NCBI RefSeq assembly: GCF_007483665.1
Contig: NZ_VIQO01000010.1
Location: forward strand, 1 to 64,000
Reading direction: 5' to 3'
DNA: 64,000 nucleotides
From: Catellatospora sichuanensis
GTDB taxonomy: Bacteria > Actinomycetota > Actinomycetes > Mycobacteriales > Micromonosporaceae
Part shown: one piece after another, positions 1-64,000 of the stretch
Position numbering within the stretch: position 1 is the first letter of the stretch
How the letters are laid out: every line of letters begins with the position of its first letter
The notes under the pieces: model-generated
What the model was told of the DNA's origin: nothing
Databases searched by the model: none
The model's input: only the letters and a program-made list of their open reading frames with translations
Translations under genes and position numbers: made by a program

Positions 1-127
1 CGCCGTCGTTGACCAGGCTGACGACCCGCTCGGAGACGTCGGCGCCGATGACCTCATGGCCCTTGGCGGCGAACTGCACCGCGAGCGGGAGGCCGATCTT
101 TCCCAGGGCAACCACACAGATCTTCAT
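1..127 (-). CDS. Nucleotide-sugar 6-dehydrogenase, N-terminus only
   Basis: Only the first 42 codons are inside the window; the gene continues past base 1. The ATG is at 127 on the minus strand. The peptide opens MKICVVALGKIGLPLA, the Rossmann NAD-binding start of the UDP-glucose/UDP-GlcNAc/UDP-ManNAc dehydrogenase family (WbpA, WecC, TuaD). Such enzymes oxidise C6 of a UDP-sugar to a uronic acid in the cytoplasm. It is divergent from the 2-epimerase at 460, and WbpB-, WbpE- and WbpD-like genes lie within 15 kb. I therefore infer the UDP-GlcNAc 6-dehydrogenase (WbpA) role, but the substrate cannot be read from this fragment. Confidence 0.8.
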   Translation of the reverse strand, partial: MKICVVALGKIGLPLAVQFAAKGHEVIGADVSERVVSLVNDG

Positions 128-369
128 CGCTGTCTTTTCTTCCTCAAGGTCACATGGCCGCAAACGGCGTATGAGCTGGTCCATCGTGCCAGGGGCCGGG
201 CTCGGCGGCAAACGGCCGGCAGGGTCCCCGCCGTCCTCGCACCGGTGGCAGTCCTCGGATTCCGGTGGAGTCTACGGTATGGCCCCGGACGGGGCCGACG
301 GTCCGCGGGCAGGCGGCCAACCCTGTGGCCTCGGCTGCTGGCCGCGGGCGGGGTCGTCATTGTCGATCT

Positions 370-398
370 TTGGCGAAGCCGGGCGGGCCACGTATCGT
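370..398 (+). promoter_or_regulatory. Candidate promoter for the 2-epimerase gene
   Basis: TTGGCG (370-375), a 17-nt spacer and TATCGT (393-398) give a good primary-sigma match. Transcription would start near 405, about 55 nt before the ATG at 460. The -35 hexamer and spacing match those before csoR (24132) and the PH-domain gene (35024). The rest of the 332-bp divergent gap (128-459) shows no gene and no strong hairpin to my eye. Confidence 0.4.
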
Positions 399-459
399 AC
401 GTGTCGGCTCGAACGCAGCCGCCCCCCAGGCGCACCTCGAACTTCAGGAGAGACCCGAC

Positions 460-1560
460 ATGAAGGTAGTCAGCATCGTCGGGGCACGTCCTCAGCTGGT
501 CAAACTCGCTCCGATCGCCGCTGCTTTCGCGAAAACGGACCACAAGCATGTGATCGTGCACACCGGCCAGCACTACGACGTCAACCTTTCCGACGTCTTC
601 TTCTCCGGCCTGGGCATCCCCGACCCGGACGTGCACCTGGGCGTCGGCTCCGGCAGCCACGGCGTGCAGACCGGCAACACGCTGGCCGCCCTCGACCCGG
701 TGCTCGCATCCGAGAGCCCCGACTGGGTGCTCGTCTACGGTGACACCAACTCGACGCTGGCCGGCGCGCTGAGCGCGGTCAAGCAGCACCTGCCGGTGGC
801 GCACCTGGAGGCGGGCCTGCGCTCGTTCAACCGCCGGATGCCCGAGGAGCACAACCGGGTCCTCACCGACCACGCGGCCGACCTGCTGCTGGCGCCGACC
901 GAGGAGGCGATGCGCCACCTTGCCGCGGAGGGTCTGGCGGCCAAGTCGGTGCTGGCCGGCGACGTGATGGTCGACGTCTGCCTGCGTATGCGCGACGCCG
1001 TGCGCGCGGGCGGGCACCCCCGTCCGCAACTGTCGCCGGGCATCGACCCCGACCAGCCGTACCTGCTGGCCACGCTGCACCGCGCGGAGAACACCGACGA
1101 CCCCCGGCTGCTGGCCGAGCTGATCGCGTCGCTGGCCGCGCTGCCCCTGCCGGTCGCGCTACTCGCCCACCCGCGGCTGGTCGCCAAGGCCGGGGAGCAG
1201 GGTCTCAAGCTCGCCCAGGGCGCGGTCCACGTGGGCACTCCGCTCGGTTACGCGGCCATGGTCGCGGCCGTGCTCGGCTCGGTCGGCGTGGTCACCGACT
1301 CGGGCGGCCTGCAGAAGGAGGCCTACCTGCTCGACCGGCCGTGCACCACGCTGCGGACCGAGACCGAGTGGATCGAGACCCTCGAGGGCGATTGGAACCG
1401 CCTCGTGCCGCGGCCGTCGGCGCTGGGAGCGCAGGAGTGGACCGACATCGCCACCCGCCCCGCCCCCGCCGCGCCGCGCGGGCTGCCCTACGGCGACGGC
1501 CGCGCGGCCGAGCGGGTGGTCGAGTTCCTCGCCGGGTGGCCGGGCAGCAGCCGGGTGTAG
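460..1560 (+). CDS. UDP-N-acetylglucosamine 2-epimerase family (WbpI/WecB-like)
   Basis: 366 aa, the usual length for non-hydrolysing UDP-HexNAc 2-epimerases (GT-B fold), which invert C2 of a UDP-N-acetyl sugar. The ATG at 460 is preceded by AGGAG at 446-450. Family signatures visible are GARPQ near residue 8, HTGQHYD near 39, a GDTNST loop, HLEAGLRS followed by PEEHNR, and TDSGGLQKEA near the C-terminus. GARPQ instead of GTRPE is what I recall for WbpI-type enzymes acting on UDP-2,3-diacetamido-glucuronic acid, and neighbouring wbpB/E/D-like genes support that. A plain UDP-GlcNAc epimerase remains possible. The 3' end overlaps the convergent glycosyltransferase by 73 bp. Confidence 0.88.
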   Translation: MKVVSIVGARPQLVKLAPIAAAFAKTDHKHVIVHTGQHYDVNLSDVFFSGLGIPDPDVHLGVGSGSHGVQTGNTLAALDPVLASESPDWVLVYGDTNSTLAGALSAVKQHLPVAHLEAGLRSFNRRMPEEHNRVLTDHAADLLLAPTEEAMRHLAAEGLAAKSVLAGDVMVDVCLRMRDAVRAGGHPRPQLSPGIDPDQPYLLATLHRAENTDDPRLLAELIASLAALPLPVALLAHPRLVAKAGEQGLKLAQGAVHVGTPLGYAAMVAAVLGSVGVVTDSGGLQKEAYLLDRPCTTLRTETEWIETLEGDWNRLVPRPSALGAQEWTDIATRPAPAAPRGLPYGDGRAAERVVEFLAGWPGSSRV

Positions 1561-3008
1561 ACCTCGTCGAGGATGCGCGCCTGCGCCTCCCACGTCCAGG
1601 TCTCCAGCAGGCCGGGCTTGTCGTACGCGGCCCGGTAGCGCTGGGGATCGGCCAGCACCGCGCTGATCGCCCGGACGTAGTCGGCCAGGTCCTCCGCGCG
1701 GAAGACCTCGCCCTGGCCCGTCGAGCGCGTGGTCTCCGCCATCATCCGCACGTCGCTGACCACCAGCGGCAGCCGGGCGTGCGAGTACTCGAAGAACTTC
1801 GTGATCAGCGCGATCTCGTGGTTGGGGAAGTGGTGGATGGGGATCACGCCGACGTCGGCGGCGGAGAGGAACCGGACCACCTGCTGGTGGTGCACGTACG
1901 GCAGGACGTGCACCCGCTCGGCGACGCCGAGTTCCCGGGCCCGGGTCTTGAGCTGCTGCATGTACGGGGCGTCGGGCCGGGGAACGACGAAGACGGCGTG
2001 CGTCCCGGCGAGCTGCGGCAGAGCCTCCACCATGATGCCCAGGCCGCGCTGCGGAGCGGCCGCGCCGCTGTAGACGGCGACCGGCGCGGTCGCGCCGATG
2101 CCGCACAGCTCCCGCAGCTCAGCGGGTGCCTCCATGGTGGCCCCGGCCTCGTCGCCGTCGGGTGCGTTGAGCACCACGTCGGGCAGGCGAGGCAGCTTGT
2201 GCTCCTGCTGCAGCAGTTCGGCCAGGCCTTCGGACACCGTCACCACGGAGTCGGCATGTGAGGCGTACATCCGCTCGTGCGCGATCTGCGCGGGATGCCA
2301 GCGCGGGTTGTCCATCCACGGGTTGATGCCGGGCAGGAATTCGTGCGCGTCCCAGACGAGCTTCACCGGCCGACCGGCGGCGCGGGCGCGGGCTGCGGCG
2401 CGCGCGCCCACCCCGAGCATCCGGAAGTCGTTGGCGTGGATCAGATCGGGCCGCAGGGAGTCGATCACCGGGCCGTAGACGCGCTCGAAGTGCCACAGCT
2501 GCGGGTCGAGCCGGCGCCAGGCGCGGTCGCCCAGCACCCCCGACAGCACCACCAGGCACAGCCGGTCCCAGCCGCGCCGAGCGTCGCGACGGGTCCGCTG
2601 GACGGCGGCCCGTGCACCGCCCACGGGGCGCGGCGTCGGCGCCTTGGCCGGGGCCGCCGGGGTGGCGGCCTGGCCGGCCGGCGGCGTCGCGGCCGGCGTC
2701 GGGGCCTTGGCGCGGCTCTTCAGACGGGACAGCCGCCGTTTGAGCCAGCCTCGGGCACGCTGGGAGAGCTTGCGGGGCTGCGGCATCGGCAGCAGGCGCA
2801 CCTGGGCGTCGCCTTCAGCCCAGGTGACGGGCTTCGCGCCGGGCGCCCGGCCGAGCAGGACGACGTCCCAGCCGGCCTCGGCCGCCGAGCGTGCCGACTT
2901 CTGGACCCGGGAATCGCCCTTGACGCCGTTGTCGACCAGCATCACCACTCGGCCGCGAGCTGCACCGACCTCTGCGACGTCGTCCATCCGCATGATCGCC
3001 ACGTCCAT
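1488..3008 (-). CDS. Glycosyltransferase family 4 (GT-B fold)
   Basis: 506 aa, cytoplasmic, no clear membrane segment. The N-domain begins around residue 20 with a Rossmann strand and GDSRVQK, then a Pro/Ala-rich linker near 105-130. IHANDF near 200 and DAHEF near 223 follow. The C-domain carries the nucleotide-sugar motif KFFEYSHARLPLV, with the donor-binding Glu. The first half of the fusion protein at 7544-10042 shares GDSRVQK, LIHAND, DAHE and the EY-HARLPLV block, so the two are paralogues. The start is uncertain: in-frame ATGs lie at 3008, 2993 and 2987, none with a strong ribosome site. It probably adds a sugar to the lipid-linked repeat unit; donor and acceptor are unknown. Confidence 0.82.
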   Translation of the reverse strand: MDVAIMRMDDVAEVGAARGRVVMLVDNGVKGDSRVQKSARSAAEAGWDVVLLGRAPGAKPVTWAEGDAQVRLLPMPQPRKLSQRARGWLKRRLSRLKSRAKAPTPAATPPAGQAATPAAPAKAPTPRPVGGARAAVQRTRRDARRGWDRLCLVVLSGVLGDRAWRRLDPQLWHFERVYGPVIDSLRPDLIHANDFRMLGVGARAAARARAAGRPVKLVWDAHEFLPGINPWMDNPRWHPAQIAHERMYASHADSVVTVSEGLAELLQQEHKLPRLPDVVLNAPDGDEAGATMEAPAELRELCGIGATAPVAVYSGAAAPQRGLGIMVEALPQLAGTHAVFVVPRPDAPYMQQLKTRARELGVAERVHVLPYVHHQQVVRFLSAADVGVIPIHHFPNHEIALITKFFEYSHARLPLVVSDVRMMAETTRSTGQGEVFRAEDLADYVRAISAVLADPQRYRAAYDKPGLLETWTWEAQARILDEVYTRLLPGHPARNSTTRSAARPSP

Positions 3009-3104
3009 GTTCCATCGACGGCAAGACGCTGAGGAGTGTACGTCACATCGGCGCCACGACAGATCTTGGTGCTCGACGCAGTCTGCCCGGCGAGCGCCGC
3101 CCGG

Positions 3105-4271
3105 TCAGGCTGCCGCCTCGACCAGCTGTCGGTCGCCGCTGTCGGCCGGCGGTGCGGGGTCCGGTTCCGGCGTTCGGGTCTGGCCCATCCGGTGCACGGC
3201 CAGGGCGATCATGAGTAGGCAGGCGGGCACGATCGGGTACAGGTAGCGCTGCGCCGTCATGGTCCCGTTCAGCAGGTTGAAGGCGAAGCTGCTGAGAAGC
3301 CCGCCGAAGTACACGCCGGCGGCTTCGGACCGCCACAGGAAGAAACCGGCCGCGAGAGCCGCGGCCCACAGCAGGAGTCCGGCGACGTTGACGCGATACG
3401 ACCAGATCTCCGCGCCCAGCGTCTCCCAGGCGAGGTTGGGCAGATTGAGCAGCGCACCCCGGGGGTTGCCCGCGTAGCCGGTGTTGATGGTGAACTGGCG
3501 CAGCGCGTTGAACGGCGCGATCACCATCATCGTGACCTGGGCGGCCAGCCCGATGCCGAGCGCCGTCAGGGCGGGCGCGAACCAGTCGGTGCGAATCCTG
3601 CGGTGCCGGATCGCCGACCAGAGCCAGCCCCCGAGCACCATCGCGACCGGGACCACCGTCATCTGCCGGGTGAAGGTGAGCAGCACGATGACAGCCGCGA
3701 TACCCACCAGGTTCGAGCGTGCCACCGGGCCGCGGAAAGGCAGCTGGTACAGCAGAACCGCGATGAACAGGACGCAGAGCGTCTCGGTGTAGATACCGGT
3801 CGAATAGAACCAGAACTGGTTGGTGGTCATCAGCAGGACCACCAACGCGGTCGCGAGGGTCGGCGAGCAGAACCGGGCGAAGAAGCGCAGCAGCAGCACG
3901 ATCGTGATCAGGCCGCAGATCGCGGGGACGACGTACATCCCGCTCGGTCCCATGAGCCAGACGAACGGTGTGGACAGCCATACGTACACCACGCGTGGCT
4001 TGATGAGGTCGTAGAAACCCGGGTTGCTGTAACCGCGGTCGAGCCGCCAGATGTTCGGATCGTTGAAGTAGGCGCCGGTCAGATCGATGGCGTCGGCGTA
4101 CGGGTGGCCGGCGCTCATCATCGTCATCGACGTGTAGTACAGCGAGTCGCCGAACCACATCTTCAGGTTCTCGTGCGTGAACCAGTAGACCAGCACGTAC
4201 ATCACGAACGCGACGGCCCAGAAGCGTCCCGGAACGCCGCCGGCCACGGCGGTTGCCCAACGTCTCATCAT
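3105..4271 (-). CDS. Polytopic membrane glycosyltransferase-like protein (GT-C type)
   Basis: 388 aa with about nine or ten hydrophobic segments and a charged C-terminal tail of about 25 residues rich in Pro and Asp. The start ATG overlaps the stop of the upstream GtrA-like gene (ATGA at 4268-4271), so the two are translationally coupled. The layout, with a large first outer loop containing acidic residues (FGDSLYY, DLTGAYFNDPN), fits GT-C enzymes that use polyprenyl-phosphate sugars on the outer membrane face. With the GtrA-like protein and the nearby GT2, it would form a three-component lipid-linked sugar transfer set. That arrangement is inferred from context; no specific family name is claimed. 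Confidence 0.72.
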   Translation of the reverse strand: MMRRWATAVAGGVPGRFWAVAFVMYVLVYWFTHENLKMWFGDSLYYTSMTMMSAGHPYADAIDLTGAYFNDPNIWRLDRGYSNPGFYDLIKPRVVYVWLSTPFVWLMGPSGMYVVPAICGLITIVLLLRFFARFCSPTLATALVVLLMTTNQFWFYSTGIYTETLCVLFIAVLLYQLPFRGPVARSNLVGIAAVIVLLTFTRQMTVVPVAMVLGGWLWSAIRHRRIRTDWFAPALTALGIGLAAQVTMMVIAPFNALRQFTINTGYAGNPRGALLNLPNLAWETLGAEIWSYRVNVAGLLLWAAALAAGFFLWRSEAAGVYFGGLLSSFAFNLLNGTMTAQRYLYPIVPACLLMIALAVHRMGQTRTPEPDPAPPADSGDRQLVEAAA

Positions 4272-4681
4272 GAATGCCCCCCGACAAGCCGCCCGGCGAA
4301 GACCCAGTGCCGGTATGCGAAGTAGTTGCCCACGGCGATGACCACCACGGCGAAGGTCTTGGCCGCCAGGTAGTTCATGCCGATGCCGGTGAGACCCAGC
4401 ACCAGCACCAGCGTCAGCAGATAGTTGGCGATGACGAGTAGCACATATCGGACCAACTGCGCGGAAAACGGATTGCCCTGTCCGGCCGAAGGAAAGACCA
4501 TGCTGCGGTTCAAGCCGAAATTGACGACGAAGGCGCCGAGGAAAGCGAGCGTGGCGGCCAAACCCAGCGGCACCGACAGCACACCGTGCAGGAGCCAGAG
4601 TCCACCGGCGTCGGTGACATAGCTCAGCCCGCCGACGGTGAGATAGCGCACAGCGCTGTGGCGAAAGAAATGCCTGATCAC
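4268..4681 (-). CDS. GtrA-like membrane protein
   Basis: 137 aa, four predicted membrane segments, typical of the GtrA/DPMS-associated family thought to help flip polyprenyl-phosphate-linked sugars. Visible family features are RYLTVGGLSYVTD near the N-terminus, NFGLNRSMVF in the middle and GNYFAYRHWVF at the C-terminus. I chose GTG at 4681 because GCAGGAG (4688-4694) sits six bases upstream; longer in-frame starts add an unrelated Arg/Pro-rich stretch. It is divergent from the GT2 at 4851 and coupled to the downstream GT-C gene by ATGA. Confidence 0.85.
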   Translation of the reverse strand: MIRHFFRHSAVRYLTVGGLSYVTDAGGLWLLHGVLSVPLGLAATLAFLGAFVVNFGLNRSMVFPSAGQGNPFSAQLVRYVLLVIANYLLTLVLVLGLTGIGMNYLAAKTFAVVVIAVGNYFAYRHWVFAGRLVGGHS

Positions 4682-4850
4682 TGCGGACTCCTGCGGCAGG
4701 CGCCGGTCGAAACGCCGGTCTCGCCGGCTGCTGGGGATGGGGCGCTGTGTTCCCGGAAACGGTGGGTACCCAGGCTGCGCGGGCCACTGTAGCATGGCGG
4801 CCGGTCGGGGCTACTCGGCGAAAATCGTTGCCGTGGCTGAGGAGTGGGCT

Positions 4851-5831
4851 GTGTACAAGGAACTCGTCGTCGCCGTTGTGGTGCCTGCACACAACGAACA
4901 AGCCCTGATTGCGACGACTATCAGCACTATGCCCGATTTCGTGGATCACATCATCGTGGTCGACGACTGCAGCACCGACGAGACGTCGCAGCGGGCCCGT
5001 TCGGTCGGTGACCCGCGGGTGACGCTGATCCGCCACGAGCGCAACACCGGCGTCGGCGGGTCGATCCTCGACGGTCACCGACTGGCGCTGGAGCTCAAGG
5101 CGGACGTGAGCGTGGTCATGGCGGGCGACGCCCAGATGGATCCGGCGCACCTGCCCCGCCTGCTCGACCCGATCGCCGCGGACGACGTCGAGTTCACCAA
5201 GGCGAACCGGTTCTACTCGCGCAACTCCTTCCAGGGAATGCCGAAGTTGCGGGTGTTCGGCAGCGTCATCCTGTCGTTCATGACGAAGGCGGCATCCGGT
5301 TACTGGCACCTGTTCGATCCGCAGAACGGATACACGGCCATCTCCCGCGACGCCCTGGAGCGCATCGACCTGGACTCGATCGCCCAGCGCTACGAGTTCG
5401 AGAACGATCTCCTGATCAACCTGAACATCGCCGACGTGCGCGCGAAGGACGTGCCGGTGCCCGCCCGCTACGGCACCGAGGTCTCCGGGATGAAGCTGCA
5501 CAAGGTGATCCCGCGCATCTCCTGGCTGCTGTGGCGTGGCTTCTGGCGCCGCATGGTGGTCAAGCACGTGCTGCGCTCGTTCTCCCCCATCGCGCTGCTC
5601 TTCCTCAGCGGGTCGGCGCTGCTGACCGTCGGCGGCCTCATCGGTGCATACATCACCGTCGTCCGGTTCTTCGACGGAGTCACCCCGAGCGCGGGCACCG
5701 TGCTGCTCGCGGTCGCGCCCTGCCTCGTCGGCATTCATCTCGTGGTGAACTCGCTGCTGCTGGACATCCAGGAAGCGCCCGACCACCCCAGCCGGACGGG
5801 ACCTCAGGCCCGCGCCGCGCGCGAGCGCTGA
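4851..5831 (+). CDS. Glycosyltransferase family 2, polyprenyl-phosphate sugar synthase type
   Basis: 326 aa. The N-terminal GT-A domain has VVVPAHNE near residue 10, VDDCSTDET near 38 and an acidic metal site, GDAQMD, near 92. Two C-terminal hydrophobic segments (about 245-275 and 285-310) anchor it, as in DPM-synthase/ArnC-like enzymes that load a sugar from a nucleotide donor onto polyprenyl phosphate. GTG at 4851 follows GAGGAG (4839-4844) with six bases between. It is divergent from the GtrA-like gene, and the two likely cooperate. The sugar is unknown. Confidence 0.85.
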   Translation: MYKELVVAVVVPAHNEQALIATTISTMPDFVDHIIVVDDCSTDETSQRARSVGDPRVTLIRHERNTGVGGSILDGHRLALELKADVSVVMAGDAQMDPAHLPRLLDPIAADDVEFTKANRFYSRNSFQGMPKLRVFGSVILSFMTKAASGYWHLFDPQNGYTAISRDALERIDLDSIAQRYEFENDLLINLNIADVRAKDVPVPARYGTEVSGMKLHKVIPRISWLLWRGFWRRMVVKHVLRSFSPIALLFLSGSALLTVGGLIGAYITVVRFFDGVTPSAGTVLLAVAPCLVGIHLVVNSLLLDIQEAPDHPSRTGPQARAARER

Positions 5832-5833
5832 AC

Positions 5834-5848
5834 GCCCGCCGCGCGGGC
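5834..5848. terminator. Short GC hairpin between convergent genes
   Basis: GCCCGC, a 3-nt loop, then GCGGGC in the 24-bp gap between the stops of the GT2 and the dimethylformamidase-like gene. It is short and has no U-tract; the position is the main argument. Confidence 0.35.
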
Positions 5849-5855
5849 CGAGGGG

Positions 5856-7388
5856 TCAGGCACGAGGGGATCGCCGGTTCGCCACGACCCGATCCAGCAG
5901 GTTCGCCGTGACGCGGCGGATCCTCGGATCACCCTGCGGCGACAGGAATCGCGGCCAGAACAGTGACGCCGCGGCGAAGACCAGGGCGCCGTTCGCCGTC
6001 TCGATGAGACTGGTGTTCTGCATCCTGATCTCGCCGCCGACGATGAAATACGGCGAGGACGACAGCACCTGCTGCGGCCCGTCAGGCAGGTCCGGATCCA
6101 CCCCGTCGGCTTCGCCGGCGACCAGATCGTCGATCGTGTCGCCGTCGCGCACCCCGGTCCCGGCCCAGAACCAGTGGTCCTGGCCCCGCACCACGAGCGG
6201 CGCCGGGGCGACCGGAATCCCGTTGAACTGCACACCCAGCAGGCGCTGCTCCGGATCGCCCGGGCCGGCCTCGTCGCGCCAGCGGCAGGTGCGGTCCGCC
6301 CGCTCGCCCGGCTCGTCGCCTCTCGACTTGTAGCAGGTGAGCAACCGTCCCGTCCGCCCGTCCGTCGCCTCGGGCAGACGCACGTGCCAGTAGACGTTGT
6401 TGGCGGACAGGAAGACCAGGCTCGTCCCGGCGGCCGGCGCCGCCGTCGCGTGCTGCCGCATCTCCCGCGACCAGTACTCGTCGTGGCCGGGGAAGACCAG
6501 GCCCGCGTAGCGGGTGGGGTCGATCCGCCCGGCGTGCAGGTCCTGGGATGTGGCGTAGACGAGGTCGTAACCGGCCTCCTCCGCCCACGACGCGAAGGTC
6601 CAGTCCAGTTCCACGTTCGCCGGCCTGCCCGCGTTGGCGTACGGCCGGTCGAAGGAGACCTCCACGGCACGTGAGTCGGGGTCGAGCCCCCTCGTGGGCG
6701 GCGCTCCCGCGGTCGCGGCCTTCAGCGCGTAACCGTAGTAGAGGCTCTTGCCCTTGCGCTGATCCTTCGGCCAGAGGTTGTACGCCTGGTACGTGGTGGT
6801 CGGGACCACCACGCACAGCTCGGCCGGACGGTCGTCGTCGCGCACCACGAAGGGCACGTAGCTGCGCCGGCCGTCCTCCCTGGTGAGCACGGCGAGATAG
6901 TGGCCGGACATCCAGTCCTCCGGGATGGTCAATCCCCAGGACGCGGGCCAGTCGCACACGATCGTGCCGGAGCCCGGCTGCGGTGCGGGGACCACCTGCG
7001 TCACGCCGTCCAGCATGGGGCTGGTGGTTGCCAGGCCCGCGCCCGCGGTGCCGTAGTAGCCCATGCGGTAGACCTTCACCTGGTACCGGCCGGGATCGGC
7101 GACGGAGACGTGGAAGTCGATCCGCTCGCCGACGTTCACGCTCGTCGCCGAGGCGTACCCGGTGATGTCGAGCCGCTTGTCGGAGGACGCCCGGATGCCC
7201 GGGCTGGTCATCTTCCAGCCGTCGTCGGCGACCGCCTTGCGCTTCCGGCTGGCGGGGGCCGGCGCAGGGCCGGCGGCGGCACGGCCGCCCGGGAAACGGA
7301 TGCCCGGCCAGCCGGTGGCCCAGACGGTTCCGCCTGCCAGGCCCGTGGCCAGTGCCGCCAGCAGGGCGCGACGCCGGAACTGGGACAT
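5856..7388 (-). CDS. Secreted N,N-dimethylformamidase large-subunit-like protein
   Basis: 510 aa. It begins MSQFRRRALLAALATG, a twin-arginine-like signal with a hydrophobic core, so it is probably exported. The body resembles the DMFase beta-subunit-like domain seen in many actinobacterial polysaccharide loci: an Ig-like N-terminal part (about 60-180) and a larger part with TTTYQAYN near 210, GHDEYWS near 310 and repeated Trp/Tyr-rich strands. DMFase itself hydrolyses formamides; the role of these extracellular relatives is not known. The same-strand glycosyltransferase fusion lies 155 bp upstream with a terminator between them, so it may have its own promoter. Confidence 0.75.
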   Translation of the reverse strand: MSQFRRRALLAALATGLAGGTVWATGWPGIRFPGGRAAAGPAPAPASRKRKAVADDGWKMTSPGIRASSDKRLDITGYASATSVNVGERIDFHVSVADPGRYQVKVYRMGYYGTAGAGLATTSPMLDGVTQVVPAPQPGSGTIVCDWPASWGLTIPEDWMSGHYLAVLTREDGRRSYVPFVVRDDDRPAELCVVVPTTTYQAYNLWPKDQRKGKSLYYGYALKAATAGAPPTRGLDPDSRAVEVSFDRPYANAGRPANVELDWTFASWAEEAGYDLVYATSQDLHAGRIDPTRYAGLVFPGHDEYWSREMRQHATAAPAAGTSLVFLSANNVYWHVRLPEATDGRTGRLLTCYKSRGDEPGERADRTCRWRDEAGPGDPEQRLLGVQFNGIPVAPAPLVVRGQDHWFWAGTGVRDGDTIDDLVAGEADGVDPDLPDGPQQVLSSSPYFIVGGEIRMQNTSLIETANGALVFAAASLFWPRFLSPQGDPRIRRVTANLLDRVVANRRSPRA

Positions 7389-7492
7389 GGGGGTGCTCCT
7401 GCCGTGGGGGGCGACATGGTGGTGTGGCTGGGGGGATGGTAGCCGTCTGTGGGCCGGCGGTGGGGGTGCCCGACGACCACCCCCCGAACGGC

Positions 7493-7527
7493 CGCGGCCC
7501 GGTGGCGAGGTGCGCCACCGGGCCGCG
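7493..7527 (-). terminator. Strong hairpin terminator after the glycosyltransferase fusion
   Basis: A perfect 15-bp stem (7493-7507 with 7513-7527) and 5-nt loop lie 17 bp beyond the stop of the gene ending at 7544. There is no U-run, as is common in high-GC actinobacteria. Confidence 0.7.
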
Positions 7528-7543
7528 ACTTCCGGCCGATGTG

Positions 7544-10042
7544 CTAGCGGAGGAACGTCGAGAGCACGGCGGCGGTTCGCCGGCCGTCGTGGACCTCGCG
7601 CACGAACCTGGCCGAGGCCGCGCCGATCCGGGCCGTGCCGGCCCGGTCGTCCAGCATGGACTCCAGCACGCTGATCAGGTTGTGCGGCGTCGCCGAGACG
7701 ATGGGCAGGTCCGGGCCGACGGCCTGGGCCACGCGCTCGCTGATGTACGCGACCACCGGCTTGCCCGCAGCCATCGCCTCACAGCCGAGCGTGCCGTATG
7801 CGCCCGTGGTGAACTGGTCGAGCACGATGTCGGACTCCTTGACCAGTTCGTTCATCTGCTCCCAGGGGATGCCCTCGGCGAGCCGCAGGTCGATGGCCCC
7901 CCGCTTGTGCAGCCTGGTGAGCGCCGGAAGGATCCGGTCCGTGCCCTTGGTCCAGCGCTTGGACGGCGCGTGCATCACGATCGGGCGCTGGCGCTCCATC
8001 ACCGGCCGGTCGCAGGCCCAGGCGTCGGCGTCGATGACGAGCGGCGTCCAGGTCGCCGTAGGGAGATCCTCGAGCAGGTCAGGCGTGGTGACGAACAGCG
8101 GCAGCCCGCACGACTCGGCGATCTTCTGATTGCGCTGGGTGCGCTTGCTCAGCTGGGCGGCGATGCCCTCAGGAGCGTCCCGGAACAGCGAGAACTCGTG
8201 ATTCCTCAGGTGCCGCCGCGGGTCGCGGATCTCGCTGCCGTGGGCCAGAATCGCGACCTGAATGCCGGCGCGGCCCAGCATGGCGAGGTCGCCTTCGATG
8301 GTGGTGCCGTTGAGGTGGCCGAAGACCGGCATGAACGCATCGACGAGCACGTGCGTGTAGCGGCCGAGGACCCGGTGCACCTGCTGTGACTGCACGTTGA
8401 AGTCGGCCAGCCGGTTCACGTCGAGGTAGACGTTGGCCGGGAAGCCGAAGGAGTCGGGCTGCCGGACCATGACGACCTCGGCCGAGACGTCGGTCATCTC
8501 CCGGCAGATCGCCTTGGCGAAGGCCGCGCCCTGTCCGGCGTAGTTGGCCGGACCGAGGCCGAGCCGGACCCGGGTGTCCCCGATCTCCCGCCAGTCTCCG
8601 ACGAGCAGAGGGTCCACCGGCGCGGGATCTTCCTGCACGTCCCACGGGATGTCGGCGGGTGCGGTGGGCACGCGCGCCGACAGGCTGCGGTACAGCCGCA
8701 GCAGCGCCTTGCTCTGGTGCTCCCAGGACAGGTCGTCGAGGATCGCCTCGCTGATCCGCGCGGAGAGCACGGCGCGCTGCTCGTACGCCTTCTCCGCGGC
8801 CACCACGAAACCGTCGACGTCCGTGGACGGGAACACCTCGCCGATGCCGTGCTCCTCGACGAAGGCGCGGACCACTTTGACGTCGCTGGTGACCAGCGGA
8901 AGCCGGGCGTGCAGGTATTCCGAGATCTTCGTGGGCAGCGAGATCTCGCAGTTCGGCACCTTCAGGAACGGGATCAGGCCGAGGTCGGCCGACTGCAGGT
9001 AGGCGGCCACCTCGTACTGCGGCACGTAGGGCAGCAGGTGGATCCGATCCCGCACACCCAGCGTCTCCGCTTGCAGGAGCAGCTGCTTCAGCAGCGGATT
9101 GGACCGGCCCACCACCATCGCGAGGTGGTAGCCGGGCAGCTTCGGCATCGCCGCGATGACGGTGTCGAGGCCGCGCTCCTTGCCCAGCCAGCCGGCGTAC
9201 ACCATGAGCGGGACGTCGTTGTCGAGGTTGCACAGGGCGCGTACGGACAGGCTCTTCTCGCTGGTCGGCGCGATGATCTCGCGGACCGGCGAGTTGCCGA
9301 CCACCACGGGGGTCTCGGCGAGCTGGTAGTCCGTGCGCAGCATCTCGGCCAGCTGCGTGGACACCGTGACCACCGCGTCGGCGGCGGAGATGAACTCGCG
9401 CTCGGCGCCGGTGAACGCGCTGGCCTGCAGGCGGGTCGGCCACTGGACGCCGCGGATGTACTCGTGGGCGTCGTAGATCCACGAGCAGTTCAGCCCGCGG
9501 GCCCGCAGCCGTTCGACGGAGTGGGCCGCGATGACGATGGTGGCGATGTCGTTCGCGTGGATCAGGTCCGGCTTGAGGTCGTCGATGACCGGTCCGAACG
9601 CCTTGTCGAGCTGGGCCAGGGGCGGCCAGTCCCGGCGCCAGTCGCCGGTCGGCGCGACGCGCGAGCTACGGCGCGCGCGCATCTGGTGGACCTCGTGGCG
9701 CAGCTTGCCCACCACCCGGCGAGCGAAGCGCATGCCCAGGTCGCCGACGCGGGCGACGCCCCGGGACCGGGACCGGTTGTCGGCTTCCTTGCCGGTCTGG
9801 GCCAGCCGTTCCGCCGTGCGGCCCAGGCGGGTCTGCGTCTTGGGCCTGGCCGCCGGGACCCGGATCACCTTCAGCGGACCCATGGTCGTCTTCTCGAGGG
9901 TGTGGGCGTCGGTGCTGCCCACGACCGTGACGTCCCAGCCGTCCCGCGCCGCCGCGATCGCCGTCTTCTGGACCCTCGAATCTCCTCTGATGTCGTTGGC
10001 GACGACCACGACCAACCGCGGCTGCCTGGCCTGGGATGTCAT
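7544..10042 (-). CDS. Two-domain glycosyltransferase fusion (GT4-like + second GT-B-like half)
   Basis: 832 aa. Residues about 1-460 form a complete GT4 enzyme: GDSRVQK near 25, LIHAND, DAHEY, then KISEYLHARLPLV near 374 in the donor site. Residues about 480-832 form a second half with its own glycine-rich start (GLGPANYAGQG), a PSKRW loop and a C-terminal GCEAMAAGKPVVAY donor motif. One polypeptide may therefore add two successive sugars. ATG at 10042 follows GGAGG (10048-10052), five bases away. The first half is paralogous to the gene at 1488-3008. It lies downstream of wbpB-like, separated by 119 bp and a hairpin. Confidence 0.82.
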   Translation of the reverse strand: MTSQARQPRLVVVVANDIRGDSRVQKTAIAAARDGWDVTVVGSTDAHTLEKTTMGPLKVIRVPAARPKTQTRLGRTAERLAQTGKEADNRSRSRGVARVGDLGMRFARRVVGKLRHEVHQMRARRSSRVAPTGDWRRDWPPLAQLDKAFGPVIDDLKPDLIHANDIATIVIAAHSVERLRARGLNCSWIYDAHEYIRGVQWPTRLQASAFTGAEREFISAADAVVTVSTQLAEMLRTDYQLAETPVVVGNSPVREIIAPTSEKSLSVRALCNLDNDVPLMVYAGWLGKERGLDTVIAAMPKLPGYHLAMVVGRSNPLLKQLLLQAETLGVRDRIHLLPYVPQYEVAAYLQSADLGLIPFLKVPNCEISLPTKISEYLHARLPLVTSDVKVVRAFVEEHGIGEVFPSTDVDGFVVAAEKAYEQRAVLSARISEAILDDLSWEHQSKALLRLYRSLSARVPTAPADIPWDVQEDPAPVDPLLVGDWREIGDTRVRLGLGPANYAGQGAAFAKAICREMTDVSAEVVMVRQPDSFGFPANVYLDVNRLADFNVQSQQVHRVLGRYTHVLVDAFMPVFGHLNGTTIEGDLAMLGRAGIQVAILAHGSEIRDPRRHLRNHEFSLFRDAPEGIAAQLSKRTQRNQKIAESCGLPLFVTTPDLLEDLPTATWTPLVIDADAWACDRPVMERQRPIVMHAPSKRWTKGTDRILPALTRLHKRGAIDLRLAEGIPWEQMNELVKESDIVLDQFTTGAYGTLGCEAMAAGKPVVAYISERVAQAVGPDLPIVSATPHNLISVLESMLDDRAGTARIGAASARFVREVHDGRRTAAVLSTFLR

Positions 10043-10072
10043 TCGGTCCTCCGTGAGCAGAAAATCATCAAG

Positions 10073-10124
10073 CCGATGGCCCGCCAACGCAGCCCTTTCG
10101 GGCGGTTCGCTGGTGGGCCATCGG
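10073..10124 (-). terminator. Long imperfect hairpin after the WbpB-like gene
   Basis: Arms starting CCGATGGCCC and ending GGGCCATCGG pair over about 23 positions with a few mismatches. The inner GCCC-TTTC-GGGC closes the loop. It lies between the stop at 10162 and the start at 10042 of the next gene on the same strand, so it may attenuate transcription within the cluster. Confidence 0.55.
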
Positions 10125-10161
10125 CGTCACTGTCGGGTCAGCCAGTGGGGTCCGCCACCGA

Positions 10162-11166
10162 CTACATCGTTTCCGGAAGTCGAACCGTCGACTTGGTCTT
10201 CGCCGACTCGAGTACGGCCGAAGCCACCTCGACCGTACGCAGACCCTGCCGCAGTGTCACGATGTCGCTGGGCTTGCCCTCCACCGCGTCACGGAAGCGC
10301 TCGTGCTCGACGAGCAGCGGCTCCCGCTTCGGGATGGCAAACCGGATCATGTCACCCTCGGCCACACCCCGGAAAGAGCGCAGCGCCTCCCACTCGGTGG
10401 TGATCGCGCCATTGGCATAGAACGTCAGGTCCGCGGTGAGCGTGTCGGCGACGAAGCAGCCCTTCTCGCCGGTGATCACCGTGGAGCGCTCCTTGAGCGG
10501 GCTGAGCCAGTTCACCAGGTGGTTGACCATGGAACCGTCGGCGAGCTGACCCACCGCGGCCACCATGTCCTCGTGCGGACGGCCGCTGCGGAAGACCGTG
10601 TGCGCGGACACCGAGACGTACGACTGACCGGTGACCCAGCTGGTCAGGTCGATGTCGTGGGTGGCGAGGTCCATGACCACGCCCACGTCGGCGATGCGGT
10701 GCGGGAACGGGCCCTGCCGGCGGGTGACCACCTGGAAGACCTCGCCCAGCTCGCCCGCCTCCAGGCGGGACCGCAGGTTCTGCAGCGACGGGTTGTAGCG
10801 CTCGATGTGACCCACGCCCGCGACCAGGCCGGCCTTCTCGAAGGCGTCGACCAGCCGCCGGGCGGCGTCGATCGAGGGGGCCAGCGGCTTCTCGATCAGC
10901 GCGCAGATGCCGTTGGCGGCCAGCTCCAGGCCGATCTCCTCGTGCAGCGCGGTCGGGCAGGCGATCACCGCGTAGTCGATGCCCAGCGCGATGAGCTCGG
11001 AGACCGTGGGGACCACGGGCGCCCGCAGCGTGCCGGTGGTGTCGCCCATCGGGTCGACGACCGCGACCAGCTCGACCCCGGCCAGGTTGGACAGCACGCG
11101 GGCGTGGTTGCGGCCCATCGCGCCGAGCCCGATGAGTCCGGCGCGCAGTTTGCGTTCGGTGTTCAC
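10162..11166 (-). CDS. Gfo/Idh/MocA oxidoreductase, WbpB-like
   Basis: 334 aa. The Rossmann motif GLGAMGRNHA is near residue 12, the EKP signature (ALIEKPLAPS) near 92 and DLATHDIDL near 166, all classical for Gfo/Idh/MocA NAD(P)-dependent sugar dehydrogenases. WbpB oxidises C3 of UDP-GlcNAcA to the 3-keto sugar for the following aminotransferase. The direct coupling here (ATGA overlap with the DegT-type gene at 11163-11166) is the expected oxidase/transaminase pair. Substrate is inferred from this context; other amino-sugar pathways also use such pairs. Confidence 0.85.
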   Translation of the reverse strand: MNTERKLRAGLIGLGAMGRNHARVLSNLAGVELVAVVDPMGDTTGTLRAPVVPTVSELIALGIDYAVIACPTALHEEIGLELAANGICALIEKPLAPSIDAARRLVDAFEKAGLVAGVGHIERYNPSLQNLRSRLEAGELGEVFQVVTRRQGPFPHRIADVGVVMDLATHDIDLTSWVTGQSYVSVSAHTVFRSGRPHEDMVAAVGQLADGSMVNHLVNWLSPLKERSTVITGEKGCFVADTLTADLTFYANGAITTEWEALRSFRGVAEGDMIRFAIPKREPLLVEHERFRDAVEGKPSDIVTLRQGLRTVEVASAVLESAKTKSTVRLPETM

Positions 11167-12269
11167 AGCCGGCCCGCCACGGTGTTCACGCCGTCGGCGA
11201 TGTACTCCAGCTCCTCGGCGGTCAGCGACGGGAAGACCGGCAGCGAGAGCACCTCGGCGGCGGCCTTCTCGGTCTCCGGGAGGTCCCAGGCCGGGTTGAC
11301 CTTGCCGTCGGCCGTCAGGTACGGCTTGAGGCGGTGGATCGGCGTCGGGTAGTACACCGCGCTGCCGATGCCCAGCTCGGTCAGGCCCTGCTGCACCGCG
11401 TCGCGGTTACCGTCGGCGACCCGGACCGTGTACTGGTGGTACACGTGCTTGGCGTTGTCCGCGACCGGCGGGGTCACCACGGCGGTGATCCGCGAGTCGA
11501 GGAACTTGGCGTTGGCCTGGCGCTGCTCGGTCCACTGCGGGAGCTTCTTGAACTGCTCCCGGCCGACCGCCGCGGCGACGTCGGTGAGCCGCATGTTGGC
11601 GCCGACGATCTCGTTGGCGTAGCGCTGCTCCATGCCCTGGTTGCGCAGCAGACGCAGGGTGCGGGCGAACTCGGCGTCGGCAGTGGTGATCATGCCGCCT
11701 TCGAGCGAGTGCATGTTCTTGGTGGGGTAGAAGCTGAACGTGCCGGCGATGCCGAACGCACCGACCGGGGTGCCGTTCAGCGCGGCGCCGTGGGCCTGGC
11801 AGGCGTCCTCGAGGACGGCCAGGCCGTGGCGCTCGGCCAGCGCCATGATCCGGTCCATCGCGGCGGGGTGGCCGTACAGGTGGACCGGCATGATCGCGAC
11901 GGTGCGCGGGGTGATCGCGGCGGCGGCGGCGTCGGGGTCGAGGCAGAAGCTGCCCGCCTCGATGTCGGCGAAGACCGGCTCGGCGCCGACCAGGCGGACC
12001 GCGTTGGCGGAGGCGGCGAAGGAGAACGAGGGCACGATGACCTCGTCGCCGGGGCCGACGCCCATCGCGATCAGCGCCAGGTGCAGGGCGGATGTGCCCG
12101 AGTTCACCGCCACGCCGTGACGGCCGTCCACCAGGGTCGAGAACTCGTCCTCGAACGCCTTGACCTCCGGGCCCTGTACGACCATGCCGCTGCGCAGAAC
12201 GCGCACTGCGGCTTCGATCTCGGCCTCACCGATCACCGGTCGTGCCGGGGGGATGGGCTTTCCGTTCAA
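11163..12269 (-). CDS. DegT/DnrJ/EryC1/StrS sugar aminotransferase, WbpE-like
   Basis: 368 aa, normal length for PLP-dependent sugar aminotransferases. The PLP lysine lies in FYPTKNMHSLEGG (about residue 184). VNSGTSALHLAL near 55 and LEDACQAHGA near 155 are the cofactor loops. The enzyme would transaminate a 3-keto UDP-sugar using glutamate. The start is TTG at 12269, supported by AGGAGG (12275-12280) five bases upstream; no better ATG or GTG exists nearby. It overlaps the oxidoreductase by four bases. Confidence 0.88.
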   Translation of the reverse strand: MNGKPIPPARPVIGEAEIEAAVRVLRSGMVVQGPEVKAFEDEFSTLVDGRHGVAVNSGTSALHLALIAMGVGPGDEVIVPSFSFAASANAVRLVGAEPVFADIEAGSFCLDPDAAAAAITPRTVAIMPVHLYGHPAAMDRIMALAERHGLAVLEDACQAHGAALNGTPVGAFGIAGTFSFYPTKNMHSLEGGMITTADAEFARTLRLLRNQGMEQRYANEIVGANMRLTDVAAAVGREQFKKLPQWTEQRQANAKFLDSRITAVVTPPVADNAKHVYHQYTVRVADGNRDAVQQGLTELGIGSAVYYPTPIHRLKPYLTADGKVNPAWDLPETEKAAAEVLSLPVFPSLTAEELEYIADGVNTVAGRL

Positions 12270-12351
12270 GGGGTCCTCCTCGTTTCCTTTTCCGTGCTGT
12301 TCAACGGACCCGCACCGATGGCGAATCCGATTCTATAGTCGCTGCTGAGAC

Positions 12352-13119
12352 TCATTTGGCGGTGCTGAATTCCTCATATGCGGCGAGGACCTCATCGGTC
12401 GGCCCGTCCATCCGGATCACGCCCGACTCCAGCCAGATCGTCCGCTCGCAGGTGTCGCGGACCGAGCTGAGGGAGTGGCTGACCAGGAAGACCGTACCCG
12501 CGCCGGCCCGCAGCTCGCGGACGCGGTCCTCGCTGCGCTTGCGGAACTTGGCGTCACCGGTGGCCAGCGCCTCATCGATGAGCAGCACCTCGTGCTTCTT
12601 GGCGGCCGCGATCGAGAACCGCAGCCGGGCCGACATGCCCGAGGAGTAGGTGCGCATGGGCAGCGAACTGAAGTCGCCGCGCTCGTTGATCCCGGAGAAG
12701 TCGATGATCTCCTGGGTCTTGGCGCGCACCTCGCCCCTGGGCATGCCCATCGCCAGGCAGCCGAGCACCACGTTCCGCTCGCCGGAGAGGTCGGCCATCA
12801 TGGCCGCGTTCACGCCGAGCAGCGACGGCTGGCCCTTGGTGTAGACCGCGCCGCGGGTGGCCGGCAGGAGCCCGGCGATCGCCCGCAGCAGGGTGGACTT
12901 GCCGGAGCCGTTGGTGCCGATCAGCCCGACGGCCTCGCCCTCGTGCGCGGTGAAGCTGACGCCCTTGACCGCGTGCACCTCGCGTACGGTCGCCGACGGT
13001 CCGCGGGAGGCGATCCGGCGCAGGGCGCCCAGCGGCGAGCTGTCCTTGGCCGCACCGTGCACCCGGTAGACGATGTGCACGTCGTCCACGACGACGGTGG
13101 GAATCTTGGTGTCAGCCAC
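12352..13119 (-). CDS. Polysaccharide ABC exporter ATP-binding protein (Wzt/TagH type)
   Basis: 255 aa. Walker A GTNGSGKST near 69, ABC signature YSSGMSARL, Walker B VLLIDEALATGD near 180 and switch His in FLVSHSLSS. This is the ABCA/TagH subclass that powers export of lipid-linked glycans. It stops soon after the nucleotide-binding domain, so it lacks the C-terminal carbohydrate-binding module of O9a-type Wzt. GTG at 13119 follows AAGGAG, and the gene overlaps the permease by eight bases, so the two are coupled. The 82-bp gap (12270-12351) before wbpE-like shows no terminator. Confidence 0.9.
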   Translation of the reverse strand: MADTKIPTVVVDDVHIVYRVHGAAKDSSPLGALRRIASRGPSATVREVHAVKGVSFTAHEGEAVGLIGTNGSGKSTLLRAIAGLLPATRGAVYTKGQPSLLGVNAAMMADLSGERNVVLGCLAMGMPRGEVRAKTQEIIDFSGINERGDFSSLPMRTYSSGMSARLRFSIAAAKKHEVLLIDEALATGDAKFRKRSEDRVRELRAGAGTVFLVSHSLSSVRDTCERTIWLESGVIRMDGPTDEVLAAYEEFSTAK

Positions 13120-14011
13120 GGCCGTACTCCTTCTCGCCACGCCAGAAGTAGAGGAAACCGCCCACGCCCATGACGAGCGCCCAGCCGAAGGCGACGGCCC
13201 ACATCGAGGCCACCGAGAAGTGCGACGGCGGAGTGGTCGTGATGAGCGCCTCGCGGGCCAGCTCGATGAAGACGAGCATCGGGTTGAGGTGCAGCAGCGT
13301 CGAGGCCCAGGTCGGCATGTTGTCGGTCGCGCTGGTCAGGCTGTAGAACACGCCCGAGCCGTAGAGCCAGGTACGCAGCACGAACGGCATGATCTGCTTC
13401 AGGTCGACGATCTTCGAGCCGAGACGGGCCAGCAGCATGGCCAGGCCGCCGCTGAAGACCGTCTGCAGGAGCAGCAGCGGCACGAGGGTGAGCCAGGCCA
13501 GTCGCGGCGGCTCGCCGGTGACCAGCACGATCCCGATCAGCACGGCCATCGAGGCGAGCAGCTGCTGCAGCTGGGTGATGGTGACCGACAGCGGCAGGCT
13601 GGCCCGGGGGAACTGCAGCGCCCGGATCATGTTCAGGTTGCCGGTGATCGACACCGTGCCCGCGGAGGCCACCGCCGACGTGTAGCCGAAGATGAAGATG
13701 CCGCAGCACAGGTACGCGACGAAGTTCTCGATCCGGTCGCTGGTGCCCAGGATCACACCGAAGATCAGGTAATACACCGCGGCGTTGGTGAGCGGGGTCA
13801 GTACGTGCCAGAGCTGCCCGAGTCGCGCCGTGGTCAGCGTCGCGACGTTGCGTGCATTCGCGAACGCGACGATGAAGTGCCGGTAGGCCCACAGCGAGCG
13901 TGCGTACTCGCGCAGACCCGGCCGCTCACCCGCGGCGCGCAGGCCGTGACGGGCCGCGAGCTGGGCTGGTGCGAGGGCGGGATAAGGCTCTGTCACCACA
14001 GCTTCTGCCAT
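13112..14011 (-). CDS. Polysaccharide ABC exporter permease (Wzm/TagG type)
   Basis: 299 aa ABC-2 type integral membrane protein with six predicted membrane segments after a cytoplasmic N-terminus of about 70 residues. The family pattern ARLGQLWHVLTPL precedes the first segment, and DLKQIMPFVLRTWLYGSGVFYS lies between later ones. With the ATPase it would move an undecaprenyl-linked polymer across the membrane. It is the first gene of a minus-strand run (permease, ATPase, aminotransferase, oxidoreductase, glycosyltransferase fusion), and it is divergent from a TetR regulator 152 bp away. Confidence 0.9.
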   Translation of the reverse strand: MAEAVVTEPYPALAPAQLAARHGLRAAGERPGLREYARSLWAYRHFIVAFANARNVATLTTARLGQLWHVLTPLTNAAVYYLIFGVILGTSDRIENFVAYLCCGIFIFGYTSAVASAGTVSITGNLNMIRALQFPRASLPLSVTITQLQQLLASMAVLIGIVLVTGEPPRLAWLTLVPLLLLQTVFSGGLAMLLARLGSKIVDLKQIMPFVLRTWLYGSGVFYSLTSATDNMPTWASTLLHLNPMLVFIELAREALITTTPPSHFSVASMWAVAFGWALVMGVGGFLYFWRGEKEYGRG

Positions 14012-14123
14012 GGTACGGGCTCCGATCTCCAGACTGGGGATGAGTGGCGGTCACACACGGTAGCCGACGTCGAGGAAGAGACGCCACCGTATCGACGTAA
14101 ACGTGATGCTAGTCGGCCGTGCG

Positions 14124-14143
14124 TCGCGACGCAACCGTCGCGT
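14124..14143. promoter_or_regulatory. Inverted repeat, candidate TetR operator
   Basis: TCGCGACG-CAAC-CGTCGCGT: two 8-bp half-sites matching at seven positions. It lies between the exporter operon and the TetR-family gene, just upstream of the TATCGT (14152-14157) I assign to the tetR promoter. A second small repeat, ACGTAAACGT (14095-14104), lies nearer the exporter start. Autoregulation is inferred. Confidence 0.35.
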
Positions 14144-14163
14144 CGCTGCGCTATCGTATGCAC

Positions 14164-14760
14164 GTGCTGGCAGAGAGTAGGCGCGCCCCCGCGGGGGCGG
14201 CTGTGTTGAGAGGGGATATCACCGAGGCGATCCAGGCCGCGGTGGTGGAGGAACTTGCCCAGGTCGGCTACGGCCGGCTGTCGATCGAGGCGGTGGCCCG
14301 TCGCGCAGGTGTGGCGAAGACCGCCGTGTACCGCCGGTGGGGCTCCAAACTCGAGATGGTGCTGGAGATCGTGTCCGGCCTCGCGAGCCAGAAGCTGCCG
14401 CTGCCCGACACGGGGACCCTGCAGGGTGATCTGGTGATCTTCCTGCAGATCCTCACCCGGGCACTGCGGCATCCGCTGGCCTCGCAGGTGATCCCGGACC
14501 TGCTGGCCGAGGCGGCCCGCAATCCGCAGATCGGGGAGAAGCTGCAGCACGCGCTGCGCGCCAACCAGCACGAGATCGGGGCGCTGATCATCGGCCGCGC
14601 CGTGGAGCGCGGAGAGCTGCCCGCGAGCACCGATCCCGACGTGGCGGTGGATCTGATCGTCGGCCCCGTCTACTGGCACCTCGCGGTCACCCGTAACCCG
14701 GTGCCGGCCGACTACGTGCCGCGCCTGGTGTCCGCGGTCATCGCGGGCCTGTCCGGCTGA
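14164..14760 (+). CDS. TetR/AcrR family transcriptional regulator
   Basis: 198 aa. The helix-turn-helix, IEAVARRAGVAKTAVYRRW, is at about residues 33-51, followed by an all-helical ligand domain. TATCGT (14152-14157) stands exactly six bases before GTG 14164 and no ribosome site is visible, so I propose a leaderless transcript starting there. Alternatives are ATG 14158 and GTG 14119. It is divergent from the glycan exporter operon, its most likely target. The ligand is unknown. Confidence 0.85.
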   Translation: MLAESRRAPAGAAVLRGDITEAIQAAVVEELAQVGYGRLSIEAVARRAGVAKTAVYRRWGSKLEMVLEIVSGLASQKLPLPDTGTLQGDLVIFLQILTRALRHPLASQVIPDLLAEAARNPQIGEKLQHALRANQHEIGALIIGRAVERGELPASTDPDVAVDLIVGPVYWHLAVTRNPVPADYVPRLVSAVIAGLSG

Positions 14761-14767
14761 TTCGCGC

Positions 14768-14813
14768 GCACCGCACGCCGCCGACCACCCGGGTGGCCGG
14801 CGGCGTGCGGTGC
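14768..14813. terminator. Perfect bidirectional hairpin between tetR and wbpD-like
   Basis: 16-bp perfect arms (14768-14783 with 14798-14813), with six further pairs (CCACCC/GGGTGG) inside. It lies in the convergent 76-bp gap, so it can serve both genes. Confidence 0.75.
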
Positions 14814-14836
14814 GGGTCGTCATGCTCCGGCCGCCG

Positions 14837-15373
14837 TCACAGGCCGGCGGGCCGCTCCGCGTCGCGGGACACGATCTGGCCCTTCTCGTCGACCCAGCCC
14901 AGGTGCCGGGCCGGGTTGCCGGCGACCAGCTGGTTCGGCGCGACGTCCTTGGTGACCACGGAACCGGCCGCGATCATCGCGTGCTCGCCGATCACGGTGC
15001 CGCAGATGATCGTGGCGTTGGCGCCGAGCGAAGCCCCCCGCTTGATCAGCGTCGGGGTGATCTGCCAGTCCAGGTTCTGCGCCCGCGGCCGCAGGTCGTT
15101 GGTGAAGACCACGCACGGGCCGACGAAGACCGCGTCCTCGATGGTGACGCCGTGGTAGACCGAGACGTTGTTCTGGATCTTCACGAGGTCGCCGATCACG
15201 ACGTTCGTGTCGACGAACACGTTGCGGCCGATCACGCAGCCGGCGCCGATGGTCGCGTTGGTGCGTACGTGGGCCAGGTGCCAGATCTTGGTGCCGGCGC
15301 CGACCTGGGCGCCTTCCTCGACATCGGCGCTCGGGTGCACGAAAACGGGGGGTGTGGAGGGGTTGCCAGTCAT
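14837..15373 (-). CDS. Hexapeptide-repeat N-acetyltransferase, WbpD-like
   Basis: 178 aa left-handed beta-helix protein. Isoleucine/valine-patch hexapeptides run through most of the chain (for example IGAGCVIGRNVFVD, IGEHAMIAAGSVVT). HGVTIED and FTNDLRPRA are shared with WbpD/WlbB-type enzymes, which acetylate the 3-amino group of UDP-GlcNAc3NA using acetyl-CoA. ATG at 15373 has only a weak upstream GGTGG. It stands apart from wbpB/E, beyond the TetR gene, and is followed by the shared terminator at 14768. Confidence 0.82.
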   Translation of the reverse strand: MTGNPSTPPVFVHPSADVEEGAQVGAGTKIWHLAHVRTNATIGAGCVIGRNVFVDTNVVIGDLVKIQNNVSVYHGVTIEDAVFVGPCVVFTNDLRPRAQNLDWQITPTLIKRGASLGANATIICGTVIGEHAMIAAGSVVTKDVAPNQLVAGNPARHLGWVDEKGQIVSRDAERPAGL

Positions 15374-15492
15374 TGTCGACCACCGTGTGCCGGGGCGCTC
15401 CGCGCCGGGGTTTTGGCTGCTGGCGCAGCCGGACGGGTACGAGATTAACCCGTCGGGACCCTGTCGCGGGCGGGGGTCGGCGCAGGTGCCGG

Positions 15493-15837
15493 TCAGTTTC
15501 CGCCGCGGGAGACCTCGACCACGACCTGGCTGTCGGTGATCTCGTTGACCTTCACCGTGAAGTCGCCGACCTGTACGCCGTCGCCGCGCTGCACGGTGAC
15601 CTCCTGGCCGGCCACCTTCAGCGTGACCGAGTCCTGGTTCGCGCTGACGAGCTGCACCTCCACGCCCAGGATCGAGATCTTGGCGTTGGTGACGTTGCGC
15701 TCGAAGGTGATCGTGCAGCCGGTCGTGCTGCAGGTGCTGGTCGCACCCTCGCCGCTGCAACCGGTCAGGGCACCGCCGGTGAGCGCGACAGCCAGCGCTG
15801 CAGTGGCGATGAGACGACTCGTCCTCCGTGCGAACAT
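15493..15837 (-). CDS. Small secreted lipoprotein, unknown function
   Basis: 114 aa. The type II signal peptide begins MFARRTSRL and has a lipobox (LTGC) with the lipidated Cys near residue 27. The mature part of about 88 residues is rich in Val, Thr and beta-branched residues, probably one beta sandwich, with two more Cys in a short TCSTTGC segment. I do not recognise the family. It is divergent from the phosphatase-like gene at 15869. The 119 bp downstream, towards wbpD-like, show no clear gene. Confidence 0.75.
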   Translation of the reverse strand: MFARRTSRLIATAALAVALTGGALTGCSGEGATSTCSTTGCTITFERNVTNAKISILGVEVQLVSANQDSVTLKVAGQEVTVQRGDGVQVGDFTVKVNEITDSQVVVEVSRGGN

Positions 15838-15868
15838 TAGGCGATCATAGACCCATCAGGATCGGGGC

Positions 15869-16669
15869 GTGGCGATGATTGACCGGATTGTGGAGATTCT
15901 GCGGGACACCGCGGAGGCGGTCGTCCTGCCGAGGTTCCGCAACCTGGCCGACGGGGAGATCGTCGAGAAGAGCCCCGGTGATCTCGTCACGGTCGCCGAC
16001 CGGGAGGCCGAGGTCATGCTGACCGCGCGGCTGGCGGCGCTGCTGCCGGGCTCGCTGGTGGTCGGCGAGGAGGCCGTCGCGGCCGACCCGGATGTGCTCA
16101 CCCGGCTGGACGACGACGGCGCGGTATGGCTGATCGACCCGATCGACGGCACCGGCAACTTCGCCGCCGGGCAGGAACCGTTCGGCATGATGGTCGCCCT
16201 GATGCGCGGTGGCGTGCCGGTGCTCGCGGTGATCTACGAGCCGGTCCCGGGGACCGTCGCCGCGGCCGAGGCCGGTGCCGGCTCCTACGTCGACGGCGTC
16301 CGAATGGTGCTGGACCACACCCCGGTCGGCGCGGAGCAGCTGCGCGGCGCGGTGATGACCAAGTACCTGCCGCCGGACCTGCGCGAGCAGGTGGTGTCCC
16401 GGCTGCCGAACCTCTCCGAGGCGGTCCCCGGGCTGCGCTGCGCGGCACGGGAGTATCCGGAACTGCTGCGCCAGACGCGGCACTTCGCGCTGTTCTGGCG
16501 GGCCAAGCCGTGGGACCACGCGCCGGGAGCGCTGCTGATGCGCGAGGCCGGCGGGGTGGTCCGGCACTTCGACGGCGCCGACTACGACCCGGTGCACCCG
16601 CGCAACGGTCTCGTCGTGTGCCGTGACGATGCGGTGTTTGGGCTGGTACGCAGCGTGTTGCTGGCATGA
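15869..16669 (+). CDS. Inositol monophosphatase family protein
   Basis: 266 aa, normal for the FIG/IMPase superfamily of Mg-dependent, Li-sensitive phosphatases. Metal ligands are visible: GEE at 66-68, DPIDGTGN at 90-97 and the later WDHAPGALLMREAGG with its Asp near 212. The substrate could be inositol phosphate, histidinol phosphate, fructose bisphosphate or PAP. Nothing nearby decides this. Start taken as GTG 15869; ATG 15875 is an equal alternative. Confidence 0.85.
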   Translation: MAMIDRIVEILRDTAEAVVLPRFRNLADGEIVEKSPGDLVTVADREAEVMLTARLAALLPGSLVVGEEAVAADPDVLTRLDDDGAVWLIDPIDGTGNFAAGQEPFGMMVALMRGGVPVLAVIYEPVPGTVAAAEAGAGSYVDGVRMVLDHTPVGAEQLRGAVMTKYLPPDLREQVVSRLPNLSEAVPGLRCAAREYPELLRQTRHFALFWRAKPWDHAPGALLMREAGGVVRHFDGADYDPVHPRNGLVVCRDDAVFGLVRSVLLA

Positions 16670-16807
16670 ACAACTTTCCTGTCGGCGCGCCGCTGCGGTA
16701 ATCTGCGTCGCGGCCGCGCGTCTGCGGGTGCCCCCGACACCCGTGGCGGCCGCCGCCGCGCGCACCCCCAGCTCCTTCCCTTCGCGGCGTGAGACGGAAG
16801 GATCCAC

Positions 16808-17845
16808 GTGACCCTGACGGTGCGCCCTCGCCGGCGTTTCGTGCCGGCCATCGCCATCGCCGTGGCGGCAGCGGTGCTCGTGACCGCGTTCCCCGCGGCC
16901 GCGCAAGCCGAGCCCAACGAGATCTCCTCGACCAAGGTGGCGCAGCTGCGCCAGACACTGGAGAGCGCGGCCGGTCAGTACCTCGAGGCCGAGGGCCTGC
17001 TCACCAAGGCCAAGACGGAGCAGGCCGCCCTCAACAAGACGCTGGTCCTGGCGGAGAACCGCTACCTGCGCGCCAAGACCGGGGTGCAGAAGTACGCGGC
17101 CGAGGCCTACAAGGCCGGCCGGCTGGGCGTCATCGGCGTCATGCTGAACGCCAACACGCCGGACGCCTTCCTGGCCCGCTCCGCCGCGCTCGAGAAGATG
17201 ACGGCCCGCGACGAGGCCCGGATCAGCGAGCTGGTCACCGCCCGCAAGGAGATCGACAGCACCAAGGCGGAGATCGACGGCCGGGTGCGCGAGCAGGCCA
17301 AGCAGATCGCGGAGATGGCGAAGCTGCGCGCGGCGACCGAGCGGGCGCTGTCGGCCGTCGGCGGGTACACCACCACCGGCTGGGTCGACCCGTACGCGCC
17401 GACCGCCGCGCCGGCCAAGCGCAACTCCGACGGCAGCTGGCCGTCGCAGGGCTGCACCGTGAACGACCCGACCCCGGCGAACGGCTGCATCACGCCGCGC
17501 ACCCTGCACAACCTGCAGCAGGCTCAGCGGTGGTTCCACTACTACGTCTCCTGCTACCGCTCCGGCGACATGTACGAGCATCCCAAGGGCCGCGCCTGCG
17601 ACTTCTCCTCGGAGCCGGACGGGTTCAAGAACTTCTCCTCCAAGGGTGCGAACAAGCTCTACGGCGACAAGCTGGCCTCCTTCTTCGTGAAGAACGCGAG
17701 CCGGCTCGGTGTCATGTACGTGATCTGGTACTGCAAGATCTGGCTGGCCGGATCGGGCTGGAAGACGTATCGCTCCGCGGGCGGCAGCTGCGGGGACGAC
17801 CCGGCCGGCGACCACACCAACCACGTTCACCTGTCCGTCCTCTAG
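16808..17845 (+). CDS. Secreted coiled-coil protein with ARB_07466-like C-terminal domain
   Basis: 345 aa. A signal peptide (residues 1 to about 35, ending AAAQAEP) is followed by a long Ala/Lys/Glu-rich coiled coil (about 40-185), a short linker and a C-terminal domain. The last has paired Cys (QGCTVNDPTPANGC, YVSCYRSGDM, GRACDF, WYCKIW, GGSCGDD) and ends DHTNHVHLSVL. That His-rich ending with an RACDF-type Asp resembles the DD-peptidase-like ARB_07466 fold. The layout parallels NlpC/P60 or RipA-type cell-wall enzymes, so a peptidoglycan role is inferred. GTG 16808 follows GGAAGGA. Confidence 0.78.
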   Translation: MTLTVRPRRRFVPAIAIAVAAAVLVTAFPAAAQAEPNEISSTKVAQLRQTLESAAGQYLEAEGLLTKAKTEQAALNKTLVLAENRYLRAKTGVQKYAAEAYKAGRLGVIGVMLNANTPDAFLARSAALEKMTARDEARISELVTARKEIDSTKAEIDGRVREQAKQIAEMAKLRAATERALSAVGGYTTTGWVDPYAPTAAPAKRNSDGSWPSQGCTVNDPTPANGCITPRTLHNLQQAQRWFHYYVSCYRSGDMYEHPKGRACDFSSEPDGFKNFSSKGANKLYGDKLASFFVKNASRLGVMYVIWYCKIWLAGSGWKTYRSAGGSCGDDPAGDHTNHVHLSVL

Positions 17846-18009
17846 CTGCGCGCTACATCGCCTCGGCGGTCGTTGTGGGTCCGGCCCACATGGCCGCCTG
17901 TGAGGTGTCTCTCTAGCGTGGTCCGCGACCCCGAGGTGACTCTTTTCGGAAACACCGCATCAACAGAGCGGCCTCGCGGCATCAGCAGATCACTCAACGA
18001 GGAGATGCA

Positions 18010-19242
18010 GTGAGCGAGCGCAGCAGACTGCACAGTTTTGCAGATAATGCCGGTTTGTCCCGGCGGGTGTTCGTTGCCTCGACGGTCGCCGCCGCCCTGC
18101 TGGCCGCGGCCGGTTGCAGCAGCCCGCAGGAGGCCGCGCAGGGCACGGGCGGGGACGGGGCCCCGGTCAAGGTCGGCCTGGTCTACTCCCAGTCCGGCGC
18201 CCTGGCCAGCTACGGAAAGCAGTACATCGACGGCTTCAAGGCCGGTCTGGCCCAGGCCACCAACGGCACCAACAAGGTCAACGGCCGGACGGTCGAGCTG
18301 CTCGAGGCCGACGACGCCGGTGACCCGGCCAAGGCCGTGTCCGCGGCGAAGGACCTGATCGGCAAGGGCGTCAAGATCCTCGCCGGGTCGGCCTCCTCCG
18401 GCGTGGCGCTGCAGGTCGCGCCGGTCGCCGCGCAGGACAAGACGCTGTTCATCTCCGGCCCGGCCGCCACCGACGGCATCACCGGCGTGAACCGCTACAC
18501 GTTCCGCTCCGGCCGCCAGTCGTACCAGGACGTGCTCGCCGCGAAGTCGTTCATCGGCGACGCCAAGGACAAGAAGGTCGTCGTCTTCGCCCAGGACAGC
18601 GCGTTCGGCAAGGCCAACGAGGCCGCGGTGACCGCGGTGATCGGCGGCGCGGGCGCGAAGGTCTCGGCGATCCTGGTCCCGGCCAGCGCGACCGACTTCA
18701 CCCCGTTCGCCAGCCAGGTCAACACCGCCAAGCCGGACCTGCTCTTCGTGGCCTGGGCGGGCACCACCGCCACCGCCATGTGGGGCGCGCTGGACCAGCA
18801 GGGCGTGCTCAGCAGCACGACCGTGGTGACCGGCCTGGACCAGAAGGCGTCGTACCCGGTGTTCGGCGCGGCCGGCGAGAAGATCTCCTTCCTGTCGCAC
18901 TACTTCGACGGCGCGACCGGCAACGACGCCGCCAAGGCGGCGGCCGCGAAGATCAGTGGCGGGCTCGACCTGTTCAGCCCGGACGGCTTCAACGCCGCAC
19001 AGATGGTGGTACGGGCGATCACCGAGGGCGGCGACGACGTCGAGAAGATGGTCACCGCGCTGGAGGGCTGGAGCTTCGACGGGGTCAAGGGCAAGATGAC
19101 CATCCGCAAGGAGGACCACGCCATGATCCAGCCGATGTTCCAGGTCAAGCTCGTGGGCTCCGGCCCGGCTGCCAAGCCGCAGCTGGTCAAGGAGCTGGCG
19201 CCGGAAGACGTCACCCCGCCCGCCGTTGCGATGAAGTCCTGA
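18010..19242 (+). CDS. Branched-chain amino acid/amide ABC transporter, substrate-binding lipoprotein
   Basis: 410 aa, LivK-like (periplasmic-binding fold type I). It begins with a twin-arginine-like SRRVFV and a lipobox AAGC near residue 36, so it is exported and lipid-anchored. The mature protein starts with VKVGLVYSQSGALASYGK, typical of LivJ/LivK/UrtA receptors. GTG 18010 is preceded by GAGGAG (17999-18004). It heads a tight five-gene operon (liv K-G-F-H-M order). The ligand may be a branched-chain amino acid, amide or aromatic compound; it is not readable here. Confidence 0.9.
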   Translation: MSERSRLHSFADNAGLSRRVFVASTVAAALLAAAGCSSPQEAAQGTGGDGAPVKVGLVYSQSGALASYGKQYIDGFKAGLAQATNGTNKVNGRTVELLEADDAGDPAKAVSAAKDLIGKGVKILAGSASSGVALQVAPVAAQDKTLFISGPAATDGITGVNRYTFRSGRQSYQDVLAAKSFIGDAKDKKVVVFAQDSAFGKANEAAVTAVIGGAGAKVSAILVPASATDFTPFASQVNTAKPDLLFVAWAGTTATAMWGALDQQGVLSSTTVVTGLDQKASYPVFGAAGEKISFLSHYFDGATGNDAAKAAAAKISGGLDLFSPDGFNAAQMVVRAITEGGDDVEKMVTALEGWSFDGVKGKMTIRKEDHAMIQPMFQVKLVGSGPAAKPQLVKELAPEDVTPPAVAMKS

Positions 19243-19245
19243 CCT

Positions 19246-20082
19246 GTGGACCACCCCTCCCCGGGTATGACCGAGGCTCCGCCCGCGCCGCACCAGCGGC
19301 CCGGACGGGGCCTCGGCTCCCCAGAAGCCACCGCCGCCGTGCTGGCCACCGACACGCTGACCTGGCGTATCGGTGAGGTCGCCATCGTCGACGGCGTGTC
19401 CCTGCAGCTGCACGCCGGTGAGTTCCTCGGCGTGATCGGCCCGAACGGGGCCGGCAAGACCTCCCTGTTCAACCTCATCTCAGGCCTGCGCGCGGTCACC
19501 GCCGGCCGGGTGCTGCTGCACGGCGCGGACATCACCACGCTGGCCCCGCACCGCCGGGCGCAGCGCGGCCTGGGCCGCACCTTCCAGTCCTCATCGGTCT
19601 TCGGCAGCCTGTCGGTCCGCGAGAACGTGCGGCTGGCGGTGCAGGCGCACCGGGGCGGCTCGATGGCGCTGTGGCGGCGCGCGGCGGCGTACCGCGAGGT
19701 CGCGTCGCGGGCCGACGAGTGCCTGGCCACGGTCGGGCTCGGCGCACGCGGCGACGCGCTCGCGGGCACGCTGGCCCACGGTGAGAAGCGCAAGCTCGAG
19801 ATCGCGCTGCTGCTGGCGGGCGAGCCGTCGGTGCTGCTGCTCGACGAGCCGATGGCCGGGGTGTCCGCGGAGGACGTGCCCGAGCTGGTCGAGGTGATCA
19901 GGGACCTGACCGCCCACAGCGGTCGCAGCGTGCTCATGGTGGAGCACCACATGGACGTGATCCTGGACCTGGCCGACCGCATCGCGGTGATGCACCACGG
20001 CGCGCTGCTGGCCTGCGACACCCCCGACGCGGTGATGGCCAACGCCACCGTGCAGGAGGCATACCTGGGGGAGGGCTTGTGA
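19246..20082 (+). CDS. ABC transporter ATP-binding protein, LivG-like
   Basis: 278 aa. Walker A GPNGAGKTS near 67, signature LAHGEKRKLEIA, Walker B LLLDEPMAGVS and switch His in VEHHMD. About 35 residues precede the conserved domain; an internal ATG at 19267 is an alternative start. It begins three bases after livK and shares one base with the next gene's ATG. Confidence 0.9.
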   Translation: MDHPSPGMTEAPPAPHQRPGRGLGSPEATAAVLATDTLTWRIGEVAIVDGVSLQLHAGEFLGVIGPNGAGKTSLFNLISGLRAVTAGRVLLHGADITTLAPHRRAQRGLGRTFQSSSVFGSLSVRENVRLAVQAHRGGSMALWRRAAAYREVASRADECLATVGLGARGDALAGTLAHGEKRKLEIALLLAGEPSVLLLDEPMAGVSAEDVPELVEVIRDLTAHSGRSVLMVEHHMDVILDLADRIAVMHHGALLACDTPDAVMANATVQEAYLGEGL

Positions 20083-20942
20083 TGGCAGAGCGAGCTGGTG
20101 AGCCCCACCACGATGGCACGGTGACGGCCGGCGAGCGCGTCGGCGAGACCGGCGCGACGAACCCGGACGGCGCTGTGGCAGCGGCCGAGCGGATCTCCGG
20201 GCCGCAGACGGCCGACGCCGGGACAGCGAGCCTGCTGCAGGTGGCGGACTTGTCGGTGCGCATCGCGGGGCTGCACATCCTGCAGGGCGTGTCGTTCGAG
20301 GTCGCAGCCTCCGGGGTGACCGTGCTGCTGGGTCGCAACGGCGTGGGCAAGTCGACCACGCTGCGTGCGATCCTGGGGCTGACCCCGCGCAACGGCACGG
20401 CGACCGGCTCGGTGCGCCTGGGCGGCGAGGAGATCCTCGGCCGGCCGACGCACGCGCTGGTCAAGGCCGGTCTGGGCTTCGTGCCCGAGGACCGGTGCGT
20501 ATTCGGCGGGCTGACCGTCGCGGAGAACCTGCGGCTGGCCGAACGCACCGACTCGCCCGACTACGACCTGGTCTTCAGCCTCTTCCCGGAGCTGTCCAAG
20601 CGCGCGAAGCAGCGGGCGGGCTCGCTGTCCGGCGGACAGCAGCAGATGCTGTCGCTGGGCCGGGTGCTGCTCAACCACAACCGGCTGCTGCTGATCGACG
20701 AGCCGACCAAGGGCCTCGCGCCCAAGGTGGTCACGGAGGTGGCCGAGGCCCTCGAACGGGCCGCGCAGGCGGTGCCGGTGCTGCTGGTCGAGCAGAACCT
20801 CGCCGTCGTACGCAGGCTCGCCGGCGACGCCGTCGTCATCGCCGCGGGCCAGGTCGCCTGGACCGGGCCGGGCGAGCAACTGCTGGCCGACCCCGCGCTC
20901 ACCAAGTCTCTGCTGGCCGTCAACGCTGCCGGGGGGCACTGA
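20082..20942 (+). CDS. ABC transporter ATP-binding protein, LivF-like
   Basis: 286 aa. Walker A GRNGVGKST near 88, LSGGQQQML signature, Walker B LLLIDEPTKGL and VEQN after the switch. A hydrophilic N-terminal extension of about 45 residues (Gly/Ala/Thr/Glu-rich) precedes the normal LivF start at LLQVADLSV, an odd addition for this family. ATG 20082 shares its A with the livG stop (TGATG), with GGGGGAGG seven bases upstream. GTG 20079 is a possible alternative. Confidence 0.9.
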   Translation: MAERAGEPHHDGTVTAGERVGETGATNPDGAVAAAERISGPQTADAGTASLLQVADLSVRIAGLHILQGVSFEVAASGVTVLLGRNGVGKSTTLRAILGLTPRNGTATGSVRLGGEEILGRPTHALVKAGLGFVPEDRCVFGGLTVAENLRLAERTDSPDYDLVFSLFPELSKRAKQRAGSLSGGQQQMLSLGRVLLNHNRLLLIDEPTKGLAPKVVTEVAEALERAAQAVPVLLVEQNLAVVRRLAGDAVVIAAGQVAWTGPGEQLLADPALTKSLLAVNAAGGH

Positions 20943-21832
20943 TGTCGACGATCGTCCTGATGACCGTCACCGGGCTCGGCCTGGCGGCGCTGTACTTCCT
21001 CGTCGCGTCGGGCCTGTCGCTCGTGTTCGGGCTCGCCGACGTGCTCAACTTCGCGCACGGGCTGTTCCTTTCCGTCGGCGCGTACGCCACCTGGTGGGCC
21101 GCGGGCAACCTGCCCGGCGCGGGTCCCGACGGGTGGGGGTTCGTGCTCGCCGTGGCCTTCGGGGTGCTGGCCGGGACCGTGGTGGCCGCGCTGGTGGAGC
21201 TGGTCATGATCCGGCCGCTCTACTCGCGCACCATCGAGCAGGTGCTGGTCACCGTCGGCCTGTCGCTGGCCGGGGTGGCCGCGCTGCAGGCCGGCTTCGG
21301 GGCGGACCCGCGCCCGTTCCCGCGCCCGTCGTGGACCCAGCAGGTGGTCACCATGGCCGGGGCCCGGGTGCCGCTGGACCGGCTGCTGCTGATCGTCGCC
21401 GCGGTGGCGGTGCTCGGCGCGCTGCTGGCCTTCCTGCGCTGGACCCGGTACGGCCTGATCATCCGGGCGGGGGTGGAGAACCGGGAGATGGTGACCGCGC
21501 TCGGCATCGACGTGCGCAAGGCGTTCACCCTGGTCTTCGCCATCGGCGGGGCGGCCGCGGCGCTCGCGGGCGCGCTGTCCGGGGTGTACTTCGGCAGCGT
21601 CTCGCCGACCAGCGGCGCCTCGCTGCTGATCTTCGCGTTCATCGTGGTCGTGATCGGCGGTATGGGCTCGGTGCTCGGCTCGGCGGTCGCCGCCGTCGCG
21701 GTGGGCCTGCTGCAGCAGTTCGTCAACTACTACGGCACCTCGGGTGCCGGAGACATCTGCGTGGTCGCGCTGCTGGCCGTCGTGCTGCTGTGGCGTCCCG
21801 CGGGCCTGGCCGGAAAGGCGGCGACCGCATGA
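20942..21832 (+). CDS. ABC transporter permease, LivH-like
   Basis: 296 aa, about eight membrane segments. Family motifs include GLADVLNFAHG near residue 29 and the cytoplasmic EAA-like loop with RAGVENREMVTALGID. ATG shares its first base with the livF stop (TGATG at 20940-20944). It pairs with LivM to form the channel. Confidence 0.9.
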   Translation: MSTIVLMTVTGLGLAALYFLVASGLSLVFGLADVLNFAHGLFLSVGAYATWWAAGNLPGAGPDGWGFVLAVAFGVLAGTVVAALVELVMIRPLYSRTIEQVLVTVGLSLAGVAALQAGFGADPRPFPRPSWTQQVVTMAGARVPLDRLLLIVAAVAVLGALLAFLRWTRYGLIIRAGVENREMVTALGIDVRKAFTLVFAIGGAAAALAGALSGVYFGSVSPTSGASLLIFAFIVVVIGGMGSVLGSAVAAVAVGLLQQFVNYYGTSGAGDICVVALLAVVLLWRPAGLAGKAATA

Positions 21833-22890
21833 CCACGACCCCGTCCGCGCTGTTCAAACGGTTCTGGCCGGTGGGCGCGTTCGTCGCGCTGGTACTCCTG
21901 CCGTACAGCGGGATCACCATCCCGGGGCTGTTCGACGGGCCGATCAACTCGCCCGGGGCGCTGCAGGTGCTGGCGCTGTGCCTGGTCTTCGGCGGGCTCG
22001 CGGCCGGCTACGACCTGCTGTTCGGGCGCACCGGCCTGCTGTCGTTCGGGCACGCGCTCTACTTCGCGCTCGGCGTGTACGGCACCGACATCCTCATCAC
22101 GAAGTACGGCTACCCGCTGCCGCTGGCCGCGCTGCTGGCGGTGCTGTTCGCGACCACCGTCGCGACGGCCCTGGGCGCGGTCGCGCTGCGCGTGCACGGC
22201 ATCGCCTTCTCCATGGTCACCCTGGCGTTCGGCCAGGTCGGCGCGATCCTGGTGGCCCGGGACCCGGGCGGCCTGACCGGCGGCGAGGAGGGCCTGTCGC
22301 TGGACGCCTCCGGGCTGCCCGGCGCGCTGGTCGGCGTCGTCAACACGGTCAACCTGTACTGGATCGCGCTGGCGTACCTCGGCCTGGTCGTGGTGGTGCT
22401 GCACCGGGTGGCGCAGTCGCCGACCGGGCGCGTCTTCGCCGGCCTGCGCGACGACGAGCGGCGCATCGGGGTGCTGGGGCTGGACCCGTACCGCTTCAAG
22501 CTGGTGTCCTTCACCCTGTCCAGCGCCCTCGCCGCGCTCGGCGGCGTGGTGTACCTGCTGCTGGCGGCGGGTGCGTCCCCGCACGTCGCGTCGTCGGACC
22601 TGACGCTGACCCTACTGGTGATGGTGGTGCTCGGCGGTCCGGGCACCCGGTTCGGCCCGGTGCTCGGCGGGGTGCTGTTCACCTACCTGGACCACCGGCT
22701 GACCGACTTCGGCGGGTCCGACGCGGTGGACGCGCTGCCCGGTGTGCTGGCCGGGCCGCTGTCCCAGCCGCTGTTCGTACTGGGCACGATCTTCATCCTG
22801 GCCGTCTACTTCTTCCCCGGCGGCCTGGCCGGCCTCGGCACCCGCCTGACCGCCCTCCGCCGCGCCGTCACCCCGCCCCCTCGCCCCTGA
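21829..22890 (+). CDS. ABC transporter permease, LivM-like
   Basis: 353 aa, about ten membrane segments. It has GRTGLLSFGHALYFALG, the LivM counterpart of the LivH loop, and the coupling loop with GLRDDERRIGVLGLDPYRFKL. Start overlaps the livH stop as ATGA. It is the last gene of the operon; the hairpin repeat at 22948 follows 57 bp later. Confidence 0.9.
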   Translation: MTTTPSALFKRFWPVGAFVALVLLPYSGITIPGLFDGPINSPGALQVLALCLVFGGLAAGYDLLFGRTGLLSFGHALYFALGVYGTDILITKYGYPLPLAALLAVLFATTVATALGAVALRVHGIAFSMVTLAFGQVGAILVARDPGGLTGGEEGLSLDASGLPGALVGVVNTVNLYWIALAYLGLVVVVLHRVAQSPTGRVFAGLRDDERRIGVLGLDPYRFKLVSFTLSSALAALGGVVYLLLAAGASPHVASSDLTLTLLVMVVLGGPGTRFGPVLGGVLFTYLDHRLTDFGGSDAVDALPGVLAGPLSQPLFVLGTIFILAVYFFPGGLAGLGTRLTALRRAVTPPPRP

Positions 22891-22947
22891 GCACTCACCC
22901 ACAAGCACCAGGCACGACACACTTGCTCCCGCCCGGATACCGCCTTT

Positions 22948-23014
22948 CATAGACGGTGGCCCATCTCATCGAGTCCGATCCACGGATAGTCGATGTGATA
23001 GGCCACCGTCTATG
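22948..23014. repeat. Convergent-gap hairpin element, copy A
   Basis: 25-nt arms (22948-22972 and 22990-23014) pair at 23 positions. The 17-nt loop holds an inner TCCG-ATCCA-CGGA hairpin. The right arm contains TCGATGTGATAGGCCACC, shared with copies at 38761, 46708 and 60282. It sits between the stops of livM (+) and the NlpC/P60 gene (-). No U-run follows. It is likely a bidirectional terminator, but the sequence conservation exceeds what a terminator needs. Confidence 0.85.
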
Positions 23015-23065
23015 AGGGGGCGGTGGGCGGCCGAGCGCCGATCGGTGCGGTGGGTCGGGCGCGGG

Positions 23066-24055
23066 TCAGTGGGTGGAGAGGACCACGCGGCCGAAGCTGT
23101 TGATGGGGAGCGAGTCGATGGGGTCGACGCGGACGCGCTCGCCGTACTGGGGGGCGTGGACCATCTTGTTGCCGCCCAGGTAGATGCCCACGTGGTGGAC
23201 GTCGCGGTAGAAGAAGACCAGGTCACCGGGGACCAGTTGGCCGCGGGAGATGGTGCGGGCGCGCTGCTGCTGGCGGCCGGAGCTGTGCGGGAGTTGGATG
23301 CCGATCGTGCGGAACGTGGCGGCGACCAGGCCCGAGCAGTCGAAGCCGCCCGGGCCCTCGCCGGCCCACTTGTAGTCCTTGCCGATCTGCGCCATCGCGA
23401 ACTTCAGGACCTTCTCGCTCGCGCCGGCCAGCCGCGGCACGGCCGGTTTCGCCCGATCATCGGCGCGGGCCAGCCGCCCGGTGGGTCCGTACGCCTTGAC
23501 CCGCAGCTTCTTGAGATCCGCGATCGCGGACTCGATCGTGGTGCGCTGGCGGCTGAGCTGCTTCTGCTGGTTCTTCTGCTGCTCGAGCAGGGCGTCCAGG
23601 GTGCGCTGGGCGGTGGCGTAGCGCTCCGAGGTGAGTGCCAGCTCGTCGATCTCGCGTTGCTGGTGCTGGGTGTACGACTTCATGAGCAGCAGCCGGTCGA
23701 CGATGTCGCGGGTGGTGCCCGCGTCGAGCAGCAGCGACAGCGACATGGACCGGCTGGACCGGTAACCGGCGGCCGCGAGCCGCCCGACGGCGCCCCGGCG
23801 CTGCGTGATCTTCTCCTTCAACGGTTCTATCTGGCGCTGCAGGACCCCGGTCTGCGCGGCCGTCGTCTTGAGGTCGTCGCGCAGCTCGTGGTATTTCTCC
23901 ACGACCACCTCGAGCTGGTCGGACTTGGCGCGGATCTGGCGGTCGAGCTCGGCGCTCGACGGTTCGGCGTGCGCGGCGCCCGACATGAGCACGGTCGACG
24001 CGATCAGCGTCGCGCCTGCCCATAACACGAGGCGCCGCGTGGCGGAGTTCGACAC
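23066..24055 (-). CDS. Secreted NlpC/P60 (C40) peptidoglycan hydrolase
   Basis: 329 aa. A signal peptide (about 1-30, ending AAHA) is followed by a long coiled coil (about 33-190, with a central break) and a C-terminal NlpC/P60 domain (about 215-329). The catalytic Cys is in FDCSGLVAATF and the His in HHVGIYLGGNKMVHAP. It resembles RipA/CwlO-like enzymes that cut D-Glu-mDAP links, with the coiled coil typically contacting FtsEX or blocking the active site. GTG 24055 is used; TTATAG lies just upstream on the minus strand, so the leader may be very short. Confidence 0.9.
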   Translation of the reverse strand: MSNSATRRLVLWAGATLIASTVLMSGAAHAEPSSAELDRQIRAKSDQLEVVVEKYHELRDDLKTTAAQTGVLQRQIEPLKEKITQRRGAVGRLAAAGYRSSRSMSLSLLLDAGTTRDIVDRLLLMKSYTQHQQREIDELALTSERYATAQRTLDALLEQQKNQQKQLSRQRTTIESAIADLKKLRVKAYGPTGRLARADDRAKPAVPRLAGASEKVLKFAMAQIGKDYKWAGEGPGGFDCSGLVAATFRTIGIQLPHSSGRQQQRARTISRGQLVPGDLVFFYRDVHHVGIYLGGNKMVHAPQYGERVRVDPIDSLPINSFGRVVLSTH

Positions 24056-24131
24056 GTGGTCTATAACGACAAAAGTGCATGATCGGTGCAGCCGGGGTCA
24101 GGTCGACGTGTCGAGTGACACCCGGCGCGTC

Positions 24132-24160
24132 TTGGCGCCGGTACCCCCAGGGGGTATGGT
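24132..24160 (+). promoter_or_regulatory. csoR promoter with overlapping CsoR operator
   Basis: TTGGCG (24132-24137), 17-nt spacer, TATGGT (24155-24160). The perfect 15-bp palindrome TACCCCCAGGGGGTA (24142-24156) covers the spacer and the first bases of the -10. C-tract/G-tract palindromes are the known CsoR binding pattern, so bound CsoR would block RNA polymerase until copper releases it. GTG follows the -10 by six bases, which predicts a leaderless mRNA. Confidence 0.75.
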
Positions 24161-24166
24161 GAGATC

Positions 24167-24469
24167 GTGGAGAGCAGCGAGAAGGCCCCGGTCAGTTACG
24201 CCCACGACGACGACAAGCAGGCGCTGCTGGCGCGGCTGAAGCGGGTCGAGGGGCAGGTGCGCGGGCTGCAGCGGATGGTCGAGCAGGACACGTACTGTGT
24301 CGACGTCCTCACGCAGATCTCGGCCGCCACCCGGGCCCTCCAGGCCGTCGCGCTCGGGCTGCTGGAGGGTCATCTCAACCACTGCGTGGTGGACGCTGCC
24401 CGGCAGGGCGACCCCGCCGCCAAAGTCAAGGAAGCCACCGAGGCGATCGCTCGCCTGGTCCGGTCATAG
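24167..24469 (+). CDS. csoR: Copper-sensing repressor CsoR
   Basis: 100 aa, all-helical DUF156 family. The Cu(I) ligands Cys-His-Cys are present at C44, H69 and C73, with the same 25- and 4-residue spacing as C36/H61/C65 of M. tuberculosis CsoR. GTG 24167 lies six bases after the -10, so no ribosome site is expected. It is the first gene of the copper operon and very likely represses it through the operator at 24142. Confidence 0.93.
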   Translation: MESSEKAPVSYAHDDDKQALLARLKRVEGQVRGLQRMVEQDTYCVDVLTQISAATRALQAVALGLLEGHLNHCVVDAARQGDPAAKVKEATEAIARLVRS

Positions 24470-24486
24470 GTCGTAGGGAGACCGCG

Positions 24487-24705
24487 ATGTCCGTTCGGAC
24501 GACATACCAGATCACCGGCATGACCTGCGGGCACTGCGCCAGCGCGGTGACCCGGGAGCTCACCGCGCTGCCCGGCGTGAAGGAGGTCGAGATCGACCTC
24601 GCCGCGGGCAACGCCGCAGTCGTCAGCGATTCCGTGCTGCCGCTCGACGAGGTGCGCAACGCGGTCGACGAGGCGGGTTACCAGCTGGCCGGCGTCGATG
24701 CCTGA
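24487..24705 (+). CDS. copZ: Copper chaperone CopZ-like (HMA domain)
   Basis: 72 aa, a single heavy-metal-associated ferredoxin-like domain. The metal site is GMTCGHC near residues 11-17. It would carry Cu(I) to the P-type ATPase or to CsoR. ATG 24487 is 17 bp after csoR, with GTAGGGAG upstream. The 3' end overlaps the next gene by eight bases. Confidence 0.92.
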   Translation: MSVRTTYQITGMTCGHCASAVTRELTALPGVKEVEIDLAAGNAAVVSDSVLPLDEVRNAVDEAGYQLAGVDA

Positions 24706-25684
24706 GCAGCAGACGACGCAGGCCGAGCCGCAGGTGCCCGCGCAGTCCGGGACCTTCCGCGCGCAGGCGGCGGGTCGTTCCGGTGACGCCGCGGGCACCA
24801 AGCTCGGCATGTTCGTGGGCGGGCTGATCGTGGCGCTGGTCGTCGGCTTCACCCTCGGCAAGGTGCTCGGCCCGGCGGAGAGCCCCACCCAGGGGGCGAC
24901 CACCGGGGCTCCGGCGGCCTCGCCGGACGCCATGGGCATGGGCGGCGCACACGCGCACGCCCCCGGGGCCAGCGCCGGCTCCGAGGTCGGCGGCCTTGCC
25001 GTGAGCAGTGGCGGCTACACGCTGGTCCCGGCGGCGACGGTGTTCGCCGCGCCGGGCCCGCAGCAGCTCAAGTTCGCGATCAACGGCGCCGACGGCAAGG
25101 CGGTCGTGAACTTCGCGGTGATGCACGACAAGCCGCTTCACCTCGTCGTGGTGCGCCGGGACATGACCGGCTACCAGCACCTGCACCCGACCATGGCCGC
25201 CGACGGCACCTGGACCGTGCAGGCCGACCTGGCCGCACCCGGCCTGTGGCGGGCGTACGCCGACTTCACCGCGATCAGCGCGGGCGGCACCCAGACCGCG
25301 ATCGCGCTCGGCACCGACCTCACCGTGGCCGGTGACTACCGCCCGCAGCCGCTGCCCGCGGCGGCCCGCGCGGCCTCGGCCGACGGGCTGACCGTCGGCT
25401 ACGAGGGCACCCCGGTGATCGGGGCCAGCCAGCCGATGCTGTTCACCGTGAAGCAGGGCGGCGCGACCGCCGCGCTGGAGCCCTACCTCGGCTCCTTCGG
25501 CCACCTGGTGGTGCTGCGCGAGCTGGACCTGGCCTACGTGCACGTGCACCCGGAGCCCGCGCTGGTCAACGGCGGCGTGAAGTTCTGGCTGGCCGCGCCG
25601 AGCCCGGGACGCTACCGGATGTTCTTCGACCACCAGGTGGGCGGCAAGGTGCGCACCGCGCAGTTCACGCTCGAAGTGAAGTAG
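24698..25684 (+). CDS. Membrane-anchored His/Met-rich copper-associated protein, unknown family
   Basis: 328 aa. A short cytoplasmic tail, one membrane segment (about 37-57), a Met/His cluster (MGMGGAHAH, 79-87) and a large extracytoplasmic beta-rich region. That region contains two copies of one pattern, [17 protein letters not shown] near 150 and [17 protein letters not shown] near 266, so it looks like an internal duplication with two HxH metal sites. It lies between copZ and copA and overlaps copZ by eight bases. A periplasmic-side copper binding or donor role is inferred; I cannot name the family. Confidence 0.8.
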
Positions 25685-25697
25685 GGGGGACGGGGTC

Positions 25698-28118
25698 ATG
25701 GACCTGCGGCAGGCGAACGTCATCGAGCTGGACATCGGCGGGATGACCTGCGCCACCTGCGCCGGCCGGGTGGAGAAGAAGCTGAACCGGGTGGACGGCG
25801 TGACCGCCACCGTCAACTTCGCCACCGAGACCGCGCACGTGACCTACCCGGAGACGGTCTCCGTCGACGACCTGATCAAGGTCGTCGAGGCCACCGGGTA
25901 CACGGCCGCCGTGCCGCAGGCCGTTCCCGCCGCCGCCGAGGCAGTCCGGCCCGCTCTGGACCCACTAGGCCAGCGGCTGCTGGTCAGCGCCCTGCTGACG
26001 GTGCCCGTGGTGCTGCTCAGCATGATCCCGGCGCTGCAGTTCACCAACTGGCAGTGGCTGGCGTTCACGCTGGCCACCCCGGTCGCGGTGTGGGGGGCGT
26101 GGCCGTTCCACCGGGCCGCGGCGGTCAACGCGCGCCACGGTGCGGCCACCATGGACACGCTGATCAGCCTCGGCGTGCTGGTGTCGTACGGCTGGAGCGC
26201 CTGGGCCCTGTTCTTCGGCGGCGCGGGCATGCCCGGCATGACCATGTCGCTGAGCTGGCTGGCCGCCCGGGGCGACGACCCGGGTATGCACCTCTACCTG
26301 GAGGTGACCACCACGCTGACCACGTTCCTGCTGGCCGGGCGGTGGTTCGAGCACCGGGCCAAACGCCGCGCGGGCTCCGCCCTGCGGGCGCTGCTGGACC
26401 TGGGCGCGAAGGACGCGGTGCTGCTGCGCAACGGCGTCGAGCAGCGGGTCCCGGTGGACCGGCTGGCGGTCGGCGACCTGTTCGTGGTGCGTCCCGGCGA
26501 GAAGATCGCCACCGACGGCGTGATCGTCGAGGGCAGCAGCGCGGTGGACACCGCCCTGCTCACCGGCGAGAGCATGCCGGTCGAGGTCGGCGTCGGCGAC
26601 GCGGTCGTCGGCGCGACCGTGAACGCGGGCGGTCGGCTGGTGGTGCGGGCGACCCGGATCGGCGCGGACACCCAGCTCGCGCAGATGGCGAAGCTGGTCA
26701 CCGAGGCCCAATCGGGCAAGGCTCCCGTGCAGCGGCTGGCCGACCGGATCTCCAGCGTGTTCGTGCCCGTAGTGATCGCGCTGGCGGTCGGCACGTTCGC
26801 GTTCTGGACGGCGTACGACGGTGGGGTCACCTCGGCCGCGGTCACCGCTGCGGTGGCGGTGCTGATCGTGGCCTGCCCGTGCGCGTTGGGCCTGGCCACA
26901 CCGACCGCGCTGTTGGTGGGCACCGGCCGCGGCGCCCAGCTCGGCATCCTGATCAAGGGCCCCGAGGTGCTCGAATCCACCCGCCGGGTCGACACGATCG
27001 TGCTCGACAAGACGGGCACGGTCACCACCGGCGTGATGACGCTGGTAGGCGCGCTCCCGGCTGCCGGGGTGCAGGAGCAGGACCTGCTGCGGTACGCCGC
27101 CGCGGTGGAGCACGCGTCCGAACACCCGATCGCGCGGGCCGTGGTGAACGGGGCGGCCGCGCGCGGGATCGCCCCCGGCGCGGTGCACGACTTCCAGTCC
27201 CTGCCGGGCCTGGGCGCGCAGGGCGTCGTCGACGGTCGTAAGGTGCTGGTCGGCCGCGCGTCGCTGCTCGCCGAGCAGGGCGTGACACTCGTGGCCGTAC
27301 CCGCCGCGACCGCCGTGGCGACCGCGACAGACGCGACCGCCGCGACAGACGCGACCGCCGCGACAGACGCGACCGCCGCGACAGACGCGACCGACGTGGC
27401 TGCCGCGACCGACGTGGCTGCCGCGACCGGCGTGGCTGCCGCGACCGGCGTGGCTGCCGCGACAGGGGCGACCAGCGTGATCCGGCAAGCCGGCGGGGAG
27501 CCGACGGGCGAGGTCTTGGCCGACGAAGCGCGGACCGCGGTGGCGGTCGCGCTCGACGGCGAGTTCGCCGGGTGGCTGCTGGTGGCGGACACGGTCAAGC
27601 CCGGTTCGGCCGCCGCGGTGGCGGAGTTCAAGCGGCTCGGGCTGCGTCCGGTGCTGCTGACCGGTGACGCCGAGGCCCCGGCGCGGGCGGTGGCGGCGGA
27701 GGTCGGCATCACGGAGGTCGTCGCCGGGGTGCTCCCGGCGGGCAAGGTCGACGCGGTACGCCGGCTGCAGGAGCAGGGGCACACGGTGGCGATGGTCGGC
27801 GACGGGGTCAACGACGCGGCCGCGCTGGCCGCCGCCGACCTCGGCCTGGCCATGGGCACCGGCACCGACGCGGCGATCGAGGCCGCCGATCTCACCCTGG
27901 TCCGCGGGGACCTGACCGTCGCGGCGGACGCGATCCGCCTGTCGCGTGCGACCCTGCGGACGATCAAGGGCAACCTGTTCTGGGCGTTCGCGTACAACGT
28001 GGCGGCGCTGCCGCTGGCCGCGGCGGGTCTCGTCACGCCCGTGCTGGCGGCCGCCGCGATGGCGCTGAGCAGCATCTTCGTCGTGACGAATTCGCTCCGC
28101 CTGTTCCGTTTCCGGTGA
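25698..28118 (+). CDS. copA: Cu(I)-exporting P1B-type ATPase
   Basis: 806 aa. One N-terminal HMA domain (GMTCATC, C18 and C21), actuator TGES at 289-292, transmembrane CPC at 393-395, phosphorylation site DKTGT at D437, SEHP near 473 and GDGVND at 701-706. These define a P1B-1 copper exporter. The nucleotide-binding domain carries an Ala/Thr/Asp repeat of about 45 residues (roughly 546-587) encoded by 18-bp tandem units, which makes the protein longer than most. ATG 25698 follows a G-rich AGGGGGGA site. It is the last gene of the csoR operon. Confidence 0.92.
27333..27458 (+). repeat. In-frame 18-bp minisatellite inside copA
   Basis: Three perfect copies of GCGACCGCCGCGACAGAC (27333-27386) are followed by four copies of GCGACCGRCGTGGCTGCC (27387-27458); degenerate units flank both ends. 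Each unit encodes six residues (ATAATD, then ATDVAA or ATGVAA types). It lies in the nucleotide-binding domain, probably as a surface loop. Confidence 0.9.
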
Positions 28119-28270
28119 TCCGTCACGGTGCGTCGTCGCCGATCCGTAAATGAACCTGCCCTCTCACGCAACAGACCGCCGCTGGATGGCACGAAGACGC
28201 AACAGACCAGCGCAAGGACGCAATCCTTCCCGCTACTGAGCGGCGGCTCAGGTGCGTAACCTTGCTGATC
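28119..28270 (+). other. Intergenic region with short direct repeats
   Basis: No gene seen. ACGCAACAGACC occurs at 28166-28177 and 28197-28208, with a partial ACGCAA at 28218. TAACCT (28257-28262) could be the -10 for the following gene, eight bases before its GTG. No convincing hairpin after copA. Confidence 0.4.
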
Positions 28271-29116
28271 GTGACAGAGCGTGACTTGATCCCCACCGCC
28301 CGGCGGCCCCGTCCGCGTACCTACCTGATGTGCGCCCCGGAGCACTTCGTGGTGGAGTACGCCATCAACCCGTGGATGGACACCACCGCGCCGGTGGACA
28401 CCGCGCTGGCCGTCAAGCAGTGGGACGTGCTGCGGCAGACGATGGCCGACCTCGGCCACACGGTGCACGTGCTCACCCCGCAGGCAGGCCTGCCGGACAT
28501 GGTCTTCGCGGCCAACGGCGGCTTCGTGGTCGACGGCGTCGCCTACGGGGCGAAGTTCCGCTACCCGCAGCGCGCCGACGAGGCGGTCGCGCACCGGGCC
28601 TTCTACGAGTCCCGTGACGAGTACGCCTTCGTCGCGCCGGCTCAGATCAACGAGGGTGAGGGCGACTTCGCCTACCTGCCCGACGCCCACGGCGGCATCG
28701 CGCTCGCCGGGTACGGCTTCCGCACCGAGCCGGCCGCGCACGCCGAGGCCGCCGAGGCCCTGGGCCGCCCGGTGATCTCGCTCAAGCTGGTCGACCCGCG
28801 CTTCTACCACCTCGACGTCGCGCTGACCGTGCTCGACGACGAGAACATCGCCTACTACCCGGGCGCGTTCTCGGCGGCCTCGCAGAAGGTCATCGCGCAG
28901 CTGTTCCCGAACGCCGTGATCGCCGACGAGGCCGACGCGCTGGCGTTCGCGCTGAATCTGGTCAGCGACGGCCGCAACGTCGTGATCAACACCGAGTCGA
29001 CCGCATTCGCGGACAAGCTCACCGCGGCCGGCTACCACCCGGTCCTGGTGGACCTCGCCGAGCTGAAGAAGGGCGGCGGCAGCGTCAAGTGCTGCATCGC
29101 CGAACTGCGCGACTGA
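28271..29116 (+). CDS. Arginine deiminase superfamily hydrolase (dimethylargininase-like)
   Basis: 281 aa, amidinotransferase/DDAH fold (five-bladed pentein). Family elements are MCAPEHF near the N-terminus, LPDMVFAANGG near 80, EGEGDF near 125, FYHLDVALTVLDD near 178 (the catalytic His) and GGGSVKCC with the nucleophilic Cys near the C-terminus. Such enzymes hydrolyse dimethylarginine or act in arginine/ornithine breakdown. In mycobacteria a similar gene neighbours rocD, which is not seen here. GTG 28271 is chosen; TTG 28262 is an alternative. Confidence 0.82.
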   Translation: MTERDLIPTARRPRPRTYLMCAPEHFVVEYAINPWMDTTAPVDTALAVKQWDVLRQTMADLGHTVHVLTPQAGLPDMVFAANGGFVVDGVAYGAKFRYPQRADEAVAHRAFYESRDEYAFVAPAQINEGEGDFAYLPDAHGGIALAGYGFRTEPAAHAEAAEALGRPVISLKLVDPRFYHLDVALTVLDDENIAYYPGAFSAASQKVIAQLFPNAVIADEADALAFALNLVSDGRNVVINTESTAFADKLTAAGYHPVLVDLAELKKGGGSVKCCIAELRD

Positions 29117-29137
29117 CCGCGTACCCCCTTGATCGAA

Positions 29138-29173
29138 AAAGTCGGCCGGGACCACATGGTCCCGGCCGACTTT
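29138..29173 (+). terminator. Strong hairpin terminator
   Basis: A perfect 17-bp stem: the left arm starts AAAGTCGGCC (29138-29154) and the right arm ends GGCCGACTTT (29157-29173). It lies 21 bp after the arginine-deiminase-like stop. Its last seven bases also begin the 51-bp inverted repeat at 29167. Confidence 0.75.
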
Positions 29174-29317
29174 GCTCTGCACCCAAAAGCTTGCTCTGCA
29201 CCCATCGGCGCAACACCTCAGGTGCCGGCGTTGCGTGGCACAGCCAGGCGCCGCACCGCACCCTCGGGTGTTGCGCCCGCGGGTGCAGAGCAAGCGAATG
29301 GGTGCAGAGCAAAGTCG
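29167..29317. repeat. 51-bp inverted repeat with branched inner structure
   Basis: Arms 29167-29217 and 29267-29317 match at 45 of 51 positions. Each arm holds two direct copies of TTGCTCTGCACCC. The 49-bp centre can form two further hairpins using the arm ends (CGCAAC with GTTGCG, and GGCGC with GCGCC), giving a cloverleaf or cruciform. The convergent gap encodes no protein. It could be a processed mobile-element remnant, a structured RNA or a compound terminator. Confidence 0.7.
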
Positions 29318-29363
29318 CCGGCGACCTGTCCACCCGCCGCGCTGGCGGGCGGCCAGGCGCGGG

Positions 29364-30317
29364 TCAGGCCGGGGGCGTGAACGAGGTGGTGCGGGACATG
29401 CCGGCGGCGCGGCCCTTGGCGGAGATGACCAGGGCCATCTTGCGGGAGGCCTCGTCGATCATCTCGTCGCCGAGCATCACCGCGCCGAGTCGGCCGCCCT
29501 GCTCCGAGGTGTAGTAGTCGTACGCGTCGAGGATCAGTTCGGCGTGGTCGTAGTCGGACTGGGCCGGTGAGTAGACCTCGTTGGCGGCGTCGATCTGGCC
29601 GGGGTGCAGCACCCACTTGCCGTCGAAGCCGAGCGCGGCCGAGCGCCGGGCCACCTCGGTGAACCCGTCCACGTCCTTGATCTGCAGGTACGGCCCGTCG
29701 ATGGCCTGCTTGTCGTGCATGCGGGCGGCCATCAGGATGCGCATCAGGATGTAGTGGTACGGGTCGCCCGGGTAGCCGGGGATCAGCGAGCCCACGACCA
29801 GCGACTTCATGTTGATCGAGGCCATGAAGTCGGCGGGGCCGAAGATGATGGTCTCCACGCGGGGCGACGCGGCCGCGATGGCGTCCACGTTGACCAGTCC
29901 GGCCGCGTTCTCGATCTGGGCCTCGATGCCGATCGCGCCGACCGGCAGGCCGAGCGACTTCTCCAGCTGGGTCAGCGTCAGGTCGAGCCACTCCACGTGC
30001 GACGCGCTCTGCACCTTGGGCAGCATGATCGCGTCCAGGTTCGCGCCCGCGCCTTCGACGATCTCGATGACGTCGGTGTACGTCCACGGCGTGGTCAGGT
30101 CGTTCACCCGTACGACGCGGGTCTTGCCGGCCCAGTCGCCCTCGTTGAGCGCGGCCACGATGTTCTTGCGGGCCTCAGGCTTGGCCAGCGGTGCCACCGC
30201 GTCCTCCAGGTCGAGGAAGACCTGGTCGGCCGGCAGGCCCTGGGCCTTGCCGAGCATCTTGACGCTGGAACCCGGCACGGCCAGACAAGACCTGCGGGAA
30301 CGCCCGAGAGCGGCCAT
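29364..30317 (-). CDS. HpcH/HpaI-type CoA ester lyase (malyl-CoA/citramalyl-CoA lyase-like)
   Basis: 317 aa TIM-barrel of the CitE/Mcl family. Visible are FLDLEDAVAP (metal-binding Glu/Asp near 38), VRVNDL near 68, IMLPKVQSA near 100, IGIEAQIENAAG near 130 and FGPADF near 160. These are the substrate and Mg sites. Members cleave malyl-CoA, methylmalyl-CoA or citramalyl-CoA. ATG 30317 follows AAGGAG on the minus strand. An acyl-CoA dehydrogenase (33048) and a MaoC hydratase (38888) within 10 kb hint at ethylmalonyl-CoA-type metabolism, but the substrate is not proven. Confidence 0.85.
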   Translation of the reverse strand: MAALGRSRRSCLAVPGSSVKMLGKAQGLPADQVFLDLEDAVAPLAKPEARKNIVAALNEGDWAGKTRVVRVNDLTTPWTYTDVIEIVEGAGANLDAIMLPKVQSASHVEWLDLTLTQLEKSLGLPVGAIGIEAQIENAAGLVNVDAIAAASPRVETIIFGPADFMASINMKSLVVGSLIPGYPGDPYHYILMRILMAARMHDKQAIDGPYLQIKDVDGFTEVARRSAALGFDGKWVLHPGQIDAANEVYSPAQSDYDHAELILDAYDYYTSEQGGRLGAVMLGDEMIDEASRKMALVISAKGRAAGMSRTTSFTPPA

Positions 30318-30389
30318 CGATACTCCTTAGGGAGCGTTCAGTAGTTGACGCCACGGTAACCTCACTCCCGTCGAGAGGAGAACGGGACT

Positions 30390-31202
30390 GTGGAAGATCT
30401 CACGCGCCACGCGGTGATCACCGGTGCCACGTCCGGCATCGGGCAGGCGGCCGCTGTCGCACTGGTGCGACAGGGCTGGCAGGTCACCCTGGTCGGGCGC
30501 GATCCGGGGCGGCTGGACACGGCCCTCGGTGCGGTCCGGACCGCCGCGGCGGGCCCCGAGCCGGTCGGTCTGCTGGCCGACTTCGCGCAGCTGTCGCAGG
30601 TCCGCGACCTCGCCGCCAAGCTGGCCGGGCAGCGCGTCGACGTGCTGGCCAACAACGCTGGACTGGTCGCCCGCCGGCGGGTCACCACCGTGGACGGTCA
30701 CGAGCTGACCATCCAGACCAACCACCTGGCCCCGTTCCTGCTGGCACACCTGCTGCGCGACCAGCTGGCGCCGGGTGCCCGCATCGTGAACACGGCGTCG
30801 ATGGCGCACTCGTTCGGCACGCTCGATCCGGACAACCTGGACCGGCGCGGTGGCGTCTACAGCGCCTGGCTGGCGTACGGCGGCTCGAAGCGGGCCAACA
30901 TCCTGTTCGCGGCGGAGGCCGCCCGGCGCTGGCCGGACCTGCTCAGCTTCTCGTTCCATCCCGGCGTGGTGCGCACCCGCTTCGGCACGCCCGCCGCCCG
31001 GCTCTTCTACAAGATCGGTCCCGGCATCGCCACCCCGGAGCAGGGCGCGGATCAGCTGGTCTGGCTGGCCACCGAGGACCCGGTCCACCTCCAGAACGGC
31101 GCGTACTACGTGCTGCGCAAGCCGACCCGCCCGCACCCCAGCGCCCGCGACCCGCGGTTCGCCGCCCGCCTGTGGGAGGCGAGCGAGGCCGCCGTCGGCT
31201 GA
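30390..31202 (+). CDS. Short-chain dehydrogenase/reductase
   Basis: 270 aa classical-like SDR. Cofactor motif TGATSGIG near residues 11-18, NNAG near 90, catalytic Ser near MAHS and YGGSKRAN with the Tyr/Lys pair (about 160-164). The overall pattern resembles retinol-dehydrogenase/WW-oxidoreductase-like SDRs of actinobacteria. GTG 30390 follows GAGAGGAG. Substrate unknown. It is divergent from the CoA ester lyase, with 72 bp between them. Confidence 0.87.
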   Translation: MEDLTRHAVITGATSGIGQAAAVALVRQGWQVTLVGRDPGRLDTALGAVRTAAAGPEPVGLLADFAQLSQVRDLAAKLAGQRVDVLANNAGLVARRRVTTVDGHELTIQTNHLAPFLLAHLLRDQLAPGARIVNTASMAHSFGTLDPDNLDRRGGVYSAWLAYGGSKRANILFAAEAARRWPDLLSFSFHPGVVRTRFGTPAARLFYKIGPGIATPEQGADQLVWLATEDPVHLQNGAYYVLRKPTRPHPSARDPRFAARLWEASEAAVG

Positions 31203-31262
31203 CACGGCCGGAGCCGGTGGCGGTCCGCGCGGCAGCGGTTCCGCTTCGGGCGATGACGAGTC

Positions 31263-31305
31263 GAGGCTCCGCTCCACTGCCCATGGCAGCGGGGCGGAGC
31301 CTCGA
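31263..31305. terminator. Bidirectional hairpin after the SDR
   Basis: CGAGGCTCCG...CGGAGCCTCG: 20-bp arms with two mismatches around a central CCATGG. It lies in the convergent gap between the SDR and the DUF4190 gene. Confidence 0.7.
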
Positions 31306-31351
31306 TCGTTTCGCGTCGGCGGGCACCCGGTGTCCGGGAACGCCACCGGCG

Positions 31352-31873
31352 TCAGTAGCTGCTCGCGCCGCCCGCACCCAGCACGGCCAGGAACGGCAGG
31401 CCGAATGCGCAGAGGCAGCCGACCACACCGAGGCCCGTGATGATCCAGCCGACGATGATCGCCGCCTTCGCCATCCCCTCGCCGTCCTCGCCGCTCTGGC
31501 GGATCTGCTTCATGGCCGAGTGACCGAGGATCGCCCCGATCGGGGCGGTGATCCAGGTCATCAGGCCGACCAGGGACAGGATCAGCGCGACCAGGGCCAT
31601 GCTGTTCTGCTGCCGGGGCGGCGGGTAGCCGCCGTAGGGCTGCTGCCCGTACGGCTGCTGCGGCGCGGCGTAGGGGGCCGCCGACTTGTAGGGGTCGGCG
31701 TAAGGCTGCCCCGACTGCGGCGCGGCCGGCGGCACGCTCGCCGGTGCGCCGGGCACGGCCGGGGACCCGTACGACGGCGGTGTCGCGTACGGGTTGGCCG
31801 AGGGAGGCGGCGCGTAGGGGTCGGGCTGGGCCGAATACGGGTCCTGGCCGGACGGCGGAGGCGGGTAGGTCAT
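31352..31873 (-). CDS. DUF4190-type membrane protein, paralogue 3
   Basis: 173 aa. A Pro/Tyr/Gln-rich cytoplasmic N-terminus (about 1-88, many PYxxPP and QPYG units) precedes two membrane segments. The loop ILGHSAMKQIRQSGEDGEG is the DUF4190 hallmark. It is the last of three tandem paralogues on the minus strand, 12 bp after the second. The function of the family is unknown; the repeat-rich tail may be a protein-interaction region. Confidence 0.82.
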   Translation of the reverse strand: MTYPPPPSGQDPYSAQPDPYAPPPSANPYATPPSYGSPAVPGAPASVPPAAPQSGQPYADPYKSAAPYAAPQQPYGQQPYGGYPPPRQQNSMALVALILSLVGLMTWITAPIGAILGHSAMKQIRQSGEDGEGMAKAAIIVGWIITGLGVVGCLCAFGLPFLAVLGAGGASSY

Positions 31874-31885
31874 GGCTTCTCCCTG

Positions 31886-32425
31886 CTAGTCCCAGTCGCT
31901 GCTGCTGCTACCGCTCTGGATCTCGTTCCAGAAGTTCGGGTCGTTGAGCACGCCGATGATCAGCAGGACCACCATGATCGCCGTCAGGGCGACGGCCGAC
32001 CAGCCGGTGGCGATGCCGGCGATGGCCATGCCGCGGCCCTGCTGCCCGGTCTGCTTGACCTGCTTGAGGCTGATGTGGCCGAGGATGGCACCGATCAGGC
32101 CCGGCAGTGCGCCGATGCCATAGCAGCAGCACAGCAGCACGCCGACGATGCCCAGCACCATCGACGCGATCGCCATGCCGTTCGTGCCGGGCGCGGCAGG
32201 GCCCGTCGCGTAGGGCGTGTAGGGCACGCCGTAGGCGCCCGTCGGCTGCGGGGAGTAGGGCGCGCCGCTGACGGCCGGCGCGGCGTACGGGTCCGCGCTG
32301 ACCGGCGGGACCGCGTAGGGATCGCCGCTGACCGGCTGCGGGGCGTACGGGTTCGGGGTGGGCGGCGGAGCGTACGGATCGGGCTGCTGGTTGAACGGAT
32401 CCGGGCTCGGCGGCGGGTAACTCAT
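31886..32425 (-). CDS. DUF4190-type membrane protein, paralogue 2
   Basis: 179 aa, same plan as its neighbours: Pro/Tyr-rich N-terminus (about 1-75), two membrane segments, and the loop AILGHISLKQVKQTGQQGRG. It ends in a Ser/Asp-rich tail (SGSSSSDWD). It lies 25 bp after paralogue 1, so the three are probably one transcript. Confidence 0.82.
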   Translation of the reverse strand: MSYPPPSPDPFNQQPDPYAPPPTPNPYAPQPVSGDPYAVPPVSADPYAAPAVSGAPYSPQPTGAYGVPYTPYATGPAAPGTNGMAIASMVLGIVGVLLCCCYGIGALPGLIGAILGHISLKQVKQTGQQGRGMAIAGIATGWSAVALTAIMVVLLIIGVLNDPNFWNEIQSGSSSSDWD

Positions 32426-32450
32426 GAAGGGCTCCTGACTCGGCGTATGG

Positions 32451-32891
32451 TCAGAACGAGCCGAAGCCGTTGGTCCGCAGCACCAGCCCGGCGATGCCGT
32501 TCAGGATGCCGAGACCCACGCCGACATAGCCGCAGATGATGCCGGTCAGCGCCTGCGAGCGGTTGGACTGGCCCAGCTGGGCGATCTGCTTCATGCTGAT
32601 GTGGCCCATGATCGCGCCGGCGGCGCCGACGACGATGCCGAGCAGCGCGCAGCACGCGGCCGGGATGGCGATGATGCCGACGATCATCGCGGCGAGGGCC
32701 AGGTTGTTGCGCTGCTGCAGCGGCGCGGCGCCCCACGGCTGGGCGTACGGCTGCTGCAGGCCGGGCTGCGGCTGGCCGTACGGCTGCTCGACGGGGGGCT
32801 GCGGCTGGCCGTAGGGGTTCGGCTGCTGCGGCTGCGCGTAGGGGTCCGGCTGCTGGCCGTAGGGGTCCTGGCCGGGAGGGGTGTAGCTCAT
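32451..32891 (-). CDS. DUF4190-type membrane protein, paralogue 1
   Basis: 146 aa, first gene of the triplet. The N-terminus (about 1-55) has PYGQPQ-type repeats. The loop between the two membrane segments is IMGHISMKQIAQLGQSNRS. The divergent gap to the acyl-CoA dehydrogenase (32892-33047) contains GTGAACCTTTTCAC, a small inverted repeat that could be an operator. Confidence 0.82.
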   Translation of the reverse strand: MSYTPPGQDPYGQQPDPYAQPQQPNPYGQPQPPVEQPYGQPQPGLQQPYAQPWGAAPLQQRNNLALAAMIVGIIAIPAACCALLGIVVGAAGAIMGHISMKQIAQLGQSNRSQALTGIICGYVGVGLGILNGIAGLVLRTNGFGSF

Positions 32892-33047
32892 GGGGTGCCT
32901 TGTCTCTCGGATATGGGTTCAGCGCACGTTAGCGAACCCGGTGAACCTTTTCACAGTGACGGTGCTGTCAAGCGCCTTGGATGGGACGAAGGCCCGGCTC
33001 ATACTCAGCTCACCTGAAGGTTCGTTCAGTCCCCAGGAGGCTGACAT

Positions 33048-34247
33048 ATGGCTCGTCTCGCCCGTACTCCAGGCTTGTCCGATGTGCAGACCGCCATCCT
33101 CGAGACGGTGCGCGAGTTCGCGGACAAGGAGATCATCCCGCGCGCGCAGCGTCTGGAGCACGCCGACGAGTACCCCGAGGAGATCCTCGCGGGGATGAAG
33201 GAGATGGGCCTGTTCGGCCTGACCATCCCCGAGGAATACGGCGGTCTCGGTGAGTCGCTGCTGACCTACGCCCTGGTCGTCGAGGAGCTGTCCCGCGGCT
33301 GGATGTCGGTGTCCGGCATCGTCAACACCCACTTCATCGTGGCTTACCTGATCGGCCAGCACGGCTCCGACGAGCAGAAGCAGCGGCTGCTGCCCCGGAT
33401 GGCCACCGGCGACGTGCGCGGCGCGTTCAGCATGTCCGAGCCCAACACCGGCTCCGACGTCGCCGCGATCACCTCGAAGGCGGTACGCGACGGCGACTCG
33501 TACGTGCTGAACGGCCAGAAGATGTGGCTGACCAACGGCGCTTACTCGTCCGTGGTGGCCACCCTGGTCAAGACCGATCAGGGTGCGGACAGCGTCTACG
33601 GCAACATGACCACGTTCCTGCTGGAGAAGGAGCCCGGCTTCGGCGAGACCGCGCCCGGCCTGACCATCCCCGGCAAGATCGAGAAGATGGGCTACAAGGG
33701 CGTCGAGACCACCGAGATGGTGCTCTCCGGCCACCGGGTGCCCGAGTCGGCGATCCTCGGCGGCGCGGACCAGGCCGGTCGCGGCTTCTACCAGATGATG
33801 GACGGCATCGAGGTGGGCCGCGTCAACGTGGCCGCCCGCGCCTGCGGCATCTCCATCCGCGCGTTCGAGCTGGCCGTGGCCTACGCCCAGCAGCGTGCGA
33901 CGTTCGGCAAGCCGATCGCGCAGCACCAGGCCATCGCCTTCAAGCTCGCCGAGATGGGCACCAAGATCGAGGCCTCGCACGCGCTGATGGTCAACGCCGC
34001 CCGCCTGAAGGACTCCGGCGAGCGCAACGACGTCGAGGCGGGCATGGCCAAGTTGCTGGCCAGCGAGTACTGCCACGAGATCGTCACCGAGTCGTTCCGC
34101 ATCCACGGCGGCTACGGCTTCTCCAAGGAGTACGAGATCGAGCGCCTCATGCGCGAGGCCCCGTTCCTCCTGATCGGCGAGGGCACCAGCGAGATCCAGA
34201 AGACGATCATCTCCCGCGGCCTGCTCAAGGAGTACCGCGCCCGCTGA
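33048..34247 (+). CDS. Acyl-CoA dehydrogenase
   Basis: 399 aa flavoprotein of normal length. FAD-binding segment AFSMSEPNTGSDVA near 130, KMWLTNGAYSS near 160, a C-terminal domain with QRATFGKPIAQHQAI near 280 and HGGYGFSKEYEIERLMREAP near 350. The Glu expected as catalytic base in short-chain-type enzymes is probably in LIGEGTSEI near the end. RBS AGGAGG lies before ATG 33048. Possible substrates include (2S)-methylsuccinyl-CoA, given the nearby CoA ester lyase and MaoC gene; this is inference. Confidence 0.9.
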   Translation: MARLARTPGLSDVQTAILETVREFADKEIIPRAQRLEHADEYPEEILAGMKEMGLFGLTIPEEYGGLGESLLTYALVVEELSRGWMSVSGIVNTHFIVAYLIGQHGSDEQKQRLLPRMATGDVRGAFSMSEPNTGSDVAAITSKAVRDGDSYVLNGQKMWLTNGAYSSVVATLVKTDQGADSVYGNMTTFLLEKEPGFGETAPGLTIPGKIEKMGYKGVETTEMVLSGHRVPESAILGGADQAGRGFYQMMDGIEVGRVNVAARACGISIRAFELAVAYAQQRATFGKPIAQHQAIAFKLAEMGTKIEASHALMVNAARLKDSGERNDVEAGMAKLLASEYCHEIVTESFRIHGGYGFSKEYEIERLMREAPFLLIGEGTSEIQKTIISRGLLKEYRAR

Positions 34248-34262
34248 CCACGTCCGAAGGCG

Positions 34263-34305
34263 CAGACCGATGGCGCGACCCCGGCCGGGTCGCGCCATCG
34301 GTCTG
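34263..34305. terminator. Perfect 19-bp bidirectional hairpin
   Basis: CAGACCGATGGCGCGACCC (34263-34281) pairs perfectly with 34287-34305 around CGGCC. It fills the gap between the acyl-CoA dehydrogenase and the convergent PH-like gene. Confidence 0.8.
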
Positions 34306-34989
34306 TCAGCGGGAGCGCAGTTCCGGCGGGGCGTCGGGAAGGTGGGCCAGGTCGCCGCGGCGTTCGGGGTGGTCGAGGTAGTACTGCAGGACGCCGGCCA
34401 CGTCGGCGTCGCGCATGCGGTAGTCCGCGCCACGCAGCCGCAGAGTGCCGTCGGCGGTCTCCAGGCGTACGCCGGCCCCGCTGTTCAAACGCGCCGAACG
34501 CACCTGCGACCAGGGCAGGTGCCGCCGGTTCACGCGGACCCCGCTCGCGTTGAGCACGATCTGGCGGGCGTGCCCGTGGGCCGGGCGCACCACCACCCAG
34601 AGCAGTCCCAGGGCGAGCAGCGTCCACACGATCGCGAGCCAGGCCTCACGGCCGTCGTTCAGCCGGGCCCAGCGCGCGATGATCGGCAGCTGCACGCCGA
34701 ACCACACCGCGGTCAGCACCCGGTCCGACACCGGGGTGAGCACGAGGCCGGGCTCGCCGTCGGCGTCGCCCTGGCGCCACCGCCCGTTCGGGTGGCGCAG
34801 CAGATAAAAGGAGCGGGCGACGGCGGCCCCGACACCGATGACGATCAGCCAGAGGGTGGTCGCCTCGTCGCCGGACAGCGGATGGATGGGCGTGGTGCGT
34901 CCGTACCACCACGCGCCGGCGATGAACAGCAGTCCGGCCGCGGTGAGTGCGGCGGCGCGGGCGCGCGGGGTCGTCGGCACGGCGATCAC
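34306..34989 (-). CDS. Membrane protein with C-terminal PH-like domain
   Basis: 227 aa. About four hydrophobic segments in the first 135 residues, then a beta-rich domain (about 140-200: QIVLNASGVRVNRRHLPWSQV...RLETADGTLRLRG), the look of bacterial PH/YdbT-like domains. GTG 34989 is chosen because TAGCCT lies exactly six bases upstream, with TTGGCG 17 bases further, predicting leaderless translation. Function unknown. Confidence 0.7.
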   Translation of the reverse strand: MIAVPTTPRARAAALTAAGLLFIAGAWWYGRTTPIHPLSGDEATTLWLIVIGVGAAVARSFYLLRHPNGRWRQGDADGEPGLVLTPVSDRVLTAVWFGVQLPIIARWARLNDGREAWLAIVWTLLALGLLWVVVRPAHGHARQIVLNASGVRVNRRHLPWSQVRSARLNSGAGVRLETADGTLRLRGADYRMRDADVAGVLQYYLDHPERRGDLAHLPDAPPELRSR

Positions 34990-34995
34990 CCGCAA

Positions 34996-35024
34996 AGGCT
35001 ACGAGACCACCTCACCTCCGCCAA
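34996..35024 (-). promoter_or_regulatory. Promoter of the PH-like membrane gene
   Basis: On the minus strand: TTGGCG (35024-35019), 17-nt spacer, TAGCCT (35001-34996), then six bases to GTG. The -35 and spacing match those of the csoR and 2-epimerase promoters. Confidence 0.6.
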
Positions 35025-35068
35025 CGGCGCGGCCGGTGTCGATTTCGGGGCAGGCTATCCTGGCCGAC

Positions 35069-35476
35069 GTGCGACGACTGCTCACCCCCGGCTGGCTGGC
35101 CGGTCATGCGCTGGCGCTGCTGGCCGTCGTCACATGTCTGGCCCTCGGTTGGTGGCAGGCGGGCCGTGCCGTCGAGGGAAACACCTTGAGCTGGGCGTAC
35201 ACCTTCGAGTGGCCGATCTTCGCGATCTTCGTGGTGGTGATCTGGGTCCGGGAGATCCGGCTCACCCTGCGCAAGGGCCGTGCCGAGGCGCCGGCCTCGG
35301 CCGTTGACCCGGTGGACCGGCCGCGGCCGGTCATCACGCGGCGGGTGAGTCAGCCCACTGCCGCGGCCGGGGACTCCGACGATCCGCAGCTGGCCGAGTA
35401 CAACCGATACCTGGCCTGGCTGAACGAGAACCCCGAGGCACGACCCAGCGACTATCCCGCTAAGGAGTATCGATGA
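35069..35476 (+). CDS. Small membrane protein, unknown function
   Basis: 135 aa. Two membrane segments (about 10-28 and 45-62) are followed by a charged Pro/Asp-rich tail ending YLAWLNENPEARPSDYPAKEYR-like. The first segment (LLTPGWLAGHALAL) recalls SURF1-type N-termini, but the rest does not match. TATCCT lies seven bases before GTG 35069. It is coupled by ATGA to the DUF3817 gene. Confidence 0.72.
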   Translation: MRRLLTPGWLAGHALALLAVVTCLALGWWQAGRAVEGNTLSWAYTFEWPIFAIFVVVIWVREIRLTLRKGRAEAPASAVDPVDRPRPVITRRVSQPTAAAGDSDDPQLAEYNRYLAWLNENPEARPSDYPAKEYR

Positions 35477-35796
35477 ACGGCGCACTCACCCGGTACCGCA
35501 TCATCGCCTGGATCGTGGGCGTGCTGCTGCTCGCGCTGACCCTGGTCGCCATGCCGATGAAGTACTTCGGCGACAACAACCTGGGCGTGATGATCATCGC
35601 CCCGGTGCACGGCTGGCTGTACGTGGTCTACCTGGCCGCCGTCGGCGACCTGGCGCGCCGGGTGCAGTGGCCGGTCACCCGCATCCTGCTGGTGGCGCTG
35701 GCCGGCACCATCCCGTTCCTGTCGTTCATCATGGAGCGCCGCGTGGTCGGCTGGCTCAGCGGCACGGACCGGCAGCCCTCGTTCACAGAAGCGTGA
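35473..35796 (+). CDS. DUF3817-type membrane protein
   Basis: 107 aa with three membrane segments. RYRIIAWIVGVLLL, APVHGWLYVVYL and PFLSFIMERRV match the DUF3817 pattern common in actinobacteria. Role unknown. ATG overlaps the previous stop. The 3' end overlaps the convergent radical SAM gene by 14 bp. Confidence 0.82.
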   Translation: MNGALTRYRIIAWIVGVLLLALTLVAMPMKYFGDNNLGVMIIAPVHGWLYVVYLAAVGDLARRVQWPVTRILLVALAGTIPFLSFIMERRVVGWLSGTDRQPSFTEA

Positions 35797-37837
35797 GCTG
35801 AACGCCCGTCGCCTCCGAGGCGGCGGGCGGCTCCGTCTCGTCCCCCGCCATCACCAGGTCCCGCGCCGGCGTGTCGCGGGCCGGCAGCCCGTGCCGCCGG
35901 CACGCGCGGCGCACCTTCGCGGTGACCAGCCGCTGGTAGTCGGCGCTCACGTAGGCCCGGTCGCCGGGATAGAGCCGCTGGTAGAACGGCACCAGCTCGG
36001 GGTGGTTCGCGGCGAGCCAGCCCAGATACCACTCCCGGGCGCCGGGCCGCAGGTGCAGGACCAGCGGCGTGATGCTCGCGGCCCCTGCCGCGACCAGCGC
36101 CCCGACCGTCGCGTCGAGCTGCTCCTCGCTGTCGGACAGGCCCGGCAGGATCGGCGCCATCAGCACCCCGACCCGCAGCCCCGCGTCGCTCATCCGGCGC
36201 ACCGCGTCCAGCCGCCGGGACGGGCTCGGCGTGCCCGACTCGACGCTGCGCCACAGCGCCTCGTCGAGGAAGCCGATGGAGAACGCCACCGACACCCGGG
36301 CCCGCTGCGCCGCCTGCTGCAGCAGCGGTAGATCACGCAGGATCAGGGTGCCCTTGGTGAGGATCGAGAACGGGTTCGACCAGTCCGACAGCGCCCCGAT
36401 GATGCCCGGCATCAGCTGGTAGCGACCTTCGGCGCGCTGGTAGCAGTCGACGTTGGTGCCCATCGCGATCGGCTTGCCGTCCCAGCGGGGCGAGGCCAGC
36501 TCGCGGCGCAGCAGCTCGGGCGCGTTCACCTTCACCACGATCTTCGAGTCGAAGTCGTGGCCGGTGTCCAGGTCGAGGTAGCTGTGCGTGTTGCGGGCGA
36601 AGCAGTTGTGGCTGACCACGCCGTTGGCGATGAAGTCGCCGGTGCCGGTGGTGATGTCCCACAGCGGCAGCTCCAGGCCGAGCGGCTCGATCGACGCCAC
36701 GTGCAGCGGCACGGTGCCCTTGATCGCGACGCCCTGCACCGTGCGCCGCCGGGTCACCGCCGGGTCGGTCAGGTGGAAGAAGCGCAGCTTCTCCGGCAGG
36801 CCGCCGAGCATCCGCAGGCTGAGCAGCCCGATCGGGTCGCGCCGGTCCTCGACGGCGAACTCGAACCCGAACGCGCGCAGCGCCGCCCGGGTGGGCTCGA
36901 CCAGCTCCGGGTCGGTGTGCACGATGCGCCACAGGCCCTGGGTGTGGCTGCCCTCGGCGTCGAAGACCCCGGCCAGGAAGCCCTTGTCCCACTCGGCGTC
37001 GCGTTCCTCGGGCCGCTGCAGCAGCAGGCCGATCAGATCGAGATCACGCCGGGCGTACGTGCGCAGCCCCGTGCGCTGGCCCAGCGGCGTGTACTCGGCG
37101 GTGTGCACACCGGACTCGCGCAGGTAGCCGATCGTGCGGCTGAGCACCTGCGGCTCGGCACAGGCCAGCCGGAACCGCGGCACGGTGCCGTACGGGTCGC
37201 GGTAGCCGGTCTCCGGCTCCGGGCGCAGCACCGCGTGCAGGTAGCCGCGGCGGTATTCGGGGGACTCCTTGGGCTGCTCGGCGAACCGGCCGGTGCCCAT
37301 CAGCTTGTTGCCGGTGGTCAGGTGCGGCCGCTGGTCGGCCCCGGAGCGCGCCCCGGTGACGTGCTTCCAGCCCCGGTCGGTCAGGAACCGGTGGTCGCCG
37401 CTGGCCACCAGCTCGGTGCCGTCGCGCAGGGTCACCCGGTAGGCGGGCTTCACCGTGGACCACTTGTCCCGCACGTGGGTCACCGCGTATCGCCGGTAGG
37501 AGCCCTCGCGGACCGTGCCGACGATCGCGTCGCCGACGCGCAGCTCGGCGATGGGTTTGGTGCGCCCGTCGGCCATCAGCACGGGAGTGTCCCCGGCCAG
37601 GCAGTACGAGCAGGCATGGGTGCAGCCGCGATACGGGTTGATCGTGTATTCGAACGGCACCCCGCGCCGCTCGCCCGCCACCTTGTTGATCAGTGACTTG
37701 GCGCGTACCTCGTAGAACGTCATGCCGGCGAAGCCGGGCGTGTCGAACGTACGCACGACCGCGCCGGGCAGCGGCTGCTGCACCGGCGCGGTCGCGTCCG
37801 GCGGGGTGCTGCTCTCGGTGAGATGACTCCAGCGCAC
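35783..37837 (-). CDS. Rv2578c-family radical SAM protein interrupted by an intein
   Basis: 684 aa precursor. The N-extein (residues 1-78) ends in CTHACSY; the intein is residues 79-411; the C-extein restarts with CFARNTHSYLDLD. After splicing (about 351 aa), CTHACSYC gives the CxxxCxxC that binds the 4Fe-4S cluster, so the third cluster Cys is also the intein +1 residue. Without splicing the enzyme cannot be active. GTG 37837 is preferred over TTG 37849, since the latter lies inside a LexA-like box. It follows the thioredoxin gene by 27 bp on the same strand. The reaction is unknown; the family is related to SPL/Rv2578c proteins. Confidence 0.88.
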   Translation of the reverse strand: MRWSHLTESSTPPDATAPVQQPLPGAVVRTFDTPGFAGMTFYEVRAKSLINKVAGERRGVPFEYTINPYRGCTHACSYCLAGDTPVLMADGRTKPIAELRVGDAIVGTVREGSYRRYAVTHVRDKWSTVKPAYRVTLRDGTELVASGDHRFLTDRGWKHVTGARSGADQRPHLTTGNKLMGTGRFAEQPKESPEYRRGYLHAVLRPEPETGYRDPYGTVPRFRLACAEPQVLSRTIGYLRESGVHTAEYTPLGQRTGLRTYARRDLDLIGLLLQRPEERDAEWDKGFLAGVFDAEGSHTQGLWRIVHTDPELVEPTRAALRAFGFEFAVEDRRDPIGLLSLRMLGGLPEKLRFFHLTDPAVTRRRTVQGVAIKGTVPLHVASIEPLGLELPLWDITTGTGDFIANGVVSHNCFARNTHSYLDLDTGHDFDSKIVVKVNAPELLRRELASPRWDGKPIAMGTNVDCYQRAEGRYQLMPGIIGALSDWSNPFSILTKGTLILRDLPLLQQAAQRARVSVAFSIGFLDEALWRSVESGTPSPSRRLDAVRRMSDAGLRVGVLMAPILPGLSDSEEQLDATVGALVAAGAASITPLVLHLRPGAREWYLGWLAANHPELVPFYQRLYPGDRAYVSADYQRLVTAKVRRACRRHGLPARDTPARDLVMAGDETEPPAASEATGVQLTLL
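36605..37603 (-). other. Intein with LAGLIDADG endonuclease region
   Basis: 333 residues. Block A is CLAGDTPVLMADG (Cys1), block B is ELVASGDHRFLT with the conserved His, block F is LWDITTGTGDFIANG and block G is VVSHN followed by Cys. One LAGLIDADG-type motif is clear (GFLAGVFDAEGS, intein residues about 208-219). The expected first motif may be the degenerate RRGYLHAVL near 118, so homing activity may be lost while splicing residues are intact. Confidence 0.9.
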
Positions 37838-37845
37838 CCCGCTAT

Positions 37846-37861
37846 TCAAACATATGTTCGA
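37846..37861 (-). promoter_or_regulatory. LexA-like SOS box before the radical SAM gene
   Basis: On the minus strand TCGAACATATGTTTGA; the actinobacterial/Gram-positive LexA consensus is CGAAC-N4-GTTCG, so only one base differs. It sits between the thioredoxin stop (37865) and the proposed GTG (37837). TATGTT within it could be the -10. This suggests DNA-damage control. Confidence 0.6.
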
Positions 37862-37864
37862 AAA

Positions 37865-38221
37865 CTAAGCAGCCTTCGCGTCCGCCTGCACCTGCTCCAT
37901 GTCGAGCTCGCGCACCTTCTGGATCAGGTCCAGGAACGCGGCCTCGGGCAGCGCGCCCGGCTGCGAGTACACGATCACGTTGTCGCGGATCGCCATGATC
38001 GTGGGGATCGACTGGATGTTGAAGTGCATGGCGAGCTCCTGCTGCGCCTCAGTGTCGACCTTGCCGAAGGTGACGTCCGGGTTCGCCTCGGCGGCCCGCT
38101 CGTAGACCGGCGCGAAACGGACACACGGGCCACACCAGCTCGCCCAGAAGTCGACGAACGTGATGCCGTCGCCGCTCGTCTTCTCGCCGAAGTTGTCGGT
38201 GGTGAACTCCACGGTGCCCAT
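37865..38221 (-). CDS. Thioredoxin
   Basis: 118 aa, classical thioredoxin fold with active site WASWCGPCVRFAP near residue 32 and the cis-Pro in QSIPTIMAI near 75. It reduces disulfides in the cytoplasm. ATG 38221 follows TGAGGAG seven bases upstream; a longer start at 38236 has no such site. It lies just upstream of the Fe-S radical SAM gene and 150 bp from a divergent DCC-type thiol protein. Confidence 0.92.
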   Translation of the reverse strand: MGTVEFTTDNFGEKTSGDGITFVDFWASWCGPCVRFAPVYERAAEANPDVTFGKVDTEAQQELAMHFNIQSIPTIMAIRDNVIVYSQPGALPEAAFLDLIQKVRELDMEQVQADAKAA

Positions 38222-38371
38222 CGTCGTGCTCCTCATTTCATCGAGTGACCAGCGTCCATGTAAACCACTGTGCCACCTAGCTCATTCCCGTCCCGTCCAC
38301 GGTACCGACGGTGACGTGACACACAGGGCATCCCGCGATACGGCGGGCGCGTTGCGGAGGAGCATGGAGGC

Positions 38372-38740
38372 GTGCCCGCGACCTTCGTCTACGACGGCGA
38401 CTGCGCCTTCTGCACCCGGTGCGTCGAGTTCATCCGCCGCCGGGTGCCGACCGACGCCGTGATCGTGCCCTGGCACCGCGCGGACCTGCCCGCCCTGGGC
38501 CTGACCCGCGAACAGTGCCTGGAGGCGGTGCAGTACGTCGAGCTCGGCCGGCCCGCGCTCGCCGGCCCTGCCGCGATCGCCGCGCTGCTGCGGGCGAGCC
38601 GCTCGGCGTGGCGTCCGCTGGGCGGCGCGCTGGGCCTGCCCGGCGTCGGGCTCGTGTCGTGGCCGGTCTACCGCTGGATCGCCCGGCACCGCCACCAGCT
38701 CCCGGGTGGCACCGCCGCCTGCGCCGTACCTCCGCCCTGA
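38372..38740 (+). CDS. DCC1-like thiol-disulfide oxidoreductase family protein
   Basis: 122 aa DUF393 (DCC) protein. The family signature YDGDCAFCTRC near residues 7-17 has the conserved Asp-x-x-Cys-x-x-Cys, and a later WPVYRWIARHR is also typical. GTG 38372 follows GGAGGAG. Its redox partner is unknown. It is divergent from thioredoxin. The 150-bp gap between them (38222-38371) shows nothing else. Confidence 0.87.
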   Translation: MPATFVYDGDCAFCTRCVEFIRRRVPTDAVIVPWHRADLPALGLTREQCLEAVQYVELGRPALAGPAAIAALLRASRSAWRPLGGALGLPGVGLVSWPVYRWIARHRHQLPGGTAACAVPPP

Positions 38741-38760
38741 TCGCCCCGCCCCGCTGTTTA

Positions 38761-38825
38761 ATAGACGTTGGCCTATCACATCGAGAATTTGTCGATCAAA
38801 CTCGATGTGATAGGCCAACGTCTAT
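38761..38825. repeat. Convergent-gap hairpin element, copy B
   Basis: A perfect 25-bp stem (38761-38785 with 38801-38825) containing GTTGGCCTATCACATCGA. The 15-nt loop has an inner TTTG-TCGAT-CAAA hairpin in place of the TCCG/CGGA of the other copies. It lies between the DCC gene (+) and the MaoC gene (-). AAAA follows the stem. Confidence 0.88.
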
Positions 38826-38887
38826 GGAAAACGAGGTGCCGGAGCGCGGGCGGCTGGCCGGTGACGGCTGGTTGCGGGGAGCGGCGG

Positions 38888-39355
38888 CTACTCGGCAGCG
38901 GCTTCGGGGCGCTTGGGGACCATGACCTTGCGCTTGAAGATGCAGACCAGGGTGCCGTCCTGGTTGTAGCCCCGGGTCTCGACGCTGACCACGCCGCGGT
39001 CGGGCTTGGAACCGGACTCGCGCTTGTCCAGCACCGTGGTCTCGCCGTAGATGGTGTCGCCGTGGAAGGTCGGCGCGACGTGGCGCAGGCTCTCGACCTC
39101 GAGGTTGGCGATGGCCTTGCCGCTGACGTCGGGCACCGACATGCCGAGCAGCAGCGAGTAGATGTAGTTGCCGACCACGACGTTGCGCTTGAACTCCGTC
39201 TGCGTCGCCGCGTAATGGGCGTCCAGGTGCAGCGGGTGATGGTTCATCGTCAGCAGGCAGAACAGGTGGTCGTCGTACTCCGTGACCGTCTTGCCGGGCC
39301 AGTGCTTGTAGATCGCCCCGACCTCGAACTCCTCGAAGTAGCGCCCGAACTGCAT
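38888..39355 (-). CDS. MaoC-family hotdog dehydratase
   Basis: 155 aa single-hotdog hydratase. FEVGAIYKHWPGKTVTEYDDHLFCLLTMNHHPLHLDAHYA carries the hydratase motif (Asp and His, about residues 26-45). MaoC proteins hydrate trans-enoyl-CoA; related enzymes act on mesaconyl-CoA. ATG 39355 follows GGGAG. The CoA ester lyase at 29364 and acyl-CoA dehydrogenase at 33048 make a mesaconyl-CoA hydratase role worth testing. Confidence 0.85.
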   Translation of the reverse strand: MQFGRYFEEFEVGAIYKHWPGKTVTEYDDHLFCLLTMNHHPLHLDAHYAATQTEFKRNVVVGNYIYSLLLGMSVPDVSGKAIANLEVESLRHVAPTFHGDTIYGETTVLDKRESGSKPDRGVVSVETRGYNQDGTLVCIFKRKVMVPKRPEAAAE

Positions 39356-39572
39356 GGTCCGTCTCCCGCCCCTGGATGCAGCGAACGGCGGGGCCCTCCC
39401 CGGCACCCGCCGCCCGCGCTTGTGAAAAGGATTCTGCACGAGCGTTACCGGTGAGTACATAGGCCGCACCGAGAACTACATCACAGACAACGGTTCCGGT
39501 CTCCGGGGGTGATTGGCACGCTTCGCGGCAAGCGTCCGCGGTCGCGGCATATGCTGACGGCAGGAGGTCGCC

Positions 39573-40106
39573 ATGCCGAGTAATTCCGCAGCTGATCACC
39601 TGATCTCGCGCCAGATGTACCGGCGGGAGATCGCTCCCCTCACCTTCGAACCGCACGAGTGGGAGCTGCTGACCCGGCTCCCGGCCCGTGTCATGATCGC
39701 CGCCACCTCCGCCGAACCGGACAGCGACCGCCGTACGGTCGACGAGGGTCTGGCCGGCATCAACGCCATCGCAGCCGGCGCCGACGAGGACTCCGAGCTG
39801 GTGAAAGCCATCGTCGGCGCGATCTACGCCGAGGCGGACCCCGATCCGCCCGCCGCGGAGCAGTTCCGCGACCCGCAGGCCGCCATCACCGAGGTGCTGG
39901 TGAGCTGCCGTGCCGCGGCGATCGTGCTGGAGGCGCGGGCCACGCCGGCCGACGGGCAGGCGTACCGCCACTGGCTGGAGTCGATCGCGGACCAGGTCTG
40001 CGGGGCGGCTCGAACCGGCGGTCTGCTGGGCATCGGCGGGGTCACCCGCAGCCCGGCCGAGCAGCGTTTCCTGGCTGACCTGCTGGACGCGCTGCGCAAC
40101 GTGTGA
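39573..40106 (+). CDS. Conserved-looking helical protein, unknown function
   Basis: 177 aa, no signal or membrane segment, acidic and alanine-rich. The N-terminus (RREIAPLTFEPHEWELLTRLPARVMIAATSAEPD) has a strand-like start, and the rest is predicted helical. ATG 39573 follows GGAGG with good spacing, and codon use matches its neighbours, so it is a real gene. I do not recognise the family. The 217-bp gap upstream (39356-39572) holds CATATGCT near 39550, a possible -10. Confidence 0.7.
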   Translation: MPSNSAADHLISRQMYRREIAPLTFEPHEWELLTRLPARVMIAATSAEPDSDRRTVDEGLAGINAIAAGADEDSELVKAIVGAIYAEADPDPPAAEQFRDPQAAITEVLVSCRAAAIVLEARATPADGQAYRHWLESIADQVCGAARTGGLLGIGGVTRSPAEQRFLADLLDALRNV

Positions 40107-40126
40107 CCAGCTAAAATCCTTCACTT

Positions 40127-41023
40127 GTGACCATCGAACGGGACGCGGACGCCGTCAGGCCGCAAGAGCAGCGGCCCGACGGCGGTCGTGTGCCTGCTGG
40201 GCGCGCGGTGCGCGCCGTCAGGCCGCAAGAGCAGCGGCCCGACGGCGGTCGTGTGCCTGCTGGGCGCGCGGTGCGCGCCGTCAGGCCGCAAGAGCAGCGG
40301 CCCGACGGCGTCCGCGTGCCCGCCGGGCGCACCGCGCAGGACGTCGCGCCGCCGCAGGCGACCCCGGACGGCGTGGACGGCTTCGGCACGGGTGGCCCGG
40401 CCGCCGAGGACGAGCAGGCGGTCGGCGTCGGCCCGTGGGCCGGTCGGTGGCCGGAGGGCGACCACTACGACCCCGAGCTGCTCGCCGGGGGCGACCGGCG
40501 CAACGTGGTGGACCGCTACCGGTACTGGCGGCACGAGGCGATCGTGGCCGACCTGGACACCCGACGGCACGAGTTCCACGTCGCCATCGAGAACTGGCAG
40601 CACGACTTCAACATCGGCACGGTGGTGCGCACCGCGAACGCGTTCCTGGCCGCCGAGGTGCACATCGTGGGCCGCCGCCGCTGGAACCGGCGCGGCGCCA
40701 TGGTGACCGACCGCTACCAGCACGTACGCCATCACGACTCGATCGGGGCGTTCGCCGCCTGGGCGCGGGGCGCCGGAGTGGCCGTCATCGGCATCGACAA
40801 CCTGCCGGGCAGCCGTCCGCTGGAGACGACCACCCTGCCGCGGCACTGCGTGCTCCTGTTCGGCCAGGAGGGTCCCGGGCTGTCCGAGGCGGCCCGGGCG
40901 GCGTGCGACCAGATGTACTCGATCGCCCAGTACGGCTCGACCCGCTCGGTCAACGCCGGGGTGGCCTCGGCGGTCGCCATGCACGCCTGGATCCGCTCGT
41001 ACGCCGGCCCGCCCCCGGCCTGA
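40127..41023 (+). CDS. TrmH/SpoU-family RNA 2'-O-methyltransferase
   Basis: 298 aa. The catalytic SPOUT domain starts about residue 145: motif 1 NIGTVVRTANAF, motif 2 LLFGQEGPGLS and motif 3 SIAQYGSTRSVNAGVASAVAMHAW. These form the knotted SAM site, and the Arg of motif 1 is the usual catalytic residue. It methylates tRNA or rRNA; the site is unknown. The first 85 residues contain three copies of a 21-residue repeat from a 63-bp tandem duplication, not normal for the family. GTG 40127 has no clear ribosome site; TAAAAT lies nine bases before it. Confidence 0.85.
   Translation: MTIERDADAVRPQEQRPDGGRVPAGRAVRAVRPQEQRPDGGRVPAGRAVRAVRPQEQRPDGVRVPAGRTAQDVAPPQATPDGVDGFGTGGPAAEDEQAVGVGPWAGRWPEGDHYDPELLAGGDRRNVVDRYRYWRHEAIVADLDTRRHEFHVAIENWQHDFNIGTVVRTANAFLAAEVHIVGRRRWNRRGAMVTDRYQHVRHHDSIGAFAAWARGAGVAVIGIDNLPGSRPLETTTLPRHCVLLFGQEGPGLSEAARAACDQMYSIAQYGSTRSVNAGVASAVAMHAWIRSYAGPPPA
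40151..40330 (+). repeat. 63-bp in-frame tandem repeat at the 5' end of the methyltransferase gene
   Basis: Copies start at 40151, 40214 and 40277. The first two (40151-40213 and 40214-40276) are identical at all 63 bases; the third drifts after about 50 bases. Each encodes AVRPQEQRPDG-RVPAGR. The perfect identity indicates a recent duplication. Confidence 0.92.
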
Positions 41024-41143
41024 CCGGCCCGGCCGCGTCCGCGGTGAACCCGCACATCCGGCCCGCGGATCCCACGGCGCGCCGATTGCCGATCTTGGCG
41101 AGTTGCTTGACGTGCCCCGATCACGGGGCGGACAGTGGTGGTC

Positions 41144-41800
41144 ATGGGGCTCGCGGTGTCATGTCCGCGGTGCGGTGGCGATCTGCGGCCGCCCGGTCTT
41201 GCCCACTCCGACTGGGTATGCGAGCGCGACGGACCGGTGCCGCCGCTGCACGTCGCCCAGCATGTCAACCATGACGTCTTCGCCTGCGCCACCAAGCGCG
41301 CGGCCGAGGCCGGAGTGCCCCTGTGGTGCCCCTGGCCGCTGCCGACCGGCTGGACCGTCACGGGTGTGGCATGGGTGGGGGACGACAGGTCTGGAGTGTC
41401 CGCCACGGCGCTGGCGTGCAGCGGGCCGACACCGTTCAGCGACGGCCCGGCCGACGTGCTGCTCATCGCCGAGGAGCCGGGTGTGGGGCTGGGGGCCCGC
41501 TTCGCAGGGCTGTCCGGCACGGACCCCGGTCCGGCCCTGCTCGAGCTGGAGGGCGGGCACGGCGCGCACGCGAAGGTGAAGGCCGACGGGCACCCCACTC
41601 CACTGTGGGCGGTGGCCACGCCGGACGACCGCAGCGCGTACGCCGGGGAGGCCCGGGGGCGCTGGCTGTATGCCGTGACCTGGCCCGCACAGGCCGGCTA
41701 CTTCCTCTCCGAAGAGGTCGTGCTGCAGGACCTGAGCGACTGGCTGCCGCCGGAACTGGTGTTCGGAGCGCTGTCGCCGCGGCTGCGTCCCACCCGGTGA
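41144..41800 (+). CDS. DUF6758-like zinc-ribbon protein
   Basis: 218 aa. An N-terminal ribbon (CPRCGGDLRPPGLAHSDWVCERDG, written here as two parts: CPRCGGDL then HSDWVCERDG) precedes a mixed region with WPLPTGWTVTGVAWVGD and a conserved-looking ending WLPPELVFGALSPRLRPTR. The family name is from memory and the function is not known. ATG 41144 was chosen over GTG 41135. The 120 bp upstream show no gene. Confidence 0.7.
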   Translation: MGLAVSCPRCGGDLRPPGLAHSDWVCERDGPVPPLHVAQHVNHDVFACATKRAAEAGVPLWCPWPLPTGWTVTGVAWVGDDRSGVSATALACSGPTPFSDGPADVLLIAEEPGVGLGARFAGLSGTDPGPALLELEGGHGAHAKVKADGHPTPLWAVATPDDRSAYAGEARGRWLYAVTWPAQAGYFLSEEVVLQDLSDWLPPELVFGALSPRLRPTR

Positions 41801-41955
41801 GTCGACTTCCTTACTTTCCTCATCGGACGCTGGTCAAAGCACTGGCACGGATGTGCGCTAATGATTCTCGGCAGGCACCGTTACTGATACGCTGAGTCTC
41901 GCCACGGCCACCAGTTGTCGAGTGGACACGGCCAGGCGGAGGGGGATAGCCCGAC

Positions 41956-42114
41956 ATGCTCAAGAAGATCCTTACGTGGGGCGGCATCGCCTTTTTGATC
42001 TTCTTCGTGGCGTTCCGGCCCGATTCTGCGGCGAACGTCGTGAAGACGCTGGGCGGCACTGTCATGGACATCGCCCAGGGTTTCGGTGACTTCTTCGGCA
42101 GCCTGGTCGCTTAG
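41956..42114 (+). CDS. 52-residue membrane protein
   Basis: Starts MLKKILTWGGIAF, with one membrane segment (about 6-22) and a short amphipathic rest ending GDFFGSLVA. ATG 41956 follows GGAGGGGGAT, a strong site. It ends five bases before the PH-domain gene, so the two are co-transcribed. It is too short to place in a family. Confidence 0.72.
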   Translation: MLKKILTWGGIAFLIFFVAFRPDSAANVVKTLGGTVMDIAQGFGDFFGSLVA

Positions 42115-42119
42115 CTCAC

Positions 42120-43022
42120 ATGATCGGCGGTCTGGGGCCGGACGAGCCAAGCGAAGAGCGCACTCCGGGTCCTGACGGTCCGGAGTGGTCCGGTCGCCGT
42201 GAACGCGACACGGAGCCCATCCCGCGGACGCGAGCCGAGTCTCAGCCACCGGCTGAGGACGAGTTCCACGCCGACCCGGGCGACCACGCACACTTCATCG
42301 GCAAGGCCACCGTGGGGGCGACCGCCGGTGCCGCTTCGGGCGGTGCCGGAGGCAGGCCCCCCGGTGACAACGCCACCACGGCGCCACTCGGTGACGAGCT
42401 TCCGAACTTCACCGAGGACGAGCTCGCCGGGCTGCGTTTCGACGCGTCCGGGGTGCCGCTGGGGCCGCGCCGGGTGCTTCCGCTCGAGGACGAGCCGAGC
42501 TCCATGGTCGCGCGCTACCTGTTCCCCACCGAGCGTTACCGGGGGGAGTGGAAGCGGCACTGGGTGCACCTCACCAACCCGCTGCTGATCGGCGTGTTCG
42601 CCACGTTCGCGCTGGGTTACCTGTCGGGTTTCCTGGCCAAGTCCGACGTCGCCGGCCTGTGGGTGGTGGCGGTGGTGATCTGGGCGCTGGTGATGAGCTG
42701 GGTCGCCTGGACCGTCGCCGACTGGTACTTCGACCGGTTCATCCTGACCAACAAGCGGCTGATGCTCGTCAACGGGCTCATCACCCGCAAGGTGGCGATG
42801 ATGCCACTGCTGAAGGTCACCGACATGAAGTACGAGCAGTCGCCGCTGGGTCGCATGCTCAACTACGGCACGTTCGTGCTCGAGTCCGCCGGCCAGGATC
42901 AGGCGCTCAGCAAGGTCGATCACATGCCCAACCCGAACGAGCTGTACCTGCGCATCGTCGAGGAGATGTACGAGCCCGCGGCAGTCGAGGCGCGGCTCGG
43001 GCGGGAAGCGGAAGAAGAGTAG
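42120..43022 (+). CDS. PH-domain (DUF304/YdbT-like) membrane protein
   Basis: 300 aa. A long disordered acidic N-terminus (about 1-115, rich in Pro, Gly, Asp) precedes two membrane segments (about 158-178 and 182-202) and a bacterial PH domain: WYFDRFILTNKRLMLVNGLITRKVAMMPLLKVTDM then YGTFVLESAGQDQAL, the DUF304 hallmark. Such proteins sit in the membrane with the PH domain in the cytoplasm. Ligand unknown. The next gap (43023-43257) includes GGAACC (43155-43160), which might be an ECF-type -35. Confidence 0.82.
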   Translation: MIGGLGPDEPSEERTPGPDGPEWSGRRERDTEPIPRTRAESQPPAEDEFHADPGDHAHFIGKATVGATAGAASGGAGGRPPGDNATTAPLGDELPNFTEDELAGLRFDASGVPLGPRRVLPLEDEPSSMVARYLFPTERYRGEWKRHWVHLTNPLLIGVFATFALGYLSGFLAKSDVAGLWVVAVVIWALVMSWVAWTVADWYFDRFILTNKRLMLVNGLITRKVAMMPLLKVTDMKYEQSPLGRMLNYGTFVLESAGQDQALSKVDHMPNPNELYLRIVEEMYEPAAVEARLGREAEEE

Positions 43023-43257
43023 GCACGCTATTCGGCGTCGGCCGAAAGGGCCGATCGGTGGATAGGAAACTTCACTGCCAGATCTAGATCCGCTAGCGCG
43101 AGTATGCCAGTCTGTCCGTTGAGGTGACGCATACGGGGTATCCACCCGATACCGGGAACCGAACGGCGTGCGGAAGCCTCATACACGGGGTGATGGGCGC
43201 GTTCGACGCGCCTCGGTCAGGCGTCCGAGACGTACGCCTGCGATGGGAGGTGCGTCT

Positions 43258-43962
43258 GTGAGCCACCGATCGGCCATGGAGGACGAGTTCCGCGAGTTCG
43301 TGACCGCACGTTCGGCTGCCCTGCTGCGCACGGCATACCTGCTGGCCGGTGACTGGGCCACCGCGGAGGACCTGCTGCAGACGGCGCTCACCAAGACGTA
43401 CCTGGCGTGGAAGCGCCTGGGCCAGATCGAGGCGGTCGAGCCGTACGCCCGCAGGGTGCTCGTCAACACCGCGACGAGCTGGTGGCGCCGCCGCTGGCAC
43501 GGCGAGCGACCCACCGAATTCCTACCGGAACGGGCCGCGCCGGACAACCTCGAAGAGCAGCTCGAGCGAGACGTGATGTGGAAACATGTCAAAGCTCTGC
43601 CGGCACGACAACGCGCCGTGCTGGTCCTGCGTTTCTACGAGGACATGTCTGAGGCGCAGACAGCGGCGATGCTGCAGATCTCGCCCGGGACCGTGAAGAG
43701 CCAGACCTCACGCGCCCTGGGCACGCTGCGGCAGCGGCTGGCTGCCGAGGGAGTCACCGGCAGGCTGCCGGCCGCGAAGGCGGCGGAGCCGGCGGTCCCG
43801 AAGCAGCGAGCGGGCAGGGTCGTCACGGAGTCGCTCGACCTGCCTGCGGGCGAGGTGACCCGAACGGCAGAGCCCACCCCCGTCACCGCACCCGCGGTGC
43901 CGTCGCCTCGGAGGGAAGCTGTTCGACCGGCCCGCGTGCCGGTCGGCCAACCTGGGCGGTGA
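43258..43962 (+). CDS. SigE-family RNA polymerase sigma factor (ECF-like)
   Basis: 234 aa. Region 2 (about 7-75: FREFVTARSAALLRTAYLLAGD...) and region 4 (about 105-165: LPARQRAVLVLRFYEDMSEAQTAAMLQISPGTVKSQTSRAL) are complete. A Pro/Ala-rich C-terminal extension of about 65 residues follows region 4. GTG 43258 follows GGAGG seven bases upstream. It is coupled (GTGA) to a membrane protein that probably controls it. Confidence 0.9.
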   Translation: MSHRSAMEDEFREFVTARSAALLRTAYLLAGDWATAEDLLQTALTKTYLAWKRLGQIEAVEPYARRVLVNTATSWWRRRWHGERPTEFLPERAAPDNLEEQLERDVMWKHVKALPARQRAVLVLRFYEDMSEAQTAAMLQISPGTVKSQTSRALGTLRQRLAAEGVTGRLPAAKAAEPAVPKQRAGRVVTESLDLPAGEVTRTAEPTPVTAPAVPSPRREAVRPARVPVGQPGR

Positions 43963-45173
43963 CCATGCTTGAGGACGAGCTGCGTGAGATGTTCGCGGCT
44001 CGCGCGCAGACCCTTCCTGCCGCCGCCGATCCGGCCGGCCGCGCCATCCGAAAGGCGCGCCGGACGACCCGGCGACGGCGGACGGCGACGGGCACGATGA
44101 CCGTGTTCGCCTTCGCGACCGTGCTCGGCGGCGCCGTTGCGGCCCAGGGGCTCGGCGCTGCGACGACGGCGGCCACGGATCCGAACCGGGTCACCTTCCA
44201 GAACCTCTACGGCGCCGACCAGCCGGTCGCCGCCCGCCAGACCCAGCTGCCGACCATGGAGCTGCCGGTCGATCTGCTGGTCGGCCAGCAGCTGTGGACC
44301 ACCGACGGCCAGCGGGTCAACCTGGTGCACGACGGCGACGTCGCCATGATCGCGAAGGTGCCCGACGGCTGGGTCTACTCCGACTCCAGCACGGTGCGCC
44401 TGCTTCCCAACAGCGCCGGCGAGCCGCTCATGCTGTCCGGCCAGGCCGAGTGGGCGGTCAGCCACGACGGCAGCCGGGTGGCCACCAACGACCAGGGCAC
44501 GATGGCGGTCACCAAGCTGAGCGGCGACGACCGGGGCTCGACGGTCGCGTCGTCGCCGGTGCCCGGGACCGCCGCGCCGGTGACCTTCTTCGGCGAGCGG
44601 GTCGTCGTCTCCAGCGAGAAGGGCTTCGACTACTGGAGCGCGGCGGCGCCCTCCCAGTACACCGAGACCTGGAACGCGGAACTGCTCGCCGTGTTCGGCA
44701 GCGCGGGCGCCGAGGTGGCGATCGGCGTCGTGCGCGGCAAAGACGACCTGCTCTGCCTGGTCGACGTCAGCGCGGTCAAGAAGGGCCTGAAGATCGGCGC
44801 GAAGCTGGGCTGCGGTGACCTGGTGGGCCGGGCGCTGATCAAGCTGCACGCGGCGCTCTCCCCCGACGGCCGGCTGCTCGCCGTGGCCACGCAGAGCGGC
44901 CTGCAGATGATCGACCTGGACAAGTCGCGCATCAACGCCGCGGCGAGCAGCGGCAAGAAACAGGCTCAGGTCCAGGCCCTGGTGCTCCAGGCGGACTGCC
45001 CGATCGCCGCGGTGGACGCGGTGGTGTGGTCGGACAACCGGACGGCGCTGGCGCAGACCGACGCCGACGGCATCTTCGCCTGCCGGAACGACGGCACCAA
45101 GCTCCAGGTCACCCTGCCGCCCGACGTCCAGCCCGGCTGGACGATGATCCCTTCGTACGGCGCCGGCAAGTGA
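43959..45173 (+). CDS. Membrane-anchored sensor-like protein, probable sigma-factor partner
   Basis: 404 aa. A short cytoplasmic region (about 1-45, Arg-rich RRTTRRRRT just before the membrane), one membrane segment (about 46-66) and a large outer domain with repeated strand pairs (WTTDGQRV, WAVSHDGSRVAT, LSPDGRLLAVATQSG), suggesting a beta-propeller. The layout is that of anti-sigma factors, but no zinc-type HxxxCxxC is seen in the short N-terminus. It overlaps the sigma gene by four bases. ATG 43965 is an alternative start. Confidence 0.72.
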   Translation: MTMLEDELREMFAARAQTLPAAADPAGRAIRKARRTTRRRRTATGTMTVFAFATVLGGAVAAQGLGAATTAATDPNRVTFQNLYGADQPVAARQTQLPTMELPVDLLVGQQLWTTDGQRVNLVHDGDVAMIAKVPDGWVYSDSSTVRLLPNSAGEPLMLSGQAEWAVSHDGSRVATNDQGTMAVTKLSGDDRGSTVASSPVPGTAAPVTFFGERVVVSSEKGFDYWSAAAPSQYTETWNAELLAVFGSAGAEVAIGVVRGKDDLLCLVDVSAVKKGLKIGAKLGCGDLVGRALIKLHAALSPDGRLLAVATQSGLQMIDLDKSRINAAASSGKKQAQVQALVLQADCPIAAVDAVVWSDNRTALAQTDADGIFACRNDGTKLQVTLPPDVQPGWTMIPSYGAGK

Positions 45174-46036
45174 CCATCGACCTGCACCTGCACTCCACCG
45201 CGAGCGACGGCACCACACCCCCCGACGAGCTGATGCGCCTGGCGGGCGCGGCGGGACTCGGGGTGGTCGCGCTCACCGACCACGACACCACCGCCGGCTG
45301 GGCGGCCGCCGCGCAGGCGCTGCCGCCCGGCCTCACCCTCATCCGGGGAGCGGAGCTGAGCTGCCGCTGGCACGGCGAGGACGAGTCCATCGCGCTGCAC
45401 ATGCTGGCGTACCTGTTCGACCCCGCCGACGAGCACCTGGTCGCGGCGCTGGCCGGGGTCCGCGAGTCGCGGCTGGGGCGGGCCGAGCGCATGGTCGCGC
45501 TGATGCGGGCCGACGGCATCGACGTGGACTGGGCCGACATCCTGGCCCACGCCGACGGCGGCACCGTCGGCCGGCCGCACCTGGCCGCCGCGCTGATCCG
45601 GGCCGGGCTCGTCGCCGACACCCAGGAAGCGTTCAGTCCGCGCTGGATCGGCAACGGCAGCCCGTACCGGATTCCCAAGGACGACCTCGACGTGTTCGAG
45701 GCGCTGCGCCTGGTGCAGGGAGCCGGCGGGGTGACCGTGTTCGCCCACCCGCGCGCCCGGGCCCGCGGGCGGGTCGTGCCGGAGGAGCTGTTCGCGCAGC
45801 TCGCGGCCGCCGGACTGGACGGCCTGGAGGCCGACCACCACGACCACGGCCAGGCCGAACGCGCCGAGGTGCGCCGCATCGCGGACGGGCTCGGCCTGTT
45901 CGTCACCGGCAGTTCGGACTTCCACGGCACGCACAAGAAGGTGCGCATCGGCGAGTTCACCACGGCCCCGGAGGCGCTCGAGCGGATCGTCGCCGGTGCG
46001 ACCGGCGCCACCCCCGTCACGGGAGTCGCCGGATAA
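45170..46036 (+). CDS. PHP-domain phosphoesterase
   Basis: 288 aa. DLHLHSTASDG (residues 4-14) with HxH, LTDHDTT near 39, GAELSC near 62, HADG near 125, FAHPRA near 190 and SSDFHG near 255 complete the PHP metal set. Such proteins cleave 3',5'-bisnucleotides or nucleotide ends. It is coupled by GTGA to the membrane protein before it. GTG 45170 places HxH at its usual distance from the N-terminus. Confidence 0.9.
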   Translation: MTIDLHLHSTASDGTTPPDELMRLAGAAGLGVVALTDHDTTAGWAAAAQALPPGLTLIRGAELSCRWHGEDESIALHMLAYLFDPADEHLVAALAGVRESRLGRAERMVALMRADGIDVDWADILAHADGGTVGRPHLAAALIRAGLVADTQEAFSPRWIGNGSPYRIPKDDLDVFEALRLVQGAGGVTVFAHPRARARGRVVPEELFAQLAAAGLDGLEADHHDHGQAERAEVRRIADGLGLFVTGSSDFHGTHKKVRIGEFTTAPEALERIVAGATGATPVTGVAG

Positions 46037-46064
46037 CCCTTGCCCGCCGTGCTATGCATCCGGT

Positions 46065-46682
46065 GTGGATTGGAAGTTCTTCGGCGAGGTCTTCGTCACG
46101 CTGCTCGTCATCACCGACCCGCCGGGGATGGTGCCCATCTTTCTGGCGCTGACCGGCGCGCTGCCCGCCCGGGACCGGCACAAGGCCGCCACGCACGCGG
46201 TCGCGCTGGCCCTGGGCGTCATCGCGGTCTTCGCGGTGGCCGGCCAGACCATCCTGGACTACCTGCACATCCAGCTGCCCGCGCTGCAGGGCGCGGGTGG
46301 TCTGCTGCTGGTCCTGGTCGCGCTGGAGCTGCTCACCGGCAAGGCCGACGACCCTGACCAGCAGTCGACCTCGAACATCGCTCTGGTGCCGCTCGGCACG
46401 CCGCTGCTGGCGGGCCCCGGCGCGATCGTTGCGACGATGCTGTTCGTACAGCGGGCCGACAGCGGCGGCCAGTACCTGGCGATCGGGCTGGGCATCCTGG
46501 CGGTCATGATCGCGGTGTGGCTGGTGCTGCGCTACTCCGGGTTCATCGTGAAGGTGCTGCGGCCCGGCGGCATCGAGGTGCTCACCCGCATCGCGGGTCT
46601 GCTGTTGGCCGCGATCGCGGTCCAGCTGATGGCCGACTCCATCGGCGCCTTCGTCGAGATGTTCACCACCGCGCACCCCTGA
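46065..46682 (+). CDS. MarC-family integral membrane protein
   Basis: 205 aa with six membrane segments. LLVITDPPGMVPIFLALT near residue 12 and LVPLGTPLLAGPGAIVATML near 107 are family marks. The transported compound is unknown; the old link to multiple antibiotic resistance has been withdrawn. GTG 46065 is chosen as the start of VDWKFFGE; TATGCA lies six bases before it. Copy C of the hairpin repeat follows. Confidence 0.88.
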   Translation: MDWKFFGEVFVTLLVITDPPGMVPIFLALTGALPARDRHKAATHAVALALGVIAVFAVAGQTILDYLHIQLPALQGAGGLLLVLVALELLTGKADDPDQQSTSNIALVPLGTPLLAGPGAIVATMLFVQRADSGGQYLAIGLGILAVMIAVWLVLRYSGFIVKVLRPGGIEVLTRIAGLLLAAIAVQLMADSIGAFVEMFTTAHP

Positions 46683-46707
46683 CGCGCCGACGGCGGCACC
46701 CGCCTTG

Positions 46708-46774
46708 CATCGACGCTGGCCTATTGCATCGACTCCGAGCGCCGGATTTTCGATGTGATAGGCCAGCGTCGATG
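46708..46774. repeat. Convergent-gap hairpin element, copy C
   Basis: 25-nt arms (46708-46732 and 46750-46774) differ at two positions, both G-U pairs in plus-strand RNA. Loop of 17 nt with inner TCCG-AGCGC-CGGA. Arm bases 4 and 9 differ from the other copies with matching changes in the opposite arm. It lies between marC (+) and the DUF6191-like gene (-). Confidence 0.87.
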
Positions 46775-46791
46775 AAAATCGGGGCGGGTGA

Positions 46792-47034
46792 TCAGGTTGC
46801 GGGCTCCGCGGCGGGGGTGCGGCGGATCGTGGCGATGCCGTTTTCCAGGTCGACTCCGGTGCCGTTGGCGACGTCGACGCGCCGGCGGCTCGCCTCCTGG
46901 ATGTGCTCGGTCTGCTTGTGCTTGGTCGGCCGGAACAGGCCGTCGATCTCGGCCATGCCCGCGGACATCATCGCGGTCGCGCCGTTCTTGTCATCGCCGC
47001 CCCGCAACCAGCGCAACAGTCCCACGCCAAACAC
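46792..47034 (-). CDS. DUF6191-like small protein
   Basis: 80 aa. VGLLRWLRGGDDKNG at the start, then EIDGLFRPTKHKQTEHIQEASRRRVDVANG and TGVDLENGIATIRRT, the last resembling DUF6191 endings. GTG 47034 has GAGG a few bases upstream. A long antisense reading frame covers this region, but the short one has the natural composition. Function unknown. Confidence 0.65.
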   Translation of the reverse strand: MFGVGLLRWLRGGDDKNGATAMMSAGMAEIDGLFRPTKHKQTEHIQEASRRRVDVANGTGVDLENGIATIRRTPAAEPAT

Positions 47035-47108
47035 CCCTGACCTCGGCTGACCGCCCGGCCGGGCGGGTCGCCTGGCCAGTGTCCCACCGGACTGGCACGA
47101 TCTGCCAG

Positions 47109-48011
47109 GTGAGCCGAACCCCCCACCCCCGCCGCGGCAAGGACGTCCCGGAGCAGCTCGGCTTCGACATGATGCCCGAGCGCCTGTTCGTGTGCACCCC
47201 GAGCAAGCTCTCGTCGTACACCGACTGCCCGCGCCGCTACCGGCACACCTACCTCGACCGGCCCGCGCCGCAGAAGGGGCCCGCGTGGGCGCACAACTCG
47301 CTCGGCGCGAGCGTGCACACGGCGCTGCGCAACTGGTGGGACGTGCCGGTGGAGCGGCGCACGAGCGCGGCCCTGCCGCGGCTGCTGAGGGCGACCTGGG
47401 TGCGTGAGGGCTACCGCGACGACGAGCAGGAGCGGGCGGTCTACGAACGCGCGCTGGGCTGGCTGGAGGCGTACACCGAAGGCCTGGACCCCGAGCTGGA
47501 CCTGCTGGGCGTGGAGCGCACGGTGGCGGCGAAGACGGCGGTGCTGGCGCTGAGCGGCCGGGCCGACCGCATCGACGCGCGCGGCGGCGAGGCCGTGATC
47601 GTCGACTACAAGACGGGACGCACCGGCCTGGACGCCGACGACGCCCGCGGCTCGCTGGCACTGGCGCTTTACGCGTTCGCCGCCGAGCGGGTGTTCCGCC
47701 GCCCCTGCCGCACGGTCGAGCTGCACCACCTGCCGACCGGCACGGTCGCCACGCACGAGCACACCCCGGAGTCGATCGCCCGGCACGTGTCCCGGGCGGA
47801 GGACACCGCACGCGACATCGTGGCCGCGGAGCGGGCGCTGGCCGACGGCACCCCGCCCGACGAGGCCTTCCCGACCCGGCCGAGCAGCCTGTGCAGCTGG
47901 TGCGACTTCCGCCGGGTGTGCCCGGCGGGCGCGGAGGCGCCGGTGAAGGAGACCTGGGCGGCGGTGGAGGCGGCCCCCACGCCGGACGCGGCCGCGCCGC
48001 ACCGGTCATAG
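47109..48011 (+). CDS. RecB-family PD-(D/E)XK exonuclease-like protein with Fe-S site
   Basis: 300 aa. The nuclease core has LGASVHTALRNWW near 60, GRADRIDARGGEAVIVDYKTGR near 155 (Asp and the D-x-K pair), and four Cys likely for a 4Fe-4S cluster: TDCPRRY near 38 and CSWCDFRRVC near 260. This is the AddB/Cas4-like arrangement without a helicase. It probably processes DNA ends. GTG 47109 is tentative; there is no clear ribosome site. Confidence 0.82.
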   Translation: MSRTPHPRRGKDVPEQLGFDMMPERLFVCTPSKLSSYTDCPRRYRHTYLDRPAPQKGPAWAHNSLGASVHTALRNWWDVPVERRTSAALPRLLRATWVREGYRDDEQERAVYERALGWLEAYTEGLDPELDLLGVERTVAAKTAVLALSGRADRIDARGGEAVIVDYKTGRTGLDADDARGSLALALYAFAAERVFRRPCRTVELHHLPTGTVATHEHTPESIARHVSRAEDTARDIVAAERALADGTPPDEAFPTRPSSLCSWCDFRRVCPAGAEAPVKETWAAVEAAPTPDAAAPHRS

Positions 48012-48017
48012 ATCACT

Positions 48018-48078
48018 CGACTTGCCGGGCACCTGTGCGTATCTTGCACGGCCATTCGCACAGGTGCCTGGCAAGTCG
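48018..48078. terminator. Long bidirectional hairpin, second type
   Basis: 22-bp arms (48018-48039 and 48057-48078) differ once, as a G-U pair in plus-strand RNA. The 17-nt loop matches the loop length of the repeat family, but the arm sequence (CGACTTGCCGGGCACCTG) is different. It lies between the nuclease gene (+) and the Fur gene (-). Confidence 0.75.
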
Positions 48079-48117
48079 GACGATCATCGCGGGGCCGGGC
48101 CGGGCGGGTCGGGTGGG

Positions 48118-48567
48118 TCAGGGGTCGGAGGTGCGGTCCTCGGCGGCGAGCTGCTGGCACTTCGGGCACAGGCCCCAGTAGGTCACCTCGGCCTCGTCGA
48201 GGGCGAAGCCGTGGGTCTGGCTCGGGTCGAGGCAGGGTGCGGTGCCGGTGGCGCAGTCCACGTCGGCGATCGCGCCGCAGCCGCGGCAGACGATGTGATG
48301 GTGGTTGTCGCCGCTGCGGGCCTCGAAGCGGGCGGGGGAGCCGGCCGGCTCGATGCGCCGGGCCAGGCCCGCGCGGGCGAGCGCGCCGAGCACGTCGTAG
48401 ACGGCCTGGGTGGAGACCGAGTCGAGGCGCTGCCGGGCCTGCCGGGTGATCTCCTCGACCTCGAGGTGGCCACCCTGTCCGAGGATGTCGAGCACGGCGA
48501 GGCGCGGCCGGGTCACCCGCAGGCCCCGCGCGCGAAGGAGAGCCTGTGGCTCGATGTCGCCGTGCAT
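48118..48567 (-). CDS. Fur-family transcriptional regulator
   Basis: 149 aa. The winged helix (about 8-75: LLRARGLRVTRPRLAVLDIL...VSTQAVYDVLGALARAGL) is followed by the metal-binding dimer domain with NHHHIVCRGCG and a C-terminal CPKC, giving a two-CxxC structural zinc site. The pattern is closest to actinobacterial FurA/CatR types that sense peroxide or iron, but no catalase gene is adjacent. ATG 48567 is used; ATG 48576 is an alternative. Confidence 0.88.
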   Translation of the reverse strand: MHGDIEPQALLRARGLRVTRPRLAVLDILGQGGHLEVEEITRQARQRLDSVSTQAVYDVLGALARAGLARRIEPAGSPARFEARSGDNHHHIVCRGCGAIADVDCATGTAPCLDPSQTHGFALDEAEVTYWGLCPKCQQLAAEDRTSDP

Positions 48568-48724
48568 GAACACCATTTCAGCAGCTAACTTGGATCTGCT
48601 CAAGAAAAGGTCCGATATACGTGGTCTGCGACACGGCGCATTCCCCCTCTGTCCCATCGACACAGGCGGGTCTAGGCTCAGCCTGACCTTGGGTACGCAC
48701 CCCCGGAATCCACGTGGAGGCACA

Positions 48725-49210
48725 GTGTTCGAGGAACTGCTCGGCCTGCCGGCTCACCCCCTGCTCGTGCACGCCGCAGTCGTGTTCGCCCCGCTGCTGA
48801 TAGTCGGCGTGGTGGTCTATTCGTTCGCCCCATCGGTGCGCCGCTACATCGGCTGGGCCGTGCTGCTGCTCGGCGTGGGTGCCCCCATCGCGCTGTGGTT
48901 CGCCCGCCAGAGCGGCGAGGCGCTGTTCACGACGCTGGTCGAGAAGGGCTACCCGCCGCAGATCCTCGCCCAGGTCGACCTGCACAAGGACTACGGCGAC
49001 GCGGCGGCGTGGGCGGGCACGCTGCTGGGCATCCTGGCGATCGCGCTGGTGCTCTTCACCACCTCGGCCGCGAAGAAGCCGGCGACCAGCGGCTCCCGCG
49101 CCACGGGCTGGGCGCTGATCGCGCTGACCCTGCTCGCCGCCGGGGCCACCGGCTACTACGTCTTCAAGACCGGCGATACCGGCGCCCAGGCGGTGTGGAG
49201 CACGATCTGA
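48725..49210 (+). CDS. DUF2231-like membrane protein
   Basis: 161 aa, four membrane segments. LPAHPLLVHAAVVFAPL at the N-terminus is the DUF2231 mark. GTG 48725 follows GGAGG (48716-48720). It is divergent from fur; the 157-bp gap contains CTTG-N8-CAAG (about 48592-48607), a weak inverted repeat. Function unknown. Confidence 0.85.
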   Translation: MFEELLGLPAHPLLVHAAVVFAPLLIVGVVVYSFAPSVRRYIGWAVLLLGVGAPIALWFARQSGEALFTTLVEKGYPPQILAQVDLHKDYGDAAAWAGTLLGILAIALVLFTTSAAKKPATSGSRATGWALIALTLLAAGATGYYVFKTGDTGAQAVWSTI

Positions 49211-49214
49211 CCGG

Positions 49215-49502
49215 TCAGGTCCGCCACTGGATGCAGGCGATGAGGATCAGCACGACGCCCGCGGCGATGCCGAGCGCGTTGGTGAACCGGTCCGCGCGCT
49301 CCTCGGCGAGATCGATCGCGTCATGGTCCAGCTCGGGCAGCCGGCGCGGGGGAACGGTCCGGGGGGTGACCTCCGGATGCCAGCCAGGCGGGGGTGACAC
49401 CGCGGGCGGCGGCCCGGGATAGGCCGCGGCGGCCTGCTCGGCGTCGGCCCCGTCTTCGGACGGCACGGGCCGGCGCCACTGATCGTCGGCGGGCCGGTTC
49501 AC
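49215..49502 (-). CDS. Small C-terminally anchored membrane protein
   Basis: 95 aa. A Pro-rich N-terminus (PGPPPAVSPPPGWHPEV), then RRLPELDHDAIDLAEERADRFT and one membrane segment at the very end (about 72-92). GTG 49502. It is convergent with the DUF2231 gene, four bases away. No family recognised; the acidic helix before the membrane segment looks conserved-type. Confidence 0.6.
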   Translation of the reverse strand: MNRPADDQWRRPVPSEDGADAEQAAAAYPGPPPAVSPPPGWHPEVTPRTVPPRRLPELDHDAIDLAEERADRFTNALGIAAGVVLILIACIQWRT

Positions 49503-49627
49503 GATGACTGGTCCGGTGCACGATCGAAGCTCCGCCCATGCCGCGGGATGGCGGGGGCGGAGCTTCGGCGGTCGGGGCGGCGGAGGCGGTCCGTGGGACG
49601 CGGCGCGGCTGGTCCTATGCTGCGAGG

Positions 49628-49801
49628 GTGAGCACTGAGGCTGACTTCGGCGGTCGCGAAGACGACCGGGTGGTGGAGTTCGAGGACGACGCGCCCGTGC
49701 TGCCCGACCAGACCCGTGAGGACACGGATCGGGGCTGGGGCGAGCGTTCGTGGAGCAACGACGACCGGCTGCGCGACGAGCGCCCGCCGCACTGGGACTG
49801 A
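49628..49801 (+). CDS. 57-residue acidic protein, leaderless
   Basis: Highly charged (Asp/Glu/Arg), no membrane segment, ends DERPPHWD. TATGCT (49616-49621) lies exactly six bases before GTG 49628, with no ribosome site between, so a leaderless mRNA is proposed. No family recognised; its short size keeps the call modest. Confidence 0.55.
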   Translation: MSTEADFGGREDDRVVEFEDDAPVLPDQTREDTDRGWGERSWSNDDRLRDERPPHWD

Positions 49802-49874
49802 CCGCCGGCTACAGCGGGGGCGGGGCTGGCGCACCGCCGTACTATAGCGCGGAAACGGACATTCGGCGCGAAGC

Positions 49875-50198
49875 TCAGGAAGCGCTGCTGCTCGCGGTCG
49901 ACGGCGAGGTGCTCTTCGACGGCGTGCTGCTGCTCGACGAGGAGCTGCCGCCGCTGGTCGAACTGGTCGACGCGGGGGTCGAGGAGCTGCCGGCGGCCGC
50001 GGGGGCCGTGCCGGAGCCGCTGCCGCGCGAGTCGGTGCGGTAGAAGCCGGAGCCCTTGAAGACCACGCCGACCGAGGAGAACAGCTTGCGCAGGGTGCCC
50101 TCGCACGTCGGGCACTCGGTCAGCGGCTCGTCCGCGAAGGACTGCACGGCCTCCAGCTGGTGACCGCAAGCGGTGCAGGCGTACTGGTAGGTGGGCAC
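49875..50198 (-). CDS. FmdB-type zinc-ribbon protein, Ruc (Rv0991c) homologue
   Basis: 107 aa. The zinc ribbon (residues 2-50: PTYQYACTACGHQLE...LTECPTCEGTLRKLFSSVG) has two CxxC pairs, followed by a Ser/Thr-rich disordered tail of about 50 residues. This matches Rv0991c, reported as a redox-regulated chaperone that works with DnaK. GTG 50198 follows GGAGGGG. A CIRCE element lies 21 bp upstream, so heat-shock (HrcA) control is expected. It lies on the same strand as, and downstream of, the 5-FTHF cyclo-ligase, as in mycobacteria. Confidence 0.85.
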   Translation of the reverse strand: MPTYQYACTACGHQLEAVQSFADEPLTECPTCEGTLRKLFSSVGVVFKGSGFYRTDSRGSGSGTAPAAAGSSSTPASTSSTSGGSSSSSSSTPSKSTSPSTASSSAS

Positions 50199-50218
50199 GT
50201 TCCCCTCCATGATCATTG

Positions 50219-50245
50219 CTGGCACTCCGGCATATCGAGTGCTAA
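50219..50245 (-). promoter_or_regulatory. CIRCE element (HrcA operator)
   Basis: Minus strand: TTAGCACTC (50245-50237), nine bases, GAGTGCCAG (50227-50219). Consensus is TTAGCACTC-N9-GAGTGCTAA, so the first half is perfect and the second matches 7 of 9. Position upstream of the ruc-like gene fits repression. Confidence 0.8.
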
Positions 50246-50302
50246 TAGTGCCTGACCGCCCGGCTAGGTGCCAAGTAGCTGTCGCCGATCACACTGTCGA
50301 CG

Positions 50303-50914
50303 TCAGCCGGGAATGCGCCGCAGGCCGCTCGGCGCGAGCACCCCGCTCACCCGCTGGTCGTGGGCCTCGGCGGGGACCTCGTCGAGCAGCTCGCCGTCGT
50401 ACAGCAGGGCGATCACCGGGGTGCCTGGCGCCACCCTGGCCAGTGCCCGGTCGTAGCTGCCGCCGCCGCGGCCCAGCCGAGCGCCGCGCCGGTCCACCGC
50501 GACCGCCGGAACCAGTACCAGATCGGCTGTGGTGATTCCGGTCACGCCGGTGCGCTTCCCGGTGGGCTCGCGCAGCCCCAACGCGGCGGGCGCCAGCGTG
50601 CCCGGCCCGGCGTAGTCGGCCCAGTCGAGATCGCGGTCGGGGCGCAGCACCGGCAGCAGCACCCGGGCCACGCCGGGCGTGGCGGCCAGCCGGTCCGGCA
50701 GGTCCGGGCCGCCGGGCTCGCCGGCCATCGGCACGTACGCGCACACGGTCAGCGCCGCGCCCGGCGCGATCAGCTCCGGCAGCAACCCGGCCAGCGCCGC
50801 GTCCGCCCTGGCGACGACCGCCGGGGGCATTTCTCGGCGGGCCGCCAGCACCGCGGCGCGGACCGCGCGTTTGGCCGCCGCGGACGTCACTGAAGAAACG
50901 GAATATTCACTCAT
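50303..50914 (-). CDS. 5-formyltetrahydrofolate cyclo-ligase
   Basis: 203 aa. It converts 5-formyl-THF and ATP to 5,10-methenyl-THF. The C-terminal signature LGRGGGSYDRALA, with VPAVAVDRRGARLG just before it, is diagnostic, and an N-terminal helix with KRAVRAAVLAARR binds ATP. ATG 50914 follows TGAGGA. It matches the position of Rv0992c relative to galU. Confidence 0.92.
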   Translation of the reverse strand: MSEYSVSSVTSAAAKRAVRAAVLAARREMPPAVVARADAALAGLLPELIAPGAALTVCAYVPMAGEPGGPDLPDRLAATPGVARVLLPVLRPDRDLDWADYAGPGTLAPAALGLREPTGKRTGVTGITTADLVLVPAVAVDRRGARLGRGGGSYDRALARVAPGTPVIALLYDGELLDEVPAEAHDQRVSGVLAPSGLRRIPG

Positions 50915-51000
50915 AACGTCCTCAGGTTGTACAAGCGTCGCATCCTAGCGCGACGTTCGCCGTTGACTCCGATGACTTCACCGCCGCCGAGGGGGAAAGT

Positions 51001-53508
51001 GTGACACTGCGCGCACGGCTCACCACCGCCTTCCTGGCGGTGGTCCTCAGTCCCGTCCTGCTCGGCGCATTCTTCGTCGGCACGATGGTCAGCAAGCTGT
51101 CCCACGAGCGGGCCACCGAGCGGCTGGCGGTGGCCGCCGGCTCGGTGCGCACCTCGGTCGGCGCGCTCTGCGGTCAGCTGCGCGCCGTCGCCGAGGGCGT
51201 CGCCGCCGCACCGGCCGACCAGCGCCTGGCCACCGCCGAGCGGATGGTCGCCGCGGGCCTCGCGGGCGGCGTGCACATCGACACCGGCGTCGACGGCGCC
51301 ACCACCGCGCAGGCCCCGGCCCCGCCGTGGGCCGACTGCGCCGGCCCGGACCCGCAGGTGCGCCCGGACGCGGTGGCCGGGTTCGAGGCGCTGTCGGCCC
51401 GGGTGCCGCTGGCCGGCCCGAACGGCGAGCCGACCGGCACCGTCTCGGCCGCCCTCACCGTCGACGGCGATCTCGTCCGCCGCCTCGCCCAGGCCAGCGG
51501 CGCGCAGCTGACGCTGCTGCCCGGGGCCGGCGTCCCGGCGGGCGCGCTCACCGCCGACCCGGATCTCGCGACCGACGACAGCGAGCCCGGCGCCACCGTT
51601 GACCCGGACGGCGACGCGACGGACGGCACCGGTGACGGGACAGGCGACATCGGCGACGCCGAAGACGGGACGGGCGGCATCGGCGGGATGCCCGGCGCGG
51701 TGCCCGGCGGCATCGGTGCCCACACCGGCGCAGCGGCGGGGCAGCCCGGCGACCTCACCGGCGGCGCGCTGCCCGTCGACCCGACCGCCGACGGCCCCGG
51801 CGCGAACGACGCCGTCGCCGCGCCGGGCGGCGGCGGCCCGGCTGCGGACGGATCGGGCCCGGCCGCGTTGCCCGCCGAGGGGCCGGTCGGCGGCGAATTC
51901 GGCCGGGAGGTCGACCTCGCTCCCGCGCCCGAGGACCCGGGTGCCGGCGGGCCGGTGCACACCACGATGCTCGGCGCGGACGCGGCGACCATCAGCGCGT
52001 ATGCGGGCAAACTGGGCGACGGCGCGACCGGCTCGGCCGACAACGGCCATCTCGTGGCGCGGGTCGGACCGGTCGCCGGTGAGCCGCTGCCGCTGGCGGT
52101 GTCGCTGCCCGCCCGGCCGCCGACCGGTCTCTACCTGCTGCTCACCCTCGTCGTTCTGATCACCGCCGCGGCGGCCGTGACGGTCGCCTGGTGGCTGGCG
52201 AAGACCGCCACCGAACCCGTGGTGGAGCTGGCCGCGGCCGCCGACCGGGTCGCCGGGGGCGATCTGGACGCCCGGGTGCCGGTACGCGGCAACGACGAGA
52301 TCGCCCGGATGGCCACCGCGTTCAACCACATGACCCGGGAGCTGCACACCTACGTGGCGGCGCTGACGGCGAGCCGGGACCAGCTGCGCGGGCACCTGGG
52401 CGTGCTCGGCGACACCCTGTCCAGCACCCACGACCTGGATCGGATCCTGCGCGTCATCCTGCAGACCGCCCGGCACGCCACCGGTGCGTCGGCCGGCATG
52501 GTGCTGCTGGCGGACCCGGCCACCGGCGCGCTGGTCGGCCAGTGCACCGAGGGTCTGCCCGAGCAGTGGACCACCGGCGAGCGGGGCACCCTGCGGGTGC
52601 CGTACGGGCTGGGCCTGACCGGTCTGGTCGCGGCCACCGGGGTGCCCCGGCTGGGCCGCGTCGAGCGGGACGGGCCGCGGCTGGACCCGGGTGAGCCGGA
52701 CTGCCGCACGTACATGGTGGTGCCGTTCTCGGCGCCGGGGCTGGGCGAGGCCAACTCGTTCCCGCAGCCCGGGGCGCTGCCCGCGGCGCGCGGCGTGCTG
52801 GCCCTCTACGACCGGCTGGGCCGCGACGAGTTCGACGACTCCGATCTGGTCACCCTGCGCACGTTCGCCGGGCAGGCCGCGGTCGCCGTCGACAACGTAC
52901 GGGTGCACGAGGAGGCGCAGCGGCTGTCGGTGACCGACCCGCTCACCGGGCTGTTCAACTACCGCTCGCTGCGCGAGTCGCTGCGGCGCGAGTCCGAGCG
53001 GGCCGTCCGGTTCGGCCGCCGGCTGTGCGTGCTCGCCCTGGACCTGGACCGGTTCAAGGAGATCAACGACACCTACGGCCACGCCGCCGGCGACGCCGTG
53101 CTGGCCGAGTTCGCCCAGCGCATCCGGTACGAGATCCGCGAGGTGGACGTGGCCTTCCGGCACGGCGGCGAGGAGTTCGTGGTGCTGCTGCCGGAGACCG
53201 ACGAGGTGGGCGGCGTCGCAGTCGCCGAGCGGCTGTGCGAATCGGTGCGCCGCGAGCCGATCATCGTGCCGGCCCGCGACGGCGGGCCCGACCTCTACGT
53301 CAACATCACGGTCTCGATCGGACTCGCCGTGCTGCCCGACCACGGGCAGCAGGGTGCCGGGGTGCTCCAGGCCGCCGACGAAGCCCTGTATGCCGCCAAG
53401 GCGGCGGGGCGGGACACCTTCCAGGTCGCAGCGCCCGGCGGTGTCCTGTGCCCATCCGGCGGCGCGTCGAGCAGCCCACAAGCCCCTCGACAGGCTCGGG
53501 GCCGTTAG
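51001..53508 (+). CDS. Membrane diguanylate cyclase with HAMP and GAF domains
   Basis: 835 aa. First membrane segment about 7-30; outer region 31-375 with a Gly/Asp/Pro-rich linker (about 190-310); second segment about 377-400; HAMP about 400-455; GAF about 480-640; GGDEF about 645-800. The active loop is HGGEEF (721-726) and an inhibitory I-site RxxD lies five residues before it (R713, D716). Both activity and product inhibition are expected, so it makes c-di-GMP in response to an outer and/or cytoplasmic signal. GTG 51001. It interrupts the otherwise mycobacterium-like order between cyclo-ligase and galU. Confidence 0.92.
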   Translation: MTLRARLTTAFLAVVLSPVLLGAFFVGTMVSKLSHERATERLAVAAGSVRTSVGALCGQLRAVAEGVAAAPADQRLATAERMVAAGLAGGVHIDTGVDGATTAQAPAPPWADCAGPDPQVRPDAVAGFEALSARVPLAGPNGEPTGTVSAALTVDGDLVRRLAQASGAQLTLLPGAGVPAGALTADPDLATDDSEPGATVDPDGDATDGTGDGTGDIGDAEDGTGGIGGMPGAVPGGIGAHTGAAAGQPGDLTGGALPVDPTADGPGANDAVAAPGGGGPAADGSGPAALPAEGPVGGEFGREVDLAPAPEDPGAGGPVHTTMLGADAATISAYAGKLGDGATGSADNGHLVARVGPVAGEPLPLAVSLPARPPTGLYLLLTLVVLITAAAAVTVAWWLAKTATEPVVELAAAADRVAGGDLDARVPVRGNDEIARMATAFNHMTRELHTYVAALTASRDQLRGHLGVLGDTLSSTHDLDRILRVILQTARHATGASAGMVLLADPATGALVGQCTEGLPEQWTTGERGTLRVPYGLGLTGLVAATGVPRLGRVERDGPRLDPGEPDCRTYMVVPFSAPGLGEANSFPQPGALPAARGVLALYDRLGRDEFDDSDLVTLRTFAGQAAVAVDNVRVHEEAQRLSVTDPLTGLFNYRSLRESLRRESERAVRFGRRLCVLALDLDRFKEINDTYGHAAGDAVLAEFAQRIRYEIREVDVAFRHGGEEFVVLLPETDEVGGVAVAERLCESVRREPIIVPARDGGPDLYVNITVSIGLAVLPDHGQQGAGVLQAADEALYAAKAAGRDTFQVAAPGGVLCPSGGASSSPQAPRQARGR

Positions 53509-53517
53509 TCTCGCGAC

Positions 53518-54468
53518 ATGTCGGAGCACACCCCCCACGCACAAGCGCACGGTCAGCGGGCCACCAAGGCGGTCATTCCCGCGGCCGGTCTGGCGACCCG
53601 GTTCCTTCCGGCCACCAAGGCGGTGCCCAAGGAGCTGCTGCCCGTCGTCGACCGGCCGGTCCTGCAGTACATCGTGGAGGAGGCGTCGCGGGCCGGGATC
53701 AACGACGTCCTGCTGATCACGGGACGTGGCAAGACCAGCATGGTCGACCACTTCGACCGCCAGCCCTACCTGGAGGCGCGGCTGGAGGCCAAGGGCGACA
53801 TGGAGCGCCTGGCTGCCGTCCGCGGCACCTCGGAGCTGGCCGAGATCTACACCTGCCGGCAGGGTGAGCCGCTGGGCCTGGGCCACGCGGTCTCCTACGC
53901 CGAGTCCCACGTGGGCGACGCACCGTTCGTGGTGCTGCTGGGTGACGAGTTCACCGAGGAGTCGCAGCCGCTGCTGCCGCAGATGATCGAGCTGCAGTCG
54001 CGCACCGGCGGCATCGTACTGGCGTTCATCGAGATCCCCGAGGACCAGGTCAACCGGTACGGCATCGCCTCGGTGTCCGACGCCGGCGCCGAGTACGCCG
54101 ACGTGGACAACGTCGTGCGGGTCACCGGCCTGGTCGAGAAGCCCGCCCTCGGAGAGGCCCCGAGCAACCTGGCCGTCGTCGGCCGCTACGTGCTGCCGGG
54201 CACGATCTTCGACGCGATCCGGCGCACCAAGCCGGGCAGCGGCGGCGAGATCCAGCTGACCGACGCGATGGCGCTGCTGCTGGCCGAGGGCACCCCGGTG
54301 CACGGCATCGTGTACCGCGGGCACCGCTACGACACCGGCATGCCGCTGGGCTACCTGCAGGCCGTCGTACAGCTGGCCAGCGAGCGGGACGACCTCGGCC
54401 CGGCCTTCACGGAGTGGCTGAAGTCCTTCGTCGCCGGCCTCGACGGCAATGCGGGGAAGGCCGCCTGA
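53518..54468 (+). CDS. galU: UTP-glucose-1-phosphate uridylyltransferase
   Basis: 316 aa. KAVIPAAGLATRFLPATKAVPKELLPV, split here as AAGLATRF and KAVPKELLP, is the nucleotide-binding signature (residues 17-45), and VEKP near 205 is the sugar loop. It makes UDP-glucose for cell-wall and capsule synthesis and so links to the glycan locus at 1-15 kb. TAGTCT (53506-53511), overlapping the previous stop codon, lies six bases before ATG, suggesting a leaderless transcript as well as read-through. Confidence 0.93.
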   Translation: MSEHTPHAQAHGQRATKAVIPAAGLATRFLPATKAVPKELLPVVDRPVLQYIVEEASRAGINDVLLITGRGKTSMVDHFDRQPYLEARLEAKGDMERLAAVRGTSELAEIYTCRQGEPLGLGHAVSYAESHVGDAPFVVLLGDEFTEESQPLLPQMIELQSRTGGIVLAFIEIPEDQVNRYGIASVSDAGAEYADVDNVVRVTGLVEKPALGEAPSNLAVVGRYVLPGTIFDAIRRTKPGSGGEIQLTDAMALLLAEGTPVHGIVYRGHRYDTGMPLGYLQAVVQLASERDDLGPAFTEWLKSFVAGLDGNAGKAA

Positions 54469-54469
54469 C

Positions 54470-55774
54470 ATGACCGCCACGGTCAGGTCCACTCCGGACC
54501 CCGTCCATCTCGACGCGGCTGCGGCCGCGGGCGAGCTGACGCCACTCGCCGACTACCTGGGCAGCGTGCTGCGCAGGTTGCGGGCGCTGCCGGCGTTGGA
54601 TCTGGACCTGACCCAGGCGCACGGCAACGTGCTGGCCGACAACGTGGTGGCCGCCCACCCGTACCCGGCCTTCGACCAGGCCGCGATCGACGGATACGCG
54701 GCCCGGTCCGAGGACATCGCCGCGGCGGCCGCCGGCCGGCCCGCCCGGCTGAACGTGGTGGGCGACCTCGCCGCGGCCAGCTGGCGGCCGGCCCGGCTCA
54801 CGCCCGGCACCTGCTTCTCCGTCGCCGCCGGGGCGGCCCTGCCGCAGGCCGCCGACGTGGTGGTGCCGATCCGCTGGACCGACCAGGGCATGGCCTCGGT
54901 CGAGGTGCACCACCCCGCCAAGCGCGGTTTCGGCGTACGCCGCACCGGCGAGATCGTCACCGAGGGCATGGTGCTGGCCCGGGCCGGCACCACGGTGACT
55001 CCGGCGCTGGTCGGCGCGCTGGCCGCGAGCGGGATCGGGCATGTGATCGTGCGGCCCAGCCCACGCGTCGTGATCGTGTCCACCGGTGACGAGCTGGTCG
55101 AGGCGGGCCGCGTCTCGCAGGCCGGCCAGGTCGTCGACGTCAACTCGCACGCGCTGACCGCGGCCACCGCGGAGGCGGGCGCGCACGCGTACCGCGTGGG
55201 TATCTGCGACGACGACCCGGAGGCGCTGCGCGCGCTGCTGGAGGACCAGACGCTGCGCGCCGATCTGATCATCACCACCGGTGGTTCCGGCACCGGGCCG
55301 GGCGACATGGTGCGGCGCATCCTGTCGCGCCGGGACGGCAGTCGCGCGGGCATGGTGACCTTCACCGACGTGTCGCTGTATCCGTGCGGCACGCTCGGCT
55401 TCGGCACCGTCGGCAGCGCCGAGGAGGTGCCGATCGTGTGCCTGCCCGGCGAGCCGGGAGCCGCACTGATCGGTTTCGAGGTGCTGGCCCGGCCCGTGAT
55501 CCAGGTGCTGGCCGGGGCCGAGCCGGTGTTCCGGCCGTCGGTGCGCGGCCACCTGCTGGAGACCGTCGCGTCGCCCGGCGGACTGCGCGAGTTCCGCCCG
55601 GCGCTCGTCGCGGAGCGCCGCGGGGGCGGATACACGGTGCAGCCGCTCCCGGGCGGTGCCCGTACCCTGGCCGGTATGGCCGAGGCTAACGGACTACTGG
55701 TGCTGGGTGAGCGGGTCACCAGCGCGGCTGCGGGCTCCACCGTGGACGTGCTGCTGCTGGACCGTCGCAGATGA
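54470..55774 (+). CDS. glp: MoeA/gephyrin-like protein, probable Glp cell-division factor
   Basis: 434 aa, MoeA fold. Domain features include FDQAAIDGYA near 65, VVPIRWT near 130, VSTGDEL near 205, VDVNSHAL near 223, TTGGSGTGPGD near 268 and PGEPGAAL near 330. MoeA inserts molybdenum into molybdopterin. However, the galU-moeA-GNAT-membrane protein block corresponds to the corynebacterial glp/glpR locus, where Glp binds FtsZ and its receptor GlpR. I favour that role but cannot exclude enzymatic activity. ATG 54470, one base after galU; the 3' end overlaps the next gene by ATGA. Confidence 0.85.
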   Translation: MTATVRSTPDPVHLDAAAAAGELTPLADYLGSVLRRLRALPALDLDLTQAHGNVLADNVVAAHPYPAFDQAAIDGYAARSEDIAAAAAGRPARLNVVGDLAAASWRPARLTPGTCFSVAAGAALPQAADVVVPIRWTDQGMASVEVHHPAKRGFGVRRTGEIVTEGMVLARAGTTVTPALVGALAASGIGHVIVRPSPRVVIVSTGDELVEAGRVSQAGQVVDVNSHALTAATAEAGAHAYRVGICDDDPEALRALLEDQTLRADLIITTGGSGTGPGDMVRRILSRRDGSRAGMVTFTDVSLYPCGTLGFGTVGSAEEVPIVCLPGEPGAALIGFEVLARPVIQVLAGAEPVFRPSVRGHLLETVASPGGLREFRPALVAERRGGGYTVQPLPGGARTLAGMAEANGLLVLGERVTSAAAGSTVDVLLLDRRR

Positions 55775-56397
55775 GTGGTGCAGTGGGTTATCCCGCGGTG
55801 CTGACCGACGGCGACGTCATGCTGCGGCCGTACCGGCGCGGCGACGCCGGGCAGTGGGTCGAGGTGCGCACCTACAACGAAGCCTGGCTGCGGCAGTGGG
55901 AGGCCACGCCGCCCGCGACCTGGTCCGAGCTGAACTCGACCGCCGCGTTCCACATGATCCGGCGGGCCATGCGCCGCGGCGCCCGTCAGGGCGAGTCGAT
56001 GCCGTTCGCGATCTGCCTGCGCGATCAGGGCCGGGAACGCCTGGTCGGGCACATCAACCTGGGCAGCATCGTGCGCCGGGCCTTCTCGTCGGCCTACTGC
56101 GGCTACTGGATCGACTCGCGGGTGGCCGGGCGCGGCATCATGCCCACGGCGCTCGCGCTCGTCGTCGACCACGCGTTCGGGCCGGGCCGGCTGCACCGCG
56201 TGGAGGTGAACATCCGGCCGGAGAACAAGCCCAGCCGCCGCGTGGTGGAGAAGCTCGGCTTCCGCGAGGAGGGCTACCACCCGCACTACATGTTCATCGA
56301 CGGCGCTTGGCGTGATCACATCGGATACGCGCTGACCTGGGAGGACGTGGCCACCGACGGCGGCCTGCTGGCACGCTGGCGGCGCCGGCGCGGCTGA
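55771..56397 (+). CDS. GNAT-family N-acetyltransferase (RimJ/RimL-like)
   Basis: 208 aa GNAT domain: LRPYRRGDAGQW near 20, GYWIDSRVAGRGIMPTAL near 112 (acetyl-CoA loop RxxGxG-like) and EVNIRPENKPSRRVVEKLGF near 150. RimJ/RimL enzymes acetylate protein N-termini. Its fixed place between glp and glpR suggests a linked role. The ATGA overlap with glp shows coupling. Confidence 0.88.
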   Translation: MSGAVGYPAVLTDGDVMLRPYRRGDAGQWVEVRTYNEAWLRQWEATPPATWSELNSTAAFHMIRRAMRRGARQGESMPFAICLRDQGRERLVGHINLGSIVRRAFSSAYCGYWIDSRVAGRGIMPTALALVVDHAFGPGRLHRVEVNIRPENKPSRRVVEKLGFREEGYHPHYMFIDGAWRDHIGYALTWEDVATDGGLLARWRRRRG

Positions 56398-56432
56398 ACC
56401 GGACTTCACCTTCCTACGGTGTGGCGTTACGC

Positions 56433-56444
56433 GATCACGTGATC
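56433..56444. promoter_or_regulatory. 12-bp perfect palindrome upstream of the GlpR-like gene
   Basis: GATCACGTGATC between TTACGC (56427-56432) and TAGGCT (56452-56457), a weak promoter with 19-nt spacing. A regulator bound here would cover the spacer. The gap 56398-56594 holds no other gene. Confidence 0.35.
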
Positions 56445-56594
56445 ACGAACGTAGGCTCCCCTCACTGGAAGTCTTACGGTGACCGATCGATGAGCCGTTC
56501 ACCGTACCTAGGGTGACGCCGGTGGGGAGTCCGCGGCGGTCCGCCGACCAGGCGGGCTGCCGGGAGGAGCCACTGGGCGCAGGGAGGGGAGAGG

Positions 56595-57353
56595 GTGCCG
56601 ACCTCGGTGCTCCTCGCCGTCCTCGCCGCTGCGGGCCTGCTCGCTCTCGCCCCGGCGCTGGTGCGCCGGTACGACGCCACCGAGCGGCTGGTGGCGGAGC
56701 GGGCGATCTCTACCGCGCGGGTGCTGTCGCGCCGGCGCCGCCGCCGCACCGTGCCCGGCCGCCGCCCGATCCGACCGCCGCGGGCACTGTGCACCGCCCC
56801 CGTGTCCGCGCCGCCCGCGTCCGGCAACGGCCCGTCCCGCACCCCGCTGCGCCTGGTCGGCCAGGCCGAGCGGGCCAAGGCCAAGCCACGCCGCCGGCAC
56901 CGCCCGGCCGTGTACCGCCGCCGCCGTCTGCTCGCCGGACTGGTGCTGCTGAACCTGGTGCAGCTGGCCGGCGTCGCGCTGGTCAGCCCCGGCTTCCTGA
57001 TCAGCGTGTCGGTGACCGGCTCGGCCCTGCTGCTGTACGTCGCCCACCTGCGGGGCCAGGCGCTGCGGCTGGCCCGCCGCCGCCGTGCCGAGGAGCGGCA
57101 GGCGCTGTGGCTCGCCGAACAGCAGGCGCAGGTCCGCCTCGCGCAGCGCCGCCGCGCGCAGGCCCGCCGCGAGGCCGCCCGGCTGCTCCAGGAGGAGCTG
57201 CTGCGGGCCCAGGAGCAGCTGGCCGCCCTGCAAGCCCAGGCCGAGACCCTGGCCGCCGAGGCGCCCCCGCCACCCCGGGTGGCGACCATCTCCTACCGCG
57301 GCCGCCAGGCCGGCGTACGCGGCAAGCCCTACCACGCGGGTCCCGCCGCGTGA
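56595..57353 (+). CDS. GlpR/SepX-like division membrane protein
   Basis: 252 aa. An N-terminal membrane segment (1-22), a basic Arg/Pro-rich cytoplasmic stretch (about 45-110), two membrane segments (about 112-152) and a long Arg/Ala/Glu/Gln-rich helix (about 155-230), probably a coiled coil. Layout and position after galU-glp-GNAT match GlpR of Corynebacterium, SepX of Streptomyces and Rv0996. It would recruit Glp to the membrane at division sites. GTG 56595 follows GGGAGGGGAG. Confidence 0.75.
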   Translation: MPTSVLLAVLAAAGLLALAPALVRRYDATERLVAERAISTARVLSRRRRRRTVPGRRPIRPPRALCTAPVSAPPASGNGPSRTPLRLVGQAERAKAKPRRRHRPAVYRRRRLLAGLVLLNLVQLAGVALVSPGFLISVSVTGSALLLYVAHLRGQALRLARRRRAEERQALWLAEQQAQVRLAQRRRAQARREAARLLQEELLRAQEQLAALQAQAETLAAEAPPPPRVATISYRGRQAGVRGKPYHAGPAA

Positions 57354-57467
57354 CCCGCCGCGGTCGTCTGGAAGATCGCGGCCTCGGGTCGGAAGATGTG
57401 GCGCGACCGCAGGTCCCGACCGGAAACAGCGATCTTCGCAAGTGACCTACGACGCACCGGGTAGTGA

Positions 57468-57497
57468 TTCGCGAACGCCCGGCAGACCTGCTAACCT
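57468..57497 (+). promoter_or_regulatory. Candidate tRNA-Ala promoter
   Basis: TTCGCG (57468-57473), 18-nt spacer, TAACCT (57492-57497), about 27 bp before the mature tRNA 5' end. Upstream, 57371-57437 can form a long imperfect hairpin (GAAGATCGC with GCGATCTTC), possibly the glpR terminator. Confidence 0.45.
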
Positions 57498-57524
57498 TGG
57501 CCGGTCCGTTACGCGGACCAACTC

Positions 57525-57598
57525 GGGGACGTGGCGCAGCCCGGTAGCGCACCTCGTTCGCATCGAGGGGGTCAGGGGTTCGAATCCCCTCGTCTCCA
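57525..57598 (+). tRNA. tRNA-Ala (anticodon CGC)
   Basis: Acceptor GGGGACG pairs with CGTCTCC, the D arm contains AGCCCGGTAGC, the anticodon stem CCTCG/CGAGG frames TTCGCAT (anticodon CGC, reading GCG), and the T arm has GGTTCGAATCC. The discriminator is A; CCA is only partly encoded (CC then G). GCG is a common codon in this genome, so it serves a heavy demand. Confidence 0.95.
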
Positions 57599-57606
57599 CC
57601 GAGTTC

Positions 57607-57638
57607 AGCGGCCATCTTCCATTGAAGATGGCCGCTTT
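57607..57638 (+). terminator. tRNA-Ala terminator
   Basis: AGCGGCCATCTTC pairs perfectly with GAAGATGGCCGCT around CATT, followed by TT. It starts nine bases after the tRNA. Confidence 0.85.
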
Positions 57639-57726
57639 GCTGTTGTGTGGCCGGGGGTGCACGGCAAGAGCCGCGGCGGTCGCTCATGCGACGGCTGCGG
57701 CCGGGTCCCGTCTCCGGCGCACACGG

Positions 57727-57758
57727 CGAAGGCCCGTGGTGAGCACCACGGGCCTTCG
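57727..57758 (-). terminator. Terminator of the mannosyltransferase gene
   Basis: 15-bp perfect stem (57727-57741 with 57744-57758); the loop is realistically four bases. It lies 11 bp after the pmt stop on the minus strand. Confidence 0.8.
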
Positions 57759-57768
57759 CGCGGCCGGA

Positions 57769-59295
57769 TCAGATCCAGTTGTTGCCGAGGATCATGCGTT
57801 TTTGCCAGTCCTCGTACGGGATCGGCTCGCCCGTGTAGATCGGGTAGAAGAAGGCGAACATGATCACGACGAGCAGCACGAACGCGCCGAGCGCGACGGA
57901 GCCGATGAGCTGTCTGTTCTCGTTCTGCGGCAGGCCCGGCGGTGAGGTCATGATCGCGCCGAAGACGAACACCACGGCCAGGATCAGGAACGGCTCGGCC
58001 GGCATGGCGTAGAAGTAGAACATCGTGCGGTTCGGGAAGAAGAACCACGGGATCAGCGCGGCGGCCGTCATCGCCAGGATGGCCCCGGCCCGCCAGTCGC
58101 GGCGGGCGAAGCCGAACCAGAGCGTCGCGCCCAGCGCGGGCAGGAAGCTCCACCACAGCAGCGGCGTGCCCAGCAGCAGCACCTCGGCCGCGCACTGGTC
58201 CACCCCGCAGCCGGGGTCCCCGGACCAGTAGAAGGCCACCGGGCGCCCCAGCAGCAGCCACTGGATCGGTGCCCACGGGCCCGCCGACTGGTACGTGTGC
58301 TCGGAGCTGAGCCCGTTGTGGAACTTCTGCGCCTCGTCGTGGTAGTGCCAGAGGCTCTCCAGCCAGTTGCCGGAGTACTCGCGGTAGTAGCCGCCGTCGG
58401 TGAGGATCCAGCCGCTCCAGCTCGCCAGGTACACGCCCAGCACGATGGGGATGCAGGCGAGCACCCACAGGCCCTCGTCGAGGATGGTGTCGCGGATCGG
58501 GTGGCGCACCCCGGCACTGCGCCGGGCGCCCACCTCCCACCAGATCACCAGCAGCACGAACACCGGCAGGAAGGCCAGCGCCGACCACTTCACGGCCAGG
58601 GCGCAGCCCAGCAGCACCGCTGCCGCCAGCCGCCACCACGGCACCGCGAACGCCGGGCGGCTCGCCCGGCCGCGCCCGTGCGGGTCCCCGCCGTTCTCCA
58701 CGAAGCGCAGCCACCGCAGGCGGCGCTGATCCCGGTCGAGGACCAGCGCGCCGAACGCGGCCAGCAGGAAGAACATCAGGAACAGGTCCAGCAGTGCGGT
58801 GCGCGACAGCACGAAGTGCATGCCGTCGAACGCCATCAGCAGGCCCGCGGCACAGCCCAGCACCACCGAGCCGAACATCCGCATGGCGATGCGGGTGAAC
58901 ATCAGCACCGAGATGGTGCCGAACACCGCTGCCGACAGCCGCCAGCCCGCCTCGTTGTACCCGAGGACCTGCTCACCCAGCCCGATGATCCACTTGCCCA
59001 GGGGCGGGTGCACGACGTAGCCGGCGGTGCCGTTCTTCTCGTCCCACTCGAACCCCTTCTCCCACAGCCAGTGGGCGTCGGTGGCGTAGTAGGTCTCGTC
59101 GAAGATCTTGCCGGGCGGCTTCGCCAGGTTGTACAGGCGCAGCACGCCCGCGAGGAAGGTGACCGCCAGCGCGGCCAGCCACGCGTACGGGTTCAGCCGC
59201 TGCTCCAAGGGCAGCAGGCGGCGCCGGACGACATTGAGTACGTGCGGCTCGGAAGTGATGGGCGCCTGCGGGGGCGCCGTCGCCGTCTGGGTCAC
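57769..59295 (-). CDS. Protein O-mannosyltransferase (PMT family)
   Basis: 508 aa, GT-C/GT39 enzyme, about eleven membrane segments. The first outer loop has KIFDETYYATDAHW with the catalytic-type Asp-Glu pair (about 67-68), and VVHPPLGKWIIGLG follows. It transfers mannose from polyprenyl-phosphate-mannose to secreted proteins, as Rv1002c does. GTG 59295 is chosen; TACGAT lies seven bases upstream (59308-59303), suggesting near-leaderless initiation. It is divergent from rsmI, as in mycobacteria. Confidence 0.92.
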   Translation of the reverse strand: MTQTATAPPQAPITSEPHVLNVVRRRLLPLEQRLNPYAWLAALAVTFLAGVLRLYNLAKPPGKIFDETYYATDAHWLWEKGFEWDEKNGTAGYVVHPPLGKWIIGLGEQVLGYNEAGWRLSAAVFGTISVLMFTRIAMRMFGSVVLGCAAGLLMAFDGMHFVLSRTALLDLFLMFFLLAAFGALVLDRDQRRLRWLRFVENGGDPHGRGRASRPAFAVPWWRLAAAVLLGCALAVKWSALAFLPVFVLLVIWWEVGARRSAGVRHPIRDTILDEGLWVLACIPIVLGVYLASWSGWILTDGGYYREYSGNWLESLWHYHDEAQKFHNGLSSEHTYQSAGPWAPIQWLLLGRPVAFYWSGDPGCGVDQCAAEVLLLGTPLLWWSFLPALGATLWFGFARRDWRAGAILAMTAAALIPWFFFPNRTMFYFYAMPAEPFLILAVVFVFGAIMTSPPGLPQNENRQLIGSVALGAFVLLVVIMFAFFYPIYTGEPIPYEDWQKRMILGNNWI

Positions 59296-59379
59296 GCCAA
59301 GGATCGTAGGCTGAAAAACTCGGAAACCGTCGCCTGAGTTCACGGTGATCGGCAAAAACGTATCGAAGGCAGGGGACAG

Positions 59380-60210
59380 ATGACGGAAGTCACCGGGCTG
59401 GTGCTGTGCGGCGCACCGCTGGGCAACCCCGCGGACGCCTCGGCCCGGCTGCGCCAGGTGCTCACCGAGGTGGACCTGGTCGCCGCCGAGGACACCCGCC
59501 GGCTGCTCCGGCTCGCCCGCGACCTCGACGTCGTCATACCCGGAAAGATCGTCTCGTACTTCGAGGGCAACGAGGAACGGCGTACCCCCGAGCTGGTCGA
59601 GGCGATGCGCGACGGACAGCGGGTGGCGCTGGTGACCGACGGCGGCATGCCCAGCGTCAGCGACCCCGGCTACCGGCTCGTCGTCGCCGCCCTCGCGGCC
59701 GGGCTGCCGGTCACCTGCGCCCCCGGCCCCAGCGCGGTCACCACGGCGCTGGCGCTGTCCGGGCTGCCCTGCGACCGGTTCTGCTTCGAGGGCTTCCTGC
59801 CGCGCAAGGGTGGCGAGCGGCGCGCCCGGCTGGCCGCGCTCGCGGCCGAGGAGCGCACCCTGGTCTTCTTCGAGTCGACCCACCGGGTCAAGGACACCCT
59901 CGCCGACCTTGTGGCGGCCTTCGGCGGCGACCGGGCCGCGGCCCTGTGCCGGGAGCTGACAAAGACCTACGAGGAGGTACGCCGCGCGCCCCTGGCCGAG
60001 CTGGTGGAGCTGGCGGAGTTCCGCGGCGAGATCACGCTCGTCGTCGCCGGCGCGACGCCGGACGCCACCCGCCCCACCGACGAGCAGCTCATCGCCGAGG
60101 TCGCCGCGCACGTGGCCGCGGGATCGTCGCGCCGGGACGCCGCCGCCGCCGTGGCCGCCGCCCACCACCTCCCCAAACGCGACGTATACGACCTCTCCAC
60201 CCGCCGCTGA
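59380..60210 (+). CDS. rsmI: 16S rRNA (cytidine1402-2'-O)-methyltransferase
   Basis: 276 aa. GAPLGNPADASAR near the start, AAEDTRR near 36, TDGGMPSVSDPG near 88, PGPSAVTTALALSGLP near 115 and FFESTHR near 165 are the YraL/RsmI marks of the SAM-binding tetrapyrrole-methylase fold. It methylates C1402 of 16S rRNA. ATG 59380 follows GGCAGGGGA. TTCACG (59339-59344), 16 bases and TATCGA (59361-59366) may be its promoter. Confidence 0.93.
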   Translation: MTEVTGLVLCGAPLGNPADASARLRQVLTEVDLVAAEDTRRLLRLARDLDVVIPGKIVSYFEGNEERRTPELVEAMRDGQRVALVTDGGMPSVSDPGYRLVVAALAAGLPVTCAPGPSAVTTALALSGLPCDRFCFEGFLPRKGGERRARLAALAAEERTLVFFESTHRVKDTLADLVAAFGGDRAAALCRELTKTYEEVRRAPLAELVELAEFRGEITLVVAGATPDATRPTDEQLIAEVAAHVAAGSSRRDAAAAVAAAHHLPKRDVYDLSTRR

Positions 60211-60281
60211 CCCCGGACCCACCCCGCCGCCTGGCCCGTCCGCCCCGCCCCAAGCCGCCGCGCCGCCCGCGCCGCGCCAGT

Positions 60282-60348
60282 CATAGACGTTGGCCTATTA
60301 CGTCGAAAATCCGTGCGTCGGATTCGATGTAATAGGCCAACGTCTATG
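60282..60348. repeat. Convergent-gap hairpin element, copy D
   Basis: 25-nt arms (60282-60306 and 60324-60348) pair at 24 positions, the other being G-U in plus-strand RNA. The 17-nt loop has inner TCCG-TGCGT-CGGA. It lies between rsmI (+) and the membrane protein gene (-). GAAAAAC follows the stem. Confidence 0.88.
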
Positions 60349-60380
60349 AAAAACGCGGGTGGGTAGCCGGGTGGGGTGGG

Positions 60381-62072
60381 TCAGAAGGTGGCGGCCAGGA
60401 AGCCGATGGTGATGAGGAGGGGGCCGGCGAAGGCGAGGCCGACGGCGGCGAGGCGTTCGTGCCGCTCCGGCAGGCGCATGGCGCCGGTGGCGAAGACGAT
60501 GGCGATCGAGCAGAGCAGCACGATCGACAGCCCCACCATCCAGCGCAGGTGCAGGCCACCGGTGCCGTTGGTGACGTACGCCCGGTGGCTGCCCGCCCCG
60601 ACCATGCGCGCCGGTGCGCTCAGGCCCTCGGCCTGCCCGGGCGGGCCGAGCACGTTGACCGAGGCGGCCGTGAAGTCGCGGGCCGGGGTGGCGAACTCGC
60701 CCACGCAGCGCTGCGTGAGTCCGCTGCCCGCGCAGCTGGTGACGGTCAGGGTGCCGGCCTTGCCGTGACCCACCGCGAGCCACAGCGGCTCCGCGCTGAC
60801 CCAGCTGAAGAACGCGGCGACCAGCCCGAACAGGATGAGCAGCGGCATCGCGACACCGGCCCGCCGCGGCGGGCGGGGCCGCTTCGCCCGCTTGCGCGCC
60901 GGGGCGGCCTCCTGTCGGCGGCGGTCGCCGTGCAGCCGGGGGTCGATCCAGCTCTCCCGCGGGATCTCCTGCACCGGCATGGTGAACGCCTCGGTGGACG
61001 CGGACATCCCGGGAGCCTGCGCGTGCGGCGCTCCCGCCACCGGTCGATGTGCTGCGGGCAGCGCGACCGTGGGGCGAGCGGAGCCGGCGGGGGAAACGGG
61101 GGCGGGGCGACCGGCCGGGGCGGCGGTGTCGGCGTCCGGCAGGTCCGCGTGCCAGTCGTCCTGGTCTGCCAGGTCCACCGTCACGGCGCTGCGTGCCGCA
61201 TGTGGCCGGCCGGGTGCCGTCAGGGGCCGGTCCGGCGCCGCGGAGTCGGCTGCCGGGTCGGCGGGGGGCGGGTCGGCAGGCAGCGCGTACTGGTCGAACG
61301 GTTCGTCGGGGTCGAGGCGGCGGGTGGGCTCGCCGAGCCAGGACGGGTTCCTGCGGCCGGGCTCCGGCAGGTCGAGGTCGAAGCGGCCGGTCGGCTCGCC
61401 GAGCCAGGCGGGATGCGTGCGCCCCGACGCGTACTCGGATTCGGGGTCGGCGGCGAGGTCTTCGTCGGAATCCGGGTTCGCGACATCCTCCGCCTGCGGC
61501 GATGCCTCAGCGTCCGGCGAGGCCTTGCCATCGGTGACCGGCTCCGGACGGTCCTCGACGCTCTCGGCTACCGGCTCGGGGCGAGCCGTGATGTGTTCGG
61601 TGACCGGCTCGGGGCGAGCCGCGGTGCTTTCGGTGACCGGCTCGGGGCGAGCCGCGGTGCTTTCGGTGACCGGCTCGGGGCGAGCCGCGGTGCTCTCGGT
61701 GACCGGCTCGGGGCGAGCCGCGGTGCTCTCGGTGACCGGCTCGGGGCGAGCCGCGGTGCTCTCGGTGACCGGCTCAGGGCGGGCCTCGGCGGTGTCGGTC
61801 ACGGGTTCCGGACGGGCGGCGGCACCGTGCTCGACGTGTTGCTGCGGTGCCGTGTCCTGCGGCACCGGCGGGTGCGGGTCGTCGGGGCGGCGCCACGGCG
61901 TATCGGTGTCGCCGGGCGCGGTCAGTGCCACCAGGCCGGGCGGTGGCGGCGCGACGAGCGTGCCGGACCGGCCGGGCCGGGAGGGAGGGGCTTCGTCGCG
62001 GGCGGGGGCCGCGCCGGGCTCGACCCGCTGGGTGGGCTCATCATGCGCGAGGCTGTCCACGTTATCCCTCAT
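60381..62072 (-). CDS. Repeat-rich membrane protein, unknown function
   Basis: 563 aa. The first 400 residues are disordered and Pro/Ala/Glu/Asp-rich, with nine 11-residue repeats ([11 protein letters not shown] type, residues 86-184) and two copies of a [14 protein letters not shown] / [13 protein letters not shown] module near 220-255. The C-terminal part has a membrane segment (about 415-435), an outer loop with two Cys ([14 protein letters not shown]) and two further segments. The tail may be cytoplasmic and bind partners. ATG 62072. No family recognised. Confidence 0.75.
61521..61817 (-). repeat. 33-bp in-frame minisatellite
   Basis: Nine 33-bp units, five of them nearly identical at DNA level, encoding ARPEPVT-x4. 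Flanking units (VTDTAE, VTEHIT, VAESVE, VTDGKA variants) have diverged, showing expansion from the centre. Confidence 0.92.
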
Positions 62073-62184
62073 ACCTGGTCATTTCACTCCAGTCGGACAC
62101 CTGACAAGGGGATTTGCCGGGCGTGTCGTACGAGGTGACAACCGGTGCATGGGCCAGCGGCGGCCTTCACTACGCTGGTTAGTC

Positions 62185-63960
62185 ATGAGTCACGTTCTCG
62201 CCGCGGTCGCTTGGCCTTATGCGAACGGCCCCCGCCACATCGGTCATGTCTCCGGTTTCGGAGTGCCCTCCGACGTTTTCAGCCGGTACATGCGCATGGC
62301 AGGCCACGACGTGCTCATGGTGTCGGGCACCGACGAGCACGGCACGCCGATCCAGGTGCAGGCCGACGCCGAGGGCATCACGCCCCGGGAGGCGGTCGAC
62401 AAGTACAACCGCATGATCGTCGAGGACCTGCACGGGCTGGGCCTCGCCTACGACCTGTTCACCCGGACCACCACCCGCAACCACTACGCGGTGGTGCAGG
62501 AGCTGTTCACCGCCCTGTTCGACAACGGGTACGTGATCGCGAAGACCACCCAGGCCGCGATCTCCCCGTCGACCGGCCGCGGCCTGCCCGACCGGTACAT
62601 CGAGGGCACCTGCCCGATCTGCGGCTACACCAGCGCCCGCGGCGACCAGTGCGACAACTGCGGCAACCAGCTGGACCCGATCGACCTGATCGACCCCAAG
62701 TCGAAGATCAACGGCGAGACGCCGGTGTTCGTCGACTCGGAGCACTACTTCCTGGACCTGTCGGCGTTCGCCGAGGCGCTGGGCGGGTGGCTGGACACCC
62801 GCGAGGGCTGGCGGCCGAACGTGCTGCGCTTCTCCAAGAACCTGGTGGCCGACCTGCGGCCCCGCGCGATCACCCGGGACCTGGACTGGGGTGTGCCCAT
62901 CCCGAAGGAGGGCTGGGACACCAAGCGCTTCTACGTCTGGTTCGACGCGGTCATCGGCTACCTGTCGGCCTCGATCGAGTGGGCGCGCCGGTCGGGCGAC
63001 CCGGAGGCGTGGCGCCGGTGGTGGCAGTCCGCGGACGGCCGGTCGTACTACTTCATGGGCAAGGACAACATCGTCTTCCACTCGCTGATCTGGCCGGCGA
63101 TCCTGCTCGGCTACGACGGCAAGGGTGACAAGGGCGGCAAGCCGGGCGAGCTCGGCGAGCTGGGCCTGCCCACCGAGGTGGTGTCCAGCGAGTACCTGAC
63201 GATGGAGGGCCGCAAGTTCTCCTCGTCGCGCCGGGTCGTCATCTACGTGCGCGACTTCCTGGAGCGCTACGACGCCGACGCGCTGCGCTACTACATCGCG
63301 GTGGCCGGTCCGGAGACCACCGACACCGACTTCACCTGGGCCGAGTTCCTGCGCCGCAACAACGACGAGCTGGTGGCGGGCTGGGGCAACCTGGTCAACC
63401 GCACCGTCTCGATGGCGGTGAAGAACTTCGGCGCCGTGCCGATGGCCAGTGACCTCACCGCGGAGGACACCGCGCTGCTGGAGACGGTGCGCGGCGGCTT
63501 CGCCACGATCGGCGGCCTGCTGGAGAACCACAAGCAGAAGGCCGCGATCAACGAGGCGATGCGCATCGTCGGCGAGGCCAACAAGTACCTGTCGGACCAG
63601 TCGCCGTGGAAGATCAAGGCGGAGGAGGACCGGCCGCGGCTGGCCACCATCCTGCACACCGCGCTCCAGGCGATCACCGACTGCAACACGCTGCTGACGC
63701 CGTTCCTGCCGCACGCCGCGCAGAAGATCCACCTGCTGCTGGGCGGGGAGGGTGTGCACGCGCCGATGCCCTCGATCGTCGAGGTGTCCGACCTGGACGG
63801 CGGCCCCGGCTATCCCGTGCTCACCGGCGACTACACCGTCGGCGCGAAGTGGGAGCCGCGCGAGCTGCGCGCCGGCACGCCGCTGAGCGCGCCGACCCCG
63901 GTGTTCAAGAAGCTGGACCCGTCCATCGTGGACGAGGAGCTGGCCCGGCTGGAGGGCTAG
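62185..63960 (+). CDS. metG: Methionine-tRNA ligase
   Basis: 591 aa class I synthetase. HIGH motif in [12 protein letters not shown] (residues 14-25), zinc knuckle [18 protein letters not shown] (about 147-164), KMSKS-like EGRKFSSSR near 345, and an anticodon-binding helical domain beyond 400. It charges tRNA-Met and initiator tRNA. ATG 62185 starts exactly at [15 protein letters not shown], the family N-terminus; TACGCT lies eight bases upstream. The stop overlaps a possible convergent stop (CTAG). Confidence 0.95.
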
Positions 63961-64000
63961 AGCGGGTAGCGGATGTCGACGTCCTGGGCGTCGGTGACCT
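63957..64000 (-). CDS. Possible 3' end of a convergent gene
   Basis: On the minus strand, the frame ending at TAG (63959-63957) reads [13 protein letters not shown] before the stop. It would share CTAG with the metG stop. Only 13 codons are visible, so this is tentative. Confidence 0.3.

What the first reader, a model, noticed from the sequence alone, without database searches (positions are those of the whole stretch)
36605..37603. Intein splits the radical SAM Fe-S motif so that splicing gates cluster assembly
The host motif CxxxCxxC is interrupted immediately before its third Cys. Cys1 of the intein and Cys+1 of the C-extein are both present (SYC at the upstream junction, HNC at the downstream junction). 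Before splicing, Cys1 could occupy the third ligand position, but the downstream chain would be wrong. The intein may therefore act as a redox or metal switch. One LAGLIDADG motif is good and the other looks degenerate.
Basis: partly seen in the sequence, partly recalled or inferred. Interest (0 to 1): 0.6.

Follow-up and report, generated by a model that had tools for sequence, protein, structure and literature searches.

The report
Intein inside radical SAM cluster motif
A self-removing protein insert sits in the exact spot where a probable DNA-repair enzyme binds its iron-sulfur cluster, so the enzyme can only become complete after the insert cuts itself out; this is an already catalogued kind of insert, and the idea that it also works as an oxygen switch is plausible but unproven.

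Summary
Window 36605-37603 (- strand) is a 333-residue class 1 intein (Cys1 ... SGDH ... VVSHN|Cys+1) placed exactly before the third cysteine of the CxxxCxxC motif of an Rv2578c-family radical SAM protein. NCBI already has a model for it (NF038136, 823.6 bits, cut-off 700). Relatives without the intein have an unbroken CxxxCxxCFAR. In 394 genomes of the class, 31 pass the intein model's cut-off. Copies range from 143-residue mini-inteins to 350 residues, an endonuclease-decay series; all 11 genomes of the window's genus share a degraded first LAGLIDADG motif (RPEP for RGDG). That splicing must precede a correct cluster follows from position. A redox switch is plausible: Cys-3 and Cys1 have the geometry reported for the Pyrococcus abyssi MoaA intein. 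But nothing here shows selection for it: presence is patchy, and the thioredoxin neighbour and a LexA/SOS-like box are shared with intein-free relatives. No conserved metal site was seen in the intein. The conserved SOS-like box is the useful addition: the host is probably a DNA-damage-induced enzyme. New member of a known kind.

The parts
35783..37837 (-). precursor gene: Rv2578c-family (SplB-like) radical SAM protein with in-frame intein (ORF open from TTG 37849; GTG 37837 is the likelier start)
   Evidence: NF038136 823.6 bits over cut-off 700, PF04055 40.1 bits over 29.5; start inferred from family alignment
36605..37603 (-). intein, 333 aa, Cys1 to Asn333
   Evidence: junctions read; Hint fold by predicted structure
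37610..37624 (-). first two host cluster cysteines of CxxxCxxC (C76 and C80 of the ORF; C80 is Cys-3 relative to the intein)
   Evidence: invariant in the 69 aligned precursors
36602..36604 (-). third cluster cysteine, which is also the splicing nucleophile Cys+1
37211..37246 (-). first LAGLIDADG motif of the intein, degenerate (GYLHAVLRPEPE, intein residues 120-131)
36944..36982 (-). second LAGLIDADG motif of the intein, canonical (GFLAGVFDAEGSH, intein residues 208-220)
37846..37861 (.). LexA/SOS-box-like palindrome (TCGAACNNNNGTTCGA with one mismatch) just upstream of the likely start
   Evidence: conservation in relatives
37865..38236 (-). thioredoxin-like gene (WCGPC) directly upstream, same strand; goes with the host locus, not with the intein
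   Evidence: TIGR01068 90.3 bits, just under its cut-off 96.8; neighbourhood tally

Best explanation
A class 1 intein, originally a homing element, occupies the codons between the second and third cluster cysteines of a probably LexA-regulated, SplB-like radical SAM enzyme. The precursor cannot hold a normal [4Fe-4S] cluster; the intein excises itself through Cys1, the block B His, Asn333 and Cys+1, and ligation restores CxxxCxxC, after which the cluster can be built. The intein reached this lineage by lateral transfer into a conserved DNA site; in the window's genus it is now inherited vertically with an endonuclease that has probably lost homing. Shown: position, intein anatomy, empty-site relatives, decay series, one group in the genus. 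Inferred: that it splices, that splicing is unconditional in normal cells, that homing is lost, the direction and fact of lateral transfer. Redox sensitivity is a likely chemical side-effect of Cys-3 facing Cys1 rather than an evolved switch.
For: NF038136 over cut-off; junction residues; block B His in 120 of 120 intein copies aligned; predicted Hint plus LAGLIDADG fold; intein-free relatives with unbroken motif; patchy presence: in the window's family 21 of 37 genomes have the intein (11 of them the window's genus), 11 an empty host gene, 5 no host match; on the host tree of 37 rows presence needs 10 changes, about as many as shuffled labels (mean 11.6, 105 of 500 as low), although well-supported branches alone force only 2; inteins of the 11 genus members form one group, SH-aLRT 94, next to two from other orders, L125 and L070 (SH-aLRT 90), whose hosts are much farther (0.41 and 0.54) than their inteins (0.20 and 0.23); range from intact RGDG/DAEG copies to 23 mini-inteins of 143-166 aa.
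Against: No splicing was measured. The endonuclease region in the genus is still constrained (dN/dS 0.37, 95% 0.28-0.49, against 0.27 for exteins and 0.21 for Hint), so it may keep a function (folding, or residual cleavage, as motif 1 keeps a Glu). The intein persists in 11 of 11 genus members although homing is probably lost, which a selected role would also explain. The splicing domain may simply evolve more slowly than the host, and L125 and L070 are metagenome bins that could be mislabelled, which weakens the transfer argument. Host and intein distances correlate (r 0.37, 0 of 999 permutations as high). Both trees are quick ones with many weak branches.
Confidence: 0.82

Rival explanations
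1. Evolved redox switch: under oxidation Cys-3 (second cluster ligand) and Cys1 form a disulfide that blocks the first splicing step, holding the oxygen-sensitive enzyme as a cluster-free precursor until the cytoplasm (for example thioredoxin, encoded next door) is reducing again; the cell benefits during DNA-damage responses.
For: Cys-3 and Cys1 both present, the geometry reported for the P. abyssi MoaA intein and for an engineered trap (passages in PMC10663303 and PMC3922620); thioredoxin-like gene directly upstream in 11 of 11 genus members; SOS-like box upstream; 23 mini-inteins without endonuclease keep the splicing residues (rows were chosen by junction pattern).
Against: Cys-3 is forced by the host motif, so its conservation says nothing; L111 has Ser1, which cannot form the bond; a thioredoxin-like gene is also found in 5 of 11 other intein-bearing and 6 of 11 intein-free loci of the family; the SOS-like box is as common in intein-free loci, 10 of 14 with at most one mismatch; in other genera of the family 11 of 21 host genes lack the intein.
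Confidence: 0.15
2. Metal or cluster switch: the precursor's CxxxCxx-Cys1 binds iron, zinc or a cluster and this controls splicing.
For: The spacing C76-x3-C80-x2-Cys1 is present in the precursor; zinc inhibition of another intein, mycobacterial DnaB, is reported (PMC7360933, title and start of abstract in a listing).
Against: One CxxC in 120 inteins and only Cys1 in 22 of 23 mini-inteins; the ligand loop, residues 76-79, is predicted with pLDDT under 50 in the precursor, which is weak evidence.
Confidence: 0.07
3. The endonuclease is still active and the intein is still homing in this genus.
For: Second motif canonical, Glu kept in the first, region under purifying selection.
Against: Both glycines of RGDG are proline in 11 of 11 genus members; the genus inteins form one group; lineages that lost catalytic residues (Lentzea, DDEN or DDET / DYLG, dN/dS 0.12) are constrained too, so constraint does not show cleavage.
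Confidence: 0.15

Closest known systems
NCBIfam NF038136 rSAM_Rv_intein (intein-containing Rv2578c family radical SAM protein)
   Same: Full-length match over the curated cut-off; host and intein together
   Different: 650 window residues match 572 model positions, so the window copy is about 78 residues longer than the model; copies vary from mini-inteins to full length
Pyrococcus abyssi MoaA intein (Callahan et al. 2011; paper not held; known here from passages of two reviews)
   Same: Intein in an oxygen-sensitive enzyme, with an N-extein cysteine at -3 and Cys1; disulfide between them blocks splicing there
   Different: Different host family and organism; disulfide shown there, untested here. 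That MoaA is a radical SAM enzyme is recalled, and that its insertion point is the same place in CxxxCxxC is inferred from the -3 numbering; its sequence was not seen
Mycobacterial SufB and DnaB inteins (stress-, zinc- or oxidation-sensitive splicing)
   Same: Actinobacterial inteins with reports on conditional splicing; SufB is an Fe-S assembly protein (titles and starts of abstracts only)
   Different: Other hosts; their insertion sites were not examined here
Streptomyces venezuelae vnz_31145 radical SAM protein of the LexA regulon (PMC9380542, passages)
   Same: Radical SAM protein likened by the authors to enzymes that repair thymine cross-links; in their LexA ChIP-seq table and 19.97-fold up with mitomycin C; LexA motif tCGAAC-N4-GNNCGa
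   Different: Whether vnz_31145 belongs to the Rv2578c family was not tested; no intein is mentioned in the passages seen

Membership tests
Class 1 intein | Cys/Ser at position 1, conserved His in block B, C-terminal His-Asn, Cys/Ser/Thr at +1 (definition recalled) | tested here: met
   Cys1, SGDH, HN|C
Class 1 intein | Hint fold | tested here: met
   predicted model, 1mi8 Z 20.7, rmsd 1.8, 136 aligned
Class 1 intein | self-splicing activity | not testable with these tools
   needs expression; empty-site relatives show that the extein join is a normal motif
NF038136 | score over the curated cut-off, full length | tested here: met
   823.6 against 700, model 2-573 of 574
LAGLIDADG homing endonuclease, active | two motifs with acidic residue and flanking glycines | tested here: inconclusive
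   second motif canonical; first has RPEP for RGDG, acid kept as Glu; PF14528 14.7, below its gathering score 22.5
Radical SAM, Rv2578c family | CxxxCxxC once the intein is out; family score | tested here: met
   NF038135 484.4 against 430; motif in empty relatives
MoaA-type redox-trapped intein | N-extein Cys-3 and intein Cys1 | tested here: met
MoaA-type redox-trapped intein | disulfide that blocks splicing under oxidation | not testable with these tools
   bench assay needed
LexA regulon | SOS box in the promoter region | tested here: met
   one mismatch at 37846-37861; conserved in relatives
LexA regulon | LexA binding and induction by DNA damage | not testable with these tools
   bench assay needed

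The most novel reading that the evidence does not exclude
Across Actinomycetes a LexA-induced DNA-repair radical SAM enzyme carries a splicing-gated, thiol-sensitive checkpoint in its cluster motif: damage induces the precursor, oxidation holds it as a Cys-3/Cys1 disulfide with no cluster to be destroyed, and thioredoxin releases it, so that the cluster enzyme appears only when the cytoplasm can keep it alive.
Probability: 0.1. Interest if true: 0.65.

Novelty: new member of a known kind. Interest (0 to 1): 0.3.

Why it matters
An intein whose +1 residue is itself a cluster ligand ties protein splicing to cofactor assembly by geometry alone. The family offers a natural series (empty, intact, degraded, mini, one Ser1 copy) in related hosts that mostly share an SOS-like box, which makes the question of whether such inteins are switches or tolerated parasites directly testable.

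Tried and rejected
Thioredoxin as partner of the intein: a thioredoxin-like gene lies next door in 11 of 11 genus members, but also in 5 of 11 other intein-bearing and 6 of 11 intein-free loci of the family, so it goes with the host locus (only about 0.5-1.5 kb of flank could be searched in these loci).

Metal site inside the intein: none conserved.

Phage carriage: 7 loci came from viral contigs and match only 13-17 residues of the host motif, none with the intein; in phage records 4 Gordonia phage terminases match over 33% of the query at 35.9%. Plasmids: 4 records, one Streptomyces plasmid at 29.5% over the whole query and three haloarchaeal ones at 24-27%.

Cysteine distances in the precursor: the models come without coordinates in the script box, so none was measured.

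Literature: of 20 held papers with two of intein / radical SAM / Rv2578c, the one with Rv2578c has no intein; none holds inteins + actinobacteria + homing endonuclease + radical SAM; none holds Rv2578c + LexA; listings for intein with photolyase/SplB terms (15 of 64 shown, none of the 15 with intein) and SOS box + LexA + M. tuberculosis + splB (2 papers) gave nothing on this intein. I recall that Rv2578c has been listed as LexA-regulated, but saw no source.

Rows dropped or odd: of 108 loci L033-L140 the junction parser took 98. The other 10 were looked at apart: L035, L041, L071, L080, L082, L087, L107 vary around the N-side motif, L110 is cut by the contig end, L111 has Ser1, L122 (Geodermatophilus obscurus draft) is split between frames. 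Since rows were chosen by junction patterns, invariance of Cys1, HN and Cys+1 in the alignments is partly by selection; the block B His was not selected for. L005 and L086 are the same sequence. Five loci lacked enough upstream DNA for the SOS tally; the first tally held a duplicate, viral rows and two wrong stretches and was replaced, which still counts L005 and L086 both. In the window alone the SOS pattern is not rare: 5 places with up to 2 mismatches against 2.02 expected, 4 of 100 shuffles as many; the case rests on conservation.

The AU test did not reject one group of the genus inteins with the two mini-inteins of sister genera (p 0.897), so whether those are one acquisition is open.

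Full report
What is there. The reading frame 35783-37849 on the minus strand encodes an Rv2578c-family radical SAM protein interrupted in frame by a 333-residue intein at 36605-37603. The host motif reads C-THA-C-SY-[Cys1 ... VVSHN]-C-FARNTHSYLDL. NCBIfam NF038136, 'intein-containing Rv2578c family radical SAM protein', matches at 823.6 bits against a cut-off of 700; the host model NF038135 gives 484.4 against 430 and the intein N-terminal model TIGR01445 31.5 against 24.5; the short C-terminal model is just under its cut-off. Pfam Radical_SAM passes (40.1 against 29.5) while Pfam's intein and LAGLIDADG models stay under theirs. So the family was already catalogued.

Structure. AlphaFold2 on the intein with 12 and 14 extein residues and 61 related copies gives mean pLDDT 90.1. 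VIA-align places it with solved inteins (1mi8, Z 20.7, rmsd 1.8, 136 aligned; [quoted passage not shown]), which reflects only the shared Hint fold. Foldseek finds intein endonucleases (PI-PfuI, PI-SceI) and I-DmoI. In the model of the whole precursor (mean pLDDT 84.6) the stretch 76-79 around the first two cluster cysteines has pLDDT under 50; no coordinates were available for distances.

Relatives. Among 61 genomes (the window's own and 60 relatives) 22 carry the intein: 21 over the model's cut-off and one mini-intein under it. In the window's family the split is 21 with intein, 11 with an empty host gene and 5 without a host match, of 37; the 11 genomes of the genus all have it, so in other genera of the family it is 10 with and 11 without. 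In 394 genomes of the class (the window's own included), 31 pass the intein model's cut-off and 172 have some match at 1e-60. The insertion site is the same in all 120 copies whose two junctions were parsed. Empty relatives have the unbroken motif and well-conserved DNA around the site (14 loci). In 130 intein loci position 1 is Cys in 129 and Ser in L111, Cryobacterium algoritolerans.

Decay of the endonuclease. Of 120 aligned intein copies (119 distinct), 97 have 273-350 residues and 23 are mini-inteins of 143-166. Well-kept copies read for example GYLCGMIRGDG and GFLAGIFDAEGSC; the window's genus reads GYLHAVLRPEP (8 of 11) or GYLAGMLRPEP (3 of 11) with a good second motif (one, L013, slightly changed); other lineages lost other residues. 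In the genus the endonuclease region has dN/dS 0.37 (0.28-0.49), exteins 0.27 (0.21-0.35), Hint 0.21 (0.13-0.30); three lineages with damaged motifs give 0.12, 0.39 and 0.50, also below 1. In the genus second codon positions of that region differ at 0.106 per site and third positions at 0.224. I read this as constraint from folding with the Hint domain; residual function is not excluded. The ratios use a simple counting method in GC-rich genomes and are rough.

Inheritance. The genus inteins form one group (SH-aLRT 94) and sit next to L125 and L070 (SH-aLRT 90), copies from bins labelled Streptosporangiales and Solirubrobacterales, although those hosts differ much more (host distance 0.41 and 0.54 against intein 0.20 and 0.23). 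A slower-evolving splicing domain or mislabelled bins could explain part of this. On the host tree of 37 rows intein presence needs 10 changes, about what shuffled labels give (mean 11.6, 105 of 500 as low), while the well-supported branches alone force only 2. Over 120 copies host and intein distances correlate weakly (r 0.37, 0 of 999 permutations as high). This is the pattern expected of a mobile element with lateral transfer and vertical stretches; gain and loss were not told apart.

Promoter and neighbours. A palindrome one mismatch from TCGAACNNNNGTTCGA lies at 37846-37861; with up to 2 mismatches the window holds 5 such places against 2.02 expected, so by itself this is weak. The pattern was recalled; a Streptomyces venezuelae paper gives tCGAAC-N4-GNNCGa and lists a radical SAM protein, compared by its authors with enzymes that repair thymine cross-links, in its LexA table, 19.97-fold up with mitomycin C (PMC9380542, passages). 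In relatives the box occurs with at most one mismatch in 92 of 125 intein-bearing and 10 of 14 intein-free loci, and with at most two in 109 and 13; a control stretch of the same loci gives 0 and 6 of 139. In the window's genome places with two mismatches lie about 0.2 kb upstream of recA and of the best lexA match, none in the 3.6 kb read around two further lexA-like genes. splB genes have been predicted as SOS genes in Proteobacteria (PMC3323433, passages) and SplB-like enzymes linked to SOS operons (PMC3765255, passages). The thioredoxin-like gene upstream is shared with intein-free relatives.

Mechanism. Shown: the intein separates the second and third ligands, and its removal yields the conserved motif. 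From established intein chemistry (recalled): Cys1 thioester, transfer to Cys+1, Asn cyclisation. Inferred: no proper cluster before splicing. The first two ligands plus Cys1 keep CxxxCxxC spacing in the precursor, but this is an automatic result of a Cys1/Cys+1 intein at this site. Redox control has a precedent in the P. abyssi MoaA intein, where a disulfide between Cys-3 and Cys1 blocks splicing (PMC10663303 and PMC3922620, passages); the original paper is not held.

Verdict. The conserved SOS-like box gives the host a likely role in the DNA-damage response and is the most useful addition.

Noticed in passing
window 37846-37861: LexA/SOS-box-like palindrome, one mismatch, conserved upstream of this gene in most relatives examined, with and without the intein; suggests the host is DNA-damage induced.
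   Followed up: yes
window 37865-38236 (-): Thioredoxin-like gene with WCGPC directly upstream on the same strand, neighbour of the radical SAM gene in many family members regardless of intein.
   Followed up: yes
L111 3001-4131 (Cryobacterium algoritolerans): Intein with Ser instead of Cys at position 1 and other motifs present: a natural copy that cannot form the Cys-3/Cys1 disulfide.
   Followed up: partly
L122 (Geodermatophilus obscurus draft): N-side and C-side of the intein-bearing gene lie in different frames: frameshift or assembly error.
   Followed up: no
window 38761-38825: Perfect 25-nt inverted repeat with a 15-nt loop between the + strand ORF 38372-38740 and the - strand ORF 38888-39469; possible terminator or hairpin element.
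   Followed up: no
window 40150-40330: 63-bp tandem repeat, 2.9 copies, 95% matches, in the N-terminal part of a weakly TrmH-like ORF (40127-41023 +).
   Followed up: no
window 61531-61789: 33-bp tandem repeat, 7.8 copies, 90% matches.
   Followed up: no
L154, L155, L156 (G000 contigs C4, C20, C34): Three LexA-like genes over the TIGR00498 cut-off in the window's genome; only the best, on the contig of recA, has an SOS-like site in the stretch read.
   Followed up: partly
G000:C28:2450-2569, C22:172825-173127, C11:196847-197098, C29:15552-15662: Weak matches of the intein N-terminal part in other large reading frames of the same genome: possible further Hint or intein domains.
   Followed up: no
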